DNA from: Halosolutus gelatinilyticus
GTDB taxonomy: Archaea > Halobacteriota > Halobacteria > Halobacteriales > Natrialbaceae
Length of the DNA: 64,000 nt
Direction: 5' to 3'
NCBI RefSeq assembly: GCF_023028105.1
Contig: NZ_CP095491.1
Coordinates: forward strand, 2,480,001-2,544,000
Part shown: positions 1-64,000 of the stretch, piece after piece
Numbering within the stretch: position 1 is the first letter of the stretch
Layout: each line of letters begins with the position of its first letter
The notes under the pieces: model-generated
Told to the model about the DNA's origin: nothing
The model's input: only the letters and a program-made list of their open reading frames with translations
Databases searched by the model: none
Position numbers and translations under genes: made by a program

Positions 1-1
1 A

Positions 2-1054
2 GGGGTTCTGGAACGAGCAAGCGGCGAGAACGCTGCCGCCGATTCGCCTCGGGCGGACCGCGGCGTCGCCGATGCCGTCGCCCTCGCGGCGCACCCGATA
101 CTCGAACAGGAGTGGGTCCGAACGCTGCTGGAACGGCCGGCCGGATCGGTCTGCGACGAGCCACTGCTCGATCGGACGCTCGAGGCGCTCCGTCCGGCGC
201 GTCGTCGTCGGATCATCGCCGTTCTCGCCGGACGGCGAGGACCGGTTCACGTCCACGATCTCGCAACGATGGCCGTCGCTCGCGCCCGGGGTGTCCGTCT
301 CGTCGAAGTCGCCGAATCCGATTCGGCCGGCCTGGCGGCCGCGCTCGTCCATCGGGACCTGCCGGCGCTCGCGAACGTCGGTGTCGTCGACTTCGACGGA
401 GAGACAGCGGCGATCGCGCCCGACGCGGTGCAGTTCGACGCGGAGTGGCTGCTCGAGAGTCCCATCGGGTCGGCGATCGAGCCGCTGTGGAGCGTCGAAA
501 CTCGCGATACCGACGGCAGTCAGGTGAATTCCGGCGTCGATCCCGCCGCCCCCGAGGCGGACGCCTGTTGGACGCTCGAGGGGCCGGCTCCCATCCTCCA
601 GAGAGGGTACCAACTCGCCGACGAGGCCGAGTCAGAACTGTTCGTGACCGTTCCCGACGCCGGGTCGATCCAACGCAGGTGCCTCAATCGCTGGGCCGCC
701 GCGGTCGAGCGCGGCGTCGACGTGTACGTCGGATCGCGATCGTCCCGGGTCCGAGAACTCGCCGGAACCGCACATTCCGGAATCACCGTCTGCGAACCCA
801 GGTTCGACTGGGTCAACCTCCCGATCGAGCGCGTCGATCCCGGTCGTGTGGTCTTCGCCGACCGCGACGGCGTCATGCTGGTGACGATCGATCGATCGGG
901 CGGCGAGCTCCGGCCGACCGCGATCACCGGGAGCGGAAGTGAGAACGCCTTGGTCCGGCTCGTCCGGGACCACCTCGGGCCCCGACTCGATCGCCTCGCG
1001 ACCGAGAGTGAGGACGCCGAACGCGAGGGTTCGGCGATTCCCCTTCCGATGTGA
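2..1054 (+). CDS. Partial HTH regulator: DUF7344-like domain plus PLD/TrmB-like C-terminal domain
   Basis: The reading frame is open from base 2, so the true start lies outside the window; the first internal ATG at 269 is well inside the protein. About 350 codons are visible. Roughly residues 55-130 have the DUF7344 winged-helix pattern (RRRRIIAVLAG, then DLATMAVARARG, then DLPALANVGVVDFD). A linker follows, then a domain of about 150 residues containing WTLEGPAPILQRGYQLADEA and ERGVDVYVGSRS, which resembles the sensor or phospholipase-D-like domain found after HTH domains in haloarchaeal TrmB-type regulators. It is probably a cytoplasmic DNA-binding regulator. The ligand and target genes are not visible. 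The HTH assignment is firmer than the C-terminal one. Confidence 0.6.
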   Translation, partial: GVLERASGENAAADSPRADRGVADAVALAAHPILEQEWVRTLLERPAGSVCDEPLLDRTLEALRPARRRRIIAVLAGRRGPVHVHDLATMAVARARGVRLVEVAESDSAGLAAALVHRDLPALANVGVVDFDGETAAIAPDAVQFDAEWLLESPIGSAIEPLWSVETRDTDGSQVNSGVDPAAPEADACWTLEGPAPILQRGYQLADEAESELFVTVPDAGSIQRRCLNRWAAAVERGVDVYVGSRSSRVRELAGTAHSGITVCEPRFDWVNLPIERVDPGRVVFADRDGVMLVTIDRSGGELRPTAITGSGSENALVRLVRDHLGPRLDRLATESEDAEREGSAIPLPM

Positions 1055-1124
1055 CGTCCCGGACGATCGCGCGAAGGCCAACGCTTATCTGGTTGTGCCG
1101 TGATACCATACGTCGTGATGTCGA

Positions 1125-1244
1125 ATGCGTAGCCACCGGGGAGCGTACGAGTGTCGGGAGTGTTCGACGACCGTTAATCCGTACACCTACCGAGCCAACT
1201 GCCCGGAATGCGGCGGGCCGCTGCGCGAATCTCGGATCCCCTAG
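1125..1244 (+). CDS. 39-aa rubrerythrin-like zinc ribbon micro-protein
   Basis: A 39-residue frame starts at ATG 1125 and ends at TAG 1242-1244. It carries YECRECSTTVNPYTYRANC and then PECGG, so two CxxC pairs spaced like a rubredoxin or rubrerythrin zinc ribbon. Haloarchaea have many such proteins, usually annotated as rubrerythrin-like domain proteins. It should bind one zinc (or possibly iron); no catalytic domain is present. The four regularly spaced cysteines, the haloarchaeal precedent and the gap between flanking genes support it. Function is unknown. Confidence 0.72.
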   Translation: MRSHRGAYECRECSTTVNPYTYRANCPECGGPLRESRIP

Positions 1245-1394
1245 CGGCTCGACCACCCGGCCGCGACTTTTCGCCGTCGAAAGCGACTCCGTGATCGACG
1301 CGGCGCCGCCGGCGTTGACGGACGCAGGAAGCCGTGTTCGGCGACGGGAGGCCGACGCGTTCGACAGGGGTCGATCGGGGACGCGAGGAGACGA

Positions 1395-2339
1395 TCAAGG
1401 TAGCAGCAGGTAGACGAACGCCGCGTAGCCGACGACCAGTCCGACTCCGTCGAGGCGCGTCAGCCGCCGTCCGTACCCCATCAGCCCCACCAGCAGGACG
1501 GTGAAGACGATCATGATCGGCAGTTCGAACCGGAGCGTGCTCGCGGTGATTTCGATCGGGGTGATCAGCGCGACGACGCCGAGCACGGCGAGGACGTTGT
1601 AGATGTTCGAGCCGACGACGTTCCCGACGGCGAAGGCGGTTTCGCCGCGGAGGGCGCCGACGACGGAGGCCGCGAGTTCGGGGAGCGAGGTGCCGAGCGC
1701 GAGCACGGTGAGCCCGATGAACAGCTGGGAGACGCCGAGCGACGACAGCAGGTCCGTCGCGCCGGTGATGAGCCACCGCGAGCCGAGGACGAGCACGAGG
1801 AGACCGCCGATCACGAGCGCGACGTCGCGACCGGCGATCCCGTCGTCCGCGTCGGGCGCGTCGACCATCGGCGCCGGATCAGCGTTGACGTAGTAGAGCA
1901 GGTAGCCGGTGAATCCGGCGAGCACCAGGAGGAACACGGCGCCTTCGAGGCGGCCGATCGTCCCGTTCGCGCCCATCGCGATCAGCAGGATCGCCGCCAG
2001 GACCATGAAGGGGACGTGCCGTCGCATGACGATCTCGGAGATGGAGAGCGGTTTGATGATCGCAGCGGTGCCCAACACCAGCCCGATGTTCGCGATGTTC
2101 GAACCGACGACGGCGCCGAGACCGACGTCCGTCGAGACGTCCAGCGCGCCGACCGTCGCGACGAACAGTTCCGGTGCCGTTGTCGCGAACGCGACGACCG
2201 TCACGCCGACCGTCGCCGCGCGGAGGCCGATTCCCAGAGCCAGCCGCCCAGCGCCGGCGACGAGCAACTCGGCCCCGCCGTAAAGCGCAACGATTCCGCC
2301 CGCGAGCAAGAGGATGGAGAGGGGCATCCCGGAGAGCAT
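1395..2339 (-). CDS. Calcium/sodium antiporter, CaCA family (YrbG/CaxA-like)
   Basis: This 314-residue integral membrane protein has about ten hydrophobic segments. It contains the two inverted alpha repeats of the CaCA superfamily: TTAPELFVA...GAVVGSNIANIG in the first half and TSLPELAASVV...GNVVGSNIYNV in the second. The GSN motifs and acidic residues in PEL form the cation site in this family. It should exchange Na+ for Ca2+ (or K+) across the cytoplasmic membrane. A second ATG four codons downstream (2327) is an alternative start. A TATA-like TCTTATAGCC on the minus strand near 2364-2373 lies about 27-34 bases upstream of the ATG at 2339, which favours that start and a short leader. Confidence 0.9.
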   Translation of the reverse strand: MLSGMPLSILLLAGGIVALYGGAELLVAGAGRLALGIGLRAATVGVTVVAFATTAPELFVATVGALDVSTDVGLGAVVGSNIANIGLVLGTAAIIKPLSISEIVMRRHVPFMVLAAILLIAMGANGTIGRLEGAVFLLVLAGFTGYLLYYVNADPAPMVDAPDADDGIAGRDVALVIGGLLVLVLGSRWLITGATDLLSSLGVSQLFIGLTVLALGTSLPELAASVVGALRGETAFAVGNVVGSNIYNVLAVLGVVALITPIEITASTLRFELPIMIVFTVLLVGLMGYGRRLTRLDGVGLVVGYAAFVYLLLP

Positions 2340-2435
2340 GAGCGGTCGTATTCACGAGTAGGCTATAAGACCCCCGAAACGACGCCGGCAAGTATTGATC
2401 GGCGCAAATGGGAACGCGATCGAAGCGATTGAGAT

Positions 2436-2667
2436 CACTACGAAAGCCCCTGATCCGGTCGATTCGCGCACCACACACTTCGCTCCTCGTGGTTCGAAAG
2501 ACGCGAACCGTCTTTCGTCATCACGAAACGCCCTCGGCGTTTCGAACGACCTCGCTTCGCTCGGCTCCGGTGCTTGAGGTGTCGGGCTTCGCCGACCGGA
2601 TCCGCCCCTTTCAGTCCCACCCGCGGTGGCTCGCCGACCAGCCGATACGGGTGGGGCTTTTGTGGTG
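2436..2667. repeat. MITE-like palindrome-rich element A with terminal inverted repeats
   Basis: The ends are inverted repeats: CACTACGAAAGCCCC at 2436-2450 and, in reverse complement, CACCACAAAAGCCCC at 2653-2667 (13 of 15 identical). Inside is a series of short palindromes: GAAAGACG...CGTCTTTC near 2499-2519, CGAAACGCC-ctc-GGCGTTTCG near 2524-2544, and CCCACCCG...CGGGTGG beside the right end. No coding potential explains them. A second, longer copy with nearly the same ends lies at 29869-30156. Arrangement and size (232 bp) fit a miniature inverted-repeat element, but no transposase or clear target duplication is visible. Every frame that crosses it is treated here as spurious. Confidence 0.72.
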
Positions 2668-2790
2668 TTGTCAGCGAGCCCGAATCACCCAGCGTAACTG
2701 CTGGACACGAGCGGGATTGGACCGAATCCAAAATTAGCAGCCTCGATCGAAAGCCACACCCGTTATGTTCCCGCCGCGGCGAGTGAGCGT

Positions 2791-3597
2791 ATGGCGATGG
2801 ACGTGTACGGGCTGCTCGGCAATCCGGTCGGCCACTCGTTGTCACCACCGATGCACGAGGCGGCGTACGACGAACTCGACATCGACGCGCGGTACGTCAC
2901 CTTCGAACCCGATCGGGACGCGATCGAGGGCGCGATCGACGGCGCCAAAGCGCTCGGAATCGCGGGACTGAACGTGACGATCCCGTTCAAGCGGGACGTC
3001 CTCGACCTCGTCGAGGCCGACGAGCTGGCGAGCCGGATCGGCGCGGTCAACACGATCGACTTCTCCGGCGACGTCCCGACGGGCCACAACACGGACGCCG
3101 TCGGGGCCATGCGCGCGCTCCGGGATCACGACCTCGCGATCGACGGCGCGGACGCGGTCGTCGTCGGCGCCGGCGGGGCCGGGCGGGCGATCTCGTTCGG
3201 CCTCGCGGACGCGGGCGCGTCGGTCGCGATCGCGAACCGGACCGAGTCGACGGCCCGCGACCTCGCGGACGAGGTGCCGGGCGCGGCGGGTCACGGTCTC
3301 GACGCGCTCGCGGCCCTGCTCGACGAGGCCGACGTGCTGATCAACGCGACCAGCGTTGGAATGGAAGCGGACGCCACCCCGGTCCCGAAGGACGCGCTCC
3401 ACGCGGATCTCGCCGTCATGGACGCCGTTTACCGGCCCCTCGAGACGCGACTACTGCGCGACGCGGCAGCTATCGGCGCGACGCCCGTCGACGGCGCGTG
3501 GATGCTGCTGTATCAGGGCGTCGAGGCGTTCGAACGCTGGACGGGTCGAACGGCGCCGATCGACGCGATGAACGACGCGCTCCGATCCCGGCTGTAA
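2791..3597 (+). CDS. aroE: Shikimate dehydrogenase (NADP+)
   Basis: It reduces 3-dehydroshikimate to shikimate with NADPH, in the cytoplasm. The 268-residue length is normal. The N-terminal substrate domain opens with [16 protein letters not shown] and has NVTIPFK (catalytic Lys), then GAVNTI and GHNTDAVG (catalytic Asp). The Rossmann domain has [23 protein letters not shown] and NATSVGM; the C-terminus has [12 protein letters not shown]. The start could be this ATG or one two codons later. Its pathway partners ADTH synthase, 3-dehydroquinate synthase II and AroD are elsewhere in the window, so the pathway is dispersed and not one operon. Element A lies directly upstream, with its right end about 120 bp from the start codon. 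Confidence 0.95.
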
Positions 3598-3676
3598 CCG
3601 CCGGTCGGCTCGGCAGATCCGCGTCACGATCGGGTATCAGCCGAATTTAAGTGTCGTTGTCGACTATATCGACATA

Positions 3677-4366
3677 ATGGCAATCCTCCAAAAGCTGAAG
3701 TCGCTGTTGGGGTTCGACGACTCGGGCTCGGAGCGGGGAGACACTCGTGACGTCGGCGTCACCGTCGAGCGGGAGCGGACGGGGCGAGACGAACCGAGCA
3801 CCACCGAATCCGACGAGTCGGAATCCCCGGCAGCCGAGACGACGACCGCGGGATCGACCGAATCGATCGTCGACTCGGCCGACGCCGACGAGGCGGCGGA
3901 ACCGGGCGAAGCGACCGGTCCGAGCGAGACGGACGCGGCTCCGACCGAAGAGAAAACGCCGGATGACGGCGATTCGACGCCGACGGGCGAGCAGCCCGCC
4001 GCCGAGTCCGAGGCGTCCGAATCGCCGGCGCCGAGCGCGCCGAAAGACGAAGCCGAACCGGCGGAAGACGAGGACGAAGCCCTCGTCGACGAAGCCGAAG
4101 CGGAAACGGATTCGAAAGCCGAAGCCGAGGTCGACGAAGCTGAGACCGACGAACCTGAAGCCGAGCCCGAACCCGAGACCGAGGACGCGAGCGAACCGGT
4201 CGACGTCATCAAGGGGATCGGCCCGGCCTACGCCGATCGACTGACCGACGCCGGCGTCGAGACCGTCGCGGACCTCGCGGCCGCCGACGCCGAGGAGCTC
4301 GAATCGCAGACCGACATCTCCGAGAAGCGCATCCAGGGCTGGATCGATCGGGCCGAAGTCAGGTAG
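3677..4366 (+). CDS. Acidic protein with C-terminal helix-hairpin-helix domain
   Basis: A 229-residue protein. Residues 1-15 are a short basic-hydrophobic start (MAILQKLKSLLGF). Residues 20-170 are a very acidic, low-complexity Glu/Asp/Ala/Ser/Pro linker with no expected fold. Residues about 175-229 form an HhH domain (VIKGIGPAYADRLTDAGV, then VADLAAADAEEL and RIQGWIDRA), like the helix-hairpin-helix or DUF4332 module that recognises DNA backbone. It may be a DNA-associated protein with a flexible acidic tether. The linker is extreme even by haloarchaeal standards. An AATTTAAG TATA-like box lies about 33 bases upstream of the ATG. Confidence 0.72.
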   Translation: MAILQKLKSLLGFDDSGSERGDTRDVGVTVERERTGRDEPSTTESDESESPAAETTTAGSTESIVDSADADEAAEPGEATGPSETDAAPTEEKTPDDGDSTPTGEQPAAESEASESPAPSAPKDEAEPAEDEDEALVDEAEAETDSKAEAEVDEAETDEPEAEPEPETEDASEPVDVIKGIGPAYADRLTDAGVETVADLAAADAEELESQTDISEKRIQGWIDRAEVR

Positions 4367-4465
4367 CCCGGCCGCGAGAGAAACCCTCTTCGACTTCGCT
4401 CTAGAGTTTCGCTTCTCGTCTTCGGAATCGCAAGAGGATTAGGGATACGCTCCTTTTACGGGCAC

Positions 4466-6268
4466 ATGAGCGATCCGCGCGTCGTCACCACACTGGACGC
4501 CGTTCGGACCGTCGTTCGCGATCGCCTCGAACGCGCCGAAACGGACGAGTCGACGGCGCGCGGCGGCCGTCCGTTCAGGGTGCCGATCGAGGTCCGGGCC
4601 ACGGTCTCCGATCCGTTTCTCGCCTACCGACGGGCGCGATCGGGCGACGACGGCGTCTTCCTGGAGACGACCGGCGGGCAGCCCGGGTGGGGCTACTTCG
4701 GGGTCGATCCGGTCGATCGGCTCACCGTCGGCCCCGACGCGGTACCTCGAACGGATGGTGACTCCCCGACGCTGTCGGCGCTGGAGGGACTGCTCGGTAC
4801 CGATCGCCTCGCCCGCGGCGACTGTGACGTGCCGTACCCCTGCGGCGCGGTCGGCTGGCTCTCCTACGACGTCGCCCGCGAACTCGAGGCGCTTCCCGAT
4901 TCGGCGGTCGACGATCGCGGGCTGCCGCGGCTCGAGGCGGCCGTCTTCGATCGGCTCGCGGCGTGGAAGGAACCGGCGGATGGCGAGGTCACGCTGCGGA
5001 TCACCGCCTGTCCGCGGGTCGACGCGACCGAGGGCGACGGCGATGCGGCGGCCACTGTCGACCGGAACGCGATCACCGAGGACGCGATCGCCGTCGCCTA
5101 CGAGCGGGGCTGCGACCGCGCGCTCGACCTCGCCCGGGCTGCGCTGGAGGGCGACCCGACCGTCGGCGATCCGTCCGTCTCGACGCCGGAAGCGACCTTC
5201 GAGAGCGACTGCGGGAGCGAGGCGTTCGCCGATCGGGTGCGGCGAGCGAAGTCGTACATCCGCGACGGCGACACCTTCCAGGCGAATATCTCACAGCGAT
5301 TGACCGCACCCGCCGCGGTCCACCCGGCCGAGGCATACGACGCCCTTCGGCGGGTGAACCCGGCGCCGTACTCCTGCCTGATCGAGTTCCGATCGGCCGA
5401 CCTGGTGAGCGCGAGTCCTGAACTCTTGCTGGAGTACGAGGAGCGTGGTTCCTCGAAGTCCTCGAGCGGTGCGGGGCGCTCACCTCGTTCGCGCCCCGAG
5501 GAAGCGAGCGGGGAGGAACGACCCGCGAGCGGACGGCGTCCGCGAGAGCGCGACGGCGACTTCGTCCGAACGGAACCGATCGCGGGGACTCGCCCACGCG
5601 GCGCGACGTCCGAGGAGGACGCGGCGCTGGAAGACGACCTCCGGACCGACGAGAAGGAGCGCGCCGAACACGCGATGCTGGTCGACCTCGAACGGAACGA
5701 CCTCGGAAAGGTCTGCGAGTTCGGCTCCGTCGCGGTCGACGAGTACCGTCGGATCGATCGCTACTCCGAGGTCATGCACCTCGTCTCGAACGTCACCGGC
5801 CGACTTCGCCCGGACGAGACGCTCGCGGACGCGATCGCGGCCGTCTTCCCCGGCGGGACGATTACGGGGGCGCCGAAACCCAGAACCATGGAGATCATCG
5901 ACGAACTCGAAGCGACCCGTCGCGGCCCCTACACGGGCGGCGTCGGCGTCTTCGGCTTCGACGGTCGAGCCACGCTGAACATCGTCATCCGCACGCTCGT
6001 CCGCCACGCGGACGAGTACCACCTGCGGGTCGGCGCCGGGATCGTCCACGACTCCGACCCCGATCGGGAGTACGACGAGACGCTGGCCAAAGCTCGCGCC
6101 CTGATCGCGGCGGTCGACGAGGCGCTGGGCGAGCGGGCCGGAATGGCGCTAGAAGCTGACGGCGACGAGACGGACGGCAATGTGACGGATAGCAACGAGA
6201 CGAACGGCGGCGATGGAACGAACGAACCGACTCCCCTCGACGGACGCGGCGGTGATTCGGATGCGTGA
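4466..6268 (+). CDS. pabB: Chorismate-utilising synthase component I (PabB/TrpE family) with internal low-complexity insertion
   Basis: With a glutamine amidotransferase it aminates chorismate, giving aminodeoxychorismate (PabB) or anthranilate (TrpE). The chorismate-binding domain is clear: [86 protein letters not shown] and [12 protein letters not shown]. Operon order (component I, amidotransferase, class IV aminotransferase) matches the pab cluster of other haloarchaea. However, the PIAGT motif (Ala at residue 373) is the anthranilate-synthase form; classical PabB has Lys there. The product is therefore uncertain. The protein is long (600 aa) because about 39 extra residues (325-363) split the conserved SPELL and PIAGT strands, and because of an acidic tail after about residue 555. 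Confidence 0.85.
5435..5551 (+). repeat. In-frame palindromic insertion inside pabB/trpE
   Basis: About 117 bp encoding an Arg/Glu/Ser/Gly-rich peptide ([15 protein letters not shown], then [17 protein letters not shown]) sit between the conserved SPELLLE and [11 protein letters not shown] segments, where the family has only a short turn. The DNA is a chain of palindromes: GAGGA...TCCTC at 5439-5455, GGGGCGC...GCGCCCC (11-base loop) near 5477-5501, and CGGAC-ggc-GTCCG near 5530-5542. The same design occurs in trpA and in the two intergenic elements. Frame is preserved. The boundaries are my estimate from family alignment made by memory. Confidence 0.65.
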
Positions 6269-6971
6269 GGTCGCGGCGGGATCCGAGACGGGTGGGAGCG
6301 TTGACGCCCGCATCCTGGTGATCGACAACTACGACTCGTTCGCGTACAACCTCGTCCAGTACGTCGGCGAGGTCGCCGACGAGGTGATCGTCCGTCGGAA
6401 CGACGCGATCGATCTCGCCGGCGTCCGCGACCTCGATCCGACGGGGATCGTCGTCTCGCCCGGACCGGGAACGCCCGAGGAGGCGGGGATCTCGATCCCG
6501 CTGTTCGCCGAGACCGAGTACCCGATCCTGGGAGTCTGTCTGGGCCATCAGGCGCTGTGTGCGGCCAACGGCGCCCCGGTCGTCCATGCGCCCGAGGTCG
6601 TCCACGGAAAGCCGTCGGTCGTCAGTCACGACGGCGACGGGATCTTCGCGGGGCTCCCGGCGGATTTCCGGGTCGGCCGGTACCACTCGCTCGCGGTCGA
6701 TCGGGACGACCTGCCGGCGTCGCTCGCGGAGACGGCGCGGACGACCGACGACCGCGGCGTCCTGATGGCGGTTCGCCACCGCGAGAACCCCCACGTCGGC
6801 GTGCAGTTCCACCCCGAGAGCATCCTCACGCGGGCCCGCGACGAGGCGGCCGGCGGGGACGGCATCTCGCTCGCGCTCGGCAAGCGGATGATCGCGAACT
6901 TCTGCCGCCTGGCCGCCGACGAACGATCGGGCGGGACCGGTGGAGCGCCCCCCTTTGACCGACAGCCATGA
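6261..6971 (+). CDS. pabA: Glutamine amidotransferase, component II (PabA/TrpG)
   Basis: It hydrolyses glutamine and passes ammonia to the preceding component I. The class I amidotransferase triad is present: Cys in [10 protein letters not shown], and His and Glu in [26 protein letters not shown] and [12 protein letters not shown] are typical of TrpG/PabA. I chose ATG 6261, which overlaps the upstream stop (ATGCGTGA), over the in-frame ATG at 6213, which would overlap by 56 bases; conserved sequence begins only at [11 protein letters not shown]. The four-base overlap with the next gene implies translational coupling. The same subunit may serve both pab and trp synthases, as in many organisms. 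Confidence 0.92.
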
Positions 6972-7849
6972 CCGATACCCGCGACCTCCTGTACCACGTC
7001 GACGGCGATCTCGTTCCCGCGAGCGAGGCGACCGTTCGCGTCGACGATCGGGGCTTTCGCTACGGCGACGCAGCCTTCGAGACCTGCCGAGCCTACGGCG
7101 GGACGATCTTCGCGTGGGACGCCCACGTCGATCGCCTCGAAACCACCTGCGAGTTGCTCTCGATCGATCACGACCTCTCGGCCGCCGATCTTCGGCGGCG
7201 GATCGACGAGACGCTCGCGGCGAACGACCTGGCGGACGCGTACGTCCGCCTCTCGATCACGCGCGGCGTCCAGCCGGGAAAACTCACCCCGCGCTCCGCG
7301 GTCGATCCGACGGTCGTCGTCTCCGTCAAACCGCTCCCGCGCGGCGGCGTCGAGGGTGAGCGGGTCTGGGACGAGCCGGCGATCGTCCGAACCGTCGACA
7401 CCCGCAGAATCCCCGACGAGGCGATCCCGGCCGCCGCCAAGACCCACAACTACCTGAATGGGATTCTCGCGCGGGCGGAACTCCGAGGCACCGACGCGGA
7501 CGAGGCGCTCGTGTGCGATCTCGAGGGCAACGTGGCCGAGGGCGCCGCGAGCAACGTCTGGTTCGTCCGCGACGGCACGCTCTACACGCCGACGATCGAG
7601 GGGCCCGTCCTGCCCGGAATCACCCGCGGGATCGTCCGCGAACTCGCGAGCGGTGCGGACGTCCCGGTCTCCGAGGGAAGCTACGCGATCGAAGACGTAC
7701 TCGCGGCCGACGAGGCGTTTCTTACGAACCGGACCTGGGAACTCCGCCCGATCGCGTCGATCGACGATATCGCGGTCGGCGGCGGCCCCGTCACCGGGCG
7801 GTTGTCGCGAGCGTACGACGAACGGGTCGAGGACTCCTGCTATCGGTAG
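6968..7849 (+). CDS. pabC: Class IV PLP aminotransferase, probable aminodeoxychorismate lyase (PabC-like)
   Basis: A 293-residue fold type IV PLP enzyme. Visible signatures are VRVDDRGFRYGDAAFET near the start, AAAKTHNYLNGILAR with the PLP-binding Lys, and EGAASNVWFV, which binds the phosphate region. This family includes branched-chain aminotransferase, D-amino acid aminotransferase and aminodeoxychorismate lyase. Overlap with the amidotransferase gene (ATGA) and the component I gene upstream point to 4-amino-4-deoxychorismate lyase, which releases pyruvate and gives 4-aminobenzoate for the C1 carrier. Branched-chain aminotransferase activity cannot be excluded from sequence; the operon argues against it. 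Confidence 0.85.
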   Translation: MTDTRDLLYHVDGDLVPASEATVRVDDRGFRYGDAAFETCRAYGGTIFAWDAHVDRLETTCELLSIDHDLSAADLRRRIDETLAANDLADAYVRLSITRGVQPGKLTPRSAVDPTVVVSVKPLPRGGVEGERVWDEPAIVRTVDTRRIPDEAIPAAAKTHNYLNGILARAELRGTDADEALVCDLEGNVAEGAASNVWFVRDGTLYTPTIEGPVLPGITRGIVRELASGADVPVSEGSYAIEDVLAADEAFLTNRTWELRPIASIDDIAVGGGPVTGRLSRAYDERVEDSCYR

Positions 7850-7983
7850 GTCGGGTCGCGTCTCGTTCGCGTTCTCGAATGCGCCCCGTCACGATTCCCG
7901 GTCGTCGAACGAGACCCCCGTTTCGCGATCGCGAGCCCGATTCCGCCGCCGATCGCGATCGGGACGTCCGCCGTACGGTCGCT

Positions 7984-9096
7984 TCACTCGCCGCCCTCGG
8001 CGACCGATCGCTCCAGTTTCGTTCGATCCTCGTCCGAGGGAACCTCGACGAGTTCGCGACTCGTCCCGGCGAGATCCAGCACGAATTCGGAACCGAAGGC
8101 GTTCGCCGGGGTCTGGAACCCCGCCCGAATCCGCGCGTCACCCGCGAGAACGCGCTCGGCGGCGCTCACCGCGGATTCCGCGGTCAGCGAGTACGGGTTG
8201 GGCGTTCGGACTCGGCCGCGGGCCGTTCGACCGGTATCCGTTTCGCGCACCTCTCCCCAGACAGTGGCCGTACCGGTCGCCAGTTCCCGCCCGTCCGGTC
8301 CGTCGAAAGCGCGGTCGATCGCCCGCTTCACGAGGCGTTCGATCGGCCGGCGCTCGACCAGCCAGCCGAGGGCGTCGGCGATCGGCAGCACCGGCTTCGC
8401 GCGGCCGGGAACGGCGGCGTACACCTCGACGGTTTCGATGCCGGTCGTGTGCGCCGCCGTAACGACGTCCGGCCAGGGGACCGTGACGGCGGGTTTCGGA
8501 CCCGAGCCGAAGTCGATCTCGCGCGATCGGTAGGCGACGGGGACCTCGACGAGGCGGCCGTTCTGGCGAACGATGCCGCGGCCGAACTGCTCGACGAGCG
8601 TTCGCGCCGTGCCGCGGGAGAACGAGAGCGCGCCGTCGACGCCCAACGCGAGTTCGTCCGCCGACGGCAGGTGCTCGTGGAGGAACGCGGCCAGACAGTC
8701 CGAGGGGACGACGTCGAAGCCGACGCCGGGCAGGAGCGTGACGCCCGCCGATCGGGCCGCCTCGTCGCGCCGGCGGAGCCGTTCGAAGACGGGAACCTCG
8801 CCGGTGATGTCGAGGTAGTCCGTTCCGGTTTCGAGGCAGGCGTCTACCAGCGGGACGGCGGTGTCCGCGAACGGGCCGGCGCAGTTCAGGACCGCGTCGA
8901 ACTCGCCGATTCGGGCCGGGAGGTCGGCCGATCCGAGGTCGAACGACCGGCCCTCGACGCCGAGGTCGTCGGCCTGCCGGACCACCGCCTCGTCGTCGCG
9001 GCCCGCGATCGCCGGCGCCCCTCCCCGCGAGACGGCTTCGCGCGCGACCAGCCGGCCGGTGTAGCCGTACGAGCCGTAGATGAGGAGGGAGTCCAT
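7984..9096 (-). CDS. Saccharopine dehydrogenase-like NAD(P)-binding oxidoreductase
   Basis: A 370-residue protein with an N-terminal Rossmann fold (LLIYGSYGYTGRLVARE, AIAGRD, then VLNCAGPFADTAVPLVDAC and YLDITGEVPVF). It belongs to the saccharopine dehydrogenase/trans-acting enoyl reductase group, whose haloarchaeal members have no proven substrate. The C-terminal half lacks a saccharopine-specific motif I can name. ATG 9096 is preferred over the upstream in-frame start at 9123 because the nucleotide-binding strand begins at once after it. It is convergent with the pab cluster, 134 bases away. Confidence 0.8.
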   Translation of the reverse strand: MDSLLIYGSYGYTGRLVAREAVSRGGAPAIAGRDDEAVVRQADDLGVEGRSFDLGSADLPARIGEFDAVLNCAGPFADTAVPLVDACLETGTDYLDITGEVPVFERLRRRDEAARSAGVTLLPGVGFDVVPSDCLAAFLHEHLPSADELALGVDGALSFSRGTARTLVEQFGRGIVRQNGRLVEVPVAYRSREIDFGSGPKPAVTVPWPDVVTAAHTTGIETVEVYAAVPGRAKPVLPIADALGWLVERRPIERLVKRAIDRAFDGPDGRELATGTATVWGEVRETDTGRTARGRVRTPNPYSLTAESAVSAAERVLAGDARIRAGFQTPANAFGSEFVLDLAGTSRELVEVPSDEDRTKLERSVAEGGE

Positions 9097-9263
9097 CGGC
9101 CGTTCTAGGACGGTCCCGGTCATAAAACGTGGTCAGACGATCGCAGGCGGTCACCGCGTCTCGACGCCGACGCGTTCGCGTTCGTTTCGGAACCGAGAGC
9201 ACGTTTCGAAGCTGCGTACGCTGGATCGAAACGTTCACCACGGGGGATTCGAAATCCGGGGTA

Positions 9264-9698
9264 ATGGCGACCGCAGAGCCGATCGCATCGCTGGCGGACG
9301 TTCCGGAGGAGTCGACGGTTTGCGTTCGCGTCGCGGACGAGACGGGCGACGAGCGGGAGGCGATCCTCGTCAGGACCCGCGGAGAAGACGACGGATCCGA
9401 CGAGGTCGCCTGCTGGTTGAACTACTGTCGGCACCTCACTCACATCAAACTGGACAAGGGTTCGGGGGCGCCGATGCGAGACGGGGAACTCGTCTGTGCG
9501 AACCACGGCGCCTACTTCGACTGCGAGTCCGGCGAGTGTACCTTCGGGCCGTGCGAGGGCGCGTATCTGACGGCGGTCGAGATCACCGTCGACGACGGCG
9601 ACGTGTACCTGACCGACGACGGCTACGAGTTCGTCGGCCCCGGTCCGATCGAGACGGACGAGATCGATCGGACGTCGACCTCGAACGTCGAATTCTAG
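9264..9698 (+). CDS. Rieske [2Fe-2S] protein
   Basis: This 144-residue soluble protein has a Rieske centre: C55-x-H57 in NYCRHLTH and C78-x2-H81 in VCANHGAYFD, with two further nearby cysteines (C87, C92) and another in FGPCEG. No transmembrane segment or oxygenase domain is present, so it resembles a small ferredoxin-type Rieske electron carrier. ATG 9264 is the first start with a sensible N-terminus; an upstream extension to 9129 is Arg-rich and overlaps the divergent promoter region. It ends tail-to-tail with the next gene, overlapping by four bases. Its electron partner is unknown. Confidence 0.85.
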   Translation: MATAEPIASLADVPEESTVCVRVADETGDEREAILVRTRGEDDGSDEVACWLNYCRHLTHIKLDKGSGAPMRDGELVCANHGAYFDCESGECTFGPCEGAYLTAVEITVDDGDVYLTDDGYEFVGPGPIETDEIDRTSTSNVEF

Positions 9699-10063
9699 AA
9701 GTCGCGAACGGCGGCGGGACGGACGAGGTCGCGCTCCTGGTCGTACGCGAGGAGCCCGGTGTCGACCAGCCTCGGGAGGTGGTCGTGGTACAGCGAGATG
9801 TAGACGTCGGCGACCTCTTCGGCGGAGAGGTCGGTCACGTTGCGCCCGGTTTCTCGAACGGCGACCTCTTCGGCGACGTCGGGGAGCGTCAGCTCCTCGC
9901 CGTAGGTCGCCATCACATCGAGCAACAGCCGGCGGCGCTGCTCGCCGAGGAGTGAGAACGCCTCGTCGACCGTGCCGGTCGAGACCTCGCGGCCGTCGAG
10001 CCAATCGAGGACCGCCAACACGAAATCGACACAGTCGGACTCGGGATGGGACGTGGCAGTCAT
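9695..10063 (-). CDS. DUF7344-type winged-helix transcriptional regulator
   Basis: A 122-residue protein with LLGEQRRRLLLDVMATYG, LTLPDVAEEVA and ISLYHDHLPRLVDTGLLAYD, the pattern of the haloarchaeal DUF7344 HTH domain (a winged helix ending with a 'leads to a single product line' hairpin). No ligand domain. ATG at 10061-10063 is chosen; an upstream extension to 10318 has no conserved features. It is likely a small DNA-binding repressor, perhaps of itself or the adjacent Rieske gene, with which it converges. The same domain type appears in the first gene of the window. Confidence 0.7.
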   Translation of the reverse strand: MTATSHPESDCVDFVLAVLDWLDGREVSTGTVDEAFSLLGEQRRRLLLDVMATYGEELTLPDVAEEVAVRETGRNVTDLSAEEVADVYISLYHDHLPRLVDTGLLAYDQERDLVRPAAVRDF

Positions 10064-10188
10064 TCGTATCCTCTGTGGACTCCCCGTGGACGAAGACGGC
10101 CGGATGCTGGAGACGAGACCGACACGACCGCCGATGGGACCGAGTCGCGGACGTCCGTCCGCTGGGGCTTCGTACCGAGTTCTCGCCT

Positions 10189-10209
10189 CGACGCTAAATA
10201 TTAGTGTCG
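10189..10209. promoter_or_regulatory. 21-bp AT-rich near-palindrome, candidate operator
   Basis: CGACGCTAA at the left pairs with TTAGTGTCG at the right around a short A/T centre, with one G-T mismatch. It lies between two minus-strand regulator genes (stop at 10264, start at 10063) in an otherwise GC-rich spacer. The centre could also serve as a TATA-like sequence for the downstream regulator, about 130 bases from its start. Function is inferred from symmetry only. Confidence 0.35.
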
Positions 10210-10263
10210 AATCCCGCTCAGACGGCCCCGCAGACCGCGGCGGATGGCCGTCGAGACCGACGG

Positions 10264-10554
10264 TCACTCGATCGTGAACGTCGGTTCGGTCACGGCCTCG
10301 CTTTTGCAGCCGGGACACCGGGAGGGCAGGTTCAGCAGGTCGTCGAAGTCGTCGAAGCCACAGTCCCGGCAGGTCGGCGGCGCCACGAGAAACCGTTCGT
10401 CCGATCGATCGAGCGAGCGCGAGATGTGCTCGACGTGGCCGAGTACCGCGTTCGGCGTCAGATCGAACTGCGCGGCCAGTTCGCTCGGCGTTGCCGGTTC
10501 GGCGCGGAGAGCGTCGGCGAGTCGCTGCCGGGTCGTTCGGTCGGCCTCTCGCAT
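10264..10554 (-). CDS. HTH regulator fused to a zinc ribbon (COG3357-like)
   Basis: A 96-residue protein with an N-terminal HTH (TRQRLADALRAEPATPSEL, then AAQFDLTPNAVLGHVEHI), a basic linker, and a C-terminal zinc ribbon CRDCGFDDFDDLLNLPSRC plus PGC. This HTH-Zn ribbon arrangement is a known archaeal family of predicted transcription regulators. ATG at 10554 is used because extension upstream adds only sequence antisense to the next gene's promoter. It is divergent from the nucleotidyltransferase at 10658, with about 100 bases between starts, so it might regulate that gene or itself. Confidence 0.78.
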   Translation of the reverse strand: MREADRTTRQRLADALRAEPATPSELAAQFDLTPNAVLGHVEHISRSLDRSDERFLVAPPTCRDCGFDDFDDLLNLPSRCPGCKSEAVTEPTFTIE

Positions 10555-10657
10555 ACGGAGCCGTTCCTCGCTGATGCGGTTAGCTCTTCGGCCTCTGCCC
10601 CGTCGGCGACGCGAAATTGAAAGAAGGGTAAGTGACTTACACCCCGCTGATGAATCG

Positions 10658-11635
10658 ATGAGCATGAAGGCCGTGGTCCTTGCCGGCGGATACGCGACGC
10701 GGATGTGGCCGATCACGAAACACCGACCCAAGATGTTCCTCCCGATCGGCGACTCGACCGTCGTCGATCGTATCTTCGCCGAGCTCGAAGCCGACGAGCG
10801 GATCGACGACGTGTACGTGAGCACGAACGAACGGTTCGCGAGCGACTTCGAGGCTCACCTCGCCGACAGCGAGTTCGAAAAGCCGAAACTGTCCGTCGAG
10901 GACACGAGCGAAGAGAACGAGAAGTTCGGCGTCGTCGGCGCGCTCGCCCAATTGATCGATCGAGAGAACGTCGACGACGAGCTGCTGGTGATCGCCGGCG
11001 ACAACCTGATCAGCTTCGCCATCTCCGACTTCCTCGACTACTTCGAGGCGACGGAGGCGCCGACGCTCGCCGCCTACGACGTCGGCTCCCGGGAGAAGGC
11101 GAGATCGTACGGCCTCGTCGATCTCGAGGGCGATCGGGTCGTCGACTTCCAGGAAAAGCCCGAGAACCCAAAGAGCACGCTGGTCTCGATCGCCTGTTAT
11201 GCCTTTCCACGGGAATCGCTCTCCCTGCTGCCGACCTACCTCGAGGAGGGCAACAATCCCGACGAACCCGGCTGGTTCGTCCAGTGGCTCCAGAACCGGG
11301 AGGCGACCTACGCCTACACGTTCGAGGGCGCCTGGTTCGACATCGGCACCCCCGAGAGCTACCTCGACGCCGTCGCGTGGCACCTGGACGGCGACTCGCT
11401 GATCGCCGAATCCGCGAGCCTCGAGGACGCGACGGTCGGCGACAACGTCCACGTGATGGCGGACGTCACCCTGGAGAACACGAACCTCGACCGCGCGGTG
11501 ATCTTCCCCGAGGCGACGGTCCGAAACGCCGACATTCGCCGTTCGATCATCGACGAGGGGACCTACCTGGAGGATCTGGACCTCGCGAGCGCACTCATCG
11601 GCGCACACACGACGATCACGAACGGCTCGCCCTGA
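10658..11635 (+). CDS. Sugar-phosphate nucleotidyltransferase with left-handed beta-helix
   Basis: A 325-residue enzyme. The N-terminal nucleotidyltransferase signature is VVLAGGYATRMWPITKHRPK followed by MFLPIGDSTVVDRI, with metal-binding Asp in VIAGDNLI and later GAWFDIGTPESY. Residues about 250-320 show hexapeptide-like repeats (ATVGDNVHVMADVTLENTNL and following) of a left-handed beta-helix. It should form an NDP-sugar from a sugar 1-phosphate and NTP for glycoconjugate synthesis; the exact sugar is not evident. No glycosylation genes are adjacent, although unrelated glycosyltransferase genes occur at 27.5 and 39.9 kb. ATG 10658 or 10664 are both possible starts. Confidence 0.87.
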   Translation: MSMKAVVLAGGYATRMWPITKHRPKMFLPIGDSTVVDRIFAELEADERIDDVYVSTNERFASDFEAHLADSEFEKPKLSVEDTSEENEKFGVVGALAQLIDRENVDDELLVIAGDNLISFAISDFLDYFEATEAPTLAAYDVGSREKARSYGLVDLEGDRVVDFQEKPENPKSTLVSIACYAFPRESLSLLPTYLEEGNNPDEPGWFVQWLQNREATYAYTFEGAWFDIGTPESYLDAVAWHLDGDSLIAESASLEDATVGDNVHVMADVTLENTNLDRAVIFPEATVRNADIRRSIIDEGTYLEDLDLASALIGAHTTITNGSP

Positions 11636-11833
11636 ATTCGAACGGCTCGCTCTGAACCGGAAACGGCCTCGCCTCGGCGGACGGCCCGGTCGAGACGCCG
11701 ATAGCTCGCCTCGAGACGCCGACGGCAATCGGCGGCCGCGCTCCGATCGATCCGGGCCGCGATCGGTCCCGACGCGGAACCGGTCAATACAGTTTTTAGT
11801 CTCCCGTGAGATGTGCCGACGAGTACCAACGAC

Positions 11834-12559
11834 ATGACCACCGTTCAGGCGGTCCTCGACGAGTACGGGGACGGGACGCCGGTCCGATCGCTGGCCGCCG
11901 CGTATCGATCGTTCGAGCGCTGGACGGGCGACGAGCCGGTGTTGCTGGTCGCGGAGGCCGCCGCGTCGACGACCGGTCAGCGATTCGTCGGCGGCGTCAA
12001 GCCGGCCGTCGAGCGCTTCCGGGAGGCGTTCGTCGCCGCGGACCGCGCGCCGTCGTTCGCCGATCTCGCCGCGCTCGATGTCGACGACGACGCGCTCGTC
12101 GCCGCGCTCGGCGCCCAGCGAAAGCGGGGCGTCCTGCTGGAGATCGCCGCCGTCCTCGCCGACCGGCCCGAGTCCGACGACCTCGACGCGCTGCGAGCCT
12201 GGGCGGCCGAGGCCGATCAGTACCGCTACGAGGCGGATCCGATCGGCTCGATCTCCGGCGTCGGGCCCGCGAGCTTCCAGTACCTCAGACAGCTGGCCGG
12301 CGTCGAGGCCGTCTGCCCGTCACCGGCCGTGCGAGCCTTTCTCGACCTCCTCGCGGCGGACCTCGAATCCGCGCCGCGTCCCGCGACGGCGCTCGACGCG
12401 GCGGTGCTTGACGCGACGCCGCTGCGAACGATCGCCGCCTGCGAGTGGCTCTCCCTCCGGACGACGTACACCCCGCTGGAGGTCGATCGGCTCGCTTGGT
12501 GGACGTGCACCGACCCGGACGACCGCGAGGCGGTACTCGCGGCCAGCGGGCTCGCCTGA
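11834..12559 (+). CDS. Conserved haloarchaeal protein with an HhH-like motif
   Basis: I do not recognise the family. The 241-residue product is mostly helical. Around residues 140-155 SISGVGPASFQYLRQLAGV resembles a helix-hairpin-helix (GVGxxSFxYL), as in DNA glycosylase or repair proteins. WTGDEP and WWTCTDP are unusual Trp-rich segments. ATG 11834 is preferred to a GTG at 11813; a TATA-like TTTTTAGT lies about 35 bases upstream. It converges with the DUF892 gene 13 bases downstream. A DNA-binding role is possible, but no catalytic residues are evident. Confidence 0.6.
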   Translation: MTTVQAVLDEYGDGTPVRSLAAAYRSFERWTGDEPVLLVAEAAASTTGQRFVGGVKPAVERFREAFVAADRAPSFADLAALDVDDDALVAALGAQRKRGVLLEIAAVLADRPESDDLDALRAWAAEADQYRYEADPIGSISGVGPASFQYLRQLAGVEAVCPSPAVRAFLDLLAADLESAPRPATALDAAVLDATPLRTIAACEWLSLRTTYTPLEVDRLAWWTCTDPDDREAVLAASGLA

Positions 12560-12572
12560 GCCGGCGTCGCCG

Positions 12573-13046
12573 CTAGATCACCGTCAGTTCCGTCGCCCGT
12601 TCGAGCCCGGTCTCCATCTCCGTCTTCGTCGTCTCCAGTTGCTCGATCACCTCGTTCGGGAGCTCCATCCGATCGGCGAGTTCGAGCAGCGTCTCGACTT
12701 TCGTGATCTCGAGGCGTTCGATCGCCCGCCCGAGTTCCGTCTCCACGAGGTCGCCGAGCACCGGATCGTCGATGTCGGCGACGAGCGCGTCGCGTTCCGT
12801 CCGAAGGCCGTCGAGCGCCGCATTCTCGATCGTCCCGGGTTCGATCTCGGCCTCGATCGCGTCGAACAGCGTCTCGAGGCGTCCGATCTGATCAGTCGTG
12901 GTCTCGCCGTGTCCGAGGTAGAACTCCTCGACTTCTTCGCCGGTCGCGGACTCGGCCAACTCGGCCTGCAACTCCTCGAGTTCGCGTTCGATGTGGTAGA
13001 GGTCCCGAAGCTCCCGGATGAACAGGTCGCGATCGTGGTCGATCAT
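12573..13046 (-). CDS. DUF892 (YciE/YciF-like) four-helix protein
   Basis: A 157-residue helical protein opening with FIRELRDLYHIERELEELQ, as in DUF892, a ferritin-like four-helix bundle family linked to stress response in bacteria. Carboxylates and His recur at the spacing expected for a di-metal site (E in IERE, E/H in FYLGHGETT, E in RLEITKVE), though I cannot confirm coordination. ATG at 13046 is the likely start; the longer frame begins with TTG at 13076. Probable cytosolic stress protein. Confidence 0.72.
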   Translation of the reverse strand: MIDHDRDLFIRELRDLYHIERELEELQAELAESATGEEVEEFYLGHGETTTDQIGRLETLFDAIEAEIEPGTIENAALDGLRTERDALVADIDDPVLGDLVETELGRAIERLEITKVETLLELADRMELPNEVIEQLETTKTEMETGLERATELTVI

Positions 13047-13141
13047 CCCGTCGGTGGTGTCACCGACGATCCGCAAAGAGGTTCACCCGTCGTGTGAAAC
13101 CCGTCGGGGTCGATCAAGCGACGGACTCGACCGCGATCCGG

Positions 13142-13867
13142 CTACGCCAACTGCGCGTCCGTAATGCGGATCGTCCCGCGGGTCCCCTCCCATCCGGGTT
13201 CGTACTCCAATTCGATCGCCCGGTCCATGTGCGGTCCGTCCACCACCAGGGTTTCGAACTCCCCGCCCTCCCCGAGGATGTGGACCCCGTACTCCTCGTT
13301 GAGCCGCTCGAGGTCGGCGATCGCCTCGCGATCGAGCGATCGACCGAGCCAGGACTCGTCGAGGCCGCGGGCCGCGACCCTGATGATTTGTATCTCGAAG
13401 CCCGCGTCGAGCATGGCGTCGGCGAGGGTCCGAGGATCTTCCCGCCACAGCGGCGCGAACAGGTCGCAGCCGAGCCGATCGCACATGCCTTCGATCCGGC
13501 TCGTCTGGTACTTGCTCTCGATGGCACCAGCGGTGACGCCGGCGATGCCACCCTCAAGGTCGTCGTCCAACTTCCGGAGCGCGGCTTCGAGCGGTTCGAG
13601 TTCGACGTCGCCCTGCGCGCCGGCGTCGACCGCGGACTCGGCGTCGAAATCGTCCGGTTCGACGTCGACCAGCGGAATGCCGACGCTCTCGGCCGCCAGC
13701 GACGCCAGTTCCGTCGCCGGGACGTGGTACATGTACGAGTCGCCGGTCGGGTGGACCGTGACCAGTCGTCGCACGTCTAGTCCGCGCTCGAGCGCCCGAT
13801 AGAGCGCCCACGAGGAGTCCTTGCCGCCGGAGAAGAGGCTGATCCACGCGCCGTCCGTCTCGCTCAT
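13142..13867 (-). CDS. dph6: Diphthine-ammonia ligase (Dph6)
   Basis: It performs the last step of diphthamide formation on elongation factor 2, joining ammonia to diphthine with ATP. The 241-residue protein has the PP-loop ATP pyrophosphatase signature ISLFSGGKDSSWALYRAL near the N-terminus and the Dph6-type GEGGEFETLVVDGP motif near residue 200. Length is normal for archaeal Dph6, which lacks the eukaryotic C-terminal extension. The minus-strand neighbours DUF373 and SppA are upstream on the same strand but separated, so operon membership is uncertain. Confidence 0.92.
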   Translation of the reverse strand: MSETDGAWISLFSGGKDSSWALYRALERGLDVRRLVTVHPTGDSYMYHVPATELASLAAESVGIPLVDVEPDDFDAESAVDAGAQGDVELEPLEAALRKLDDDLEGGIAGVTAGAIESKYQTSRIEGMCDRLGCDLFAPLWREDPRTLADAMLDAGFEIQIIRVAARGLDESWLGRSLDREAIADLERLNEEYGVHILGEGGEFETLVVDGPHMDRAIELEYEPGWEGTRGTIRITDAQLA

Positions 13868-13920
13868 GCTAGGGGCTTGGCGTACGCCCCTAAAGGGCTG
13901 CCGAGTCGTCGACGAACCGG

Positions 13921-15267
13921 TTATTCGGATCGATAGACGTCGGTTTCTCCGTCGGGTTTCGACTCGGAGCGATCGTCGTCCGGCCGATCGTCCGCCTGCG
14001 ATCGATCGGCCTCGTACTCCGCTTCGGAGTCGGGATATGATGCGGGTGAGACGTCTCCGGGAGCGGCCGCGTCGTCGGTCTGCGGCCCGCCGTCGGTGAG
14101 TTCGGATTCGGCGGCTCCACCGTCGACGCGCTCACCGCGGTCGCCGCGCTCGACGGTTCGGCTGAAGTGCGAGGCGACGAGCGTGCCGACGAGGCTCACG
14201 ACGATCGCGGTGACGACGTACAGCGCCAGCCGCTCGCCGGCCGCCATGGCGAACCTGTCGACGGTGAGTCGCCCGAATTCGACGTGCGGGACGACGATCG
14301 GACCAATCACGTCCTGCTGTTCGAGGAAGTACGCGGAAAAGCCCCGGATCACCAGTCCGACGGCGACGACGATGAACGGCAGATTGAGGTACGATCGCCT
14401 GACCGGCTCCTCGTCGATGAGTTCGTCGAGGAGCCGGCCGGCGCTGGCGGTGAGGGCGGCCATCGCGAGCCACGGCACGCTGTCGAAGGCGAACCACATC
14501 GCGGGGATCAGGACGCCTTGCGGGTCGTCGAGCCCCGACGCGCCGAGGGCGCCGGCGAACACCCCGACCAGCGTCAGGCCGGCGGCGACGACGTAGGTGA
14601 CCACCGAGACCTGCCCGGAGTACAGCGACTCGCGCACCTGGTGGGCGACGCCGGTCATGATCTCGTCGACGCTGAAGCCCTTGTAGAGCAGGAAGAGCCC
14701 GATGACGGTGGTGATTGCGGCCGCCCCTTCCGCGGCGCTGAACCGCATCGCAAGGAGCGGAAACACGAGCAGCGTCAGCCCCAGGGGAACGAGCACCGTC
14801 TGGCGAAGCTCCTCGTCGGCGAGGAACTGCTTGAGCAGATAGTAGGTCGACTCGATGTCGCGGGCTTGCCGGACGACCACCCGATCGACCGAGTCCACCT
14901 GCACGCGGCTCTCGACGATCGGCACGAGTCGCTCGTCCTCCGCGCTGTCGATCACGACGACCGCGGAGCCGGGGTCGTGCTCCACCATGAGATCGTCGAG
15001 CTGGCGCGCGACTGCCCGATCGGCGGAGACCATCGACTCTCGGTCCCCCGAGACGACGGCGACGACGACGTCCTCGTTTTCGTCGCGAAGGTCCTGGGCA
15101 ACGCGCAGCGTCTCCAGTAAGGCGTTGACGCCCGAATCTTCGGGATCCGCGAGGCCGACGTCGGTCACGAGCGCGCGAACTGCCTCCCAGCCGACGACGG
15201 GCGATCGGAGGCCGGTCTTTCGCCCCACGTCGTCGGTCCGATCGAGACAGACGACCAGCGTTGTCAC
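13921..15267 (-). CDS. DUF373 archaeal membrane protein
   Basis: A 448-residue archaeal-specific protein. Residues 1-130 form a soluble Rossmann-like domain (TLVVCLDRTDDVGRKTG, VVAVVSGD, VVVIDSAEDE). Residues about 150-390 contain six or seven hydrophobic segments (VLVPLGLTLLVFPLLAMRF and others). The C-terminus is a polar acidic tail of about 60 residues. DUF373 has no established function; the N-terminal strand-helix pattern suggests nucleotide or metabolite binding coupled to the membrane. SppA is 65 bases upstream on the same strand. Confidence 0.88.
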   Translation of the reverse strand: MTTLVVCLDRTDDVGRKTGLRSPVVGWEAVRALVTDVGLADPEDSGVNALLETLRVAQDLRDENEDVVVAVVSGDRESMVSADRAVARQLDDLMVEHDPGSAVVVIDSAEDERLVPIVESRVQVDSVDRVVVRQARDIESTYYLLKQFLADEELRQTVLVPLGLTLLVFPLLAMRFSAAEGAAAITTVIGLFLLYKGFSVDEIMTGVAHQVRESLYSGQVSVVTYVVAAGLTLVGVFAGALGASGLDDPQGVLIPAMWFAFDSVPWLAMAALTASAGRLLDELIDEEPVRRSYLNLPFIVVAVGLVIRGFSAYFLEQQDVIGPIVVPHVEFGRLTVDRFAMAAGERLALYVVTAIVVSLVGTLVASHFSRTVERGDRGERVDGGAAESELTDGGPQTDDAAAPGDVSPASYPDSEAEYEADRSQADDRPDDDRSESKPDGETDVYRSE

Positions 15268-15332
15268 GATAGCCGTTGCATTCCGGGCGACGATAAAACC
15301 ACTTACTCGTTCACGGCGGCTCGAGCGCCAGT

Positions 15333-16349
15333 TCAGCTCCGCAGCCGAAATCCGGAATCGCGCCCCTCGCCGAACCAGACGCCGGCGATTCCTGCGCCGA
15401 AGGCGTAGGCGATCGATCGAGCCCCCGCGCCGACGCGAGCCATCAGCGGCCGTTCGGGCTCGAACTCCTCGACGGTGACCTCGTCGGTGTCCAGCCGATC
15501 GGCGAGTTTGGTCTCGATCTCGCGGCGGGTACCGAGGTGATCGACGAGGCCGAGTTCGTACGCGTCGTCGCCGAGGTAGATCCGGGCCTCGGTATCGCGG
15601 ACGAATTCCGGGTCGAGGTCGCGTCCGTCGCTGACCCGCTCGACGAACGTCTCGTAGTAGTCGTCGATTAGCCCCTGGAGGTACGCGCGCTCGTCCTCTT
15701 CGAGTTCCTTCAGCGGGGTGCCGGCGTCCTTGTACTCGCCCGCGGCGAACCGCTCATAGGAGAGTCCCACCTTGTCGGCGAAATCGCTCGCGTTCACCCG
15801 CGAGCCGATGACGCCGATCGAGCCGACGATGCTTCCGTCGCGGGCCCAGAGCTCGTCGCAGCCGCTGGCGATCCAGTACCCGCCGCTGGCGCAGACGTCG
15901 TTCGTGTACGCGATCGTCGGCCCGTCGAAGCGTTCGGCGGCGAGGCGGATGTCGTCGCTGGGGACGACCTCGCCGCCCGGCGTGTTGAGCTTCAGCAACA
16001 GCGCCCGCGCGTTGCCGTCCTCGTTCGCCCGGTCGATCTGTTCGACGACGTCGTCGGCCGGCGTCGCCCGCGGGCTCGACGGCAGCGGCCCGCCGCCGCC
16101 GTCGCGCGTGATCGGCCCCTCGACGGCCACTTCAGCGACGTCGTACCCCGGAAACACCGAGTCGGCGATCGAACTCGAAAACCGGAGCCCGACTGCGACG
16201 ACGGCGAGCGCGGCGAGGACGCCGAGCAGATCCGCCAGCGTCTCCGGGAAGAGGACGAACAGGCCGACACCGATGGCGGCGAACGCTGCGGCGCCGACGA
16301 GCACGATCGCCAGCCGGCCGATTCCTTCGCTACTGACCACGGGAGACAC
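15333..16349 (-). CDS. sppA: Signal peptide peptidase SppA (S49 serine protease)
   Basis: It degrades cleaved signal peptides at the membrane using a Ser-Lys dyad. The 338-residue protein begins with two hydrophobic segments (LAIVLVGAAAFAAIGVGLFV and LLGVLAALAVVAVGL). Conserved S49 features follow: LLLKLNTPGGEVVPSDDI, ASGGYWIASGCDELWA, then SIVGSIGVIG with the nucleophile Ser and AAGEYKDAGTPLKE with the general-base Lys. The PLMARVGAGA end segment may be an amphipathic or weak membrane anchor. The start is GTG/ATG-ambiguous; I kept the longest consistent frame. Confidence 0.9.
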   Translation of the reverse strand: MSPVVSSEGIGRLAIVLVGAAAFAAIGVGLFVLFPETLADLLGVLAALAVVAVGLRFSSSIADSVFPGYDVAEVAVEGPITRDGGGGPLPSSPRATPADDVVEQIDRANEDGNARALLLKLNTPGGEVVPSDDIRLAAERFDGPTIAYTNDVCASGGYWIASGCDELWARDGSIVGSIGVIGSRVNASDFADKVGLSYERFAAGEYKDAGTPLKELEEDERAYLQGLIDDYYETFVERVSDGRDLDPEFVRDTEARIYLGDDAYELGLVDHLGTRREIETKLADRLDTDEVTVEEFEPERPLMARVGAGARSIAYAFGAGIAGVWFGEGRDSGFRLRS

Positions 16350-16438
16350 CTCGAGTCATACCCGTGGCTGGGGGTGCGTTCCTCCTAAGTGTTGACGGTC
16401 CGAGAGCCGGGCGGCGATCGACGCGGCCGGTCGATCGG

Positions 16439-17764
16439 CTACTGTGACGCGTCGACATCGATATCGGCGGGATCTCGCCCGCCGTCGATCGAGTCTGTTT
16501 CGGCCCCCGTCCCCGCTTCCGGCCCTGTCGCGCCCTCCGTTCGGGCGCCGGCCAGCCGAGGGCGGACGTACTTCGTCCACCATTCGCCGGCGACGTTCGC
16601 GCCGTCCCGGACGAACGGGAGCGGATCGTCGGCGACGGCGTAGTCGAACCGCGGTTCGCGAACGAGCGACCCGAGAACGTCCCGGAGCGCGCCCGCGAGC
16701 GGCGGCCGCTCGACGAGGGGGTAGTCGTCGGTGACGACGCTCGCGAGGTAGCTCACCTCGCCGCGGAGCAGGTGACCGCCGACGCCGACATCGTAGGTCG
16801 GGCCGGGCTCGATCGGGTCGCCGCTCGCCATCCGCCAGTAGTAGTACGGGAAGTCGGCGCCGACGCGGACGGAAAACGGGAGCGACGACCAGAACCGGGG
16901 GTTGATCTCCATCAGTTTGAACACGCCGCTGTCGGGATCGCGCAGGAACTCCACCATCGCGAGGCCGTGCCAGTCGAGTTCGTCGAGCAGCGATCGGCCG
17001 GCGTCCTCCAGGTCCTGATCGTAGACGGACTCCCGGTACGCGCTCGGCCCGCCGGCGTACGTCCAGCCGCGGCGCTGGCAGTGCTGGAACGTGGCGACTG
17101 GCTCGCCCTCGTCGTAGAGCGCGAAGAACCCGTACTCCCGCGAGTCCGGTACCCGTTCCTGTACGAGCGGCACGTGGCCGTACCGATTGATCCAGTCCGC
17201 GACGTCGGGTTCGACGCCGGGCGTCCGATACGTCGTCGATCCGATATCGCCCCCGTCGACCTCCGGCCCGAGGTACGCCGGCGCGGCGACGGTGTACCGC
17301 GGTTTGACGATCGTCTCGCGGTCCCAGTCGTCCCACGCGTCCATCGGCGCGGTCTCGGGAATCGCGACGCCGGCCGTCTCGGCCGCGTCGAAGAGTTCGA
17401 CCCGATCCTGGACCCGGCGAAGGCGATCGAACGTCGGCCACGGCGTCGCGACCGAGTCGGCGAAGGCCTCCCTGTTCGCCGACAGAACGTAGACGTCCTC
17501 CTCTCGAACGGGAACGATCGTCCGGACGTCGGCCCGCTCGGCGATCGAGAGCAGCGCCTCGCCGTACGCGGTCAACCCGGTTCGAGGATCCGGAACCCGG
17601 ACGAACTCGTCGCAGTATCTGGAGGCGGCCGACGGGGTCGTCGGCCGCTCGGAGCCGACGATCGTCCGGACGCCGCGCGGACGCAGCGAGCGCAGACAGG
17701 CCGCGGTGCTCGGGGCGTCGATCCCGGGCACGAACACGCCCGCGTCGTCCTGCTGTCGGTGCAT
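16439..17764 (-). CDS. ATP-grasp carboxylate-amine ligase
   Basis: A 441-residue ATP-grasp enzyme. After a preATP-grasp domain (VFVPGIDAPSTAACLRSLR) the ATP-grasp fold follows with ETIVKPRY, LVQERVPDSREYGFFALYD, GLAMVEFLRDPDSGVFKLME and INPRFWSSLPFSV, the last holding the metal-binding Glu/Asn. Haloarchaeal proteins of this type are annotated as carboxylate-amine ligases; the substrate is unknown. The ligand-proximal VEFLRD...MEINPRFW motif is intact, so it should be active. The acidic C-terminal tail (about residues 410-441) is low-complexity. Confidence 0.85.
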   Translation of the reverse strand: MHRQQDDAGVFVPGIDAPSTAACLRSLRPRGVRTIVGSERPTTPSAASRYCDEFVRVPDPRTGLTAYGEALLSIAERADVRTIVPVREEDVYVLSANREAFADSVATPWPTFDRLRRVQDRVELFDAAETAGVAIPETAPMDAWDDWDRETIVKPRYTVAAPAYLGPEVDGGDIGSTTYRTPGVEPDVADWINRYGHVPLVQERVPDSREYGFFALYDEGEPVATFQHCQRRGWTYAGGPSAYRESVYDQDLEDAGRSLLDELDWHGLAMVEFLRDPDSGVFKLMEINPRFWSSLPFSVRVGADFPYYYWRMASGDPIEPGPTYDVGVGGHLLRGEVSYLASVVTDDYPLVERPPLAGALRDVLGSLVREPRFDYAVADDPLPFVRDGANVAGEWWTKYVRPRLAGARTEGATGPEAGTGAETDSIDGGRDPADIDVDASQ

Positions 17765-18191
17765 GGTCCACCCAAGCGGGGCCGCGGTAATTATTATGGC
17801 CGGGATACTGCCCGCTCGCCGATCGAAGGACGCTCGCGATCCCGCGAGGGCGGCGTAAGCGGGGCCTACTCGCCGCGGAGGGGGACGGATTCGGTATCGA
17901 GTCGAGACCTCGCCTGTCGATCGCTCACCGTCGCCTCGGCCCGGAACTCCGGTCGGCGCTCGCGGCTTCCCGCCTACACCGCCGTAGGCAGCCGCTACGA
18001 TCGCGACTCGCCGGCGCCGACCCGCGAGATGCTCCTGCCGGTAGACGGATCGTCGCCGCGCGGTGACGGCCGCAGCTACCAGTCTCGAATCGAAAGCGGA
18101 ACCGAGCTGCGGACGGCTGGGGAATCGAGTGCGGACCGCCGTCGCTCACGACGGTCGAGAAAACCGCAAAGACACAGGTGGACGAATCGAC
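17765..18191. other. 427-bp intergenic region without a convincing gene
   Basis: Between the start of the ATP-grasp gene and the stop of the coiled-coil gene. It holds small palindromes (CTCGCGATCCCGCGAG near 17832 and GCCTACACCGCCGTAGGC near 17971) but no frame with conserved features; the 74-residue frame on the minus strand looks random. The left part should contain the ATP-grasp promoter; I see no strong TATA-like sequence there. Confidence 0.5.
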
Positions 18192-19073
18192 CTAGAGCAG
18201 TCCCGTCTTCTGGAGTTTCATCAGGTCCTCGGTGTCGAGGGTTTCGCCTTCCTTGAACTTCTGATAGATCTCCTCGGCCTCCTCTTTGGCCGCTTCTTTC
18301 TTCTTGTCGCGTGCGGACTTGCGCTGTTCCTCTTCTTTCTTGTCCAGTTCGCGCAGGCGCTTCTGGACGCGCACGAAGTCCTCGTGGTGCTGGTCGGCGG
18401 CCTCCTGGGCCTCGACGAAGTTCTCGTGCATGTCGTCGGCCTCGTCGCGGATGTCGTCGGCCTCGCGGTAGGCCTCGATCATCTTGTTGTGGTGCTCCTG
18501 GGCCTGGTCCGCGAGCTCCGTCACCTTCTGGTGGTGTTTGGAGGCTTCCGATCGGACTTCCTCGGCTTCTTCGACGAGCGCCTCTAAGTCCTCATTCTGG
18601 TCGAGTTTCTGCTTGCGCTCCTCGTACTCCTCGCGCTTGGACTCGATCTTCTCGATGAGCTCCTTTTCCTCCTCGCTGGAGAGGACTTCGGTCTGCTGTT
18701 TGAACTCGAGCTGTTCGATCTCCTCCTCGAGTTCTTCGAGGTCCTTGCCCTCGTCGAGCTCCATGTCCGACTTGAGCTTCTCGACCTTGTCGAACAGCTC
18801 GTTGGCCTCGGCGTTGAGCTCGTTGCGCTGTTCCTTGTGTTCTTGGACCTGCTCGTTGAGCTCGTCGCGCTTCTCGCGGTGCTCTTGGGCCTCGTCGACC
18901 TTCTCGCGGGTCTTCGCGTTCAACTCGTCGCGTTTGGAAGCCCGCTCGGAAGCCATCTGGTTCAGCTCGTTTCGCCGGTCTCGCAGCTGACCGGCCATCT
19001 TGATGAGCTGTCCTTTCGATTTGTTCTCGAGGTCGTCCTCTGTCAGTTCGATGTTTTTCGATTCGTCTACCAT
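18192..19073 (-). CDS. Large archaeal coiled-coil protein (COG1340-like)
   Basis: A 293-residue protein almost entirely charged heptad repeats from about residue 15 to 265 (for example LRDRRNELNQMASERASKRD and further Glu/Lys/Arg-rich stretches), with the acidic C-terminal EGETLDTEDLMKLQKTGLL. It resembles COG1340 uncharacterised coiled-coil proteins, some of which were mis-annotated as phosphoserine phosphatase; no HAD motif exists here. It likely makes long dimeric or higher-order coiled coils. The TATA-like TTTAAAT about 230 bases upstream suggests a long leader or an internal promoter I did not find. Confidence 0.85.
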   Translation of the reverse strand: MVDESKNIELTEDDLENKSKGQLIKMAGQLRDRRNELNQMASERASKRDELNAKTREKVDEAQEHREKRDELNEQVQEHKEQRNELNAEANELFDKVEKLKSDMELDEGKDLEELEEEIEQLEFKQQTEVLSSEEEKELIEKIESKREEYEERKQKLDQNEDLEALVEEAEEVRSEASKHHQKVTELADQAQEHHNKMIEAYREADDIRDEADDMHENFVEAQEAADQHHEDFVRVQKRLRELDKKEEEQRKSARDKKKEAAKEEAEEIYQKFKEGETLDTEDLMKLQKTGLL

Positions 19074-19387
19074 GTGTTAGTCAAACCTCTGTGCCATACC
19101 CGCACCGGGAGGCGTCGAGCGGACGATAGCGTGGACGGTCGCCCACTAATCGGGCGATCGTCCGACGCGGTCCGGCTCGCCGTCGACAGCGATCGCTCAC
19201 GACCTGCGAAACCTCGGTGAATAAGATTTCCTGTCATCGATCGTCGAGCGATACGCGCCCCGGTGGCGTTCTGGTACTGCCACCTACTGTCGCCTGTAAT
19301 TTAAATGTACCGGTCCCGAAACCCGTGAAAACCGTTAGCAGGGCCGTCGTCTCCCCCGTGCCGGGGTGTACCAAGGGATTCGTATCC
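19074..19387. other. 314-bp promoter-containing intergenic region
   Basis: Between the divergent-to-minus starts of the coiled-coil gene and the 3' end of the GH2-like gene. It contains an AT-rich ATTTAAAT near 19300 and a CCTTATAAGG palindrome near 19385 at the 3' end of the GH2-like gene. It probably carries the coiled-coil gene promoter and the terminator of the GH2-like gene. No coding frame looks real. Confidence 0.45.
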
Positions 19388-21256
19388 TTATAAGGAGTAC
19401 CGGTTGTGGACCGTCCGATCGGCCAGCGATACTGCGAGATCGATTCGACCGGCGTCGATCGGAATCTGCGCCGTGCCGGCCGGCGCCGTCCCGAGCGGAT
19501 CGACGGTGACCGTCGTCTCGCCGTCCCTGTCGCCGGCGCGCCAGCCGACCGTGGCCTCCTGTGCGTCGACGGTGTCGTTACAGAGGGTGATGCCGACGAC
19601 GCCGCGCGTCGGCGGCGCGTCGAGGACGGCCTGAATCGGCTCGAACGACCGTTTGATCGCGTCGTAGGCGGACTTCGGATCGCCGTCGGCCGTCAGCACG
19701 CCCGGGCCGCCCCCGGAGCCCGGATCGCGGAGGGTCGCCGCGGCGAGGACCCCGCAGCCGCGACGGCGGAGCGCCTCGGCGACGGTTTTCAGCGTTCGTT
19801 CCTGGTAGTCGCGCGACTCAGCGGCGGTCGCGGCCCGCCGATCGAGCGCGGCCGGATCGAGGCCGGGAACCGCCGCCCGATCGACGTCGTCGTCGGTCAG
19901 GGACCCGGCGCCGAAACCGCCGACGATCGCGCCGAGCGCGGGGTACGTATCGAGGAGCCAGTCGACGTCCGCGGCCGCGAGGTACTGCCAGCCGGGAGCG
20001 AGGTGCGCGGCGTCGGCGCCGGTCCCCGGCGCGCCGGTCACGGCCACGACGGGGCGATCGTCCGGGAACGACGTGGCGACCTCCCTCGCGGCGCCGTCGT
20101 CGACGGCCGTTCGCCACGCGCGGTACCGCAGCGCGAGTTTCGACAGCAGTCCCTCGCCGAGCGGATCGGAGAACGGATCGACCGGCTGGTCCTGGGCGCC
20201 GTACATCGCGAGGCTCGGGTGGTGGCCGTACGCGTTCGCGATCGCCGTCGTAAGCGCCGTGGCGCGCTCGGCGTCGATATCGCTCCCGGTCGCGGGGAGG
20301 TCCTGCCAGACGAGCACGCCGGCCTCGTCGCAGGCCGCGTAAAAGCCGGGTGACGGCACGTGTGCGCGGGCGCGAACGATTGTCGCATTCGCGTCGACGG
20401 CTCGCTCGACGTCAGCCGTCGGATCGCCGCCGGGGAGTCGCGTGAATCCGCGCGCCAGGACGCGCTCGCCGTTGACCAGCAGTCCGTCCGCGTCGCGCTC
20501 GACGCGACAGAATCCCACGGTCTCCTCGCGGGTATCGTCGCCGAGTTTGGCGCGAACGGTGTAGCGGGGCTGGGGGCCGTAGCCGCGGGGCCACCACAGC
20601 GCCGGTTCGGGAACGTCGATCGACGTCGAGACCGCGACCCGCGCTCCCGCGTCGGCTCGGACGGGAACGCGCTCCATCGAGGCGCCGCCGCGGAACCCCT
20701 CGGGCCGCAGCGAGAGCGTGACCGCGTCGTCGATCGTCGCGCCGGCGTCGACCTCGACGGTGACGTCGATAGCGGCGGTCCCGTCGGTCAACCGCGGCGT
20801 CGCGTCGACGCGCCGAAGGAAGGTTCGGGGGCGGGATTCGACGTTGACCCCCCACCAGATGCCGGGCGTCGCCGTCTCGATCGGCACCTCGTCGGTTCCG
20901 TAGATGCCGGCAAGCGACGACGGCGGTTCGCAGACGACGACCAGCTCGTTCTCGGGTTCCGGATCGAATTCGAACCGCGCGGGGACGAAGTAGGGCTCGT
21001 GCTCGCCCAGCTCGGTCCCGTTAACCCACACTCGCGTTCGATCGTACGCCCCGCGGAGTTCGAGTAGCGCCCGCTCGGCGTCGCGTTCGCGCGGGTCCGG
21101 AACCGTCGTCCGGTAGGCGATCGACCGGTCGCCGTCGAACTCGTCGCCGAACGCGGCGGGCCGCCCGGGAACGGCGACCGGGCGCCACTCGTCGACCGCG
21201 GGCGGCCCGTCCGCGGCACCCGTCTCGACGATCCCACCAGTCCACCTGTGAGTCAT
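19388..21256 (-). CDS. Glycoside hydrolase family 2-like protein, probably inactive
   Basis: A 622-residue protein with GH2 architecture: an N-terminal jelly-roll (AYDRTRVWVNGTELGEHEPY) up to about residue 160, an immunoglobulin-like domain (residues 165-255), and a TIM-barrel region after FTRLPGGDPTADVERAVDAN. In active GH2 enzymes the acid/base Glu sits in a GNE-like motif after HPS and the nucleophile Glu in SEFG. Here the matching segments read HHPSLAMYGAQDQP and GAIVGGFGAGSL, so neither glutamate is present. I chose ATG 21256 over a far upstream start. It may bind sugars without cleaving them. Function is not established. Confidence 0.7.
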   Translation of the reverse strand: MTHRWTGGIVETGAADGPPAVDEWRPVAVPGRPAAFGDEFDGDRSIAYRTTVPDPRERDAERALLELRGAYDRTRVWVNGTELGEHEPYFVPARFEFDPEPENELVVVCEPPSSLAGIYGTDEVPIETATPGIWWGVNVESRPRTFLRRVDATPRLTDGTAAIDVTVEVDAGATIDDAVTLSLRPEGFRGGASMERVPVRADAGARVAVSTSIDVPEPALWWPRGYGPQPRYTVRAKLGDDTREETVGFCRVERDADGLLVNGERVLARGFTRLPGGDPTADVERAVDANATIVRARAHVPSPGFYAACDEAGVLVWQDLPATGSDIDAERATALTTAIANAYGHHPSLAMYGAQDQPVDPFSDPLGEGLLSKLALRYRAWRTAVDDGAAREVATSFPDDRPVVAVTGAPGTGADAAHLAPGWQYLAAADVDWLLDTYPALGAIVGGFGAGSLTDDDVDRAAVPGLDPAALDRRAATAAESRDYQERTLKTVAEALRRRGCGVLAAATLRDPGSGGGPGVLTADGDPKSAYDAIKRSFEPIQAVLDAPPTRGVVGITLCNDTVDAQEATVGWRAGDRDGETTVTVDPLGTAPAGTAQIPIDAGRIDLAVSLADRTVHNRYSL

Positions 21257-21397
21257 TATCGCGGTACAGTGAACCCAGGGCAAAAAGCTGTTCCGACGGT
21301 TCGGGCCCGTAAACGGTCCGACGGTCCGCACGGTGACGGCGACGGGATCCACGACGACCCGACGGCGGCCGCGAGAACGGCTGGCGGACGGCCGGAG

Positions 21398-22486
21398 CTA
21401 GAACAGATCCTCGAGTCGATCGTCGACGAGTTTCGCCGCCGGGTCGGACCCCGCCTCGTCTCGCCCCCGGTTTCGGTTCGCCTCCCGCGCTCGCTCCATG
21501 AACCGCTCGATCCGATCGGATCGCTCGGCCCCGCCCAGGAGGACGAGCGCGGCGAGCCGATCGCTCTCGAGCGGGAAGTCGCCACCCCGGACCTGCATGC
21601 TCTCGGTCTCGTCTTCGAGCCAGCGGCGCGCGCGTTCGACGCCCTTGCGGGGGGTTCGCTCGGGTTCGCCGGCGACGACGAGCAGCGCCGAGTCGGCCGC
21701 CGTCGCGTCGGGCAGGCTGGTTCCCGTCAGGAGCGCCTGACGGGCGACCGTCATCACCGTATTGATGTTCTCGGCGCTCTCCTCCGCGGCGACCGCGCTG
21801 GCGTAGCCGAGCGCTGCGACACCACCCGATCGGAGCGTGTTGATGACTTCGCTCGAATCGACCACGCTTTCTCCCACTCCCTCGACGGCCTCGCCCGAGG
21901 CGAACAGCAGCCCCACTCGCTGGGCGATCTTGCCGTTGATAGTCTCGAACGCGCCCTCGACGCTTTCACCCTGTTCGTGCCAGGCGTCGTTGTCGATCAG
22001 GAGCGTCGCGTCGGCCTCCCGGAAGAGCGTTTTGAGTGAGCGACCGGCGTTGGCCTGGTAGAGGGCGCCCTCGTTGCGCCCCGGCAGCACGCCGAGGGCG
22101 TAGACGGGGACGTCGTAGACCCGCTGGAGGTGGTGGACGAGCGCGGGCGCGCCGCCGCTGCCGGTGCCGCCGCCGAGCCCGGCGACCACGAAGATGGCCT
22201 CGGCCGCGGAGGTGACGCGCCCGTCGAGCGCGTCCATGACCTGCTGGACGTCCGACTGCATGATCTCGGCGCCGAGTTCGTTGTCGCCGCCGACGCCGTG
22301 GCCGTTGACGCGATCGGCGCCGATCAGGAGCGTCTCGGCGAACTCGACCGACTGGAGGTCCTGTTCGGCCGAGTTGATCGCGAGCGCCCCCTGAACGGCG
22401 TCGAATCCCATCTCCGCGTCGAAGCGCGCGAGTCGTTCGGTGATCTTCCCACCGGCCTGTCCTACACCAATCAGAGCGACTTTCAT
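21398..22486 (-). CDS. CetZ/FtsZ-family tubulin-like GTPase
   Basis: A 362-residue tubulin-superfamily protein. The GTP-binding G-box is GLGGGTGSGGAPALV near residue 105, preceded by MKVALIGVGQAGGKIT. A later SSEVINTLRSGGVAALGYA region and RARRWLEDET match the T7/C-terminal region of CetZ proteins. CetZs control haloarchaeal cell shape and motility. FtsZ would have a stricter GGGTGTG; here it is GGGTGSG. ATG 22486 lies where MKVALIGVG begins, replacing the upstream start at 22591 that adds 35 atypical residues. Confidence 0.88.
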   Translation of the reverse strand: MKVALIGVGQAGGKITERLARFDAEMGFDAVQGALAINSAEQDLQSVEFAETLLIGADRVNGHGVGGDNELGAEIMQSDVQQVMDALDGRVTSAAEAIFVVAGLGGGTGSGGAPALVHHLQRVYDVPVYALGVLPGRNEGALYQANAGRSLKTLFREADATLLIDNDAWHEQGESVEGAFETINGKIAQRVGLLFASGEAVEGVGESVVDSSEVINTLRSGGVAALGYASAVAAEESAENINTVMTVARQALLTGTSLPDATAADSALLVVAGEPERTPRKGVERARRWLEDETESMQVRGGDFPLESDRLAALVLLGGAERSDRIERFMERAREANRNRGRDEAGSDPAAKLVDDRLEDLF

Positions 22487-22623
22487 GGCAGCCAATACGT
22501 CGGCGTCGTGTTGAACGTTTGGGATTTCCGGATCGCGGCGCGGTCCCGGTCGAACCCGCCGGATCGATCGGCGGCGAGTCGACGATGACAATTCACTTGA
22601 CGGTGCCCGCTCTCAGTGCTCGT

Positions 22624-23049
22624 ATGTTCTACGACCAACGGACGACCGTCCCGGACTCGCCCGCGGACCTCCGGGCGGAGTACGACGACGACCTCCGATC
22701 GATCGTCGACGAGCGCGGGATCGACCCCGTCGCCGACGAGACGGGCGTCGATCGAGACCGGCTCGAGTCGCTGACCGACGGCGCGTCGCCCGCCCTCACG
22801 ATCGAAGAGGCCGCCGAGATCCAGGCGCTCGGGGAGGACGAACCCGATCCCGACGCGATCGTGACCATGGCCTGCGAGCACCTCCTGTTGGGAATGTCGA
22901 CCGCGGTACTCGACGTCGACACGCTCGAGAGCCGGGTCGACCTCGACGCGGAGGCAAAGGAGATCCAACAGAAGATCGAGCGGCGGGCGCCGATGACCTT
23001 CGACGAGTTCGTCCACATTCAGTACGTCATCGCGGACGGCGCGCCGTAG
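22624..23049 (+). CDS. DUF5791-like haloarchaeal protein
   Basis: A 141-residue acidic helical protein, MFYDQRTTVPDSPADLRAE at the start and KIERRAPMTFDEFVHIQYV at the end. I believe it matches the haloarchaeal DUF5791 family; function is unknown. The middle resembles an HTH-like segment (VADETGVDRDRLESLTDG, then LTIEEAAEIQALG), so it could be a compact DNA-binding protein. ATG 22624 lies 137 bases from the divergent cetZ start, so the two probably share a promoter region. Confidence 0.65.
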   Translation: MFYDQRTTVPDSPADLRAEYDDDLRSIVDERGIDPVADETGVDRDRLESLTDGASPALTIEEAAEIQALGEDEPDPDAIVTMACEHLLLGMSTAVLDVDTLESRVDLDAEAKEIQQKIERRAPMTFDEFVHIQYVIADGAP

Positions 23050-23112
23050 ACGGAGCGCCGGTCGGACCGATCGGTTCGCAGCCCGACGCGTCGGGCGTCG
23101 AGTTCCCGTACG

Positions 23113-23334
23113 CTACCGGTACACGTTCTCCTGGCGATCGCGATACTCCCTGAGCGCGATCCGCGCGCGGCGTCTCGAAATGAAGCCGAAGCCGACGGCC
23201 GGACACGTCTCGTCCGGACACTCCCACCGGAACGTCTCCGTCGACGGATCTCGCCGGATCCTCGTCTTCCGATCGCACCGTGGACAGTACCACCCCCATC
23301 GCACGTCGCTCGCATCGCGGTTCGATCGCGACAT
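23113..23334 (-). CDS. Small zinc-ribbon protein
   Basis: A 73-residue protein with a classical zinc ribbon: YCPRCDRKTRI in the first half and WECPDETCPAVGFGF in the second, giving four cysteines (CxxC and CxxxxC). The basic C-terminal tail FISRRRARIALREYRD is Arg-rich and could contact nucleic acid. ATG 23334 is used; the upstream GTG at 23346 is possible. It diverges from the SDR gene start by about 140 bases. Function unknown. Confidence 0.68.
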   Translation of the reverse strand: MSRSNRDASDVRWGWYCPRCDRKTRIRRDPSTETFRWECPDETCPAVGFGFISRRRARIALREYRDRQENVYR

Positions 23335-23476
23335 CGTTTCTGTCACGGGATTCGACCCTGCGGTTGAGTACCTTCTGATCGACGGCGGCGACCCCGCACG
23401 GGGGGCGGACGGAAGATCCGTCCGACGGCGGTTCCGGGAGCAGTGCGACTATGGCGCTCCGTCACCGAACGCCGGT

Positions 23477-24367
23477 ATGAACGTTGCAATTCTCGGCTGC
23501 GGCTACGTCGGGCTCGAACTCGGCCGCCAACTGGCCGATCGCGGCCACGAGGCGATCGGTGTCCGCCGATCGGCCGAGGGGCTCGACGCGATCGAGGCGG
23601 CGGGGTTCGAGGGGATTCGGGCCGACGTCACCGATCCCGACGACCTCGCGGCGGTTCCGGCCGTCGACGCGATCGTCTTCGCCGCCAGCAGCGGGGGCCG
23701 CGGCGCCGACGCCGCTCGCGAGGTGTACGTCGACGGACTGCGGACGGCGATCGAGACCTTCGGGAAGCGCGACGAGCCGCCGGAGCGACTGATCTACGCC
23801 TCCTCGACGGGCGTCCACGGCGACCACGGCGGCGCCCGGGTCGACGAGGGGACGCCGATCGATCCCACCACCGACAAGACCGCGGTGCTCGCCCAGGCCG
23901 AACGGATCGCCCTCGATCTCCCGCGGGAGTACGGGTTCGACGGCACCGTCGCCCGGTACGCGGGCCTCTACGGCCCCGATCGGTACCGCCTCGAGCGGTA
24001 CCTGGAGGGGCCGGTCACGGAGGGGTATCTCAACATGGTCCATCGGGACGACGCCGCGGGCGCGGTCCGGTACCTGCTCGAACGGAACCTCGCCCGCGGG
24101 GAGGTCGTTCAGGTCGTCGACGACGAACCGGTTTCGAAGTGGTCGTTCGCGGACTGGTTAGCCGACGAGTGTGAGCTGGAACAGCCGCCGAAACGGACCA
24201 AGGCGGAGCGACTCGAGGACGACGGCCTCTCGGAAGCCGCCCGCCGGCGGATCCTGACGAGCAAGCGCTGCTCCAACGAGAAGCTTCGGGATCTGGGCTA
24301 CGAGTTTGCCCACCCGACCTTCCGCGAGGGGTACCGCGCTGCGATCGCGGCCTACGGGGACGCGTGA
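23477..24367 (+). CDS. NAD-dependent epimerase/dehydratase, SDR family
   Basis: A 296-residue extended short-chain dehydrogenase. Rossmann motif is VAILGCGYVGLELGRQLADR; later motifs are VFAASSGGRG, YASSTGVHGDHGG and YGPDRYRLERYLEG. The usual YxxxK motif of classical SDRs is replaced or altered in this subgroup (catalytic-region pattern is not clear to me), so the reaction is uncertain. It could act on a nucleotide sugar or a related metabolite. ATG 23477 starts directly at the Rossmann strand. Confidence 0.8.
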   Translation: MNVAILGCGYVGLELGRQLADRGHEAIGVRRSAEGLDAIEAAGFEGIRADVTDPDDLAAVPAVDAIVFAASSGGRGADAAREVYVDGLRTAIETFGKRDEPPERLIYASSTGVHGDHGGARVDEGTPIDPTTDKTAVLAQAERIALDLPREYGFDGTVARYAGLYGPDRYRLERYLEGPVTEGYLNMVHRDDAAGAVRYLLERNLARGEVVQVVDDEPVSKWSFADWLADECELEQPPKRTKAERLEDDGLSEAARRRILTSKRCSNEKLRDLGYEFAHPTFREGYRAAIAAYGDA

Positions 24368-24535
24368 CGGTCGACCGGGAAGCGGACTCGACAGCCGACT
24401 GATCCGACCGCCGCCCGTCGCCGATCGGACCGTTTCCTGACGTTCGATCGGACCGTCATCTGCCGATCACAATCAGTTCGACCTGAACGTAACCGCATGG
24501 GGAAATTTCTTAGGGGTTCACTTTGATTGTCCGGT

Positions 24536-25723
24536 ATGGTTTCCCGGAGCGTCTCGTCAACTGCCGCCTCCGGGGCGGACGTACTGGCGATTGGACCCGC
24601 AATCGAGGCGGTGGAATCGCTGGAGCCGCTGGTTCTTTCGTTGCTGGTCCTCGTCGTCGTCGGCCTCGGCGTCGGCGGCTGGTGGGTCGTCCGGTGGTTT
24701 CGACGGCCGCCCGGTGTTCGGCTCCAGCGCGTCCTCGGGACCCACGACGACGTGGCGGTGTTGATGCACCCCAATCCCGACCCGGACGCCATGTCGTGTG
24801 CGATGGGCGTCGCCGCGATCGCCGACACGGTCGGGACCGAGACGACGCTGCAGTTTCCCGGCGAGATCCGCCACCAGGAGAACCGCGCGTTTCGGACCGT
24901 TCTCAATCTCGACACGGAACGCGTCGAATCGAGTTCGGACCTGGCGGCGGACGCGGTCGTGCTGGTGGATCACAACACGGCGCGAGGGTTTACGGGCGCC
25001 CAGACGATCGAACCGATCGCGGTGATCGACCACCACCCGGGTAACGGCGCCGGCACGGCGTTCACCGACGTCCGCACCGACTACGGCGCGGCGTCGTCGA
25101 TCATCGCCGAGTATCTGGACGAGATCGGGGCGACGATGGCCGCCGAGGACGAGAGCGAGCCGACGATCCCGCCGGAACTCGCGACCGGCCTGCTGTACGG
25201 CATCCAGTCGGACACGAACCACCTGACGAACGGCTGCTCACGCGCCGAGTTCGACGCCTGCGCGTTCCTCTACCCGGGGATCGACGAGGACCTACTCGAT
25301 CGGATCGCCAACCCGAAGGTCAGCGACGACGTGTTGCGGATCAAGGCGAGGGCGATCACCGAGAAGCGCATCGAGGGGCCGTTCGCCATCTGCGACGTCG
25401 GCGAGATCGGCAACGTCGACGCGATCCCGCAGGCCGCGGACGAACTCGTCCAACTGGAGGGCGTCACGGCGGTCGTCGTCTACGGCGAGAACGACGGCAC
25501 GCTCCACCTCTCGGGTCGATCGCGGGACGATCGGGTCCACATGGGCGAGACGCTTCGCCACGCCGTCAAGGACATCCCGATGGCCAACGCGGGGGGCCAC
25601 GCTCGCATGGGCGGCGGCCAGATCTCGGTCGATCACATGAAGGGGATCGGCCCGTCCGACGGGATCAGCAAGCCGGAGTTCGAGGATCGACTCTTCTCGG
25701 CGCTCGCGGGCGAACGATCCTGA
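24536..25723 (+). CDS. DHH-family phosphoesterase with N-terminal membrane anchor
   Basis: A 395-residue protein. Residues about 35-55 are one transmembrane segment (LVLSLLVLVVVGLGVGGWWV). The DHH domain has HPNPDPDAM (metal site), LVDHN, and IDHHPGN (the DHH motif), and the DHHA1 end has GGHARMGGGQI. This matches the RecJ/NrnA/GdpP superfamily, which cleaves small nucleotides or single-stranded nucleic acid; membrane anchoring favours a signalling nucleotide or nanoRNA role over RecJ replication repair. ATG 24536 follows a TTG in frame. All metal-binding residues I checked are present. Confidence 0.85.
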   Translation: MVSRSVSSTAASGADVLAIGPAIEAVESLEPLVLSLLVLVVVGLGVGGWWVVRWFRRPPGVRLQRVLGTHDDVAVLMHPNPDPDAMSCAMGVAAIADTVGTETTLQFPGEIRHQENRAFRTVLNLDTERVESSSDLAADAVVLVDHNTARGFTGAQTIEPIAVIDHHPGNGAGTAFTDVRTDYGAASSIIAEYLDEIGATMAAEDESEPTIPPELATGLLYGIQSDTNHLTNGCSRAEFDACAFLYPGIDEDLLDRIANPKVSDDVLRIKARAITEKRIEGPFAICDVGEIGNVDAIPQAADELVQLEGVTAVVVYGENDGTLHLSGRSRDDRVHMGETLRHAVKDIPMANAGGHARMGGGQISVDHMKGIGPSDGISKPEFEDRLFSALAGERS

Positions 25724-25769
25724 CGTCGTCCGAAGCGAACCGTCCCGCCGAAGTCGACGTCGGTGGACG

Positions 25770-26789
25770 CTACCCGGCACCCGCGAGTCGCGACTCCAGT
25801 GCGTCGAGAGCCGCCGTCTCGCCGGTCGCGACGAACGACGCGGCGCAGGCGTTCCCGAGCGCGAGCGCGTGCTCCCGCGGCCAGTCGCGAGCCAGCGCGC
25901 ACGCGAGCGCGCCAGAGAACCGGTCCCCCGCTCCCATCGTAAACATCGGATCGTCGATCTCGAGCATCTCGACCGCCGCCGTCCCCTCGCAGGTTGCCGC
26001 GATCGCCTCGTCGGCGCCGTGGGAGACGATCCCTGCGATCTCCAGTTCCGATCGCAGCGCGGCGGCGCGGCGTTCGGTGGGCATCTCAGAGGCGTCGACG
26101 ACGTTCGCGACCCTCCCGTACTCGTTCGGGTCTACGCTCAGGTAGACGTCCGCGGCGGCGTCCGCGCGGGTCAGCGCGCCGAGCAGCGTTTCGAGTTCGG
26201 CGTCCCCGACGAGTTCGATCGCGCCCGGATCGACGACGACCGGGAGATCGTCGGGACGGCGCTCCGCGAGCCGATCGAACACCCCCACGAGACCGCGATA
26301 GGACGCCCAGTTCGCACAGCAGAGCGCGTCCGCGTCGACGAGGCGATCCCACTCGACGGCGTCCCGCAGGTCGTCGACATCCCAGTCGGGCGCCTGCGTC
26401 GATCGGTCTGGAAAGAGCCGTTCCTCGCCGTCGAAGACGAACGCGTGAATTTCCGTGGGCGAGCCCATCGAGCGCGTCTCGAACGGGAGCGTCGCGAAGA
26501 CGGGGTGATCGAGGTGACCGACGAGGGCGGCGTCGTCGCCGAGCGCGTGGACTTGGCTCGCCGCGTTGACCGCCTGTCCGCCGGGTCGGACGTCGATCGG
26601 CTCGATCGGAACGGTGTCGCCGTCGCCCGACCGGAGGTACCGTGCCAGCGCCTCGGGGGTCTCGAATCGATCGCCGCCGGGTCCCGAGACCCGGTAGCAG
26701 CGATCGACGCTCCCGTCCGGGAGCGCGGCGACGCGCTTCGGCTCGTTGCGAAATGCCGTCAGTCGATCGCGGAGGGCCGCGTAGCTCAC
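25770..26789 (-). CDS. PfkB-family carbohydrate kinase
   Basis: A 339-residue sugar kinase with the ribokinase core: IDVRPGGQAVNAASQVHALG (N-terminal substrate motif), VVDPGAIELVG and the catalytic GAGDRFSGALACAL signature. It transfers phosphate from ATP to a sugar or nucleoside; substrate is not clear. The GTG at 26789 (VSYAALRD) is the most likely start because the 23 residues upstream are Arg-rich and unconserved. Gene ends 46 bases after the convergent DHH gene. Confidence 0.85.
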   Translation of the reverse strand: MSYAALRDRLTAFRNEPKRVAALPDGSVDRCYRVSGPGGDRFETPEALARYLRSGDGDTVPIEPIDVRPGGQAVNAASQVHALGDDAALVGHLDHPVFATLPFETRSMGSPTEIHAFVFDGEERLFPDRSTQAPDWDVDDLRDAVEWDRLVDADALCCANWASYRGLVGVFDRLAERRPDDLPVVVDPGAIELVGDAELETLLGALTRADAAADVYLSVDPNEYGRVANVVDASEMPTERRAAALRSELEIAGIVSHGADEAIAATCEGTAAVEMLEIDDPMFTMGAGDRFSGALACALARDWPREHALALGNACAASFVATGETAALDALESRLAGAG

Positions 26790-27160
26790 GACGAGTACCT
26801 GCCACGCTGACCGCCAAAAGCGGTGGGGCCTCGTGTTCCTTGCGGACCCGGCGCGCACGGCGATCCGGGACTACCGCGACGCGTCCGAGGGCTTGTTCAG
26901 CGGGCACCTTCCGCGAGTCCGGCGGCGCGACGGACGAGCGACGTCGATTGCGGCGCCGTGCTGATCGCGACAAGGATTCCCGAAGAAGCCGCACGGCGGT
27001 CCCGACGGGGAGCCCGTTCAGCGTCCGATCGCCGTCGTCCGATCGTCGCCGGGCGGAACGAGCCGCCCCGCCCACGTCGAGGCGGCCCTCGCGGCCGGAC
27101 GAGCCGACGCGGCCGACGCGAAGGCGGTCGCGACACCGATCGACTGACGTCCCGCTTCGC
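26790..27160. other. 371-bp GC-rich spacer, possible degraded coding remnant
   Basis: A plus-strand frame from about 26830 reads VFLADPARTAIRDYRDASE, is interrupted by TGA near 26957, and continues to a TGA near 27146 with PAHVEAALAAG. The codons look coding-like, yet the frame is broken and I cannot name a family. It may be a decayed gene fragment or only compositional bias. No promoter for a gene in this spacer was found. Confidence 0.3.
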
Positions 27161-27331
27161 TCACCGGATCTCCTTCCACCGCGCGTCGCAGTCCGGACAG
27201 ATTCGGAGCGTCTTGATCTCGTCCGGGTTGTTTTCGGTCTTCAGAGGCTTCTCGCACTCGCTACAGACGAGTCGATCGTACGTGTCCTTCTCGAGTTCGC
27301 CTTCGCGGAGCGCCTTCCGGACAGATTTCAT
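27161..27331 (-). CDS. 56-aa zinc-finger micro-protein (HVO_0758-like)
   Basis: A 56-residue protein MKSVRKALREGELEKDTY... with LVCSECEKPLKT and LRICPDCDARWKEI, giving two CxxC pairs. It matches the small haloarchaeal zinc-finger family named after HVO_0758. It likely binds one zinc ion and perhaps nucleic acid or protein; the family has no enzymatic domain. ATG at 27331 is clear and Arg/Lys-rich residues follow at once. Confidence 0.82.
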   Translation of the reverse strand: MKSVRKALREGELEKDTYDRLVCSECEKPLKTENNPDEIKTLRICPDCDARWKEIR

Positions 27332-27534
27332 GTTGCCGTCCTACGAAGGTGGGGGAGAAAAAGACCGGTGCTTTTTCGAGGGCTTCACCGGCCGGTCCGT
27401 GCGATCGATACCGATCGCTTTTGCTCGAAACGCCCGTGCGGGCGTGAAACGGCTACGTCGGATCCCCGGTTGACGATCGAGCGCGATTCGCCGGAGTCGT
27501 GGCCGTTTTACCGGTTCGGCCGAACACTCCACCG

Positions 27535-28674
27535 ATGGAGTACGTCCAGGAGCGGATCGCGACGCTCCACGACCTCGGCGGGTCGGGGATCGGCGGGGTC
27601 GCGGCTGACGACGCGATCGCGCGCGCCGTCGGGGAGACGGCCGTCGTCGTCCCGATGACCGACCGCGAACACGAGAGCCCCGCCGCCGCGCGCGTGCTTG
27701 CCGAACTCGAGCGACTCGATCCGGCCGCGGTGATCGTCCCCGTCCGCGCCGCGCCGGACCGGATCGGCCCCTTCCGCGAGTGGCTGGAGTCGTTCGCGCT
27801 CCCGATCGAGGTGCTGTGGTGTACCGCTCCCGCCGTCGAGGAGCGGCTCCGAGCGGCGGGATTGTCCGGCGGCTTCGGAAAGGGACGCGACGTCTGGCTG
27901 GCGCTGGGACCCGCCGCGGCCGCCGGCGAGTACGTCGTCGTCCACGACGCCGACGCCCGCAGCTACGAGGCCGGACACGTCCGTCGCCTGCTTGCGCCGC
28001 TCACGATGGGATTTTCGTTCTCGAAGGGGTACTACGCCCGCGTCGAGGACGGCCGACTCTACGGCCGGCTGTTCCGCCTGTTCTACGACCCCCTGATCCG
28101 GGCGCTTTCGGCGAGCCACGACGCTCCGATCCTCGAGTATCTCGGCGCCTTTCGCTACGCGCTCGCCGGCGAGTTCGCCGCCACCGCCGACCTCGCCCGC
28201 CGCCTCCGACCGCCCCGCACGTGGGGGCTCGAGGTCGGGACGCTCGGCGCCGCGTTCGACCACGCGGGCGTCGCGGGCACCGCGCAGGTCGACCTCGGCC
28301 GCCACGAGCACGACCACCGCGCGGTCGCCGGCGAGACGGGTCTCGAGGGGATGAGCCGCGAGGTCGCCGCCGAACTCCTGCGGGTGGTCGAAGAACGCGG
28401 CGTCGACCCCGACTACGGAACCCTGCCCGATCGCTACCTCGCCGTCGGCGATCGGCTGCTCGACCGGTACGGCGCCGACGCGGCGTTCAACGGCCTCGCG
28501 TACGATCGCGCGAGCGAGCGCGACCAGCTGGAACGCTACGCCGATTCGATCGCGCCGCCGGGCCTCGATCGGCGGCTGCCGCCGTGGCGCGACGCGCCGC
28601 TCGCGCCGGGCGACGTTCGCGACGCGGCCCGGCCGTGGATCGGCGGCCGCGTCGGCTCCAGCGCGGACGATTGA
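27535..28674 (+). CDS. GT-A glycosyltransferase similar to glucosyl-3-phosphoglycerate synthase
   Basis: A 379-residue cytoplasmic glycosyltransferase. The GT-A core shows VVVPMTDREHESPAAARVL, the donor/metal motif VVHDADARSYE, MGFSFSKGYYARV and later YALAGEFAATADLARRL followed by WGLEVGTLGAAF. These resemble GT81 glucosyl- or mannosyl-3-phosphoglycerate synthases that make compatible solutes. No matching phosphatase is adjacent, though a HAD hydrolase is present at 57.6 kb. The assignment is moderate. ATG 27535 precedes MEYVQERIATLHD. Confidence 0.72.
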   Translation: MEYVQERIATLHDLGGSGIGGVAADDAIARAVGETAVVVPMTDREHESPAAARVLAELERLDPAAVIVPVRAAPDRIGPFREWLESFALPIEVLWCTAPAVEERLRAAGLSGGFGKGRDVWLALGPAAAAGEYVVVHDADARSYEAGHVRRLLAPLTMGFSFSKGYYARVEDGRLYGRLFRLFYDPLIRALSASHDAPILEYLGAFRYALAGEFAATADLARRLRPPRTWGLEVGTLGAAFDHAGVAGTAQVDLGRHEHDHRAVAGETGLEGMSREVAAELLRVVEERGVDPDYGTLPDRYLAVGDRLLDRYGADAAFNGLAYDRASERDQLERYADSIAPPGLDRRLPPWRDAPLAPGDVRDAARPWIGGRVGSSADD

Positions 28675-28734
28675 CCCGCCGGCGCCCCGAGCGTCCTCAA
28701 AGTCTTTATCAGCGCCTCACTCGTTGTGCCCCCT

Positions 28735-29223
28735 ATGGACGCCACCGCCGACGAACTCGCCGGCGTGGTCGACCTCTTCGGCGGACTGACCCGCGCGGAG
28801 CTCGAACGCGCGCTCGCGGAGGCCGCGTTCCGGGCCGACGGGCGGTCCGTCGACGAGGCGGCCCTCGCAGAGACGATCGATAGCGCCCTCGCGTCGTTCG
28901 CCCTCGTCCGGTACGACCGAGCCGACGAGGGCGCCGACGGAGACGCCGAGTCGCTGTTCATCGCCGGCCCGACGGCGTTTCCGACCCTGCCGGAGCACGC
29001 GGAGGACCTCCCGCACATCCTCGACGTCGACCCGCGCCGACCCGATCGCGAGGCGCTCGGTGAGACGGTGTGCGAGCGGTTCGCCGGCGCGGCCGACGCG
29101 GCGATCGAGGCGGGCGACGACGATCGGATCCACCGCCTGATCGACGTCAGCTACGACGTCGACGCGTGGGCGCCCGTCGACGTGACCGACGACCGACGGC
29201 GGCTGGAAGCGGCGCTCGAGTGA
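28735..29223 (+). CDS. DUF7109-like haloarchaeal protein
   Basis: A 162-residue acidic protein with ADELAGVVDLFGGLTRAELE and FPTLPEHAEDLPHILDVDP, which I believe matches the haloarchaeal DUF7109 family. Function is unknown. ATG at 28735 is preferred over the upstream ATG at 28726. Stop is four bases before the Nudix gene start, so the two are likely cotranscribed and translationally coupled. Confidence 0.7.
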   Translation: MDATADELAGVVDLFGGLTRAELERALAEAAFRADGRSVDEAALAETIDSALASFALVRYDRADEGADGDAESLFIAGPTAFPTLPEHAEDLPHILDVDPRRPDREALGETVCERFAGAADAAIEAGDDDRIHRLIDVSYDVDAWAPVDVTDDRRRLEAALE

Positions 29224-29227
29224 TCGC

Positions 29228-29821
29228 ATGCCGGAACAGACGCTGCACTTCGATCCGATCGCGGCCCACCGACCGGTCGAGATCGACGATCAGGAACACG
29301 ACGCGGCCGTCCTCGCGCCCGTGATCGAACGCGACGGGGAGCACCACCTGCTGTTCACCCGCCGGGCCGACCACCTCGGGGAGCACCCCGGCCAGATGAG
29401 CTTCCCCGGCGGCGGCGCCGAACCGGAGGACGAGACGATCCTCGACACCGCCCTCCGCGAGGCCGACGAGGAGATCGGCCTCCGGGCGTCGGAAGCGGAG
29501 ATCGTCGGCCAACTCGACGACATCCGGACGATCACCGAGTACGCCGTCACGCCCTTCGTCGCTCGGATCCCCGATCGGGAGTACGACCGCGACGAGGACG
29601 AGGTAGCCGAGATCATCGCTCTCCCGCTGTCCGGCCTCCTCGACCCGGAGAACTACGAGTACGAGCGCCGAGACCACCCCTACTACGGCGACATCGTCAT
29701 CCACTACTTCCACGTCGACGGCTACACCGTCTGGGGCGCGACGGGTCGGATCCTCGTCCAGTTGCTCGAACTCGCGACCGACTTCGAAGCGCCTGAGAAG
29801 GTCGATCGATCGACTCTTTGA
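29228..29821 (+). CDS. Nudix hydrolase, CoA pyrophosphatase type (NudL-like)
   Basis: A 197-residue cytosolic Nudix enzyme. The Nudix box is FPGGGAEPEDETILDTALRE followed by ADEEIGL, with the metal-binding Glu cluster intact. Upstream HLLFTRRADHLGEHPGQMS is the extra NudL-type motif for CoA and derivatives, so it probably cleaves CoA, 3'-phosphoadenosine-linked or oxidised CoA compounds. It follows the DUF7109 gene by four bases and precedes element B by about 47 bases. Confidence 0.85.
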   Translation: MPEQTLHFDPIAAHRPVEIDDQEHDAAVLAPVIERDGEHHLLFTRRADHLGEHPGQMSFPGGGAEPEDETILDTALREADEEIGLRASEAEIVGQLDDIRTITEYAVTPFVARIPDREYDRDEDEVAEIIALPLSGLLDPENYEYERRDHPYYGDIVIHYFHVDGYTVWGATGRILVQLLELATDFEAPEKVDRSTL

Positions 29822-29868
29822 ATGTAGTTTTGAATCGCGATCTGGCCCAGGATTTTTACGAGGCCGCT

Positions 29869-30156
29869 AAAACACCACGAAAGCCCCCGGTGGCTCCGGG
29901 AAGACGGGCGCAGTAAGCACCGACCGAAGTGAGGTCGTTCGAAAGACGCGGAGCGTCTTTCGTGATCTTCAAAAGAGCGCAATGCGCTCTTTTGGACCTC
30001 GCCGAGCTTCGCTCGGTTCAGCGACGAGAGACCGCGGGTCTCTCGAACCACGCGCAGCAAGCCCCTCGACCGGAGCCACCAGCCTCATTCAGTCCCACCC
30101 GTAGCAGCTGACCGGACCACCGCGGGTGGGACTGAAAGGGGCTTCCGTGGTGTTTT
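29869..30156. repeat. MITE-like palindrome-rich element B with 19-bp terminal inverted repeats
   Basis: Left end AAAACACCACGAAAGCCCC at 29869-29887; right end, reverse complement, AAAACACCACGGAAGCCCC at 30138-30156 (18 of 19 match). Just inside the right end TTCAGTCCCACCCG (30088-30101) pairs perfectly with its complement at 30123-30136. The middle is a chain of hairpins that each have a three-base loop: CGAAAGACGC-gga-GCGTCTTTCG (stem 10), CAAAAGAGCGC-aat-GCGCTCTTTTG (stem 11), CCGAGC-ttc-GCTCGG (stem 6) and CGAGAGACC-gcg-GGTCTCTCG (stem 9). Element A is its relative. No open frame is convincing. Confidence 0.8.
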
Positions 30157-30318
30157 CTATCGACTCTCTCGAACTCGCTTATCCTGAGTAATGGGAATCA
30201 ATGCGCGGAACGTCACCTTTTTGCGCGCCGGCGCCTCAGCAGGCCTATGGTCGCGCAGACGATGGATCGAGTTCCGCACCGACTGTAACTACCCGCTCGT
30301 CGCGCGAGGTGAGTTTCT

Positions 30319-31101
30319 GTGTTAACTACCTCGACCACCCTCGCCCGCGTCGGACTGGATGCGATCGCCCTCAAGCCGACCGAGTGCGACGTCTCGGCCG
30401 CCGCGTCGATGCCGATCGAGACGGTCGCGATCGACTACGAGGGCCGCGAGCACTTCCCCGACCCGGACGTCCTCGCCGATCTAGCCGACGAGACGGATGT
30501 CCGGCTGACGACGCCGGTCCGGGCCGACGGGTTCGACCCGCTCGGCGACGCGTCGCTGCTCGCGGACCTTCCGGAATCGATCGGGCGCGTGCTTGTCGCG
30601 GGACATCCCGCGTACCTCTCCGAGGAGGAACGCGCGCGAGCGGTCGCGCCGCGGCTGGGTGACGCCCTCGCGGACGACCCCGACGCGTGGGTCGGCACCG
30701 AGAGCGTCGAGCGCGTCGCCATGGCGACCGGTGCGACGCAGTACGACCTCCTCTCGCGATCGACGCCGCGGGAACTCCGGGCGCTCCGTGCGGCGGGGTT
30801 CGCCGGGGAGATCGCGGTCTACGCGCCGACGGTGTTGACGGACGACGAGGACGCCGTGCTCGACGCCGTCGGCGCCTACGTCGCCCGGCGTCGACCCGTC
30901 GCGGCCGTCCTTCCCGACGGCGCGCCGACCGATTCGAGCGCGACGGGACGTGCGAGAGACGTGCTGCTCGAGGCGGCCCGCGAGTACGCCGTCGTCGGCA
31001 CCGAAGACGAGCTCCGCGCGCAGACGGACGCGCTCCACGAGGCGGGCGCGACGACGATCGTCGGCTATCCGGCGCGCGGTATCGAGTCGCTCCGTTCTTG
31101 A
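30319..31101 (+). CDS. DUF7388-like protein
   Basis: A 260-residue protein starting with GTG (VLTTSTTLARVGLDAIALKP). Its middle and end (ATGATQYDLLSRSTPRELRA, GFAGEIAVYAPTVLTDDED and VVGTEDELRAQTDALHEAGA) look like the C-terminal part of F420-dependent or luciferase-like oxidoreductases, but it lacks a full TIM barrel. I believe it is the haloarchaeal DUF7388 family; function is unknown. Element B lies just upstream, so its promoter may be affected by the insertion. Confidence 0.65.
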   Translation: MLTTSTTLARVGLDAIALKPTECDVSAAASMPIETVAIDYEGREHFPDPDVLADLADETDVRLTTPVRADGFDPLGDASLLADLPESIGRVLVAGHPAYLSEEERARAVAPRLGDALADDPDAWVGTESVERVAMATGATQYDLLSRSTPRELRALRAAGFAGEIAVYAPTVLTDDEDAVLDAVGAYVARRRPVAAVLPDGAPTDSSATGRARDVLLEAAREYAVVGTEDELRAQTDALHEAGATTIVGYPARGIESLRS

Positions 31102-31274
31102 GCCGTCGATCGGCTGCCGCCGTCGCGTCACGATCGACGCTCACTTCGGGTTCGAGTCGCCTCGCGAATCCGGGGCCGAACCTCCCGTGCAAATAAGACC
31201 CTCCGGCATCCACAGGAGGGCATGACACGAGTCGGTTTGAACACGATCGAGGACCGTCGGTCCCGTGATCATCG

Positions 31275-32504
31275 ATGAGCGGCGAGCCCGAACTCGCGGT
31301 CGGCGCGGACGCGTTCGCGCAGGCGGGGGCGGGTCTGGAAGTGGCCGTCGTCGGCGCCGGCGCGATCGGGGCGACGGCGGCGTACGACCTGGCGCGCGAG
31401 GGCGCCGAGGTCACGCTCTACGATCGAGGCTCGATCGCCGCCGAATCCAGCGGGCGGGCGGCGGGCGTGTGCTACAACGCGTTCGCGGACCCGCTCGACG
31501 CCGAGATCGGCACCGAGGCGATCGAACGGTTCCGGGCGCTCTCCGGCGACGACACCTTCCCGTTCGTCGAGCGTCCGTACGTCTGGCTCGCGCGGGAGGG
31601 CGACGCCGAGCGGGCCGACGCGATCCGCGAGCAAGTGCGTCGAATGCAGGAGAACGACGTCGTGGCGGTCGCGGTCGGCCCCGACGAACTCGACGATCGG
31701 TTCCCCGAACTCGAAACGGAAGACGTCGCCGTCGCGGGGATCGTCGGCGCGGCGGGCTACACCGATCCCGCCGCGTACACCGCCTGCCTCGCCGCCGCGG
31801 CGAACGGCGCCGGCGCGACGCTCGCCACCGAGACGCCCGTGAGCGTCCGCGCCGATCCGCCGCGCGTCGTTCGCGAGGGCGACGGGACGGTCCGCGAGGT
31901 CGATGCGGTGCTCGTCGCCGCCGGTGCCCACACGAAACGGTTGCTCGCGGACGCCGGAATCTCGATCGCGATGAAGCCCTACCGCGTGCAGGCGCTGGTC
32001 GCGGACGCCGACCTCGCGGAGCCGATGGTGTTCGACGCGACGGGCGACTTCTACTGCCGGCCCCACCCCGACGGCCTCCTCGCGGGCGACGGCACCGAGC
32101 GGGTCGAAGCCGATCCCGACGGCTACGATCGGAACGCGGATCCGGGCTTCGCCGAGGGCCTGCTCGATCGGGTCGCGGAGCGGCTCCCCGGCGTCGAAAC
32201 GGATCTCGATCGGGCATGGGCTGGCCTCTGTACGGCGACGCCGGATCGCGATCCGCTCGTGGGCGAACTCGCCGACGGACTCTACGTCGCGACCGGTTTC
32301 CAAGGCCACGGCTTCATGCGTGCACCGGCGATCGGGCAGCGGATCGCCGACCAGATCCTCGGCGGCAAGGGGATCGGTCCGTTCGACCCGACGCGATTCG
32401 ACGGCGACGAATCGTTCGAGATCGCCGCGGGGATGACGATCGACGGAGCCGAAACCGGGATCGAAGGCGGGGACGATACCGAGGCCGAGAGCCAGGTCCG
32501 ATAG
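31275..32504 (+). CDS. FAD-dependent amino-acid oxidoreductase (DAO family)
   Basis: A 409-residue flavoprotein. The Rossmann FAD motif is VVGAGAIGATAAYDLAREG followed by TLYDRGSIAAESSGRAAGV, and the distal FAD motif TPDRDPLVG plus YVATGFQGHGFMRAP near residue 335. Members oxidise glycine, sarcosine, D-amino acids or related amines. Substrate is not visible. A short polar tail after about residue 370 is low-complexity and acidic. A distinct promoter region was not identified. Confidence 0.83.
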   Translation: MSGEPELAVGADAFAQAGAGLEVAVVGAGAIGATAAYDLAREGAEVTLYDRGSIAAESSGRAAGVCYNAFADPLDAEIGTEAIERFRALSGDDTFPFVERPYVWLAREGDAERADAIREQVRRMQENDVVAVAVGPDELDDRFPELETEDVAVAGIVGAAGYTDPAAYTACLAAAANGAGATLATETPVSVRADPPRVVREGDGTVREVDAVLVAAGAHTKRLLADAGISIAMKPYRVQALVADADLAEPMVFDATGDFYCRPHPDGLLAGDGTERVEADPDGYDRNADPGFAEGLLDRVAERLPGVETDLDRAWAGLCTATPDRDPLVGELADGLYVATGFQGHGFMRAPAIGQRIADQILGGKGIGPFDPTRFDGDESFEIAAGMTIDGAETGIEGGDDTEAESQVR

Positions 32505-32555
32505 CGAGATCGGGAGTCGGGGCTGATACCGAGGCTGAGGATCGGGCGACAGCGG

Positions 32556-33014
32556 CTAGTCGTCGATCGGAACTTCTTCCGTCGCGGCGCCGGCGTTTTC
32601 GGCGGCCGAGTCGGCGTCGGTATCGTCGTCGTCAATCGATGCGGCTTTCGGAATTTCGACGTTGAGCGTCCCGACTTCGGTGAGCTTAGCGGTGCCGGCG
32701 TCGGGATCGACGACGGCGTCGGCGGGCAACTCGGCTTCGCCGTCGAGCCCCATTCCCCGTCCGGGAAACCGCATCTCGAAGCTCTCGTAGAACTGTCGGA
32801 ACCGATCGATCCGGATTCTGACGCTTCCGTCGAGGTATCGGACCTGCACGTCTTCCGGTTCCGCGCCGGGGGCGTCGAAGACGACGAGGTAGGAGGTCTC
32901 GTTCTCGAGGATGTCGACCGGGAGCGTGCGCTGATTCTGGAGGTGACCGTTCGCGCGGCCGATCTGTCGGTAGATCGCGTTCCCGACTGACTTGCGGAGG
33001 TCGTTGAGGCTCAC
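32556..33014 (-). CDS. Small heat-shock protein, Hsp20/alpha-crystallin
   Basis: A 152-residue protein with an alpha-crystallin domain of about 90 residues: SYLVVFDAPGAEPEDVQVRY, VRIRIDRF, FPGRGMGLDGEAELP and VGTLNVEIPKA. The N-terminal region is short and the C-terminal tail is acidic. It should bind unfolded proteins without ATP. The start is GTG (codon at 33012-33014). A long AT-rich leader upstream (near 33100-33150, with AACCAATAAG) could carry a stress-responsive promoter. Confidence 0.85.
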   Translation of the reverse strand: MSLNDLRKSVGNAIYRQIGRANGHLQNQRTLPVDILENETSYLVVFDAPGAEPEDVQVRYLDGSVRIRIDRFRQFYESFEMRFPGRGMGLDGEAELPADAVVDPDAGTAKLTEVGTLNVEIPKAASIDDDDTDADSAAENAGAATEEVPIDD

Positions 33015-33225
33015 GGCGCATCACCTCTCGCGGGGTTCGTGTCGCCCGCGGGGACCGGGCGAGGAGGGTGGCGGTACGTGTGGGACATGTCCGGATGTAC
33101 CTCTATGACAAGCGGCTTCTTATTGGTTTTGATGAATCCAAAATAAATGTCTGACGGGTAGTTCGTTGTCGTCGCCGCGAACGCGGCGCTCGCGGGGGAC
33201 AGCCGCGCGTCTCGGGGCTGCGGCA

Positions 33226-33384
33226 CTACAGCTCGACGGGTTTCAGACAGTCGGTGCCGCCGCAGACCGGACACGAGAGGTCGGACACCTCGAGGTCCTC
33301 GGGAACGTCGTAGGTGTAATGGTTCTCGAACAGGTCGAGAAAACAGTCCTCCGCGGTACAGATGATCTCTTCGGTCGGTGGCAT
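33226..33384 (-). CDS. 52-aa zinc-finger micro-protein (DUF7559-like)
   Basis: A 52-residue protein with IICTAEDCFLDLFENHYTYD and LSCPVCGGTDCLKPVEL. Four to five cysteines form a likely zinc ribbon. I believe this is the haloarchaeal DUF7559 family; no enzymatic activity is indicated. ATG at 33384 is used; a longer upstream frame would have low-complexity sequence. Confidence 0.7.
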   Translation of the reverse strand: MPPTEEIICTAEDCFLDLFENHYTYDVPEDLEVSDLSCPVCGGTDCLKPVEL

Positions 33385-33764
33385 GCGTGCATGTATCGGT
33401 ACCAGAACCATCAACGCGGCGGTAGCGGCGGGCCGCGCCGGGTCGTCGATTCTCGGACCGGCGGGCACCGCCGATCGACCGATCGTTCTGGCCGCGGGCG
33501 AGCACCGCCCGAGCGTCACGGGAGTCGCTACTCGTCACCGTACTCGCCGAGCGAACAGTCCGCCGCCGATCCCTCGTCACACCCGTAGCTCACGTCCTCG
33601 GCGGACGTGAGGCCGACGCCGATCGGACAGATGAGGCCGATACTGAGGATGCGTTCACGTTCGATGAGGTGACCGATCGCTGACGCGGCCGGCCACCCGA
33701 TCGGGGCTGCGTCCGCGACGAGGAGGTAGTCACCGTTTTACCCGTCGAGTAGCTATACGCTGCC
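33385..33764. other. 380-bp intergenic region with a palindrome and a possible broken frame
   Basis: It lies between the micro-protein gene and the radical SAM gene. A 9-bp inverted repeat CTCACGTCC-tcggc-GGACGTGAG lies near 33591-33613. On the minus strand a frame ending at 33529 reads GLICPIGVGLTSAEDVSYG, but has no usable start codon after an upstream stop near 33736; it may be a decayed gene. The right end carries the radical SAM promoter (CCGTTTTACCC near 33733). No intact gene is supported. Confidence 0.4.
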
Positions 33765-35507
33765 ATGACCGACCCCGAAACACTGTCCGTGACGATCGTC
33801 GACGGCTACGTCGACGAGCCCGCACACTTCGGGGTGCCGCCGTACATCTCGACGTACCCCCGGTACGCCGCGGGGGCGCTCGTCGACGCGGGAGTTCCCC
33901 GCGAGCGGATCACGTACCACACGATCGACGGCCTCCGCGACGAGCCCGATCGGTGGCGCGACGTCGACGAGGCCGACCTCATGATCTACCTCGGGGGGAT
34001 GACAGTCCCCGGAAAGTACGTCGGCGGCACGCCCGCCGAGCCGGACGAGGTGCGAAAGCTCGCGTGGACTGCCGGCGGAACGAGCCTGATGGGCGGCCCC
34101 GTCAAGTTCGGCGTCGGCGACGAGAACGCCGGCGCGACCGAGACCGAGCGTCAAGATCTGGACTTCGACTTCGTCGCCAAGGGAGACGTCGAAGCCGCCG
34201 TCTTCGACCTCGTCGAGAGCGGCCTCGAGGGGTTCAACAACCGGATGCGCGACATCGACGAGGTGTCGCGGTGGGCCCGGGACGGGGCGTTCATCGTCGA
34301 GCACCACCCGAACCACCCGGAATACCTCATCGCTGAACTCGAAACCTCGCGAGGCTGCGCCTACCGGTGTTCGTTCTGCACGGAACCGCTCTACGGGAAC
34401 CCGTCGTTCCGCCCGCCCGAAACCGTCGTCGGCGAGGTCGACGCCCTCTCCGACTGCGGCGTCAAACACTTCCGGGTCGGCCGCCAGGCCGACATCCTCG
34501 CCTACGGCGGCGACGGCGAGGCGCCCAACCCGGACGCGCTCCGCGAACTCTACGGCGGGATCCGCGAGGTCGCGCCCGACCTCGAGACGCTGCACCTCGA
34601 CAACATGAACCCCATCACGATCGTCGAGTGGCCGGAGGAGAGCCGGGAGGGGATCCGGATCATCGCCGAGCACAACACGCCCGGCGACACGGCCGCGTTC
34701 GGCCTCGAATCCGCCGATCCGATCGTCCAGGCGGAGAACAACTTAAACGTCAGCGCCGATGAGTGTTTCGAAGCGGTCAAGATCGTCAACGAGGAGGCCG
34801 GCTGGCGCCCGGGAGGGTCGAGAGACCCGAGGCCCTCCGATCGCGCGGGCGGAGTCCCCGTCGACGCGGCGCGACGCCTGCCCAAACTCCTGCCCGGGAT
34901 CAACCTCCTCCACGGCCTCAAGGGCGAACGCGAGGAGACCTACGAGCGCAACCTCGAGTTCCTCCACCGGGTCTACGACGAGGGATACATGCTTCGGCGG
35001 GTCAACATCCGGCAGGTGATGTCCTTCGCCGGCACCGACATGAACGACACGGGCGCGGAAATCGCGATCGAGCATAAAAAGCTCTTCAAACGGTACAAAC
35101 GGCAGGTCCGCGAGGAGATCGACAATCCGATGCTCGGGCGGGTCGCCCCACCCGGAACCGTCCTCCCCGACGTCCACCTCGAGTACCACCAGGACGGGAC
35201 GACCTTCGGGCGCCAACTCGGCACGTACCCGCTTCTCGTCGGCATCCCCGGCGAACGGGAACTCGGCCGCACGATCGACGTCGCCGTCGTCGATCACGGC
35301 TACCGATCGGTCACCGGCGTCCCCTACCCGCTCGACCTCAATGCGGCGTCGATGGACGAACTCACCGCGATCCCGGGCGTCGGCGATCGGACCGCGGGCG
35401 ACATCGTCGTCAATCGACCCTACGAGTCCGTCACCGACGCCGATTTCGGTACCGAGGTCGATCTCGAGGGGTTCGCGACGACGGGGCCGATCGAACCCGC
35501 CGACTGA
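33765..35507 (+). CDS. Radical SAM protein with C-terminal helix-hairpin-helix domain
   Basis: A 580-residue protein of the B12-binding-like/radical SAM type (YgiQ-like, unknown substrate). N-terminal part is SVTIVDGYVDEPAHFGVPPY. The [4Fe-4S]-AdoMet motif CAYRCSFC (C198, C202, C205) follows ETSRG, so radical SAM chemistry is expected. The C-terminus has LDLNAASMDELTAIPGVGD and AGDIVVNRPY, a canonical HhH for DNA or nucleic acid binding. An approximately 25-residue insertion near residues 348-371 is Gly/Arg/Asp rich and palindromic in DNA. An RNA- or DNA-modifying role is a plausible inference. Confidence 0.85.
   Translation: MTDPETLSVTIVDGYVDEPAHFGVPPYISTYPRYAAGALVDAGVPRERITYHTIDGLRDEPDRWRDVDEADLMIYLGGMTVPGKYVGGTPAEPDEVRKLAWTAGGTSLMGGPVKFGVGDENAGATETERQDLDFDFVAKGDVEAAVFDLVESGLEGFNNRMRDIDEVSRWARDGAFIVEHHPNHPEYLIAELETSRGCAYRCSFCTEPLYGNPSFRPPETVVGEVDALSDCGVKHFRVGRQADILAYGGDGEAPNPDALRELYGGIREVAPDLETLHLDNMNPITIVEWPEESREGIRIIAEHNTPGDTAAFGLESADPIVQAENNLNVSADECFEAVKIVNEEAGWRPGGSRDPRPSDRAGGVPVDAARRLPKLLPGINLLHGLKGEREETYERNLEFLHRVYDEGYMLRRVNIRQVMSFAGTDMNDTGAEIAIEHKKLFKRYKRQVREEIDNPMLGRVAPPGTVLPDVHLEYHQDGTTFGRQLGTYPLLVGIPGERELGRTIDVAVVDHGYRSVTGVPYPLDLNAASMDELTAIPGVGDRTAGDIVVNRPYESVTDADFGTEVDLEGFATTGPIEPAD
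34807..34875 (+). repeat. Probable in-frame palindromic insertion inside the radical SAM gene
   Basis: Within the radical SAM gene a segment encoding PGGSRDPRPSDRAGGVP interrupts a conserved stretch before PKLLPGINLLHGL. Its DNA has nested palindromes: GGAGGG (34812-34817) pairs with CCCTCC (34833-34838) around GGGTC-gaga-GACCC (34815-34828). It resembles the insertions in pabB and trpA but is shorter. Family comparison was from memory, so boundaries are approximate. Confidence 0.5.
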
Positions 35508-35609
35508 GCGCACGGCCGAAAGGACTTGCAGATTCGCCCGCCAAATGGCGACGATCGGTCGGTAGTTCTATTATGGATGGGGCGCAGAGGGAATAATGAG
35601 GGTCTACCT

Positions 35610-36011
35610 GTGGAAATATCTGAAAAACTGCTGTGTCTGTTCAGTACGGACGTCTCGGCAGAGGAGGATCGGTACGTCATCGAGGTGCCGCGCCAGGAAG
35701 TCGAAACTGGCGACATCGAACCGGGGGACGTGTATCGCGTCGCGCTCATCTCGCGCGAAGAGACGAGCGACGACGGTGGGACGTCGCAACCGAAGACGGC
35801 GCCGTCTGAACCGCAGCCACCGGTCGACGTCGGCGAAACGCGCTACGTCGAGATCGAAGACATCGGGAAACAGGGCGACGGGATCGCTCGCGTCGAACGC
35901 GGCTACGTGATCATCGTTCCCGGTGCCGACGTCGGCGAGCGCGTCAAAGTCGAGGTCACCGAGGTTAAGTCGAACTTCGCCGTCGGCGAGATCATCGAGG
36001 AAACGTTCTAA
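35610..36011 (+). CDS. TRAM domain RNA-binding protein
   Basis: A 133-residue protein with GTG start (VEISEKLLCLFSTDVSA). The C-terminal TRAM beta-barrel spans residues about 72-130: RYVEIEDIGKQGDGIARVER, VIIVPGADVGERVKVEVTEV and FAVGEIIEE. TRAM proteins bind RNA and are found as small stand-alone chaperone-like proteins in archaea (sometimes cold-responsive). The GTG is chosen because upstream sequence in the same frame (from 35526) is atypical. Followed by a poly-T terminator-like element. Confidence 0.85.
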   Translation: MEISEKLLCLFSTDVSAEEDRYVIEVPRQEVETGDIEPGDVYRVALISREETSDDGGTSQPKTAPSEPQPPVDVGETRYVEIEDIGKQGDGIARVERGYVIIVPGADVGERVKVEVTEVKSNFAVGEIIEETF

Positions 36012-36019
36012 GAACCACC

Positions 36020-36063
36020 TTTTTTGCGTTCGGGCCGGCTCCGCCGCCCCCTCACGCAAAAAA
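36020..36063 (+). terminator. Oligo-T/inverted-repeat terminator after TRAM gene
   Basis: TTTTTTGCG at 36020-36028 pairs with CGCAAAAAA at 36055-36063 around a 26-base loop, nine bases after the TRAM stop codon. A run of six T is a typical archaeal transcription stop. A second A-rich run lies 36072-36077. Confidence 0.55.
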
Positions 36064-36215
36064 TCTGGACCAAAAAAGGCCGCTCGCTCGGCCGCACAGT
36101 GGTCTCGCTCCCGGTACAACACTCATAGTCGCGATGTCGGCCGAACCGTGTGGTAGATTACGGAGTACGGACGTTTCCCGAACAGCTTTATTGATCCACT
36201 CTCTTCGCAAATATA

Positions 36216-36401
36216 ATGTCCGACGACGCCATCCTGTTTCGCCTTAACGTCATCATTCTGCTGTTGCTCGGGATCGTCGCGATATTGCTTTGGCCGATCG
36301 TCTTGCCGCTGCTGTTCGCCGGCGTTTCGATCGTGGTTCTTGGCCTCGTTCTCGTCCTCGTCGGTGCCTTGCTCTGGCGTATCCTCGAGGCCACCCAATA
36401 A
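36216..36401 (+). CDS. 61-aa two-span membrane micro-protein
   Basis: A 61-residue protein dominated by two hydrophobic segments (residues about 10-32 and 33-56: LNVIILLLLGIVAILLWPIV, then LLFAGVSIVVLGLVLVLVG). The TATA-like CTTTATTG at 36187-36194, about 22-29 bases upstream of the ATG, fits a leaderless gene. No family recognised. It is more AT-rich than the neighbours, which is expected from hydrophobic codons. Confidence 0.62.
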   Translation: MSDDAILFRLNVIILLLLGIVAILLWPIVLPLLFAGVSIVVLGLVLVLVGALLWRILEATQ

Positions 36402-36461
36402 CTACCGCGTCGAGGGAGCCGGTCGACCCCGAGACCCGTCGTGAGTGGCCGCACGAGGCAC

Positions 36462-37229
36462 TCACTCGTCGATCGGCGTTCCGTCGATCCCCTTTGCGCC
36501 TTCGGAATCGTGGACGACGACCTCGCCGGGATCGGGGTCGGCGGGCGCGTAGGTGTCGCGGACGCCGATCGCCTCCTCCAGTTCTCGCACCGCTCGCTCC
36601 TTGAGCGCGGCGGCCAACTCCTCGGCGTCCTCGCGCGAGATGTCCCGGCCGAGACCCTCGCACTCGTGTACGCGGACGAGCCCCTCTTCATCGCCGGCTT
36701 CCCGTTGCGCTGGGAGCGCAACGCTGTCGACGGCCTCGCCCATCGGTTGGCTGGTCCCCGCGAGCGCCACGCTGAACGGATAGGTGCGACAGATCAACGG
36801 CCGATCGTCGTGGGCGACGCAGGCGCCGGTGCCCGACTCGTCCTCCTCGTAGAAGACGCAGTCGCCGCAGCCGTCGGTCTGGAGCGCCCATTCGAACGTC
36901 TCGCCCTCGCGGTTGCCGTCCGCCGTTTCCCGCAGGCCGTAGGGCATCGGTCGGGCGACGTCGCGCCAGTCGGAGGCGCCGTCGGTATCGTCTTCCCCGT
37001 CGAGACCGCCGGTCCTCTCGAGTTCGCGGACCTCGTCCGGGAACACCGTCGCGGTGTGTTCGTCCTCGCCGGTCCCCTTGCAACAGGCGCCACAGCGGGT
37101 GCACTCGAACCCGATCGACTCGATCGCGTCGGCGAGGTCGGCGACGGCGAGCGCGCGGGCCTGCTCGAGTTCGGCCTCCAGCGATTGCACGACCTGTCTT
37201 TCGCGCGGACGCGGAAAAGGAAGTCGCAT
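36462..37229 (-). CDS. YkgJ-family cysteine-cluster protein
   Basis: A 255-residue protein with three cysteine clusters: FECTRCGACCKGTG (residues about 41-54), GCGDCVFYEEDE and CVAHDDRPLICRTYPF. This is the Fe-S or zinc-binding YkgJ/UPF0153 family. It is probably cytosolic and metal-binding; the reaction is unknown. C-terminal helices (ISREDAEELAAALKERAVRE) follow the clusters. The next gene on the plus strand starts 86 bases from its 5' end. Confidence 0.85.
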   Translation of the reverse strand: MRLPFPRPRERQVVQSLEAELEQARALAVADLADAIESIGFECTRCGACCKGTGEDEHTATVFPDEVRELERTGGLDGEDDTDGASDWRDVARPMPYGLRETADGNREGETFEWALQTDGCGDCVFYEEDESGTGACVAHDDRPLICRTYPFSVALAGTSQPMGEAVDSVALPAQREAGDEEGLVRVHECEGLGRDISREDAEELAAALKERAVRELEEAIGVRDTYAPADPDPGEVVVHDSEGAKGIDGTPIDE

Positions 37230-37315
37230 CGACGTCCCGAACGCGAGACGGGACCGGGCGCCGGCCCGAGGATGCAGTGTAAACCGTTACCTGTTCACAC
37301 GACCTAGCTCCGTTA

Positions 37316-37579
37316 ATGTCATCGCTGAACGAGGAGATGGCCAGCGTCCAGTCGGAGATCGACGACGTCCGCGATCTCCTCAGAGAGGAGGTCCCGGAAC
37401 TCTTCGCGTTCGACGTCATCGTCGGCAAGATCGAGTACAACGCCAACAGCAACACCGTCACGACGACGATCGAGCCGAGTTCCGAGGCCCGAACCCAGAT
37501 CGCCGAGGAGTTCGGCGGCGTCAAGGTAAAAATCGAAGATCAGCTGACGATGCAGTTCCAACTCACCTCGAACGAGTAA
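37316..37579 (+). CDS. 87-aa conserved hypothetical protein
   Basis: An 87-residue protein with an N-terminal amphipathic coiled-coil (EMASVQSEIDDVRDLLREEV) and a beta-rich end (FDVIVGKIEYNANSNTVTTT, then VKIEDQLTMQFQL). The codon use is typical. No family recognised with confidence. It converges with the MBL gene 39 bases downstream. Confidence 0.62.
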   Translation: MSSLNEEMASVQSEIDDVRDLLREEVPELFAFDVIVGKIEYNANSNTVTTTIEPSSEARTQIAEEFGGVKVKIEDQLTMQFQLTSNE

Positions 37580-37617
37580 GCGGGCGGCGATCGCAGCGGA
37601 CCGCTTCGCGGGTCGCG

Positions 37618-38412
37618 TCAGGCGTCTCCCCGATCCATCGTCGCGTGCTCGCCGTCCCACGAGAGCGCGCCGTCGACGGCCAGTTTCTCGAGGTGCGCGC
37701 GGACGGTCGCGCGTGCGAGATCCCGAACGCCGGTTAGCTCCTTCTCGTAGGCGCCGTCGAGGATTTCGTCGAGGGTCGTCGCCCCGTCGGCGACCGCCGA
37801 TCGAACGCGGCGCTCGCGCTCGTACCGGTGGGACAGCAGGCGCTCGAGCGCGTCGCGCGGCGCGTCGATCGCGGGTCCGTGGCCAGGATAGAGCGTCGGC
37901 GGATCGATCGCCCGGAGCCGACGCAGCGTGGTCAGGTACGCGCGCATGTCTCCCTCGGGAGCGCCGACGACGACGCTGCCCTCGCGGAGAGCGCAGTCGC
38001 CGCACAGGATCGGGCCGTCGCGTCCGGCCACGACGGCGACGTGATCCGGGGCGTGGCCGGGTGCGTCGAGGACAGTCGCGCGATCGTCGCCGATCGGAAT
38101 CGTCGTTCCCGGCGCGAAGACGCGATCGGGGTCGCGCCCCGTCGCGTTTCGAAACCGGTCGACGCGTCCGTAGCGGGCCCAGACGGTCGCGCCGGTCTCC
38201 TCGGCGTAGGCGTCGACGGCGCCGACGTGGTCGGGGTGGGTGTGTGTGACCAGGACGTGTTCGACCGATCGCTCGCGAACGAGCCGATCGAGGTCGTCGG
38301 TTCGCGCGGCGGGATCGACGAGCGCCGCCGAATCGTGGCCGAGCAGGTACGCGTTGGTCGTTCCGGTCGGCGCGCGCGTCGGCACCGACACGGCGTGGCG
38401 AGTGACGTTCAT
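37618..38412 (-). CDS. MBL-fold metallo-hydrolase
   Basis: A 264-residue metallo-beta-lactamase fold. The metal motif HTHPDHVGAV is at about residues 56-65; other ligands lie in DAPGHAPDHVAVV and in LYPGHGPAI. A C-terminal helical domain (DALERLLSHRYERERRVR and beyond) resembles that of glyoxalase-like or LACTB2-type hydrolases. It could hydrolyse a thioester or phosphodiester. Metal ligands look complete. Neighbouring genes give no substrate clue. Confidence 0.86.
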   Translation of the reverse strand: MNVTRHAVSVPTRAPTGTTNAYLLGHDSAALVDPAARTDDLDRLVRERSVEHVLVTHTHPDHVGAVDAYAEETGATVWARYGRVDRFRNATGRDPDRVFAPGTTIPIGDDRATVLDAPGHAPDHVAVVAGRDGPILCGDCALREGSVVVGAPEGDMRAYLTTLRRLRAIDPPTLYPGHGPAIDAPRDALERLLSHRYERERRVRSAVADGATTLDEILDGAYEKELTGVRDLARATVRAHLEKLAVDGALSWDGEHATMDRGDA

Positions 38413-38505
38413 ACGCGAACTGGAGACCGAATAGAAAAGTGCGTGTCGACCGTCCGGAGCCCCCGGTCCGGACGGCCGACGAGCGATCGACGATCGCGGG
38501 ATGGG

Positions 38506-38787
38506 TCAGTGGTTCAGGTAGTAGACCTGCTTGCGCGCGTCCCGGAAGCTGTACCGGGAGTCGACGAGTCCGACGTCCTCCAGGCGATTAAGCGCGTAGC
38601 GAACGGTCCGGTCCGGAAGTAGCGATTCCTCGGCGAGTTGTCCCTGGGAGAGCGGCGAGTCCGACTCGAGTACCTTCGCGACGAGCTTCGCGCTCGGCGG
38701 CAGCTCTCGAAGCCGGTCGCGGTACTCGTCCTCCGAGAGGGGTTCTTCCGCGGTTGCAGCACTGTCCTCAGCGGTACTCATGCTCAT
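38506..38787 (-). CDS. Winged-helix transcriptional regulator
   Basis: A 93-residue winged-helix protein. HTH: LPPSAKLVAKVLESDSPLSQ, GQLAEESLLPDRTVRYALNRL; wing: LVDSRYSFRDARKQVYYL. The pattern is that of haloarchaeal MarR/TrmB-like small regulators. A TATA-like CATATAGGG about 40 bases upstream of the start (minus strand, near 38825-38835) supports the ATG at 38787; ATG 38781 is an alternative. A long AT-rich divergent region separates it from the methyltransferase. Confidence 0.8.
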   Translation of the reverse strand: MSMSTAEDSAATAEEPLSEDEYRDRLRELPPSAKLVAKVLESDSPLSQGQLAEESLLPDRTVRYALNRLEDVGLVDSRYSFRDARKQVYYLNH

Positions 38788-38917
38788 ACCTACACCCACC
38801 GGAGACCGTGCTGGTAAAGCTTCCCTATATGTGGATACGAATAGTCAAGTTTGTCTAAGGCGTTTAAATGATGTATTAACACAACCACTTGCATCCCTCC
38901 GCCGTCGGCCGATTACG

Positions 38918-38925
38918 TTTATATA
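38918..38925 (+). promoter_or_regulatory. Strong TATA box without an obvious gene, possible small RNA start
   Basis: TTTATATA sits 111 bases before the first ATG frame of the methyltransferase region and 240 bases before its likely GTG start. Downstream, CGAGCA-ggc-TGCTCG forms a 6-bp hairpin near 38943. A separate TATA-like ATCGTTTTATCC (39121-39132) better serves the methyltransferase. The first TATA may drive a non-coding RNA or long leader of about 170 bases. Confidence 0.4.
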
Positions 38926-39157
38926 GGGGGTCGAGCAGGCTGCTCGAATCGGCCGTCAATGTGTCGACCGTTCGCGCTCCAGGGGGGTCAACGCGACGGT
39001 TAGGGCAGTTGTTGCACTCCGACCAGCGATGACGGAAAAACCCCGGGACCACGGCCGTCGAGCGGGTGAATCGGTGCGGTTCCGATCGAACGATCCGGTC
39101 ACCGGTCGAGTAACTCCAGTATCGTTTTATCCTCCGACTCCTGTAGTTGCGTCCAGT

Positions 39158-39865
39158 GTGAAAGGACAGGAGTGGTACCAGGCCGACGACGTGGCCGAGG
39201 AGTACGACGATAAGCGGTTCTCTCGCGGCGGGCAGCTGATCGACCAGCGGGAGAAAACGGCCGTCCTGGACGCGATCATGCCCGTCGAGGATCGGAACGT
39301 ACTCGAAATCGCCTGCGGTACCGGGCGGTTCACCGTGATGCTCGCCGAGCGCGGGGCCGACGTCGTGGGACTCGACATTTCTGCAGCGATGTTACAGCAA
39401 GGGCGCCGGAAAGCGCGAAATGCCGATCTCGAGGGCACGCTCGAGTTCCTCCGCGGTGACGCAGGGCGGCTGCCGTTCCCGGACGATCACTTCGATACCG
39501 TGATCGCGATGCGATTTTTCCACTTGGCGGACGATCCGGAGGCGTTTCTGCGGGAGATGCGACGGGTCTCGAGCGAACAGATCGTCTTCGATACGTTCAA
39601 CCGGTTCAGCTCCCGCAGCGTTTACAACTGGGCGTTGCCGATGGGGTCACGACTCTACTCGAAGAGCGAAGTGAGCGTCCTCCTCGCGAAGGCCGACCTT
39701 ACCCTCGTCGAGGTCGAGGACGACTTCATCGTTCCCTACGGGCTCTACCGATCGATCCCGAACGTCCTCGCGGAACCGATCCGCGCGATCGACGAGACGA
39801 TCGGCGCGCTGCCGGTGACGGACCACCTCGCGTCGGTATCGTACTGGAACACGCGCGTCCGGTGA
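39158..39865 (+). CDS. Class I SAM-dependent methyltransferase
   Basis: A 235-residue Rossmann-fold methyltransferase. Motif I is VLEIACGTGRFTVMLAERG; post-I VVGLDISAAMLQQGR; motif IV PFPDDHFDTVIAMRFFHL. Substrate is not evident; the fold is that of small-molecule or quinone methyltransferases. The GTG at 39158 is chosen: 43 residues upstream in the same frame are low-complexity, and the TATA-like sequence at 39121-39132 is about 26-37 bases upstream, consistent with a leaderless transcript. Confidence 0.83.
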   Translation: MKGQEWYQADDVAEEYDDKRFSRGGQLIDQREKTAVLDAIMPVEDRNVLEIACGTGRFTVMLAERGADVVGLDISAAMLQQGRRKARNADLEGTLEFLRGDAGRLPFPDDHFDTVIAMRFFHLADDPEAFLREMRRVSSEQIVFDTFNRFSSRSVYNWALPMGSRLYSKSEVSVLLAKADLTLVEVEDDFIVPYGLYRSIPNVLAEPIRAIDETIGALPVTDHLASVSYWNTRVR

Positions 39866-39938
39866 CACCGATCCCGCGAGGTCGCGCGTTGACGCGAACC
39901 CGTCCTCTTTTTACCGTCGGAGAATGCTACAGTTCAGT

Positions 39939-40835
39939 ATGGAGCTCTCGGTAGTCGTGTCGACGCTCAACGACCGAGAGCAGCTACTCTCCAGTCTGGA
40001 CGTCCTCCGCGAGCGGACGCCCTCGTCGACGGAGGTCGTCGTCGTCAACGGACCCTCGTCGGACGGGACGACCGGCGTCGTCCGCGACCGATCGGACGTG
40101 GACGTGCTCGTGGAGATCTCCGAGCGAAATCCCAACGTCTCGCGCAACGCCGGATTCGAGATCGCGACCGGCGACGTCGTCGCGTTTCTCGCCGGCGAGT
40201 ACGTCGTCGAAGACGGGTGGTACGACGCGCTGGAGGGGGCGATCGCCGGCGCGGACGTCGTCACCGGCCCCGTCACCGACGCCGGGTCGACTGATCGCGA
40301 CGGGACGGCGAAGACGATCGCCGGCCGCCGAGTGACGCAGTTCGACGGCGACAACGTCGCGTTCGATCGGACCGTCCTCGAGGCGCTGGACGGGTTCGAC
40401 GAGTACCTCGAGACGGACGGCGCAACCGACTGCGCCCATCGCGTGGCCGGCCTCGGGTTCGAGGTCACCTGGGCGCCGGCGATGGCTGCCCGAAGCGAGA
40501 TCGGCGCCGACGGCGGCCGCGCGGATCCGGACTGGGGGACGGCCTACCACGGACTGTCCTACCGCCTCGTCAAGAACTACGGCCCGCGTCCCACCGTCTT
40601 CGGCCGGGCGGCGGGGAGCGCCGTCCGGGACGGCGTCGGCGGCGTGCGGAAGATCTTCGCGGGCGAGGAGACGCCGACAGGCTGGTTCGACGACGGGCTC
40701 GACGTCGTCAGGAGCACCGCGTCGGGGCTCGCCGACGGAGTCCGGGCCCGCTTCGCCGATCGATCGGCCCGACGGAACCCGAACGGCGTCTCGACGCGAC
40801 ACGACCGGGCGGTCCGGATCTACGATCGGCGCTGA
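39939..40835 (+). CDS. Family 2-like glycosyltransferase
   Basis: A 298-residue GT-A protein. ELSVVVSTLNDREQLLSSLD opens the nucleotide-binding strand and ISERNPNVSRNAGFEIATGD is the GT2 helix-strand pattern. The usual acidic DxD site after it is VVAFLAGEYVVEDGW here, so metal binding is atypical. Downstream DNVAFDRTVLEALDGFDEYL and GLGFEVTWAPA are typical. No membrane segment. The acceptor is unknown. ATG 39939 is preferred to 39924; a TTTTTACC TATA-like box lies about 20-30 bases upstream. Confidence 0.77.
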   Translation: MELSVVVSTLNDREQLLSSLDVLRERTPSSTEVVVVNGPSSDGTTGVVRDRSDVDVLVEISERNPNVSRNAGFEIATGDVVAFLAGEYVVEDGWYDALEGAIAGADVVTGPVTDAGSTDRDGTAKTIAGRRVTQFDGDNVAFDRTVLEALDGFDEYLETDGATDCAHRVAGLGFEVTWAPAMAARSEIGADGGRADPDWGTAYHGLSYRLVKNYGPRPTVFGRAAGSAVRDGVGGVRKIFAGEETPTGWFDDGLDVVRSTASGLADGVRARFADRSARRNPNGVSTRHDRAVRIYDRR

Positions 40836-40990
40836 CCGTCCGAATTCGCTCCTTCCCTCGTTACTTCTCCACAGTCAGAGCCTCGATCCCCATCCCGCTC
40901 GTCGATTCCCTTACGGTAGTCGCGGCGGTCGCGGGTGTCGTCGAGTTCGCCGGCCGGCGATCGTCGCGTTCTCGCAGCGTCGGTCGCGGG

Positions 40991-41818
40991 CTACCCCGGC
41001 CGTTCCGCATCCGGTGCGAGCACGTCGATCACGCGGCAGGCGTTCTTCGAAAAGGCGCGCCAGAGTTTGTCCTCGGAGACGTCGAGCGTGAGAATCTCCA
41101 TGACGGCGACGTCGGGGTGGCAGGCCGGGGCGCCGCTGCCGAACAGCACCCGATCGGGGTGTTCGAGTAGGGCGCGCTCGAGTTCCCGGCGGTACCTGAC
41201 GAGGCTCGTCTCGATGTAGCAGTCGTCGTACTCGGACAGCAGGTCGATCATCTCGTTCGCGAGCGATCGATCGAGCGGGTGGCCGCCGAAGTGGGCGACG
41301 ATCACCGGGAAGTCGTACTCGAACAGCATCGCTGCGAGGGTTTCGGGCGGCGCCTCGACGCCACCCTCGACGAGAACCGGAAGGCCCACGTCCTCGAGGA
41401 CGGCGAGGAGATCCGTATCGGGGTAGTCGTCGACCCCCGAATCGAGGACGAATCCGTGAAACCGATCGTCGTAGGCGTACCGTTCGACGTCCTCGGGCGT
41501 GGTGTGGTACTCCTTGCGACGACTCACGGCATTGCGAAGGCGGCCGGTGGCCGTCTCGTCGGGGCGTCGAGTCCCGTTGATCCGCGCGAACGCGACGAAG
41601 GGGCGATCGACGCTGCCCCGGGCGACCCCGTTGTTCGCCGCGACGTAGCTCGTCTCCGGCTGCGGCGGCGGGAAGACGACGGTCCTCGTGATCCCCGCCT
41701 GGTGTTGCTCGCGTTCGAGCCGATCGGGCGTGATCGGCTCGTAGTCGCCGGTCCCCTCGCCCGGCGCGAGACGCGCGTAGACGTCGACGATACGAAACCC
41801 GTGTTCCAGCTCCAGCAT
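40991..41818 (-). CDS. Amidohydrolase-2 family protein with altered metal site
   Basis: A 275-residue TIM-barrel-like protein of the amidohydrolase-2 group (FRIVDVYARLAPGEG at the start, FPVIVAHFGGHPLDRSLANE, and HPDRVLFGSGAPACHPDVAV near the end). In active members the N-terminal motif is DxHxH and the last Asp is in GSDxP. Here these are DVYAR and GSGAP, so the canonical metal ligands are not retained, while the central His is. It may use a different chemistry or act as a non-enzymatic binder. No pathway context. Confidence 0.7.
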   Translation of the reverse strand: MLELEHGFRIVDVYARLAPGEGTGDYEPITPDRLEREQHQAGITRTVVFPPPQPETSYVAANNGVARGSVDRPFVAFARINGTRRPDETATGRLRNAVSRRKEYHTTPEDVERYAYDDRFHGFVLDSGVDDYPDTDLLAVLEDVGLPVLVEGGVEAPPETLAAMLFEYDFPVIVAHFGGHPLDRSLANEMIDLLSEYDDCYIETSLVRYRRELERALLEHPDRVLFGSGAPACHPDVAVMEILTLDVSEDKLWRAFSKNACRVIDVLAPDAERPG

Positions 41819-41907
41819 CCCACGGGACTGTTTCCGACCGATCTATATCTTCGTACCGACTCGGTCCCGTTCGCCGCCGGAGGGTCCCGTACCCCGATCG
41901 AAAACGC

Positions 41908-41975
41908 CGTGAAAGCCCCTTTCACTCCCGCCCGAAGTGGGAGTCCGATCCGACGACGCGGACGGGGCTGAAGGG
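41908..41975. repeat. Degenerate remnant related to elements A and B
   Basis: GTGAAAGCCCCTTTCACTCC at 41909-41928 resembles the left end and internal CTTTCAGTCCCACCCG of the two long elements; GGGGCTGAAGGG follows at about 41964-41975. No matching right terminal repeat is clear. It lies in the long region upstream of the thermosome gene and could be a decayed copy. Confidence 0.4.
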
Positions 41976-42134
41976 ATCCGACATTGAGCGGAAGCTTCCC
42001 AGATGCCGGCCAGGGACTTTCGTGGCGTCAGAAGCGTATTACTCGGGTGCGTAACCGACTCTCGTCCGCCTCACCGAGTTGCGCCGATCGCTTCGACGCG
42101 CAATCGCCAGACGGAGCGGCGCCGGTACAGAAAA

Positions 42135-42143
42135 TTTTATATA
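42135..42143 (+). promoter_or_regulatory. Thermosome TATA box
   Basis: TTTTATATA, preceded by the A-rich AAAA, lies 34-42 bases upstream of the ATG. It is the strongest TATA box in the window. With a start near 42170, the transcript would have a very short leader. The AT-rich block stands out in a GC-rich region and suits a highly expressed, heat-induced gene. Confidence 0.75.
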
Positions 42144-42176
42144 GAAGTGCTGACGACATGGTTAGTGAGGATAACC

Positions 42177-43754
42177 ATGGCACAACAGCGACGCATGGGC
42201 GGACAGCCTATGTTCATTCTGAGCGAGGACAGTCAGCGAACGCAGGGTCGCGACGCCCAATCGTCGAACATCATGGCCGGCAAGGCCGTCGCCGAGGCCG
42301 TACGGACGACGCTCGGCCCCCGCGGGATGGATAAGATGCTCGTCGACTCCAGCGGCGAGGTCGTCATCACGAACGACGGGGCAACCATCTTAAACGAGAT
42401 GGACATCGAGCACCCTGCGGCGCAGATGATCGTCGAGGTCGCCGACTCGCAGGAGGAGGAAGTCGGTGACGGGACGACGACGGCGGCCGTGATCGCCGGC
42501 AACCTGCTCGGCGAGGCCGAGGACTTGATCGAACAGGACGTCCACGCGACGACGATCGTCGAGGGTTACCACGAAGCCGCGGAAATCGCCCTCGAAGCGA
42601 TCGCCGAACAGGTCAGCGAGGCCGACGTCGACGACGACGTCCTGAAGCAGGTCGCCGAATCGAGTATGACCGGCAAGGGAACCGGCGGTCTCACCGCCGA
42701 GACGCTGGCCGAGACGGTCGTCGAGGCCATCCGCCACGTCGAGAGCGACGACGGCGTCGAGCGCGACAACGTTGCCGTCCACACCCAGATCGGCGCCTCC
42801 TCGAACGCGACCGAACTCGTCCCCGGCATCATCATCGACGAGGAGCCCGCCCACGAGGCGATGCCCGCGTCGGTCGAGGACGCCTCGATCGCCATCCTCG
42901 ACGTCGAACTCGGCGTCCGAACCGGCGAGGTCGACGCCGAGTACGCGATCGACTCGATCGACCAGCTCAACGCCGCACTCGACGCGGAGGAGAGCGAGGT
43001 CCGGGGCTACGCCGAGACGATCGCCGAGAGCGGCACCGACGTCGTCTTCACGACCGACGACGTCGACGATCGCGTCAGCACCTACCTCGCCAACGAGGGC
43101 GTCCTCGTCTTCGAGGACCTCGGGAACAAGGACGCCCGCAAGATCGCGTCCGCGACGGGCGCGACCCGCGTCGGCGCCCTCGACGACCTCGAGGCGGAAG
43201 ACTTCGGCGAGGCCGAGCGCATCCGCACCGACTCCTTCGGCGACGAGGATCTCGCGTTCGTCGAGGGCGGCGCGGCCGCCGAAACCGTCACCGTCTTCGT
43301 CCGCGGCGGGACCGAACACGTCGTCGACGAACTCGAGCGCGCCATCACCGACGCGCTCGACGTCGTCGCGACGGCGCTCGAATCCGGCGAGGTCGTCCCC
43401 GGCGCCGGCGCCACCGAGATCGCGATCGCGGACAAGATCCGCTCGGAGGCCGCCGGCATCGAGGGTCGCAAGCAGCTCGCCGTGACGGCCTTCGCCGACG
43501 CGCTCGACGTCGTCCCGCGAACGCTGGCCGCCAACACCGGCCAGGACCCGATCGACGCGCTCGTGGACCTCCGTGCCGCCCACGAGTCCGAGGGCCGCGC
43601 GGGCCTGATCACCAGCGGCGAGGAGGTCACGATCGCCGACCCGTTCGAGTACGGCGTCGTCGACCCCGCCGACGTCAAGCGCGAGGCGATCGAGAGCGCC
43701 ACGGAGGCCGCGACGATGATCGTCCGCATCGACGACGTCATCGCCGCCGAGTAA
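42177..43754 (+). CDS. Thermosome subunit (group II chaperonin)
   Basis: A 525-residue ATP-dependent folding chaperonin subunit that forms double-ring complexes. Signatures: [47 protein letters not shown], and GGGATEIA-type ATP region [16 protein letters not shown]. Length and all ATP-binding motifs are normal. Start at ATG 42177 is fixed by the [19 protein letters not shown]-terminus and the TATA box. Haloarchaea often have two or three paralogues; only one is in this window. Confidence 0.95.
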
Positions 43755-43861
43755 CCGCCGGATAGCCGCCGAATCGTCGCCGGTTCGATCTCCGCTTTTT
43801 ATCGCCGTCGAAACGGTTCGTCGGGTTCACCGTCGTTCGTCGTGCCCGGACGGCAGGTCGA

Positions 43862-44737
43862 CTACGACGGTCGCGAGCCGTCGGCTTCGAGGACGACCTC
43901 GTCGCCGGTCGCGAGTCCGAACGCCTCGTCGCCGCGGCCGCGATTGACGTCCAGTTCGACGTAGCCGTGGCTCCCGACGGTCGCGAGTCGCTGGCCGGGG
44001 GAGACGGCTGCGAAGGTCTCTCCAACCGGCACCTCCTCGCCGTTCGCGACGATCGTCTGCCGATCTGCGAGGAACGACCCTGGGACGTTCGTGATCGCGT
44101 TTCCGAAGCCGTCGACGACCAGCACCTCGCCGCTCGCGCGATCGGTCGCGACGGTCGCCGTCGGGAGGGCGAGATCCGCCTCGTGCTCGCTCGCCGTGAG
44201 AAACGGGAGCGAATCGAGGTCGTCGAGCGGAGCGTCGTGAACCGCGGCGGCGGCGGGCGCGAAGACGTCCCGGCCGTGGAAGGTGTTGCTCGCCGGGCCC
44301 CGCCGATCGGTCGCGCCCGTCGCCTCATCCGATCTCCCGTCGCCGGTGGGCGCGTCAAGCGTCGGCTCTGCGGGGGCAGTCGGCTCGACCGTCTCCAGCG
44401 CAGTTTCGTCGATCGCGTACGTCTCGAGCGGGTCGTCCACCGCGAGTCGCCGCGCCGGCGGGAGGAGAACGCCGTTGTCCGGCCCGACGAGCGCGTGCTC
44501 GCCCGCGCGAACGACGATCGCGTTCCGATCGGTGCCGACGCCGGGGTCGACGACGACGAGGTGGGTCGCGGACGGATAGTACGGCAGTACTTCGCGCAGC
44601 CAGAACGCCGCTGCGCGGACGTTCTGCCGGGGGAAGTCGTGCGCGACGTCGACGAGTCGCGCGTCGGTTCGCTGGAGAACGACGCCCTTCATCGCCGCGG
44701 GGTACGGCGAGCCGAAATCCGACGCGAGCGTGATCAT
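43862..44737 (-). CDS. S-adenosyl-L-methionine hydrolase (SAM hydroxide adenosyltransferase family, DUF62)
   Basis: A 291-residue protein that splits S-adenosylmethionine to adenosine and methionine. Conserved motifs are MITLASDFGSPYPAAMKGVV, VVVDPGVGTDRNAIVV, VGPDNGVL, FHGRDVFAPAAAA and VVDGFGNAITN; the C-terminal domain follows. About 35 residues of Pro/Ala/Asp linker between the ETYAID strand and FHGRD are extra compared with typical members. ATG 44737 is chosen for the MITLASDFG start. Confidence 0.87.
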   Translation of the reverse strand: MITLASDFGSPYPAAMKGVVLQRTDARLVDVAHDFPRQNVRAAAFWLREVLPYYPSATHLVVVDPGVGTDRNAIVVRAGEHALVGPDNGVLLPPARRLAVDDPLETYAIDETALETVEPTAPAEPTLDAPTGDGRSDEATGATDRRGPASNTFHGRDVFAPAAAAVHDAPLDDLDSLPFLTASEHEADLALPTATVATDRASGEVLVVDGFGNAITNVPGSFLADRQTIVANGEEVPVGETFAAVSPGQRLATVGSHGYVELDVNRGRGDEAFGLATGDEVVLEADGSRPS

Positions 44738-44808
44738 GCGCGTGCGTAGCCGCCGAGACGGCAAAGGCGGTACGGATTTCTCGGGCGCCCGGGACGGTGG
44801 AGACATGA

Positions 44809-44946
44809 CGTGGCCCCTCACAGGGCCGCGATCGACCCGAGTACTGCCCGTGGTGCGGGGACCGGCTCACGGATCGTCGACACGAGGGCGATCGGCTCCC
44901 TCACTATGGCGCGTGCGATCAGACGCTGTACCGGAATCCGGTCCCG
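44809..44946 (+). pseudogene. Zinc-ribbon 5' part of the Nudix gene lost by a frame break
   Basis: The frame of the Nudix gene is open back to a TGA at 44806-44808 and encodes RPEYCPWCGDRL...YGACDQTLYRNPVPM, a zinc ribbon as found at the N-terminus of NADH-type or 8-oxo-dGTPase-type Nudix proteins. It has no ATG, GTG or TTG between the stop and 44947. An ATG at 44805 (MTWPLTGPRS) is one base out of frame; removing one C from the run of four at 44814-44817 would join them. The gene may carry a true frameshift or a sequence error. Confidence 0.6.
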
Positions 44947-45351
44947 ATGGCCCGCGCGACCGTCGTTGACCAGCACCGCGCCCTCCTCATCGAGCGCGGT
45001 GCGGGGGCGGACGTCGGCTCGTGGGCGTTGCCGGGCGGGCACGTAGACGCCGACGAACCGCCGGCAGTCGCCGCGGCTCGCGAACTGGCGGAGGAGACGG
45101 GACTCTCCGTCGCGCCGGCCGATCTCTCGTTGCTCGACACCGGATTCCTCGAGTTTGAAAGCGGGCACACGATGGTGTCGATCAACTACGCGGCCCCATT
45201 GCGAGTCGCCTCGGGCACCCTCGAAGCAGGGTCGGACGCCGTCACCGCGGCGTTCTGGTCACGCGACCGCATTCTGGAAGAACCACCGCTGCTGCGGGCG
45301 TCGGGGGTCGAACAGGTCCTCGAAGTGATCGACGAATTCGGCCGCCCGTGA
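44947..45351 (+). CDS. Nudix hydrolase (MutT-like)
   Basis: A 134-residue Nudix protein from the only internal ATG. The Nudix box is GGHVDADEPPAVAAARELAE followed by ETGL, with all Glu ligands intact; substrate strand VVDQHRALLIERG. It could sanitise oxidised nucleotides or hydrolyse nucleoside diphosphate derivatives. In relatives the protein has a zinc ribbon in front, present here as an open but unstarted frame (44809-44946). The gene may therefore be a truncated or frameshifted version, or translation may start at an unusual codon. Confidence 0.78.
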   Translation: MARATVVDQHRALLIERGAGADVGSWALPGGHVDADEPPAVAAARELAEETGLSVAPADLSLLDTGFLEFESGHTMVSINYAAPLRVASGTLEAGSDAVTAAFWSRDRILEEPPLLRASGVEQVLEVIDEFGRP

Positions 45352-45378
45352 CGGCCGGCTCGCCGCCGCGCGGACGCG

Positions 45379-45897
45379 TCAGCCTCCGTTCGAGTCCGTA
45401 TCGCTGACCATCTGAATCCGCTCGATGCCGCCTATTTCCTCGACGACGTCGACGACCGGCTCTGGGACCAGCGACTGCCAGTCGCCGCCGGTGATCATCC
45501 GCTCGCGGACCTCGCTGCCTTCGAGCACGTCGCGGTTGAACATCGGCGACTGGCGGATATCGATATCTGCTTCGCGAAAGAGCTGGATGACCAGCGGGTT
45601 GTTGGAGTAGGCAACGTCGAAGTCGGGGCTCATGCTCTGGACGTGGCTGACCCACACCGAGTTCCGCTCTAAGTCCTCGATCGGAACGGCGTACGTGACG
45701 AGGTCGTACTCGACGAGCGACTTCGTGATCATCATGATCCGTTCGCCGGCCGTAAACGGGTTTCTGGTCGTGTGCGAGTCGTCGGCGCTGCCGATCCCCA
45801 ACACGAGTTCGTCGACGTCGTCGGCGATCTGCTCGACCATGCTGCGGTGACCGTTGTGAAACGGCTGGAATCGGCCGATGTAGAACCCCCGGGTCAT
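45379..45897 (-). CDS. nadM: Nicotinamide-nucleotide adenylyltransferase (NadM)
   Basis: This 172-residue archaeal enzyme joins NMN and ATP to make NAD+. Nucleotidyltransferase motif is FYIGRFQPFHNGHRSMVEQI (the [HT]xGH site), with LGIGSADDSHTTRNPFTAGE and a later LEGSEVRERMITGGDW for the second binding site. Length matches archaeal NadM. The gene is 273 bases from lonB on the other strand and ends tail-to-tail with the Nudix gene. Confidence 0.92.
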   Translation of the reverse strand: MTRGFYIGRFQPFHNGHRSMVEQIADDVDELVLGIGSADDSHTTRNPFTAGERIMMITKSLVEYDLVTYAVPIEDLERNSVWVSHVQSMSPDFDVAYSNNPLVIQLFREADIDIRQSPMFNRDVLEGSEVRERMITGGDWQSLVPEPVVDVVEEIGGIERIQMVSDTDSNGG

Positions 45898-46170
45898 GAC
45901 AGACAGTGCTCGTGGCGGCCGCTTAAGCGTGGCGTGTTTTCGCCGTCGCTGCTCGCGCGATCGGGATCGCCGTCGAATATCGGGTTTCGTTACAGTCCGG
46001 ATCTCCTGACTATTTTCGAAAGGAGTGGATCTGAACGGAAGGGGCGCCGTCGTCCGCGCAATCGTGCCGTCGGCCGCTGTGAAAGGCGGTATCCCGTCCT
46101 GACACCATCCTCCGCATGGAGAAAGTATATCAGTGGCAAACCCTTCGAATCAGGTACCGAACAGAGTTCT

Positions 46171-48330
46171 ATGAGTAACGATACGAACGTTGACGACCCT
46201 CCCGAAGACGCTGCTGAGACCGCCTCCAGCGAGGAGGAGGTCCGCGATCAGGAGCGTCAGGGAGATCGGTCGCCAGCCGAGGAGGGCGGCGACCGTCGCG
46301 ACGGCGTCGACGATCCGATCGAGGAGTTCGATCCCGACTCGGTGAGCGACGACGGCGACGACGACATCGAGACCGTCAACGACCTCGGCAGCGAGGTCGA
46401 GGTCGATCCGGGCGTCGAAGTCGACGAGGACATCGCCGAGGACGACCTCCTCGGCGGCCTCAAGATCGACACGACGTCGGACATCGAGGTTCCCGATCGG
46501 CTCGTCGACCAGGTCATCGGTCAGGACGAAGCGCGGGATATCATTATCAAGGCAGCCAAGCAGCGCCGACACGTGATGATGATCGGCTCGCCGGGGACCG
46601 GCAAGTCGATGCTCGCGAAGGCGATGAGTCAACTGCTGCCCCAGGAGGATCTCCAGGACGTTCTCGTCTACCACAATCCGGACGACGGCAACGAGCCGAA
46701 GGTCCGGACCGTCCCCGCCGGGAAGGGCGAACAGATCATCGACGCGCACAAGGAGGAAGCCCGCAAGCGCAACCAGATGCGATCGATCCTGATGTGGATC
46801 ATCATCGCGATCATCATCGGGTACGCGATCCTCACCACGAACATCCTCCTCGGTATCCTCGCGGCCGGTATCGTCTGGCTGATCTTCCGCTACACCAGTC
46901 GCGGCACGGACGCGATGGTACCCAACATGATCGTCGACAACGGCGACCAGCGCACGGCGCCGTTCGAGGACGCGACCGGCGCCCACGCCGGCGCGCTGCT
47001 GGGCGACGTCCGCCACGACCCGTTCCAGTCCGGCGGCATGGAGACGCCGAGCCACGACCGCGTCGAGCCCGGCTCGATCCACAAGTCCAACAAGGGCGTG
47101 CTGTTCGTCGACGAGATCAACACGCTCGACGTCCGCACCCAGCAGAAGCTGATGACGGCGATCCAGGAGGGCGAGTTCTCCATCACGGGCCAGTCCGAGC
47201 GCTCCTCGGGCGCGATGGTCCAGACGGAACCCGTCCCCTGTGACTTCATCATGATCGCCGCGGGCAACCTCGACGCCATGGAGAACATGCACCCCGCGCT
47301 CCGCAACCGGATCAAGGGGTACGGCTACGAGGTCTACATGGAGGACACGATCGAGGACACCCCCGAGATGCGCCGGAAGTACGCCCGGTTCGTCGCCCAG
47401 GAGGTCGAACGCGACGGCCGCTTACCCCACTTCACCGACGAGGCCGTCGAGGAGATCATCCTCGAGGCCAAGCGCCGCTCGGGTCGGAAGAACCACCTGA
47501 CGCTGCACTTCCGCAGCCTCGGTGGTCTGATCCGCGTCGCCGGCGACATCGCCCGTGCCGAGGACCGCGAGGCCACCACCCGCGAGGACGTCCTCCAGGC
47601 CAAGCGCCGCTCGCGCTCGATCGAGCAACAGCTCGCCGACGACTACATCGAACGGCGCAAGGACTACGAACTGCAGGTCAACGAGGGCGGCGTCGAGGGC
47701 CGCGTCAACGGCCTCGCCGTCATGGGCGAAGACTCCGGCATCATGCTCCCCGTGATGGCCGAGATCGCCCCCGCGCAGGGCCAGGGCCAGGTGATCGCCA
47801 CCGGAAAGCTCAAGGAGATGGCCGAGGAGTCGGTCCAGAACGTCTCCGCGATCATCAAGAAGTTCTCCGACGTGAACCTCTCGGAGAAGGACATCCATAT
47901 CCAGTTCGTCCAGGCCGGCCAGCAGGGCGTCGATGGCGACTCCGCCTCCATCACGGTGGCGACCGCCGTCATCTCCGCGCTCGAGGACATCCCGGTCGAC
48001 CAGTCAGTCGCCATGACCGGCTCGCTCTCGGTCCGCGGGGACGTCCTTCCGGTCGGCGGAGTCACCCACAAGATCGAGGCCGCGGCGAAGGCCGGCTGCG
48101 ACAAGGTCATCATCCCCGCCGCCAACGAGCAGGACGTGATGATCGAAGAGGAGTACGATGAGATGATCGAGATCATCCCCTGTGCGAACATCAGCGAAGT
48201 GCTCGACGTCGCCCTGATGGGCGAACCCAAGAAGGACTCGCTGGTCGATCGTTTAAAGCAGATCACCGGTTCGGCGCTCGAACACGGCAGCGTCGGCTCG
48301 ACCAGCGGCTCGAACCCGAGCCCGCAGTAG
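46171..48330 (+). CDS. lonB: Membrane-anchored ATP-dependent protease LonB
   Basis: A 719-residue archaeal LonB. Residues 1-95 form an acidic tail; the Walker A is GSPGTGKSM (from residue 139) and Walker B GVLFVDEIN; two transmembrane segments lie between them (ILMWIIIAIIIGYAILTTNI and LLGILAAGIVWLIF). The protease domain has the Ser-Lys dyad: S591 in DGDSAS and K634 in THKIEAA, 43 residues apart as in other archaeal LonB. It degrades membrane and misfolded proteins and regulates lipid or carotenoid enzymes in haloarchaea. ATG 46171 lies about 40 bases after the TATA-like AAGTATAT. Confidence 0.95.
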   Translation: MSNDTNVDDPPEDAAETASSEEEVRDQERQGDRSPAEEGGDRRDGVDDPIEEFDPDSVSDDGDDDIETVNDLGSEVEVDPGVEVDEDIAEDDLLGGLKIDTTSDIEVPDRLVDQVIGQDEARDIIIKAAKQRRHVMMIGSPGTGKSMLAKAMSQLLPQEDLQDVLVYHNPDDGNEPKVRTVPAGKGEQIIDAHKEEARKRNQMRSILMWIIIAIIIGYAILTTNILLGILAAGIVWLIFRYTSRGTDAMVPNMIVDNGDQRTAPFEDATGAHAGALLGDVRHDPFQSGGMETPSHDRVEPGSIHKSNKGVLFVDEINTLDVRTQQKLMTAIQEGEFSITGQSERSSGAMVQTEPVPCDFIMIAAGNLDAMENMHPALRNRIKGYGYEVYMEDTIEDTPEMRRKYARFVAQEVERDGRLPHFTDEAVEEIILEAKRRSGRKNHLTLHFRSLGGLIRVAGDIARAEDREATTREDVLQAKRRSRSIEQQLADDYIERRKDYELQVNEGGVEGRVNGLAVMGEDSGIMLPVMAEIAPAQGQGQVIATGKLKEMAEESVQNVSAIIKKFSDVNLSEKDIHIQFVQAGQQGVDGDSASITVATAVISALEDIPVDQSVAMTGSLSVRGDVLPVGGVTHKIEAAAKAGCDKVIIPAANEQDVMIEEEYDEMIEIIPCANISEVLDVALMGEPKKDSLVDRLKQITGSALEHGSVGSTSGSNPSPQ

Positions 48331-48336
48331 CCGCGG

Positions 48337-49353
48337 ATGACGCAGTGGACGACGTTCGCCGGGATAACTGGCGTCGTCCTCGTGCTCTTGCTCGTTTTGT
48401 CGCACCTCACGCAGACGGCGTTCAGCGGCGCCGACTCCGATCGCGATGGCGACTCCACCGCTCTCCGCCCGGAATCGACCGACGCCGATCGAACCGATCG
48501 GTCTCCGTCGTCGTCGTCGTCGTCGCCGCGGGCCGGATCGACGGACACGCACGCGAAATCCGATTTCGAATCGGCCGACTCGAACGGGACGTCCCCGTCT
48601 GAGTCCGATGCCGACCGCCGATCCCCCGAGACGGGACGGCCGGCGGATCCGTCGGCCGAGACCTGGTCGGATCGGGCCGATCTCGATCGACCGTCCTGGC
48701 CGGGCGAGTTCGACCGCGGCCCCGGTCGAGGCGTCGATCCCGGGTCGCTGTCGACCGGGATGGTCCTGGCGAACGTCGCGGCCTCGCAGGGGCTGTTCGC
48801 ACTCGTGTTGCTCGGGGCGATCGTGGTGACGGGGATCCCGCTGGACGCGCTCGGGATCGACCTCTCGCGGGCGTATCTCGAGACGGGGCTCCGCCTGGGG
48901 ACGGCCTGCGGACTCGTCCTCTACGTCGCGAACGAGATCGGCTCGGCGGCGGCGACCCGATTCGGATTCGATCACGACGAGCGGTTGCGGGAGCTGCTGG
49001 CCCCGGACTCGGTCCAAGGCTGGCTCGTGCTGTTGTTCCTCGTCCTGCCGATCATCGCGGTCTTCGAGGAACTGCTGTTCCGGGCGGCGCTGATCGGCGT
49101 TCTGTCGACCGGCTTCGGCCTCTCGCCGTGGCCGCTCGCGATCGGCTCGTCGATCGCGTTCGCACTGGGCCACGGGATGCAGGGAACGATCGGAATCGTA
49201 GTTACGGGAGTGCTCGGGTTCGTCCTGGCGACGATCTTTATCGTCACCGAAAGCTTCCTCGTCGTGGTCGTCGCCCACTACCTGATCAACGCCCTGGAGT
49301 TCGTCGTCCACGAGGGGTTCGAGTTCGAGTGGGCAGAAATCCTCGAAAGCTAA
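48337..49353 (+). CDS. CPBP-family intramembrane metalloprotease
   Basis: A 338-residue membrane protein. The first 30 residues are a transmembrane start, then a low-complexity acidic linker to about residue 130. The CPBP (Rce1/CAAX-like) core has EELLFRAAL (EExxxR), a GHGMQG His and HYLINALEF (HxxxN). These residues form the metalloprotease site. It begins 6 bases after lonB stops, so the two are probably cotranscribed. Substrate unknown. Confidence 0.85.
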   Translation: MTQWTTFAGITGVVLVLLLVLSHLTQTAFSGADSDRDGDSTALRPESTDADRTDRSPSSSSSSPRAGSTDTHAKSDFESADSNGTSPSESDADRRSPETGRPADPSAETWSDRADLDRPSWPGEFDRGPGRGVDPGSLSTGMVLANVAASQGLFALVLLGAIVVTGIPLDALGIDLSRAYLETGLRLGTACGLVLYVANEIGSAAATRFGFDHDERLRELLAPDSVQGWLVLLFLVLPIIAVFEELLFRAALIGVLSTGFGLSPWPLAIGSSIAFALGHGMQGTIGIVVTGVLGFVLATIFIVTESFLVVVVAHYLINALEFVVHEGFEFEWAEILES

Positions 49354-49378
49354 GGTCGGCGCGTTCGTTCCGGCTGCT

Positions 49379-49717
49379 ATGACGACCCTCGAGGACGCGC
49401 CGCCGCTGGTGTACCGAACGATCGTCGTCAGCGTCGTCGCCTACTTCCTGCTGTTCGGCTACGCGACGATCACCGGCGATCCGCTGGTGTGGGACGTCGC
49501 CGACGCGCTGTTCGGACTCGTCGCGATCGGCGTCGGCGCCGTGCTCTACTGGCAGTCGTCCCGGCGGCTCGAGCCGATTACCGCCGCGGCGACCTGTCTC
49601 GTCGTGGGCGGCGCGACGCAGGTAGCCGGGCTCGCCGTCCCCGAACTGGACCTGCTCGCGTCGATTACCGTGTTCATCGGAATCGGACTCTACGTCTACG
49701 CGGTGTACGCGCGGTAG
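49379..49717 (+). CDS. Four-span membrane protein, unknown
   Basis: A 112-residue protein with four hydrophobic segments (VSVVAYFLLFGYATIT, VADALFGLVAIGVGAVL, AATCLVVGGATQVAGLAV, LLASITVFIGIGLYVYAVY). No catalytic or binding motif. It is 25 bases after the CPBP gene and may be part of its operon. No family recognised; a function cannot be assigned. Confidence 0.68.
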   Translation: MTTLEDAPPLVYRTIVVSVVAYFLLFGYATITGDPLVWDVADALFGLVAIGVGAVLYWQSSRRLEPITAAATCLVVGGATQVAGLAVPELDLLASITVFIGIGLYVYAVYAR

Positions 49718-49765
49718 CCGGGCCCTGCACGGCAAGACCGCGACGAGCGACCGAGCGCGGACGGA

Positions 49766-50236
49766 TTACAGCCCTTCGATCGAGCGAAGCTTCTGTTCGA
49801 CCGCCGGCGGGGCGGCGCTGGGGCCGTCGCGGACGCGGTGGTCGGGGAGGAGGATCGGCGCGGGGTTCTCGTCGAGCGCCGTCCGGACGAGCACGAGGTC
49901 GTCCTGGTCGTCGGGGTCGAGCTCCGGTGTCAGTCCGGCGAGGCTCTTCACGTCGACCTGTTCGCCGTAGGGGATCGTCCTGAGTTGCTCCAGGACGGCC
50001 CGCTGATCCGTCGGGACCGTCAGCGCGACTTGCACGTCGTCGAACGTCACTTCCTCCAGCCCTTCGAGGTACTCGAAGATCCGGTCGAGAACGGGGTGTT
50101 CGTCCTCGGCGTTCGGTTCGGGCGTCTCGGGGAACGCAACGCGCAGGACGCGGCCGCTCGCGGCGCCGACCTGCACGTACCGATCGAGGTACGCCGACTC
50201 GCGCGCGTAGATCCCGGCGTCGGTGACGTCGTCCAT
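49766..50236 (-). CDS. MGMT/alkyltransferase-like protein without the catalytic cysteine
   Basis: A 156-residue protein resembling the O6-alkylguanine transferase C-terminal domain. The segment IPYGEQVDVKSLAGLTP and the DNA-recognition end ILLPDHRVRDGPS align with IPYGE-type and PCHRV motifs of MGMT. The usual active Cys is replaced by Asp (PDHRV). Alkyltransferase-like proteins (ATL) also lack Cys, usually with Trp or Ala there. It could therefore sense lesions and signal, not repair them. ATG 50236; it diverges from trpC by about 114 bases. Confidence 0.7.
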   Translation of the reverse strand: MDDVTDAGIYARESAYLDRYVQVGAASGRVLRVAFPETPEPNAEDEHPVLDRIFEYLEGLEEVTFDDVQVALTVPTDQRAVLEQLRTIPYGEQVDVKSLAGLTPELDPDDQDDLVLVRTALDENPAPILLPDHRVRDGPSAAPPAVEQKLRSIEGL

Positions 50237-50317
50237 ACCATCAGAGAGTAGCCGTGTCCTTGAATATCCGCCGGTCGCGTCGTCCTGTCGTCGAGTTGCC
50301 ACGCCGATGGCGCAAGT

Positions 50318-50350
50318 CTTATGTACATATGAGTACGTCGATGTACAATA
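50318..50350 (+). promoter_or_regulatory. trpC promoter with repeated GTAC operator-like sites
   Basis: Directly upstream of trpC, three 10-base units follow each other at 50321, 50331 and 50341: ATGTACATAT, then GAGTACGTCG, then ATGTACAATA. Each carries a GTAC core at the same spacing, and the outer two are GTACAT/ATGTAC inverted halves. A CTTATGT TATA-like sequence begins at 50318. The 10-bp period puts sites on one DNA face, as expected for a repressor covering the start. The region also serves the divergent MGMT-like gene. Confidence 0.5.
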
Positions 50351-51153
50351 ATGAACTCTTATACGGAGGTCGCGCCCGCCGTGGCGTCGATCCTCGAGGC
50401 CGCGCGGGAGCGATCGGCCGGCGACGGCGAGCGCGTCTCGGTGACGCCGCGATCGTTGCCGAACGCCCTCGACCGCGCGGAGTCCGACGGTCGCGTGCCG
50501 ATCGTCGCGGAAGTGAAGCCGACGAGCCCGACCGCCGACGGAATGCGCGCCGACGACCCCGTCGAACTGGCTGAGGCGATGGTCGAGGGCGGCGCGGCTG
50601 CGATCTCGGTGCTGACCGAGCCGACGCACTTCGGCGGCTCGCCGGAGGCGTTGACCCGCGTTCGCGAGGCCGTCGACGTCCCGGTGCTCCGCAAGGATTT
50701 CGTCCTCCGCGAGGAACACCTGGACGTCGTCGAGGCCGACCTGCTCCTGCTCATCGCGCGGTTCGTGGATGATCTCGCGGGACTGGTGACGGCCGCGCGC
50801 GATCGCGGCTTCCAGCCGCTGGTCGAGGTCCACGACCGAACGGAACTGGAGGCGGCGATCGACGCGGGCGCCGGCATAATCGGCGTGAACAACCGGGACC
50901 TGGCTAAGCTCGAAGTGGATCTCGCGACGTTCGAGGACGTCTCCCCCCGCGCTCCCGATGACGTGACCCTGATCGCCGAAAGCGGCGTCTCGACGCCCGA
51001 AGACGTTCGACGGATGCGGGAGGCCGGCGCCGACGCCCTGCTCGTCGGGAGCGCGATCATGGACCACGGCGGAGACGGCGACGTGACGGAGAACACGCAG
51101 CGACTGACGCGAGCCGAGCGGGCGGAGACGCCCGCAGCGACGGAGGACGAGAC

Positions 51154-51157
<4 letters not shown>
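50351..51157 (+). CDS. trpC: Indole-3-glycerol-phosphate synthase
   Basis: A 268-residue TIM barrel that closes the indole ring from CdRP. Catalytic motifs are [13 protein letters not shown] (Lys), [14 protein letters not shown] (Lys), [13 protein letters not shown] and [13 protein letters not shown] (Glu/Ser). All are intact. First gene of the trpC-trpB-trpA operon and overlaps trpB by four bases (ATGA). Leaderless start at ATG 50351 follows a TATA-like box by about 26 bases. Confidence 0.95.
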
Positions 51158-52409
<1,252 letters not shown>

Positions 52410-52413
<4 letters not shown>

Positions 52414-53492
52414 GTGGCGAGGATCGACGACCACCGGGAGGAGAGCCTCGAAACGACGAGCGGGGAGCAACGCGACCCGCGAGCGGCGACGAAGTCACTA
52501 CCGACAGCGACGTCGAGGCCGCCATCCGCGAGAACCACCCCGCGCTCATCAGCTACATCACCGCGGGCGATCCCTCGCTCGAGGAGACGAAGGCGTACGT
52601 CGAGGCGCTCGATCGCGGCGGCGCGGACCTGATCGAACTCGGCCTGCCGTTCTCGGAGCCGATCGCGGAGGGGCCGACGATCCAGGCGGCGATCAACCGC
52701 GCGCTCGATGCCGGGACGACACCGCGAGGGTTCTTCGAACTCGTCGACGAGCTGGAGACGGAGGCGCCGCTGCTGGTGATGACGTACTACAATATGATCC
52801 TGCAGTACGGGAATACCGAGGCGCCACGCGCCTCGGAAGAAGCGAGCGGTGCGAGGCGCGAAAGAAGTGAGGGCCTCGATGATGCGAACGGCGAAGCCGT
52901 GAGCGGGCAGCGCCCGCGAGCCAAACCCGACGTGCGCCCGTTCGTCGAACGCGCCGCCGAGACCGGCCTCTCGGGGATCATCGTCCCCGACCTCCCCGCC
53001 GAGGAGGCCGATCCGCTGCGCGAGGCCTGCGACGACCACGGTCTCGATCTCGTCTTCATCGTCGCGCCGACGACCGAGGGCGATCGCCTGGAGACCATCA
53101 TGTCGCAGGTCTCGGGCTTCGCCTACGTGCAGGCCCGTCTCGGGACGACTGGCGCCCGCGCGGACGTCTCGAGCGCGACGCACCGGAGCCTCGCACGGCT
53201 GTCCGAGTACGACGTCCCCAAGGCCGTCGGCTTCGGCGTCAGCGAAGGCGACCACGCCGCCGAAATCATCGAGGCGGGCGCCGACGGCGTCATCGTCGGC
53301 AGCGCCCTGGTGGACATCATCGCTGAACACAGCGCAGCGGGCTCTGGGACGGAGTCCCAGAACATCGCCCAGCACGGCGCTGACGGGAACACACCCGCTG
53401 CTGCCGATCTCGAGGCCAAAGCTCGGGAGCTCAAACGCGGCGCCCGTCGCGGCGCGGGCGCGGAAGATGCACCGGAACCGGAACACCAATAA
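52410..53492 (+). CDS. trpA: Tryptophan synthase alpha subunit with two internal insertions
   Basis: A 360-residue protein, about 90 residues longer than typical TrpA. The barrel motifs are all present: [20 protein letters not shown] with acidic catalytic residues (the second Asp of E. coli is Glu here, common in relatives), [53 protein letters not shown] and [14 protein letters not shown]. Insertions: residues about 135-173 (Arg/Glu/Ser/Ala-rich) after ILQYG, and about 310-330 ([18 protein letters not shown]) near the C-terminus; the N-terminal 30 residues are also low-complexity. GTG start overlapping trpB stop. Confidence 0.93.
52812..52928 (+). repeat. In-frame palindromic insertion 1 inside trpA
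   Basis: 117 bp, a multiple of three. It is a chain of perfect triloop hairpins: CCGAGGCGC-cac-GCGCCTCGG at 52816-52836 (stem 9), ACGGC-gaa-GCCGT at 52888-52900 (stem 5) and GCGGGC-agc-GCCCGC at 52903-52917 (stem 6), with GAGG-g-CCTC near 52869. It encodes [20 protein letters not shown] and more, splitting [11 protein letters not shown] from VRPFVERAA, which are adjacent in typical TrpA. The design equals that of intergenic element B. Confidence 0.75.
53330..53405 (+). repeat. In-frame palindromic insertion 2 inside trpA
   Basis: Near the 3' end, TCTGGGAC-gga-GTCCCAGA (53343-53361; stem 8, loop 3) is nested inside CAGCGGG (53336-53342) and CCCGCTG (53394-53400), which pair over it. The encoded peptide ([20 protein letters not shown]) interrupts a short conserved linker before [12 protein letters not shown]. 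It preserves the frame. Confidence 0.6.
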
Positions 53493-53516
53493 CCGCAAGC
53501 TTGCTAGTGACCCGCA

Positions 53517-54317
53517 ATGACTACATCGACAGGAATCAACGCCCGACTCGATCGCATCGGCACAGACGACAACTACATGATAATCCCCATGGACCACGGC
53601 CTTACGATGGGCGCCGTGAAGGGGCTCAAGGACATCGAATCGACGATCGACGCCGTCACCCGCGGCGGCGCGGACGCCGTTCTCACGCAGAAAGGAATCG
53701 CACCCCGCGTCCACGAGAACAAAAACGGCAAGGGGTACATCGTCCACCTCAACGGCTCGACGACGATCGGCCCCGACGAGAACGACAAGCGGCTGACGGG
53801 CACCGTCGAGGAGGCCGTCCGGGTCGGCGCCGACGCCGTCTCCTTTCACATCAACGTCGGCTCGACCTACGAACCGGATCAGCTCGCGCAACTCTCCGAG
53901 GTCACCGCTGACGCGGAACGGCTCGGCGTGCCCGTACTCGCCATGGCCTACGCCCGCGGTCCCGGCGTCGACTCGACGGACCCGGAGGCGCTCGGCCACG
54001 CGGTTCGCCTCGCCGAGGAAGTCGGCGCCGACATCGTCAAGACGGGCTACAGCGGCGACGCCGAGAGCTTCCAGCACGTCGTCGAGTCGACCCGGCTGCC
54101 GGTCGTCATCGCCGGCGGCTCGAAGGGCACCGATCGCGAGACGGTCGAGATGGTCCGCGGCGTGATGGACGCCGGCGGCGCCGGCATCTCGATGGGCCGG
54201 TCGATCTTCCAGCACGACGATCCCGAAGCGATCGCGACCGCGGTGTCGGGGATCACCCACGACGACCTCTCGACCGACGAGGCGCTGACAAAAGCCGGAC
54301 TGGCGATCGAAGCCTGA
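53517..54317 (+). CDS. 2-amino-3,7-dideoxy-D-threo-hept-6-ulosonate (ADTH) synthase
   Basis: A 266-residue class I aldolase-like enzyme that makes ADTH, the first intermediate of the archaeal route to 3-dehydroquinate, from an aspartate-semialdehyde-derived and a sugar-derived precursor. Motifs: MIIPMDHGLTMGAVKG (Asp), AVLTQKGIAPRV, SFHINVGS, IVKTGYSGDAESF with the Schiff-base Lys and VVIAGGSKGTDRETVEMV. It is 24 bases after trpA, so cotranscribed with trpCBA; a fructose-bisphosphate aldolase role is less likely here. Haloarchaea share this trp-aro arrangement. Confidence 0.88.
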   Translation: MTTSTGINARLDRIGTDDNYMIIPMDHGLTMGAVKGLKDIESTIDAVTRGGADAVLTQKGIAPRVHENKNGKGYIVHLNGSTTIGPDENDKRLTGTVEEAVRVGADAVSFHINVGSTYEPDQLAQLSEVTADAERLGVPVLAMAYARGPGVDSTDPEALGHAVRLAEEVGADIVKTGYSGDAESFQHVVESTRLPVVIAGGSKGTDRETVEMVRGVMDAGGAGISMGRSIFQHDDPEAIATAVSGITHDDLSTDEALTKAGLAIEA

Positions 54318-54370
54318 AGCGGTTCTCGTTCCGTCGCTCGTCTCCGTCTCTGCGCGTTTTCCGCGTCCGC

Positions 54371-54589
54371 TCAATTGACGAGCGCGAGCGCCGCGCCGCC
54401 GAGGAGGATGGTACCGGTGCCGAACAGCAGGGCGACGACATCGTCCTGCAGGGTTGTGACGAGGTGAACGCCGCCGAGGTGGCCGATCGCGGACCCGACG
54501 ACGTACAGGACCGGGAGCAAGACGAGGGGCCGACGCGGGTGGTTCCACGCCGGCGAGGACATCATCCGCGACGAGATGTCGGTTACCAC
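54371..54589 (-). CDS. 72-aa membrane micro-protein
   Basis: A 72-residue protein with two hydrophobic segments (LVLLPVLYVVGSAIGHLGGV and VVALLFGTGTILLGGAALAL). The frame begins with GTG at 54589; ATG 54565 is an alternative. It faces the ADTH synthase stop with 53 bases between. No known family recognised. Confidence 0.6.
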   Translation of the reverse strand: MVTDISSRMMSSPAWNHPRRPLVLLPVLYVVGSAIGHLGGVHLVTTLQDDVVALLFGTGTILLGGAALALVN

Positions 54590-54738
54590 ACATATAGTGT
54601 CCTCGGCTCCGTCTAAATTTTTCGGGCAGAGTGATACGAATCAAGAGGAGGGGTAACCAACGCGATCGTTCGGAGGCCCGTCGGCCGTCCGTCTCCGGGC
54701 GCCAACAGTTATCCCAATGTGCGGCGTACGCGCTCCGC

Positions 54739-55335
54739 GTGCCCCGATCGAGGTGTCGAACGCGAGTGCTCGAACGGACCGAGACGGGTCGGCTCACCGA
54801 ACTGCTGTACGACGACGAGTCGAACGACGAGGTGCTGGTCTGTGCGGCCCACGGCGGCCGGATCGAACCCGGTACCGCGGAACAGGCGATCGACCTCGCA
54901 GCTCGGCTCCCGAACGCCAGCTGCTGGGCCTGTCTCGGGTACGACGACGTCTGCAGCGAGTTCGACCTCTGGCATCCGCCCTCGTCGGCCGTCTCGCCCG
55001 ACGACTATCCGCTGCTCGGCGAGGTCGCCGATCGCGGCTTCGAGACGGTGATCAGTTTTCACGGACTCGAGGACGATCGCGTCCTCGTCGGCGGGGCGAT
55101 CGACGAGGGGGTCAAGCGACGGGTCGTCGAGCGATTCGCCGGCGCCGTCTCGGACCCCGTCGAGATCGTCGCCGACGGTCCGTACGGCGGCGTCAGCCCG
55201 GCGAACTTCGTCAACTGGCTCGCCGCAAGCGATCGAGGCGGGCTGCAACTCGAGCAGAGCGCTCGCGCTCGGATCCGCGAACCCGACGCCGTTGTCTCCG
55301 CGCTCGAGTCGCTCGTCCGCGAGGATCGACTCTGA
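54739..55335 (+). CDS. Poly-gamma-glutamate hydrolase family protein (DUF867)
   Basis: A 198-residue protein of the phage-derived PGA hydrolase/zinc carboxypeptidase-like family. VLVCAAHGGRIEPGTAEQAI, with zinc-binding His and Glu, and VISFHGLEDDRVLVGGAID, with a second His, match the family. The GTG at 54739 is chosen; a TATA-like AACAGTTATCCC lies about 25-35 bases upstream. An earlier in-frame start (54631) and a later GTG (54766) are possible. Ends tail-to-tail (one-base gap) with the next gene. Confidence 0.75.
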   Translation: MPRSRCRTRVLERTETGRLTELLYDDESNDEVLVCAAHGGRIEPGTAEQAIDLAARLPNASCWACLGYDDVCSEFDLWHPPSSAVSPDDYPLLGEVADRGFETVISFHGLEDDRVLVGGAIDEGVKRRVVERFAGAVSDPVEIVADGPYGGVSPANFVNWLAASDRGGLQLEQSARARIREPDAVVSALESLVREDRL

Positions 55336-55336
55336 C

Positions 55337-56317
55337 TCAGCTCGTCGGGTTCGTCCCCTCCGCTCCGATTCCGAGCGGATCCGTCGCGACGAGGTCCTCG
55401 ACGATCGCCGACCCGACCCGCTCGGCGTTGTCGATCGCCAGCGCGAGGCTCGCCTCGCTCCCGTCGAAGCTCTCTTCGACGGTCTCGCCCGGCGACGACC
55501 GATCGTAGTTGGCGATCGCGCGCACGCTCAGGTAGCGATCGAGCAGGCCGAAGCGTTCGAGGGCGGTCGCCGTCGCGGCGTCTTCCATCTGGGTCGTGGC
55601 GTACGGACCGACGCCGTACTGCTCGCACAGCCACTCGACCTCTCGGGCGTACCGCGGACCGTGCCAGAACTCGTCGCCGCAGACCGTCGTCCCCGTCTCC
55701 ACGGTCGGTCCCGACTCGGGCGCGTCCGGGTACCGCCCCTGGTACTCGCGGGTGGCCGGATCCTCCCGGAGGACGACGTCGCGGCCAGCGGCGATCGCCC
55801 GCTCGACGAGCGACTCGTCGAGGCGCCAGACGTAGTCCCGTGGCCGGTAGTTCAGGAGATCGATCGGGCGATCCCGCTCGCTTTTCCCCTCGGCGATGTC
55901 GGGCGTCTCGCCCTGTCGATCCCACCGGTGCTTCCGGTCCCAGTCGACGATCGCGTCGGCGACGACCACCGATCCGAGTGCTGCCGTCGTCGTCGCGGCG
56001 CCGGCGATCCCCGCGGAGACGACGTACGCCGACTCCAGGTCGATCGCGGGCGCGGCCAGCAGCGCCGTCACCGTCGCGGCCGCGTCGCTCTTGCCGATCC
56101 CGGTCGTCGTGACGGCGATCCCCTCCGCGGTCAGGTACAGCGAGGTCGCCGTCCCCGGGACCGCGACGGCGTCGACGATTTCGCGGCGATCGAGCCAGGG
56201 CTCCAGTTCGTTCAGCGGCGGGTCGTCGACCGCGGGCAGGACGAGCGCCGACGGTCGCACGGGATCGTCCGGGTCGGGAACCCGCGGTTCCGGCGGGGTC
56301 CGATCGCTCGCAGACAT
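55337..56317 (-). CDS. Purine nucleoside permease-family (NUP) phosphorylase-like protein
   Basis: A 326-residue protein similar to the NUP family (PF06516), a branch of nucleoside phosphorylase-like folds. Motifs: VTTTGIGKSDAAATVTALLA, VVSAGIAGAATTTAALGSVV, VDWDRKHRWDRQG, MEDAATATALERFGLLD and VRAIANYDRSSPG. No transmembrane segments are seen, so a soluble nucleosidase/phosphorylase is more likely than a permease. ATG 56317 starts the conserved part; an extension upstream is antisense to SprT. Confidence 0.78.
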   Translation of the reverse strand: MSASDRTPPEPRVPDPDDPVRPSALVLPAVDDPPLNELEPWLDRREIVDAVAVPGTATSLYLTAEGIAVTTTGIGKSDAAATVTALLAAPAIDLESAYVVSAGIAGAATTTAALGSVVVADAIVDWDRKHRWDRQGETPDIAEGKSERDRPIDLLNYRPRDYVWRLDESLVERAIAAGRDVVLREDPATREYQGRYPDAPESGPTVETGTTVCGDEFWHGPRYAREVEWLCEQYGVGPYATTQMEDAATATALERFGLLDRYLSVRAIANYDRSSPGETVEESFDGSEASLALAIDNAERVGSAIVEDLVATDPLGIGAEGTNPTS

Positions 56318-56422
56318 GGTCGAGAGTCGGTTCGGTCGCAGCAAAGAGCCTCCGAAGTCGCGCGAGATCGCACGCCGAACGGGATCGGAACGATTTCGGT
56401 CCCCCTCTCCGTTCGTCCGATC

Positions 56423-56992
56423 GTGACCGACGGCGCGTACACGCTCGAAGACGAGATCGTCGCCCGGGCGCGGATCCACGCCCGCGAGGTCGTCGCCGAG
56501 TGCGACCTCGCCGTCGACCTCGATGCGCTGGCGTGGACGGTCTCCGCTCGGGCCCGTCGTCGCGCGGGGGCGTGCCGCTGGCACCCCGACCGCGAGGCGG
56601 CGACGATCGTCCTTGCCCGCCGGGCCTACGAGGCCTACGACTGGCCGGAGTTCGCGGCGGTCGTCAGGCACGAACTCGTCCACGCCTGGGAGTTCCAGCG
56701 CTTCGGCGACTCCGGCCACGGCCCGCGGTTTCGCGAGCGGGCCGCGGCGCTCGACGCGCCGCGACACTGCCGAACGTTTTCGGAGCCGCGGTACGTCCTC
56801 CGCTGTCGCGACGACGCCTGTGGCTGGCGCGCGAGTCGCCACCGCGCGTCGAAGCCAGTGAAGGCGCCCGATCGATACCGGTGCGGTTCCTGCGGCGGGT
56901 TCTACGAGGTCGAACACGTCGCGAGCGGGCGGACGTGGACGAGCGCGAGCGGCTACGGCGGCGCGAAAGCGGCGCTCGACGACGAGTGGTGA
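56423..56992 (+). CDS. SprT-like zinc metalloprotease
   Basis: A 189-residue protein starting with GTG. The zinc protease motif is VVRHELVHAWEFQRFGDSGH, i.e. HELVH plus downstream His. The C-terminus has a zinc ribbon: VLRCRDDACGWRASRH and YRCGSCGGFYEV. SprT/Spartan relatives cleave DNA-protein crosslinks. Upstream gene nup is divergent with about 105 bases between starts. It is probably a DNA repair protease. Confidence 0.85.
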   Translation: MTDGAYTLEDEIVARARIHAREVVAECDLAVDLDALAWTVSARARRRAGACRWHPDREAATIVLARRAYEAYDWPEFAAVVRHELVHAWEFQRFGDSGHGPRFRERAAALDAPRHCRTFSEPRYVLRCRDDACGWRASRHRASKPVKAPDRYRCGSCGGFYEVEHVASGRTWTSASGYGGAKAALDDEW

Positions 56993-57060
56993 GGACTCGA
57001 TCGTCGGGAAACGAGAGCGTGCGCGGAACACTTATTCGGGCACCGCTTACAGATCACTAT

Positions 57061-57603
57061 ATGGGAATACTCGAGCTCATGCTGGGACAATCGGCGCCGG
57101 GCGACGGGGCCTCGAGCGCGGATTCGTACCTGCTCTCCCGGGAGAACCACGATTTCGTATATCCGGTCGCCGTTCGCCGATCGGAGATCGAGGCGCTCCG
57201 CGGGGCGATCGACGCCGTGGAGACGGCCCCGTCGATCGACGAGAACAGGGAGGAACTGGAGTCGGTTTTCGAGGGGCTGGGCGACGACGCGTCGGTCGAC
57301 CTCGACGCGCTCGTCGATCGGACGGAGACGCCGCGTCGGGCGGTCGAACCGCTGGCCGACGCGTGGGCCGAACAGGTCCCCGAGGGAACGGACATCGGCG
57401 TCGTCTACCTGCCGGTCGGCGCCGACGACGACGTCCGATCGTTCGTCACGCTCTGCAAGCGCCGCGCCGAGTACGAGCACGACCCGTTCGAGCTCCCCGA
57501 TCGGTTCGATGCCGTCGCGGCACTGCTCGCGCGAGTCGACGCGGCCGCGGGCCGCCAGTACCGGGCCGTCGTCCACAGGGATCTCGTCCCGCAAAGAGAG
57601 TGA
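57061..57603 (+). CDS. Conserved haloarchaeal protein, unknown
   Basis: A 180-residue acidic protein with SYLLSRENHDFVYPVAVRRS, DLDALVDRTETPRRAVEPLA and FDAVAALLARVDAAAGRQYR. Predicted alpha/beta, soluble. No catalytic motif or domain identified. A TATA-like ACTTATTC lies about 20-28 bases upstream of ATG 57061. The family appears limited to haloarchaea by its look, though I could not search. Confidence 0.6.
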   Translation: MGILELMLGQSAPGDGASSADSYLLSRENHDFVYPVAVRRSEIEALRGAIDAVETAPSIDENREELESVFEGLGDDASVDLDALVDRTETPRRAVEPLADAWAEQVPEGTDIGVVYLPVGADDDVRSFVTLCKRRAEYEHDPFELPDRFDAVAALLARVDAAAGRQYRAVVHRDLVPQRE

Positions 57604-57615
57604 CGGCGGTCGCGA

Positions 57616-58287
57616 TCAGACGATCTCCGGAAACGCTTCAAGCGACGTCAGTTCGTACGTCGGCTCGTGCTCGGCCGATCGGTCGTACCCGGCGTCGATC
57701 CACGCCGAATCGAGGCCGACCGCGTTCGCGCCGGCGACGTCGGCGTGCAGCGAGTCGCCGACGTGGATCGCCCGATCGGGAACCGCTCCGAGCGTCGAGA
57801 GGGCGTGTTCGAAGGGGGCTGCGTCGGGTTTGGGGAAGATGCCGGCGCTGGGCTCGGTGAACACCCGAACGTCGAAGGCGTCCTCGATGCCGAGCGTCCG
57901 GAGCTTCTTCGTCTGCGTCTCGCGGCCGCCGTTCGTGATGAGGCCGACGCGGCCGCGGTCGCGGGCGTGCTCGAGGGCGGCTTCGGCCCCGGGTCGAAAC
58001 CGGACGGCGGTCGGGTCCTGCAGCTCGAGGTAGTGTGTCGCGAGCGTCGGCGCGATCGCCGGATCGACGCCGTTGCGCGCGGCGACCTCGGTGAAGAGGT
58101 TCTCGTAGAACTCGCGATCGGTTTCGGCCGTCGGCAGCGCCGGCACGGCCGCCCGCAGGTCCGCGGGCGTACAGAACCGGTCGGGCCCGGCCCGATCGAA
58201 CGTTCGCTCGAGGACCGTCTCCGCGTCCTGCGTGGGCTCACACAGGGTGCTGTCGAGGTCGAAACAGATCGCGTCGTACGCGGCCAT
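57616..58287 (-). CDS. HAD-superfamily hydrolase
   Basis: A 223-residue HAD phosphatase-like enzyme. Motif I is AICFDLDSTLCEPT (nucleophile D-L-D), motif II LITNGGRETQTKKLRTLGI, motif IV HVGDSLHADVAGANAVGL. Cap domain C1 helical. Likely a small phosphatase such as pyrophosphatase, phosphoglycolate phosphatase or glucosyl-3-phosphoglycerate phosphatase; no clue decides. Note that in motif I the second position is Leu and the aspartates are both present. Confidence 0.87.
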   Translation of the reverse strand: MAAYDAICFDLDSTLCEPTQDAETVLERTFDRAGPDRFCTPADLRAAVPALPTAETDREFYENLFTEVAARNGVDPAIAPTLATHYLELQDPTAVRFRPGAEAALEHARDRGRVGLITNGGRETQTKKLRTLGIEDAFDVRVFTEPSAGIFPKPDAAPFEHALSTLGAVPDRAIHVGDSLHADVAGANAVGLDSAWIDAGYDRSAEHEPTYELTSLEAFPEIV

Positions 58288-58466
58288 CTGTTCGTGGTAG
58301 TCGGTCGGCCGTGCTCAACCTTTCGAACCGCTCGCCATCGACCGAGCCGCAGACCCGGAGGACGGCGTCGGTCGGATGGCACCAGTCGGTCCCGCCGTTT
58401 CGGCGGATGGTATACGGCCGCTGACGTTTCGATGGACGTTATACGATCGCCGACACTCACCGTGGT

Positions 58467-59273
58467 ATGGACGTCGTCAAGCGAGTACACGTCGTTCCGG
58501 TGGGGTACGAGTTCGATCGAATCCTCGAGCCGATTCGGAATCAGCGAGCCGACCTGGTGTACCTGCTCGAAGACGATAGCGCCGACGGGGCGATGGCGGA
58601 GTACCACGACGAGTTGCGCGCCGAACTCGAGTCGATCGTCCCCGAGGTGCGGACCGTGGGCTGTGACCTGGCGGACGTCTACGCCGTCCTCGGCGAGGTG
58701 ACGACGATCGCCGACGTCCACCCCGACGATCAGGTCTACGTCAACGTCTCTGGGGCGGGAACGATCGCCGCGATCGGCGCGACGATCGCGTGCATGGACG
58801 TCTCGACGAACGCACACGCCTACTACGTCGAACCCGAGCAGTACGTGCACGACGGGACGATCGAACCCGCCTCCGTCGGCGTCGACGAGATCGAAGAGGT
58901 GCCGACCTACCCGATCGATTCGCCGACGCGCGACCAGGTCGCGATCATGGAGTTCCTGTCCGACCCCGCGGCGTGGGAGGGGTTCCACGACGATCGGACG
59001 GCCCCGCCGAAAAAGAAGGATCTCATCGAGTACGCTCGGGACCGCGCCCTCTCCTTTATGGCCGATCGACGCTCGCCCGACGAGCGATCTGGCGAGGACA
59101 AGGGCGCGTTCCGCGTGTTGGATACCCACGTCCTCGAGCCGCTCGCCGACGACGGCTATGTCACGATCGAGTCGGTGGGTCGCCGGCGCGTCGTCGAGCT
59201 GACCGAGCGGGGCGAAAACGCCTACCGGGCGTTCCGACACAAGCTCATCGACGACGCAGGCGAGGCGCGGTAG
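58467..59273 (+). CDS. CARF-like sensor/winged-helix regulator (HFX_2341/DUF6293 type)
   Basis: A 268-residue protein. The N-terminal domain resembles CARF/Rossmann cyclic-nucleotide sensors: KRVHVVPVGYEFDRILEPIR, and QVYVNVSGAGTIAAIGATIA followed by HAYYVEP. The C-terminal winged helix has RVLDTHVLEPLADDGYVTIE and RRRVVELTERGENAYRAFRH. It matches haloarchaeal HFX_2341-type regulators. CARF-HTH proteins usually regulate CRISPR or stress genes; no CRISPR is nearby. Two TATA-like sequences (GTATACGG and GTTATACG) lie upstream, 58408 and 58440. Confidence 0.78.
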   Translation: MDVVKRVHVVPVGYEFDRILEPIRNQRADLVYLLEDDSADGAMAEYHDELRAELESIVPEVRTVGCDLADVYAVLGEVTTIADVHPDDQVYVNVSGAGTIAAIGATIACMDVSTNAHAYYVEPEQYVHDGTIEPASVGVDEIEEVPTYPIDSPTRDQVAIMEFLSDPAAWEGFHDDRTAPPKKKDLIEYARDRALSFMADRRSPDERSGEDKGAFRVLDTHVLEPLADDGYVTIESVGRRRVVELTERGENAYRAFRHKLIDDAGEAR

Positions 59274-59300
59274 AGGAAGGCGGCGACGGGGGACGGCGGC

Positions 59301-59885
59301 TCAGTCCCCGTCGTGGACCAGGGCGTACAGTTTCGTGCCCAGCCGGGCGAACTCGAGGTCGGTCTCGAGTCGCTCGACGTGGTCGCGAAGCGCCGCCGGT
59401 TCGAGCCCCCGGAACTCGCGATCGGTGCGGGAATCGAGGTGGCTGCTCGCGCGAGCGAGCAGGAAGGGCGCAGCGTCAGCGAGGTGCGAACCCGGGAGCT
59501 CGGGGCCAGCGTTGCGGCCGCGCTCGACTGCGGCCAGGACTTCCCGGGCCACGATGAGCGTGCGTCGCAGCGAGCGGATCTCGTCGACGGTCGCGGGCGG
59601 CGTCAGGTAGCGAGCCTGAAGTTCGTGGGCCGCGACGACGCGATCCGGATCGACGTCGAACGCGTCCGCGAGCCGCTCGCGTTCCAGGTCGCCGACGTCG
59701 GCGCGGCGACACGCGAGCCGGACGGCGCCCAGCACGGCCGCCGATCGGCCGTACTGGACCGTCGCGAGCTCGCCCGCGTGGTCGAACACCGCTCGAGCGA
59801 TCTCGGCCACGGAGTCCACCTCGAGTCGGTGGGCGGCGCAGTCGATCGTCAGTTCGGCGTCCATTTCGAGGTGGCGCTGACCCAT
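59301..59885 (-). CDS. Helical protein with cyclin/TFB-like repeat pattern
   Basis: A 194-residue all-helical protein. The segment VQYGRSAAVLGAVRLACRRA and DAFDVDPDRVVAAHELQARY looks like a cyclin repeat as found in TFB/TFIIB, but no zinc ribbon is present. I cannot name a family. It could be a stand-alone cyclin-like factor interacting with the transcription machinery, a weak inference. ATG 59885 or 59864 are possible starts. Divergent with aroB'. Confidence 0.5.
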   Translation of the reverse strand: MGQRHLEMDAELTIDCAAHRLEVDSVAEIARAVFDHAGELATVQYGRSAAVLGAVRLACRRADVGDLERERLADAFDVDPDRVVAAHELQARYLTPPATVDEIRSLRRTLIVAREVLAAVERGRNAGPELPGSHLADAAPFLLARASSHLDSRTDREFRGLEPAALRDHVERLETDLEFARLGTKLYALVHDGD

Positions 59886-60126
59886 ACTCGAACAGTCGGC
59901 CGAACGGATATTATCAATTTCTGAGAAGGTGTTCGAACTATCGTCACTATCGTGAGTGTTGTTACTATTTTATCTACGGTGACGATTGCGGCGATCGTCG
60001 CATCGGCGGATCGGCGATGGTGATCGGACGGGAGGCGGGCGGCGAGGATCGTTCGGGATCGACGATCGGGTCGTCGTTCCTGCGTGATTCGCCACGTTCA
60101 AGCCGATTCCCTTCGACCGTGGAAAT

Positions 60127-61311
60127 ATGACGAGAACTGTCTGGATCAAAGCCGACGACGCCGTCGGCGACTGGGACGACCGCCGGGCGCGGATCACCGC
60201 CGCGCTCGAAGCGGGTGCAGACTGGATACTGGTCGACGAGGGGGACGTTGAGCGCGTCCGCGAACTCGGCGACATCAACGTCGCGGCGTTTCGCACCGAC
60301 GGGGACGTCACGCTGGTCGACGACGCCGAGGGCGACGGCGCCGACCCGGCCACGGCGGCGGATGCGATCGTCGTCGGCAAGGAGGGCGAAGGCGACGGGA
60401 CGGTCGACCTCCCGGAGGATTTCTCCGGCTCCGCGGATCTCTCGACGCTCCGTCGCGACGGTGACCTCGACCGGGGCGCGTACGTGCGCATCCTCGGCAG
60501 GGAGTACGAGACGTTCGCCGAGACGGCCGCCGAGGAGGCGGACCACACGATCGTCGTCGGCGAGGACTGGACGATCATCCCGCTCGAGAACCTGATCGCG
60601 CGGATCGGCGAGGAGACCGATCTCGTTGCAGGCGTAACGAGCGCCGCCGAGGCGAAAACCGCGTTCGAGACCCTCGAGATCGGCGCCGACGCCGTCCTGC
60701 TCGACGCCGACGATCCCGACGAGATCCGGGGGACCGTCGAGGTGCGAGACGAGGCCGAGCGCGAATCGCTCGACCTCGAGTACGCCGAGGTGCTGGCCGT
60801 CGAGCAGGTCGGCAGCGCCGATCGGGTCTGCGTCGATACGGGCACTCTGCTCGAACACGACGAGGGGATGCTCGTCGGCTCGATGGCCCGCGGCCTCGTC
60901 TTCGTCCACGCGGAGACCGCCGAATCGCCGTACGTCGCCTCGCGTCCGTTCCGGGTCAACGCGGGCGCCGTTCACGCCTACGTCCGCACGCCCGACGGCG
61001 GCACGAAGTACCTCTCGGAACTGCAAAGCGGCGACGAGGTCCAGGTCGTCGACACCGCCGGTAACACCCGCGAGGCGATCGTCGGCCGGGTCAAGATCGA
61101 GAAGCGACCGATGTTCCGGGTCGCCTTAGAGGCCGAGGACGGCGATCGGGTCGAGACGCTGCTCCAGAACGCCGAGACGATCAAGGTCGCCACGAGCGAG
61201 GGTCGCACCGCCGTGACCGACCTCGAAGCCGGCGACGAACTCCTGTTGTTCTACGAGGACACGGCCCGCCACTTCGGCGAGGCCGTCGAGGAGAGCATCA
61301 TCGAAAAGTAG
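60127..61311 (+). CDS. 3-Dehydroquinate synthase II
   Basis: A 394-residue archaeal enzyme that deaminates and cyclises ADTH to 3-dehydroquinate, replacing AroB. Motifs: VWIKADDAVGDWDDRRARIT, EAGADWILVDEGDVERVREL, VEQVGSADRVCVDTGTLLEH, and NAGAVHAYVRTPDGGTKYLS, with a beta-rich end. Partner ADTH synthase is at 53.5 kb; AroD, which dehydrates the product, is on the opposite strand at 62.1 kb. An AT-rich stretch (TTACTATTTTATC near 59961-59973) is a likely promoter with a leader of about 125 bases. Confidence 0.93.
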   Translation: MTRTVWIKADDAVGDWDDRRARITAALEAGADWILVDEGDVERVRELGDINVAAFRTDGDVTLVDDAEGDGADPATAADAIVVGKEGEGDGTVDLPEDFSGSADLSTLRRDGDLDRGAYVRILGREYETFAETAAEEADHTIVVGEDWTIIPLENLIARIGEETDLVAGVTSAAEAKTAFETLEIGADAVLLDADDPDEIRGTVEVRDEAERESLDLEYAEVLAVEQVGSADRVCVDTGTLLEHDEGMLVGSMARGLVFVHAETAESPYVASRPFRVNAGAVHAYVRTPDGGTKYLSELQSGDEVQVVDTAGNTREAIVGRVKIEKRPMFRVALEAEDGDRVETLLQNAETIKVATSEGRTAVTDLEAGDELLLFYEDTARHFGEAVEESIIEK

Positions 61312-61357
61312 CCGCCGATCGCGCGGCGGATCGACTGTCGTCTCCGAACCGGGCTCG

Positions 61358-61816
61358 TCACGGCCCTGTCGGACGCTCGGCTTCCGAGTCGGATCCCGGT
61401 TCGAATTCCTCGTCGGCGGGCGGTTCGAGCCGGGTCGTACACCAGTGACAGAACGCCAGTTCCTCGTCGAGTTCCTTTCCGCACTCGGGACAGGTCGGGC
61501 CGTCGGCGGACTGATTCGCCGAACCAGGCGGAAATCCGACCGCGCGAAGGGCGGCGTCGATCGCCGCGAACAGCGCGATAAACGAGAGGACGAACTGGCT
61601 CGTCGTACTGGTCTCCTCGGCCACGACGTCCATCCCGTTGGCGATCGTATCGGCCGCCGCGACCTGTTCTGCGGCCTCGGGCATGAAGATCGCGACCGCG
61701 GTGAAGAATACGCCGGCGAACAGCAGGGCGCGAAGCCACTCCCGGATGAGCGCGTGGCCTGCGCCGGGCATGATCACGGAGAGGATTGCGGCGGCGATCG
61801 CGCGGAGCCACGTCAT
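61358..61816 (-). CDS. Membrane protein with C-terminal zinc ribbon
   Basis: A 152-residue protein. N-terminus has LRAIAAAILSVIMPGAGHAL and LLFAGVFFTAVAIFMPEA, two or three membrane helices; a third is VLSFIALFAAIDAALRAVG. C-terminal zinc ribbon: GPTCPECGKELDEELAFCHW followed by C. This layout is common in small archaeal zinc-ribbon membrane proteins of unknown role. ATG 61816 begins the conserved helix; the longer frame at 61849 adds 11 residues. Convergent with aroB'. Confidence 0.75.
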   Translation of the reverse strand: MTWLRAIAAAILSVIMPGAGHALIREWLRALLFAGVFFTAVAIFMPEAAEQVAAADTIANGMDVVAEETSTTSQFVLSFIALFAAIDAALRAVGFPPGSANQSADGPTCPECGKELDEELAFCHWCTTRLEPPADEEFEPGSDSEAERPTGP

Positions 61817-61937
61817 TGTCGGATGGTCGGTTACCTCCGCCCTTAACATTCCGATTTCTCTTTTTGTTCAATCCGCCGATCGGAACGACGCGCCGATGCG
61901 TAACCGTCGCTCAAGAGTGGCCGGGTTCACAGGTGCA

Positions 61938-61946
61938 GCTTTTTTA
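61938..61946 (+). promoter_or_regulatory. Orphan TATA box near the aroD 3' end
   Basis: TTTTTTATA on the plus strand, 40 bases before an ATG at 61985. The frame from that ATG overlaps aroD antisense by about 236 bases, so a protein is doubtful. GGGTTGAACCC, a small palindrome, lies between. It may promote an antisense RNA to aroD or be part of the divergent promoter of the minus-strand membrane gene. Confidence 0.3.
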
Positions 61947-62057
61947 TAGACCGTCGTCGGCCGGCGGCAAGGGTTGAACCCGATATGTTGACGCGAAAAC
62001 CCGACGACGAGCCGGAACTCGATCGATACACCTGGCGGACCCGTCCGGACTCGGGAC

Positions 62058-62750
62058 TCAGCGGAGGCGGGCGACCAGCTCGGAGAGCGTCGCCAGATCG
62101 TACTGCCCCGGAGCGGTCGCCGTTCCGGGATCGACGGGTGCGTAGCCGATCTTCGAGCCGTACACCGGCGCGACCGCGCGGGTGTGGCTCCCGACCTCGC
62201 CCATCGCCATCGTCGCGACGGCGTCGCCGTGGTGGGTCAACTGTTCCGTCGCCGAGAGCAGCGCGAGGGTATCTGCCGTCGACTCCGCGGTGACGGCTAC
62301 CTTCGCGACGTCGCCGTACTTGCTCGCTTCCGTTAGCGTTCGGACGAGTTCCCGACGTGGCGGCGTCCCTTCGAAGTCGTGGGCCGAGACGACGATCGAG
62401 ACGTCTCGATCCCGGGCGGTTTCGAGGAGGTCGTCCGTGTCGATCCCGTCGTCGAGGATCGCCTCGAGTTCGACGTCGATCGCGTCGACGGCGTCGATCG
62501 CGGTCGCGTCGATCAGCGCGGCGAGTCGCGCCTCGTCGTCGCCGTCGTACTCGCCGCCCTCCCAGTCGGGGCGGTTCGTCGCCAGGATCGGCAGGTCGCC
62601 GTCGTACGCGTGGAGTTCGGCGATCGGATCGCCGGCGAGGTCCATTCGGTACTCGACGGCGTCGGCGTGCTCGCGGGCGACCGGATCGTCGGCGTCCGCG
62701 AGATCGGCGGTCGAGGCGGCGAGAACGAACGAGTCGAAGTCCAGCGGCAT
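62058..62750 (-). CDS. aroD: 3-Dehydroquinate dehydratase, type I
   Basis: A 230-residue class I aldolase-type barrel that dehydrates 3-dehydroquinate to 3-dehydroshikimate. Catalytic residues: Glu in VEYRMDLAGDPI, His in IVVSAHDFEGTPP and Schiff-base Lys in DVAKVAVTAES. Length normal. Works after 3-dehydroquinate synthase II (60.1 kb) and before AroE (2.8 kb). It sits just downstream of tfb on the same strand with 75 bases between. Confidence 0.94.
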   Translation of the reverse strand: MPLDFDSFVLAASTADLADADDPVAREHADAVEYRMDLAGDPIAELHAYDGDLPILATNRPDWEGGEYDGDDEARLAALIDATAIDAVDAIDVELEAILDDGIDTDDLLETARDRDVSIVVSAHDFEGTPPRRELVRTLTEASKYGDVAKVAVTAESTADTLALLSATEQLTHHGDAVATMAMGEVGSHTRAVAPVYGSKIGYAPVDPGTATAPGQYDLATLSELVARLR

Positions 62751-62825
62751 CGTTGTGCGATACTGCGCGCGGCGGCGGAAAAACGGTGTCGTTTCGGCGA
62801 ATTCCGCGATCGGTAGCGGCGGCGA

Positions 62826-63806
62826 TTACGCGACGCCCAGCGTCTCCTCGGCTTCGAGGAGTTCGTGGTAGCGGTTTCGGATCGTCACTTCGGAGATGTC
62901 GGCGACGTCGCTGACGGCGGCCTGGGTGGTCTTCTCGTTGGTCAGCAACGCGGCGGCGTAGACCGCGGCGGCGGCGAGGCCGACCGGCGACTTGCCGCTG
63001 TGGACGCCCTTCTCCTTTGCGTTCTGGAGCAGCGATCGGGCGCGGTGTTCGGCTTCGTCGGAGAGTTCGAGTCCGGAGGCGAACCGCGGCACGTAGCTCT
63101 CGGGATCGGCCGGCTGGACTTCGAGGCCGAGTTCCCGGACCACGTAGCGGTACGTGCGGGCGATCTCGTTTTTCTCGACGCGCGATACGTCCGCGATCTC
63201 GTCGAGGCTGCGCGGGACGCCGGCCTGGCGCGCGGCCGCGTAGACGCAGGACGTCGAGACGCCCTCGATCGATCGGCCGGGCAGAAGATCCTCCTCGAGC
63301 GCGCGGCGGTAGATCACCGAAGCGGTCTCGCGGACGTTCGTCGGCAGGCCGAGCGCGCTCGCCATCCGATCGATCTCGCCCAGTGCCTGTTTGAGGTTGC
63401 GCTCCTTGGAGTCTCGGGTGCGAAAGCGCTCGTTCCACTTGCGCAGGCGCTGCATCTTCTCGCGCTGGCGCGATCCGAGGGAGTTACCGTAGGCGTCCTT
63501 GTTCCGCCAGTCGATGTTGGTCGAGAGTCCCTTGTCGTGCATCGTGTTCGTCGTGGGCGCGCCCACGCGGGACTTCTCGTTCTTCTCGGCGGCGTCGAAC
63601 GCGCGCCACTCCGGCCCGCGGTCGACGGAGTCTTCCTCGACGACGAGGCCGCAGTCCTCACAGACGGTTTCGCCGTGCTCGTCGTCGACGATGAGGTTAC
63701 CCGTACACTCCGGACAGGCGAGGCTGTCGGCTTCCTGTTCGGCGGTTTCGTCGGTCGTTTCTCGTTCGGTACGTCGTACTCTGGTGTTCGATCGTGTGCT
63801 TGTCAT
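62826..63806 (-). CDS. tfb: Transcription initiation factor B (TFB/TFIIB)
   Basis: A 326-residue general factor that joins TBP and RNA polymerase. N-terminal zinc ribbon: LACPECTGNLIVDDEHGETV followed by CEDCGLVVEEDS; B-finger/linker: GPEWRAFDAAEKNEKSRVGA; two cyclin repeats: RALEEDLLPGRSIEGVSTSC and GKSPVGLAAAAVYAAALLT; HTH: TQAAVSDVADISEVTIRNRY. All domains are intact. ATG 63806. Haloarchaea have several TFBs, and this one cannot be assigned to a numbered paralogue from sequence alone. Confidence 0.95.
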   Translation of the reverse strand: MTSTRSNTRVRRTERETTDETAEQEADSLACPECTGNLIVDDEHGETVCEDCGLVVEEDSVDRGPEWRAFDAAEKNEKSRVGAPTTNTMHDKGLSTNIDWRNKDAYGNSLGSRQREKMQRLRKWNERFRTRDSKERNLKQALGEIDRMASALGLPTNVRETASVIYRRALEEDLLPGRSIEGVSTSCVYAAARQAGVPRSLDEIADVSRVEKNEIARTYRYVVRELGLEVQPADPESYVPRFASGLELSDEAEHRARSLLQNAKEKGVHSGKSPVGLAAAAVYAAALLTNEKTTQAAVSDVADISEVTIRNRYHELLEAEETLGVA

Positions 63807-64000
63807 GCGATGGCGAGTGCTGCCCGGCCGAACCAATCGCAAAAGCCGGACGGAGTCGTTACCTACCTCGTTCTGACACCCAAGGTTTAATGCTTTCGAA
63901 ATCTCGATCCGACACCGCTCGAAAACGGGTAATTCGTCGGGTCTGGCATTAAAAATCAAAACATTAAAGTGAGGTTCCGTCGGGCGCGATCGCGAACCCT
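63807..64000 (-). promoter_or_regulatory. tfb upstream region with AT-rich promoter blocks
   Basis: Upstream of tfb, the minus strand has GCATTAAACC near 63884-63893, about 78-87 bases before the start, and farther AT-rich ATTTTTAATG and CTTTAATGTTTTG near 63940-63975. The AT content is far above neighbouring DNA, so this is a plausible promoter block, perhaps with two start points. No gene seen. Confidence 0.45.

Follow-up and report, generated by a model that had tools for sequence, protein, structure and literature searches.

The palindromic element at positions 29869-30156 of the window (the whole 64,000-nucleotide stretch of Halosolutus gelatinilyticus DNA that was analyzed; window coordinate 1 is 2480001 on C1) belongs to a multicopy family, which is interpreted here, with a probability of about 0.6, as a palindromic mobile element of the MITE/SMR type, non-autonomous and non-coding, with its mobilizer in trans. 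Counted in favor of this reading were about 39 intergenic copies in the same genome, a location between gene pairs of every orientation, and occurrence in 20 of 29 genera of the family Natrialbaceae. Counted against it were the lack of a clean transposition event, of a target duplication, and of a candidate transposase, together with weak compensatory change in the ends.

Window copy and nested hairpin module

The window copy begins with the left end A, a terminal inverted repeat (29869..29887, + strand; consensus AACACCACGAAAGCCCCTG), and closes with the right end A' (30138..30156, +), which pairs with A at 18 of 19 positions, as expected from the near-perfect 19-bp ends reported in the earlier note. 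A side-arm stem, absent from that note, is formed by GGTGGCTCCGG (29889..29899, +) and its perfect complement CCGGAGCCACC (30070..30080, +); these 11 bp enclose the entire hairpin chain. Within the arm lie two conserved arm-loop strands, GGGAAGACGGGCGCAGTAAGCAC (29898..29920, +; in inverted orientation relative to most copies) and GCGCAGCAAGCCCCTCGACCGG (30052..30073, +), and the nested hairpin module GTCGTTCG ... CGAACCAC (29934..30051, +), which occupies the arm's usual insertion site and is interrupted by two extra hairpins. The four triloop hairpins were recovered with the stem lengths first given for them: hairpin 1 (29940..29962, +; stem 10, loop GGA), hairpin 2 (29970..29994, +; stem 11, loop AAT, with an alternative 12+1 reading), hairpin 3 (30002..30016, +; stem 6, loop TTC), and hairpin 4 (30025..30045, +; stem 9, loop GCG). 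The central hairpin C, AGCCTCATTCAGTCCCACCCG ... CGGGTGGGACTGAAAGGGGCT (30081..30143, +), contains the 14-bp inner inverted repeat noted before, which is the perfect core of 21-nt arms matching at 90% (30081-30101 / 30123-30143). Since arm D is lost in this copy, the 3' stem of C and A' have GGGGC in common, and the order is the non-canonical A, inverted side arm with nested module, C, and A'. The orientation of the remaining arm relative to C is opposite to that of nearly all two-part (arm plus C) copies. Compared with copy L002, about 170 bp of the arm show a few substitutions plus one inverted triloop (hairpin 1, GGA to TCC), whereas the short outer stems carry several matched changes together with a one-base indel that is likewise matched.

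The inverted-repeat and hairpin structure of the window copy is far above chance, as follows from its folding (z = -10.6; 0 of 200 shuffles reach the real value), from the excess of perfect triloop hairpins with stems of at least 8 in the 64-kb window (11 vs about 3 in shuffles, three of the 11 in this copy), and from the dozens of copies in the genome. The cargo is palindromic rather than genic, as was first supposed. To the left lies a putative NUDIX hydrolase-like gene (29228-29821), named by a sequence motif; to the right, a small conserved leader ORF precedes its downstream gene (30319-31101). This 13-codon ORF, MVAQTMDRVPHRL (30247-30288), is nearly invariant in several other genomes (L151, L155, L156, L161, and L171), where the surrounding DNA has changed, and is likely a conserved leader peptide or regulatory site.

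The earlier note took the triloop chain for the design of the element. The design is instead a four-way cloverleaf whose central hairpin is conserved, and the chain is an independent module in one arm; most cloverleaf copies are without it. Some orthologues carry, and others lack, a block of about 58 bp (TGGTTCG, hairpin, CGTCATCACG, hairpin, CGAACGA), whose insertion point is a single side-arm place between GCGCG and CCTCAC (G022 vs G025, G024 vs G023). The window chain has the identical place and punctuation, with two additional hairpins within the middle linker. Exact matches to the module were found in 102 of 125 Natrialbaceae genomes with 0 control matches, some of them being chance coding DNA and 30 of 39 inspected being real double hairpins; the two-hairpin module is thus more widespread than the cloverleaf element. 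Its loops are mostly GAA/TTC, GGA/TCC, and AAA/TTT, i.e., mutual inversions. The genome of the window has five exact modules, three of them inside cloverleaf elements and one next to a tRNA gene. The chain is therefore a separate family of palindromes living within the cloverleaf family.

The module has the form GTSGTTCG-hairpin-CGTSATSACG-hairpin-CGAACSAC with three-base loops (examples: L266-L295, G000:C1:1176006-1176057, and 3213480-3213535), and an identical S.S mismatch is seen repeatedly in the closing stem and in the linker. At L086 (~1064-1380; G000:C1 ~3213360-3213680), a tRNA gene is followed by the two-hairpin module and, about 200 bp on, by the tRNA 3'-end repeat TTCGAATCCCATCCCCACCG; the arrangement resembles a miniature relic of tRNA-gene integration.

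Cloverleaf architecture and spread of the family

The canonical form (260-275 bp) has the order A-B-C-D-A', with ends A, side arms B and D, and the central hairpin C, whose consensus is GCCCCTTTCA[T/G]TCCCACCC ... GGGTGGGA[A/C]TGAAAGGGGC and whose internal loop is conserved. A canonical copy modeled as single-stranded DNA folds to a four-way cloverleaf (z = -11.7), and, as the ends A enclose two side arms and C, either strand of the element can do so. A and C are conserved by sequence, and B and D, which are homologous to one another in inverted orientation, solely by self-complementarity. Across 45 full copies, complementarity of the arm stems was 85-88% within a copy vs 49-50% between copies, and in a permutation test for arm B on the same copies, 0 of 2000 permutations reached the observed complementarity. 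C has one strongly covarying pair (UA 17, GC 10, and CG 1 in 30 copies), and the compensatory change in A amounts to 9 paired changes at positions 3-17 vs about 4 expected.

Compensatory stem change is usually taken as proof of functional RNA, and a transcribed cloverleaf acting as a regulator or as a processing or stability element would fit the very stable fold, the conserved C loop, and the covariation in the arms and at the one strong C pair. However, RNA from one strand is expected to tolerate G.U, not A.C, and the remaining stem mismatches are G.T 33 and A.C 31 when the strand is set by C, a comparison that is weaker if another feature sets the strand, since C can flip. As the two mismatches are equal, they point to pairing at the DNA level or a DNA mutation process rather than to a one-strand RNA. 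Structured RNA is further opposed by the varying orientation of C, by elements inverting in place, by neighbor genes in all orientations, and by the lack of any Rfam family at gathering score in the element, and we regard it as improbable. A mir-4433 match in Rfam was rejected, being under its gathering score and corresponding to the C hairpin by chance. Compensatory change without strand bias in inverting elements suggests DNA-level pairing or template switching as its cause.

Copies in the genome of the window were gathered by pattern and BLAST searches, and the totals are lower bounds: BLAST gave 51 partial matches to the window copy, and the end-pattern search with pairing gave the roughly 39 end-paired elements (68-432 bp), answering the earlier call for a copy count. 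Two further copies lie in the window, neither with an assigned strand: one at 2434..2669 (236 bp; C1:2482434-2482669) with a two-hairpin module at 2492-2547, and a decayed one at 41903..42029 (127 bp; C1:2521903-2522029). Many copies have lost C or one arm. According to a rough codon-usage gene call, all are intergenic, and occur in all four neighbor-gene configurations, with a spacing of about 40-75 bp to gene ends and of mostly 80-130 bp to gene starts. Because neighboring genes are in mixed orientations, a function as 3'-UTR or terminator was rejected.

The end pattern was detected in 51 of 125 Natrialbaceae genomes, with from 0 to about 40 copies per genome; the control, the pattern read backwards, gave near zero matches. 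Carriers include Natronococcus, Halopiger, Natronorubrum, Natronolimnohabitans, Natribaculum, Haloterrigena, and Salinadaptatus (all Natrialbaceae), and canonical copies of 260-275 bp occur in named genera. Outside Natrialbaceae the end pattern gave single matches close to the control level. Arm-plus-C relics with different or missing ends were found on plasmids of Halomarina and Salinigranum. On the Halomarina plasmid (L250, ~670-860) the relic is enclosed by inverted repeats (GTGTTTAGTTA ... TTAACTAAACAC) that seem to belong to a different haloarchaeal element carrying it. Carriage by phages was rejected: no phage record matched, and none of three virus-contig pattern matches was a canonical element.

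Orthologous sites, inversion, and possible mobility

At one intergenic site in the genus that includes Haloterrigena salina, the element is present in four species (G022-G025), and relics remain in two others (the left end in G026, the right end in G027). Among the four orthologous copies, A is 88-100% and the outer stems of C are 92-97% identical, whereas the 60-bp flanks are 60-78% identical vs about 58% for shuffled DNA. Concerted evolution or within-genome homogenization was considered as the source of this conservation and found unsupported, because copies are hardly more alike within a genome (85% identity) than between genomes (84%).

These data bear on a second reading, in which the family is a maintained chromosomal DNA element and the cloverleaf (a cruciform on duplex DNA) is a host binding or topology site; A and C would bind a protein and the arms would need only to pair, in parallel with proposals for REP/BIME and ERIC. 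It is favored by the four species keeping A and C far better than the flanks at one orthologous site, by the two species with short relics (the element being intact or deleted, with little between), by paralogues hardly more alike than foreign copies, which leaves homogenization as no explanation, and by copies lying clear of promoters and coding DNA. Against it stand a patchy distribution (the end pattern is absent from 74 of 125 genomes, and copy number ranges as given above) and the loss of C or an arm in many copies; moreover, the depth of the analysis is one site, and copies recognizable by their ends are favored. On balance this reading is rather unlikely. A broader statement, that these are DNA elements kept as four-way cloverleafs at orthologous sites over genus-level times for a host or recombination function, with A and C held by sequence and B and D by pairing, inverting in place and accommodating another hairpin family at one fixed position, is put forward tentatively. 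The conservation at the orthologous site also weighs against a mobile element: a dead element should decay like its flanks, yet A and C persist at the orthologous site while the flanks diverge, so a host function is possible.

The G023 copy is the G024 copy inverted in place. One arm of 146 bp lies on the opposite side of C as the reverse complement, at 91% identity, and the stems of the second arm differ by matched changes (ATGCGA/TCGCAT vs ACGGGA/TCCCGT). In a common insertion of G070 and G073 the arm has switched side and orientation, and the orientation of C is variable relative to arm and flanks.

Direct traces of movement were sought. The earlier note would have given way to ends of a known IS with copies as its deletion derivatives; no end pair encloses a transposase in the end list of this genome or in the other DNA examined. 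The flanking target duplications it proposed to look for were absent overall in 91 copies, the within-copy flank match being about equal to the cross-copy match, and no clean empty site was caught, the intergenic DNA between species being too diverged. The orthologous site downstream of the NUDIX gene is empty in G016 (same genus), which favors mobility, with flanks too diverged to define a junction; at the L104 site in genus g9 other inserted genes confuse the empty-site reading, and the L142 site holds relics instead. Of the 91 copies, only L097 (1499-1815) is bordered by a perfect direct repeat of 9 bp (GTCGATTCG), which could be fortuitous or a single genuine target duplication.

Descent from an IS605-type element, as in PATEs, or by deletion from another IS was also considered, PATEs being described as palindromic transposase-free haloarchaeal elements (PMC3119063). 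However, the terminal inverted repeats present here are absent in PATEs, and no transposase is enclosed by an end pair. Pfam searches of the genome of the window found neither a Y1 transposase nor an OrfB_IS605 domain, on which an IS605/PATE origin was rejected, and neither an A nor a C motif adjoins the lone TnpB zinc-ribbon fragment; we consider such an origin very improbable. This single zinc-ribbon domain lies at G000:C1:1890278-1890478, and IS605-type elements are few for a haloarchaeon.

Returning to the mobile-element reading, a recombinase or transposase acting in trans would recognize A (and possibly C) once the DNA is folded and would carry the element to intergenic positions, leaving no target duplication; we infer this because the ends enclose no transposase and IS605 enzymes are absent. 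After insertion, intrastrand template switching during replication would rewrite the arms, copying one stem strand onto the other, with matched double changes as the result, and would invert spacers, giving flipped triloops, C loops, arms, and whole elements. Template switching is described as leaving homogenized arms and inverted spacers or loops (PMC8604942, PMC8794818), and both occur here; since these are its published signatures, arm pairing is probably renewed, and spacers probably flipped, by this process. With dozens of copies per genome, some of them orthologous, arm homogenization and spacer inversion would become directly measurable in archaea, and the family offers a natural system well suited to testing how palindromes in DNA are maintained and copied. 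If mobile, it implies a transposition system whose enzyme is still to be found, with a second hairpin family inside the first.

Comparison with known systems

REPs are linked to Y1-type RAYT proteins, and a RAYT-type Y1 transposase was not found in the genome of the window. Like REP/BIME palindromes, the elements are intergenic hairpin repeats with a DNA-level structure, but REPs are only 20-40 bp long (PMC3733652). With prokaryotic MITEs, including ERIC, they share short length, intergenic location, multiple copies, inverted-repeat ends, and the absence of a gene, and ERIC is likewise a large intergenic palindrome (PMC10969869). Unlike MITEs, they have no transposase with matching ends seen, no target duplication, and a conserved multi-arm structure with arms held by complementarity only. 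The MITE-like character first proposed from the ends is supported, as the elements are short, non-coding, and multicopy with terminal inverted repeats; of the features of a MITE in the strict sense, target duplication, which is often but not always present, is lacking, and no transposon with matching ends was seen in the DNA examined or in the full end list of this genome.

The literature on haloarchaeal repeats led to the Haloquadratum walsbyi study (PMC3119063). PATEs resemble the elements in being haloarchaeal, palindromic, and multicopy, with neither transposase nor target duplication (PMC3119063). Unlike PATEs, which have no terminal inverted repeats and are IS605-related (PMC3119063), the elements have ends of 17-19 bp, and the genome of the window has no intact IS605 parent with which near-terminal palindromes could be shared. 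The small mobile repeats SMR-A and SMR-B of H. walsbyi are about 80-110 bp long and commonly >95% similar within a type, and SMR-A use the palindromes of other elements as insertion sites (PMC3119063). The family is like them in being haloarchaeal and non-coding, with terminal inverted repeats and with unexplained mobilization; it likewise has no target duplication and is too short for a transposase. SMR ends are not tied to a known transposon, and no transposase-bearing element with the ends of the present family was seen in the DNA examined. Like SMR-A, the two-hairpin module inserts into a palindrome of another element. Unlike SMRs, the elements measure about 68-440 bp, have a modular cloverleaf with variable but paired side-arm stems, and occur in 20 genera; this comparison with SMRs (HqIRS40-43, HqIRS55) is by described features.

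In line with the earlier note, no described family for the element was found in the papers and libraries searched; literal sequence searches of the papers returned unrelated ones only, Rfam gave none, and subscription literature and ISfinder lay outside the scope. New in this family, undescribed in the literature searched, is a cloverleaf with arms conserved in structure only, and by its features its nearest kind is the SMR/MITE class.
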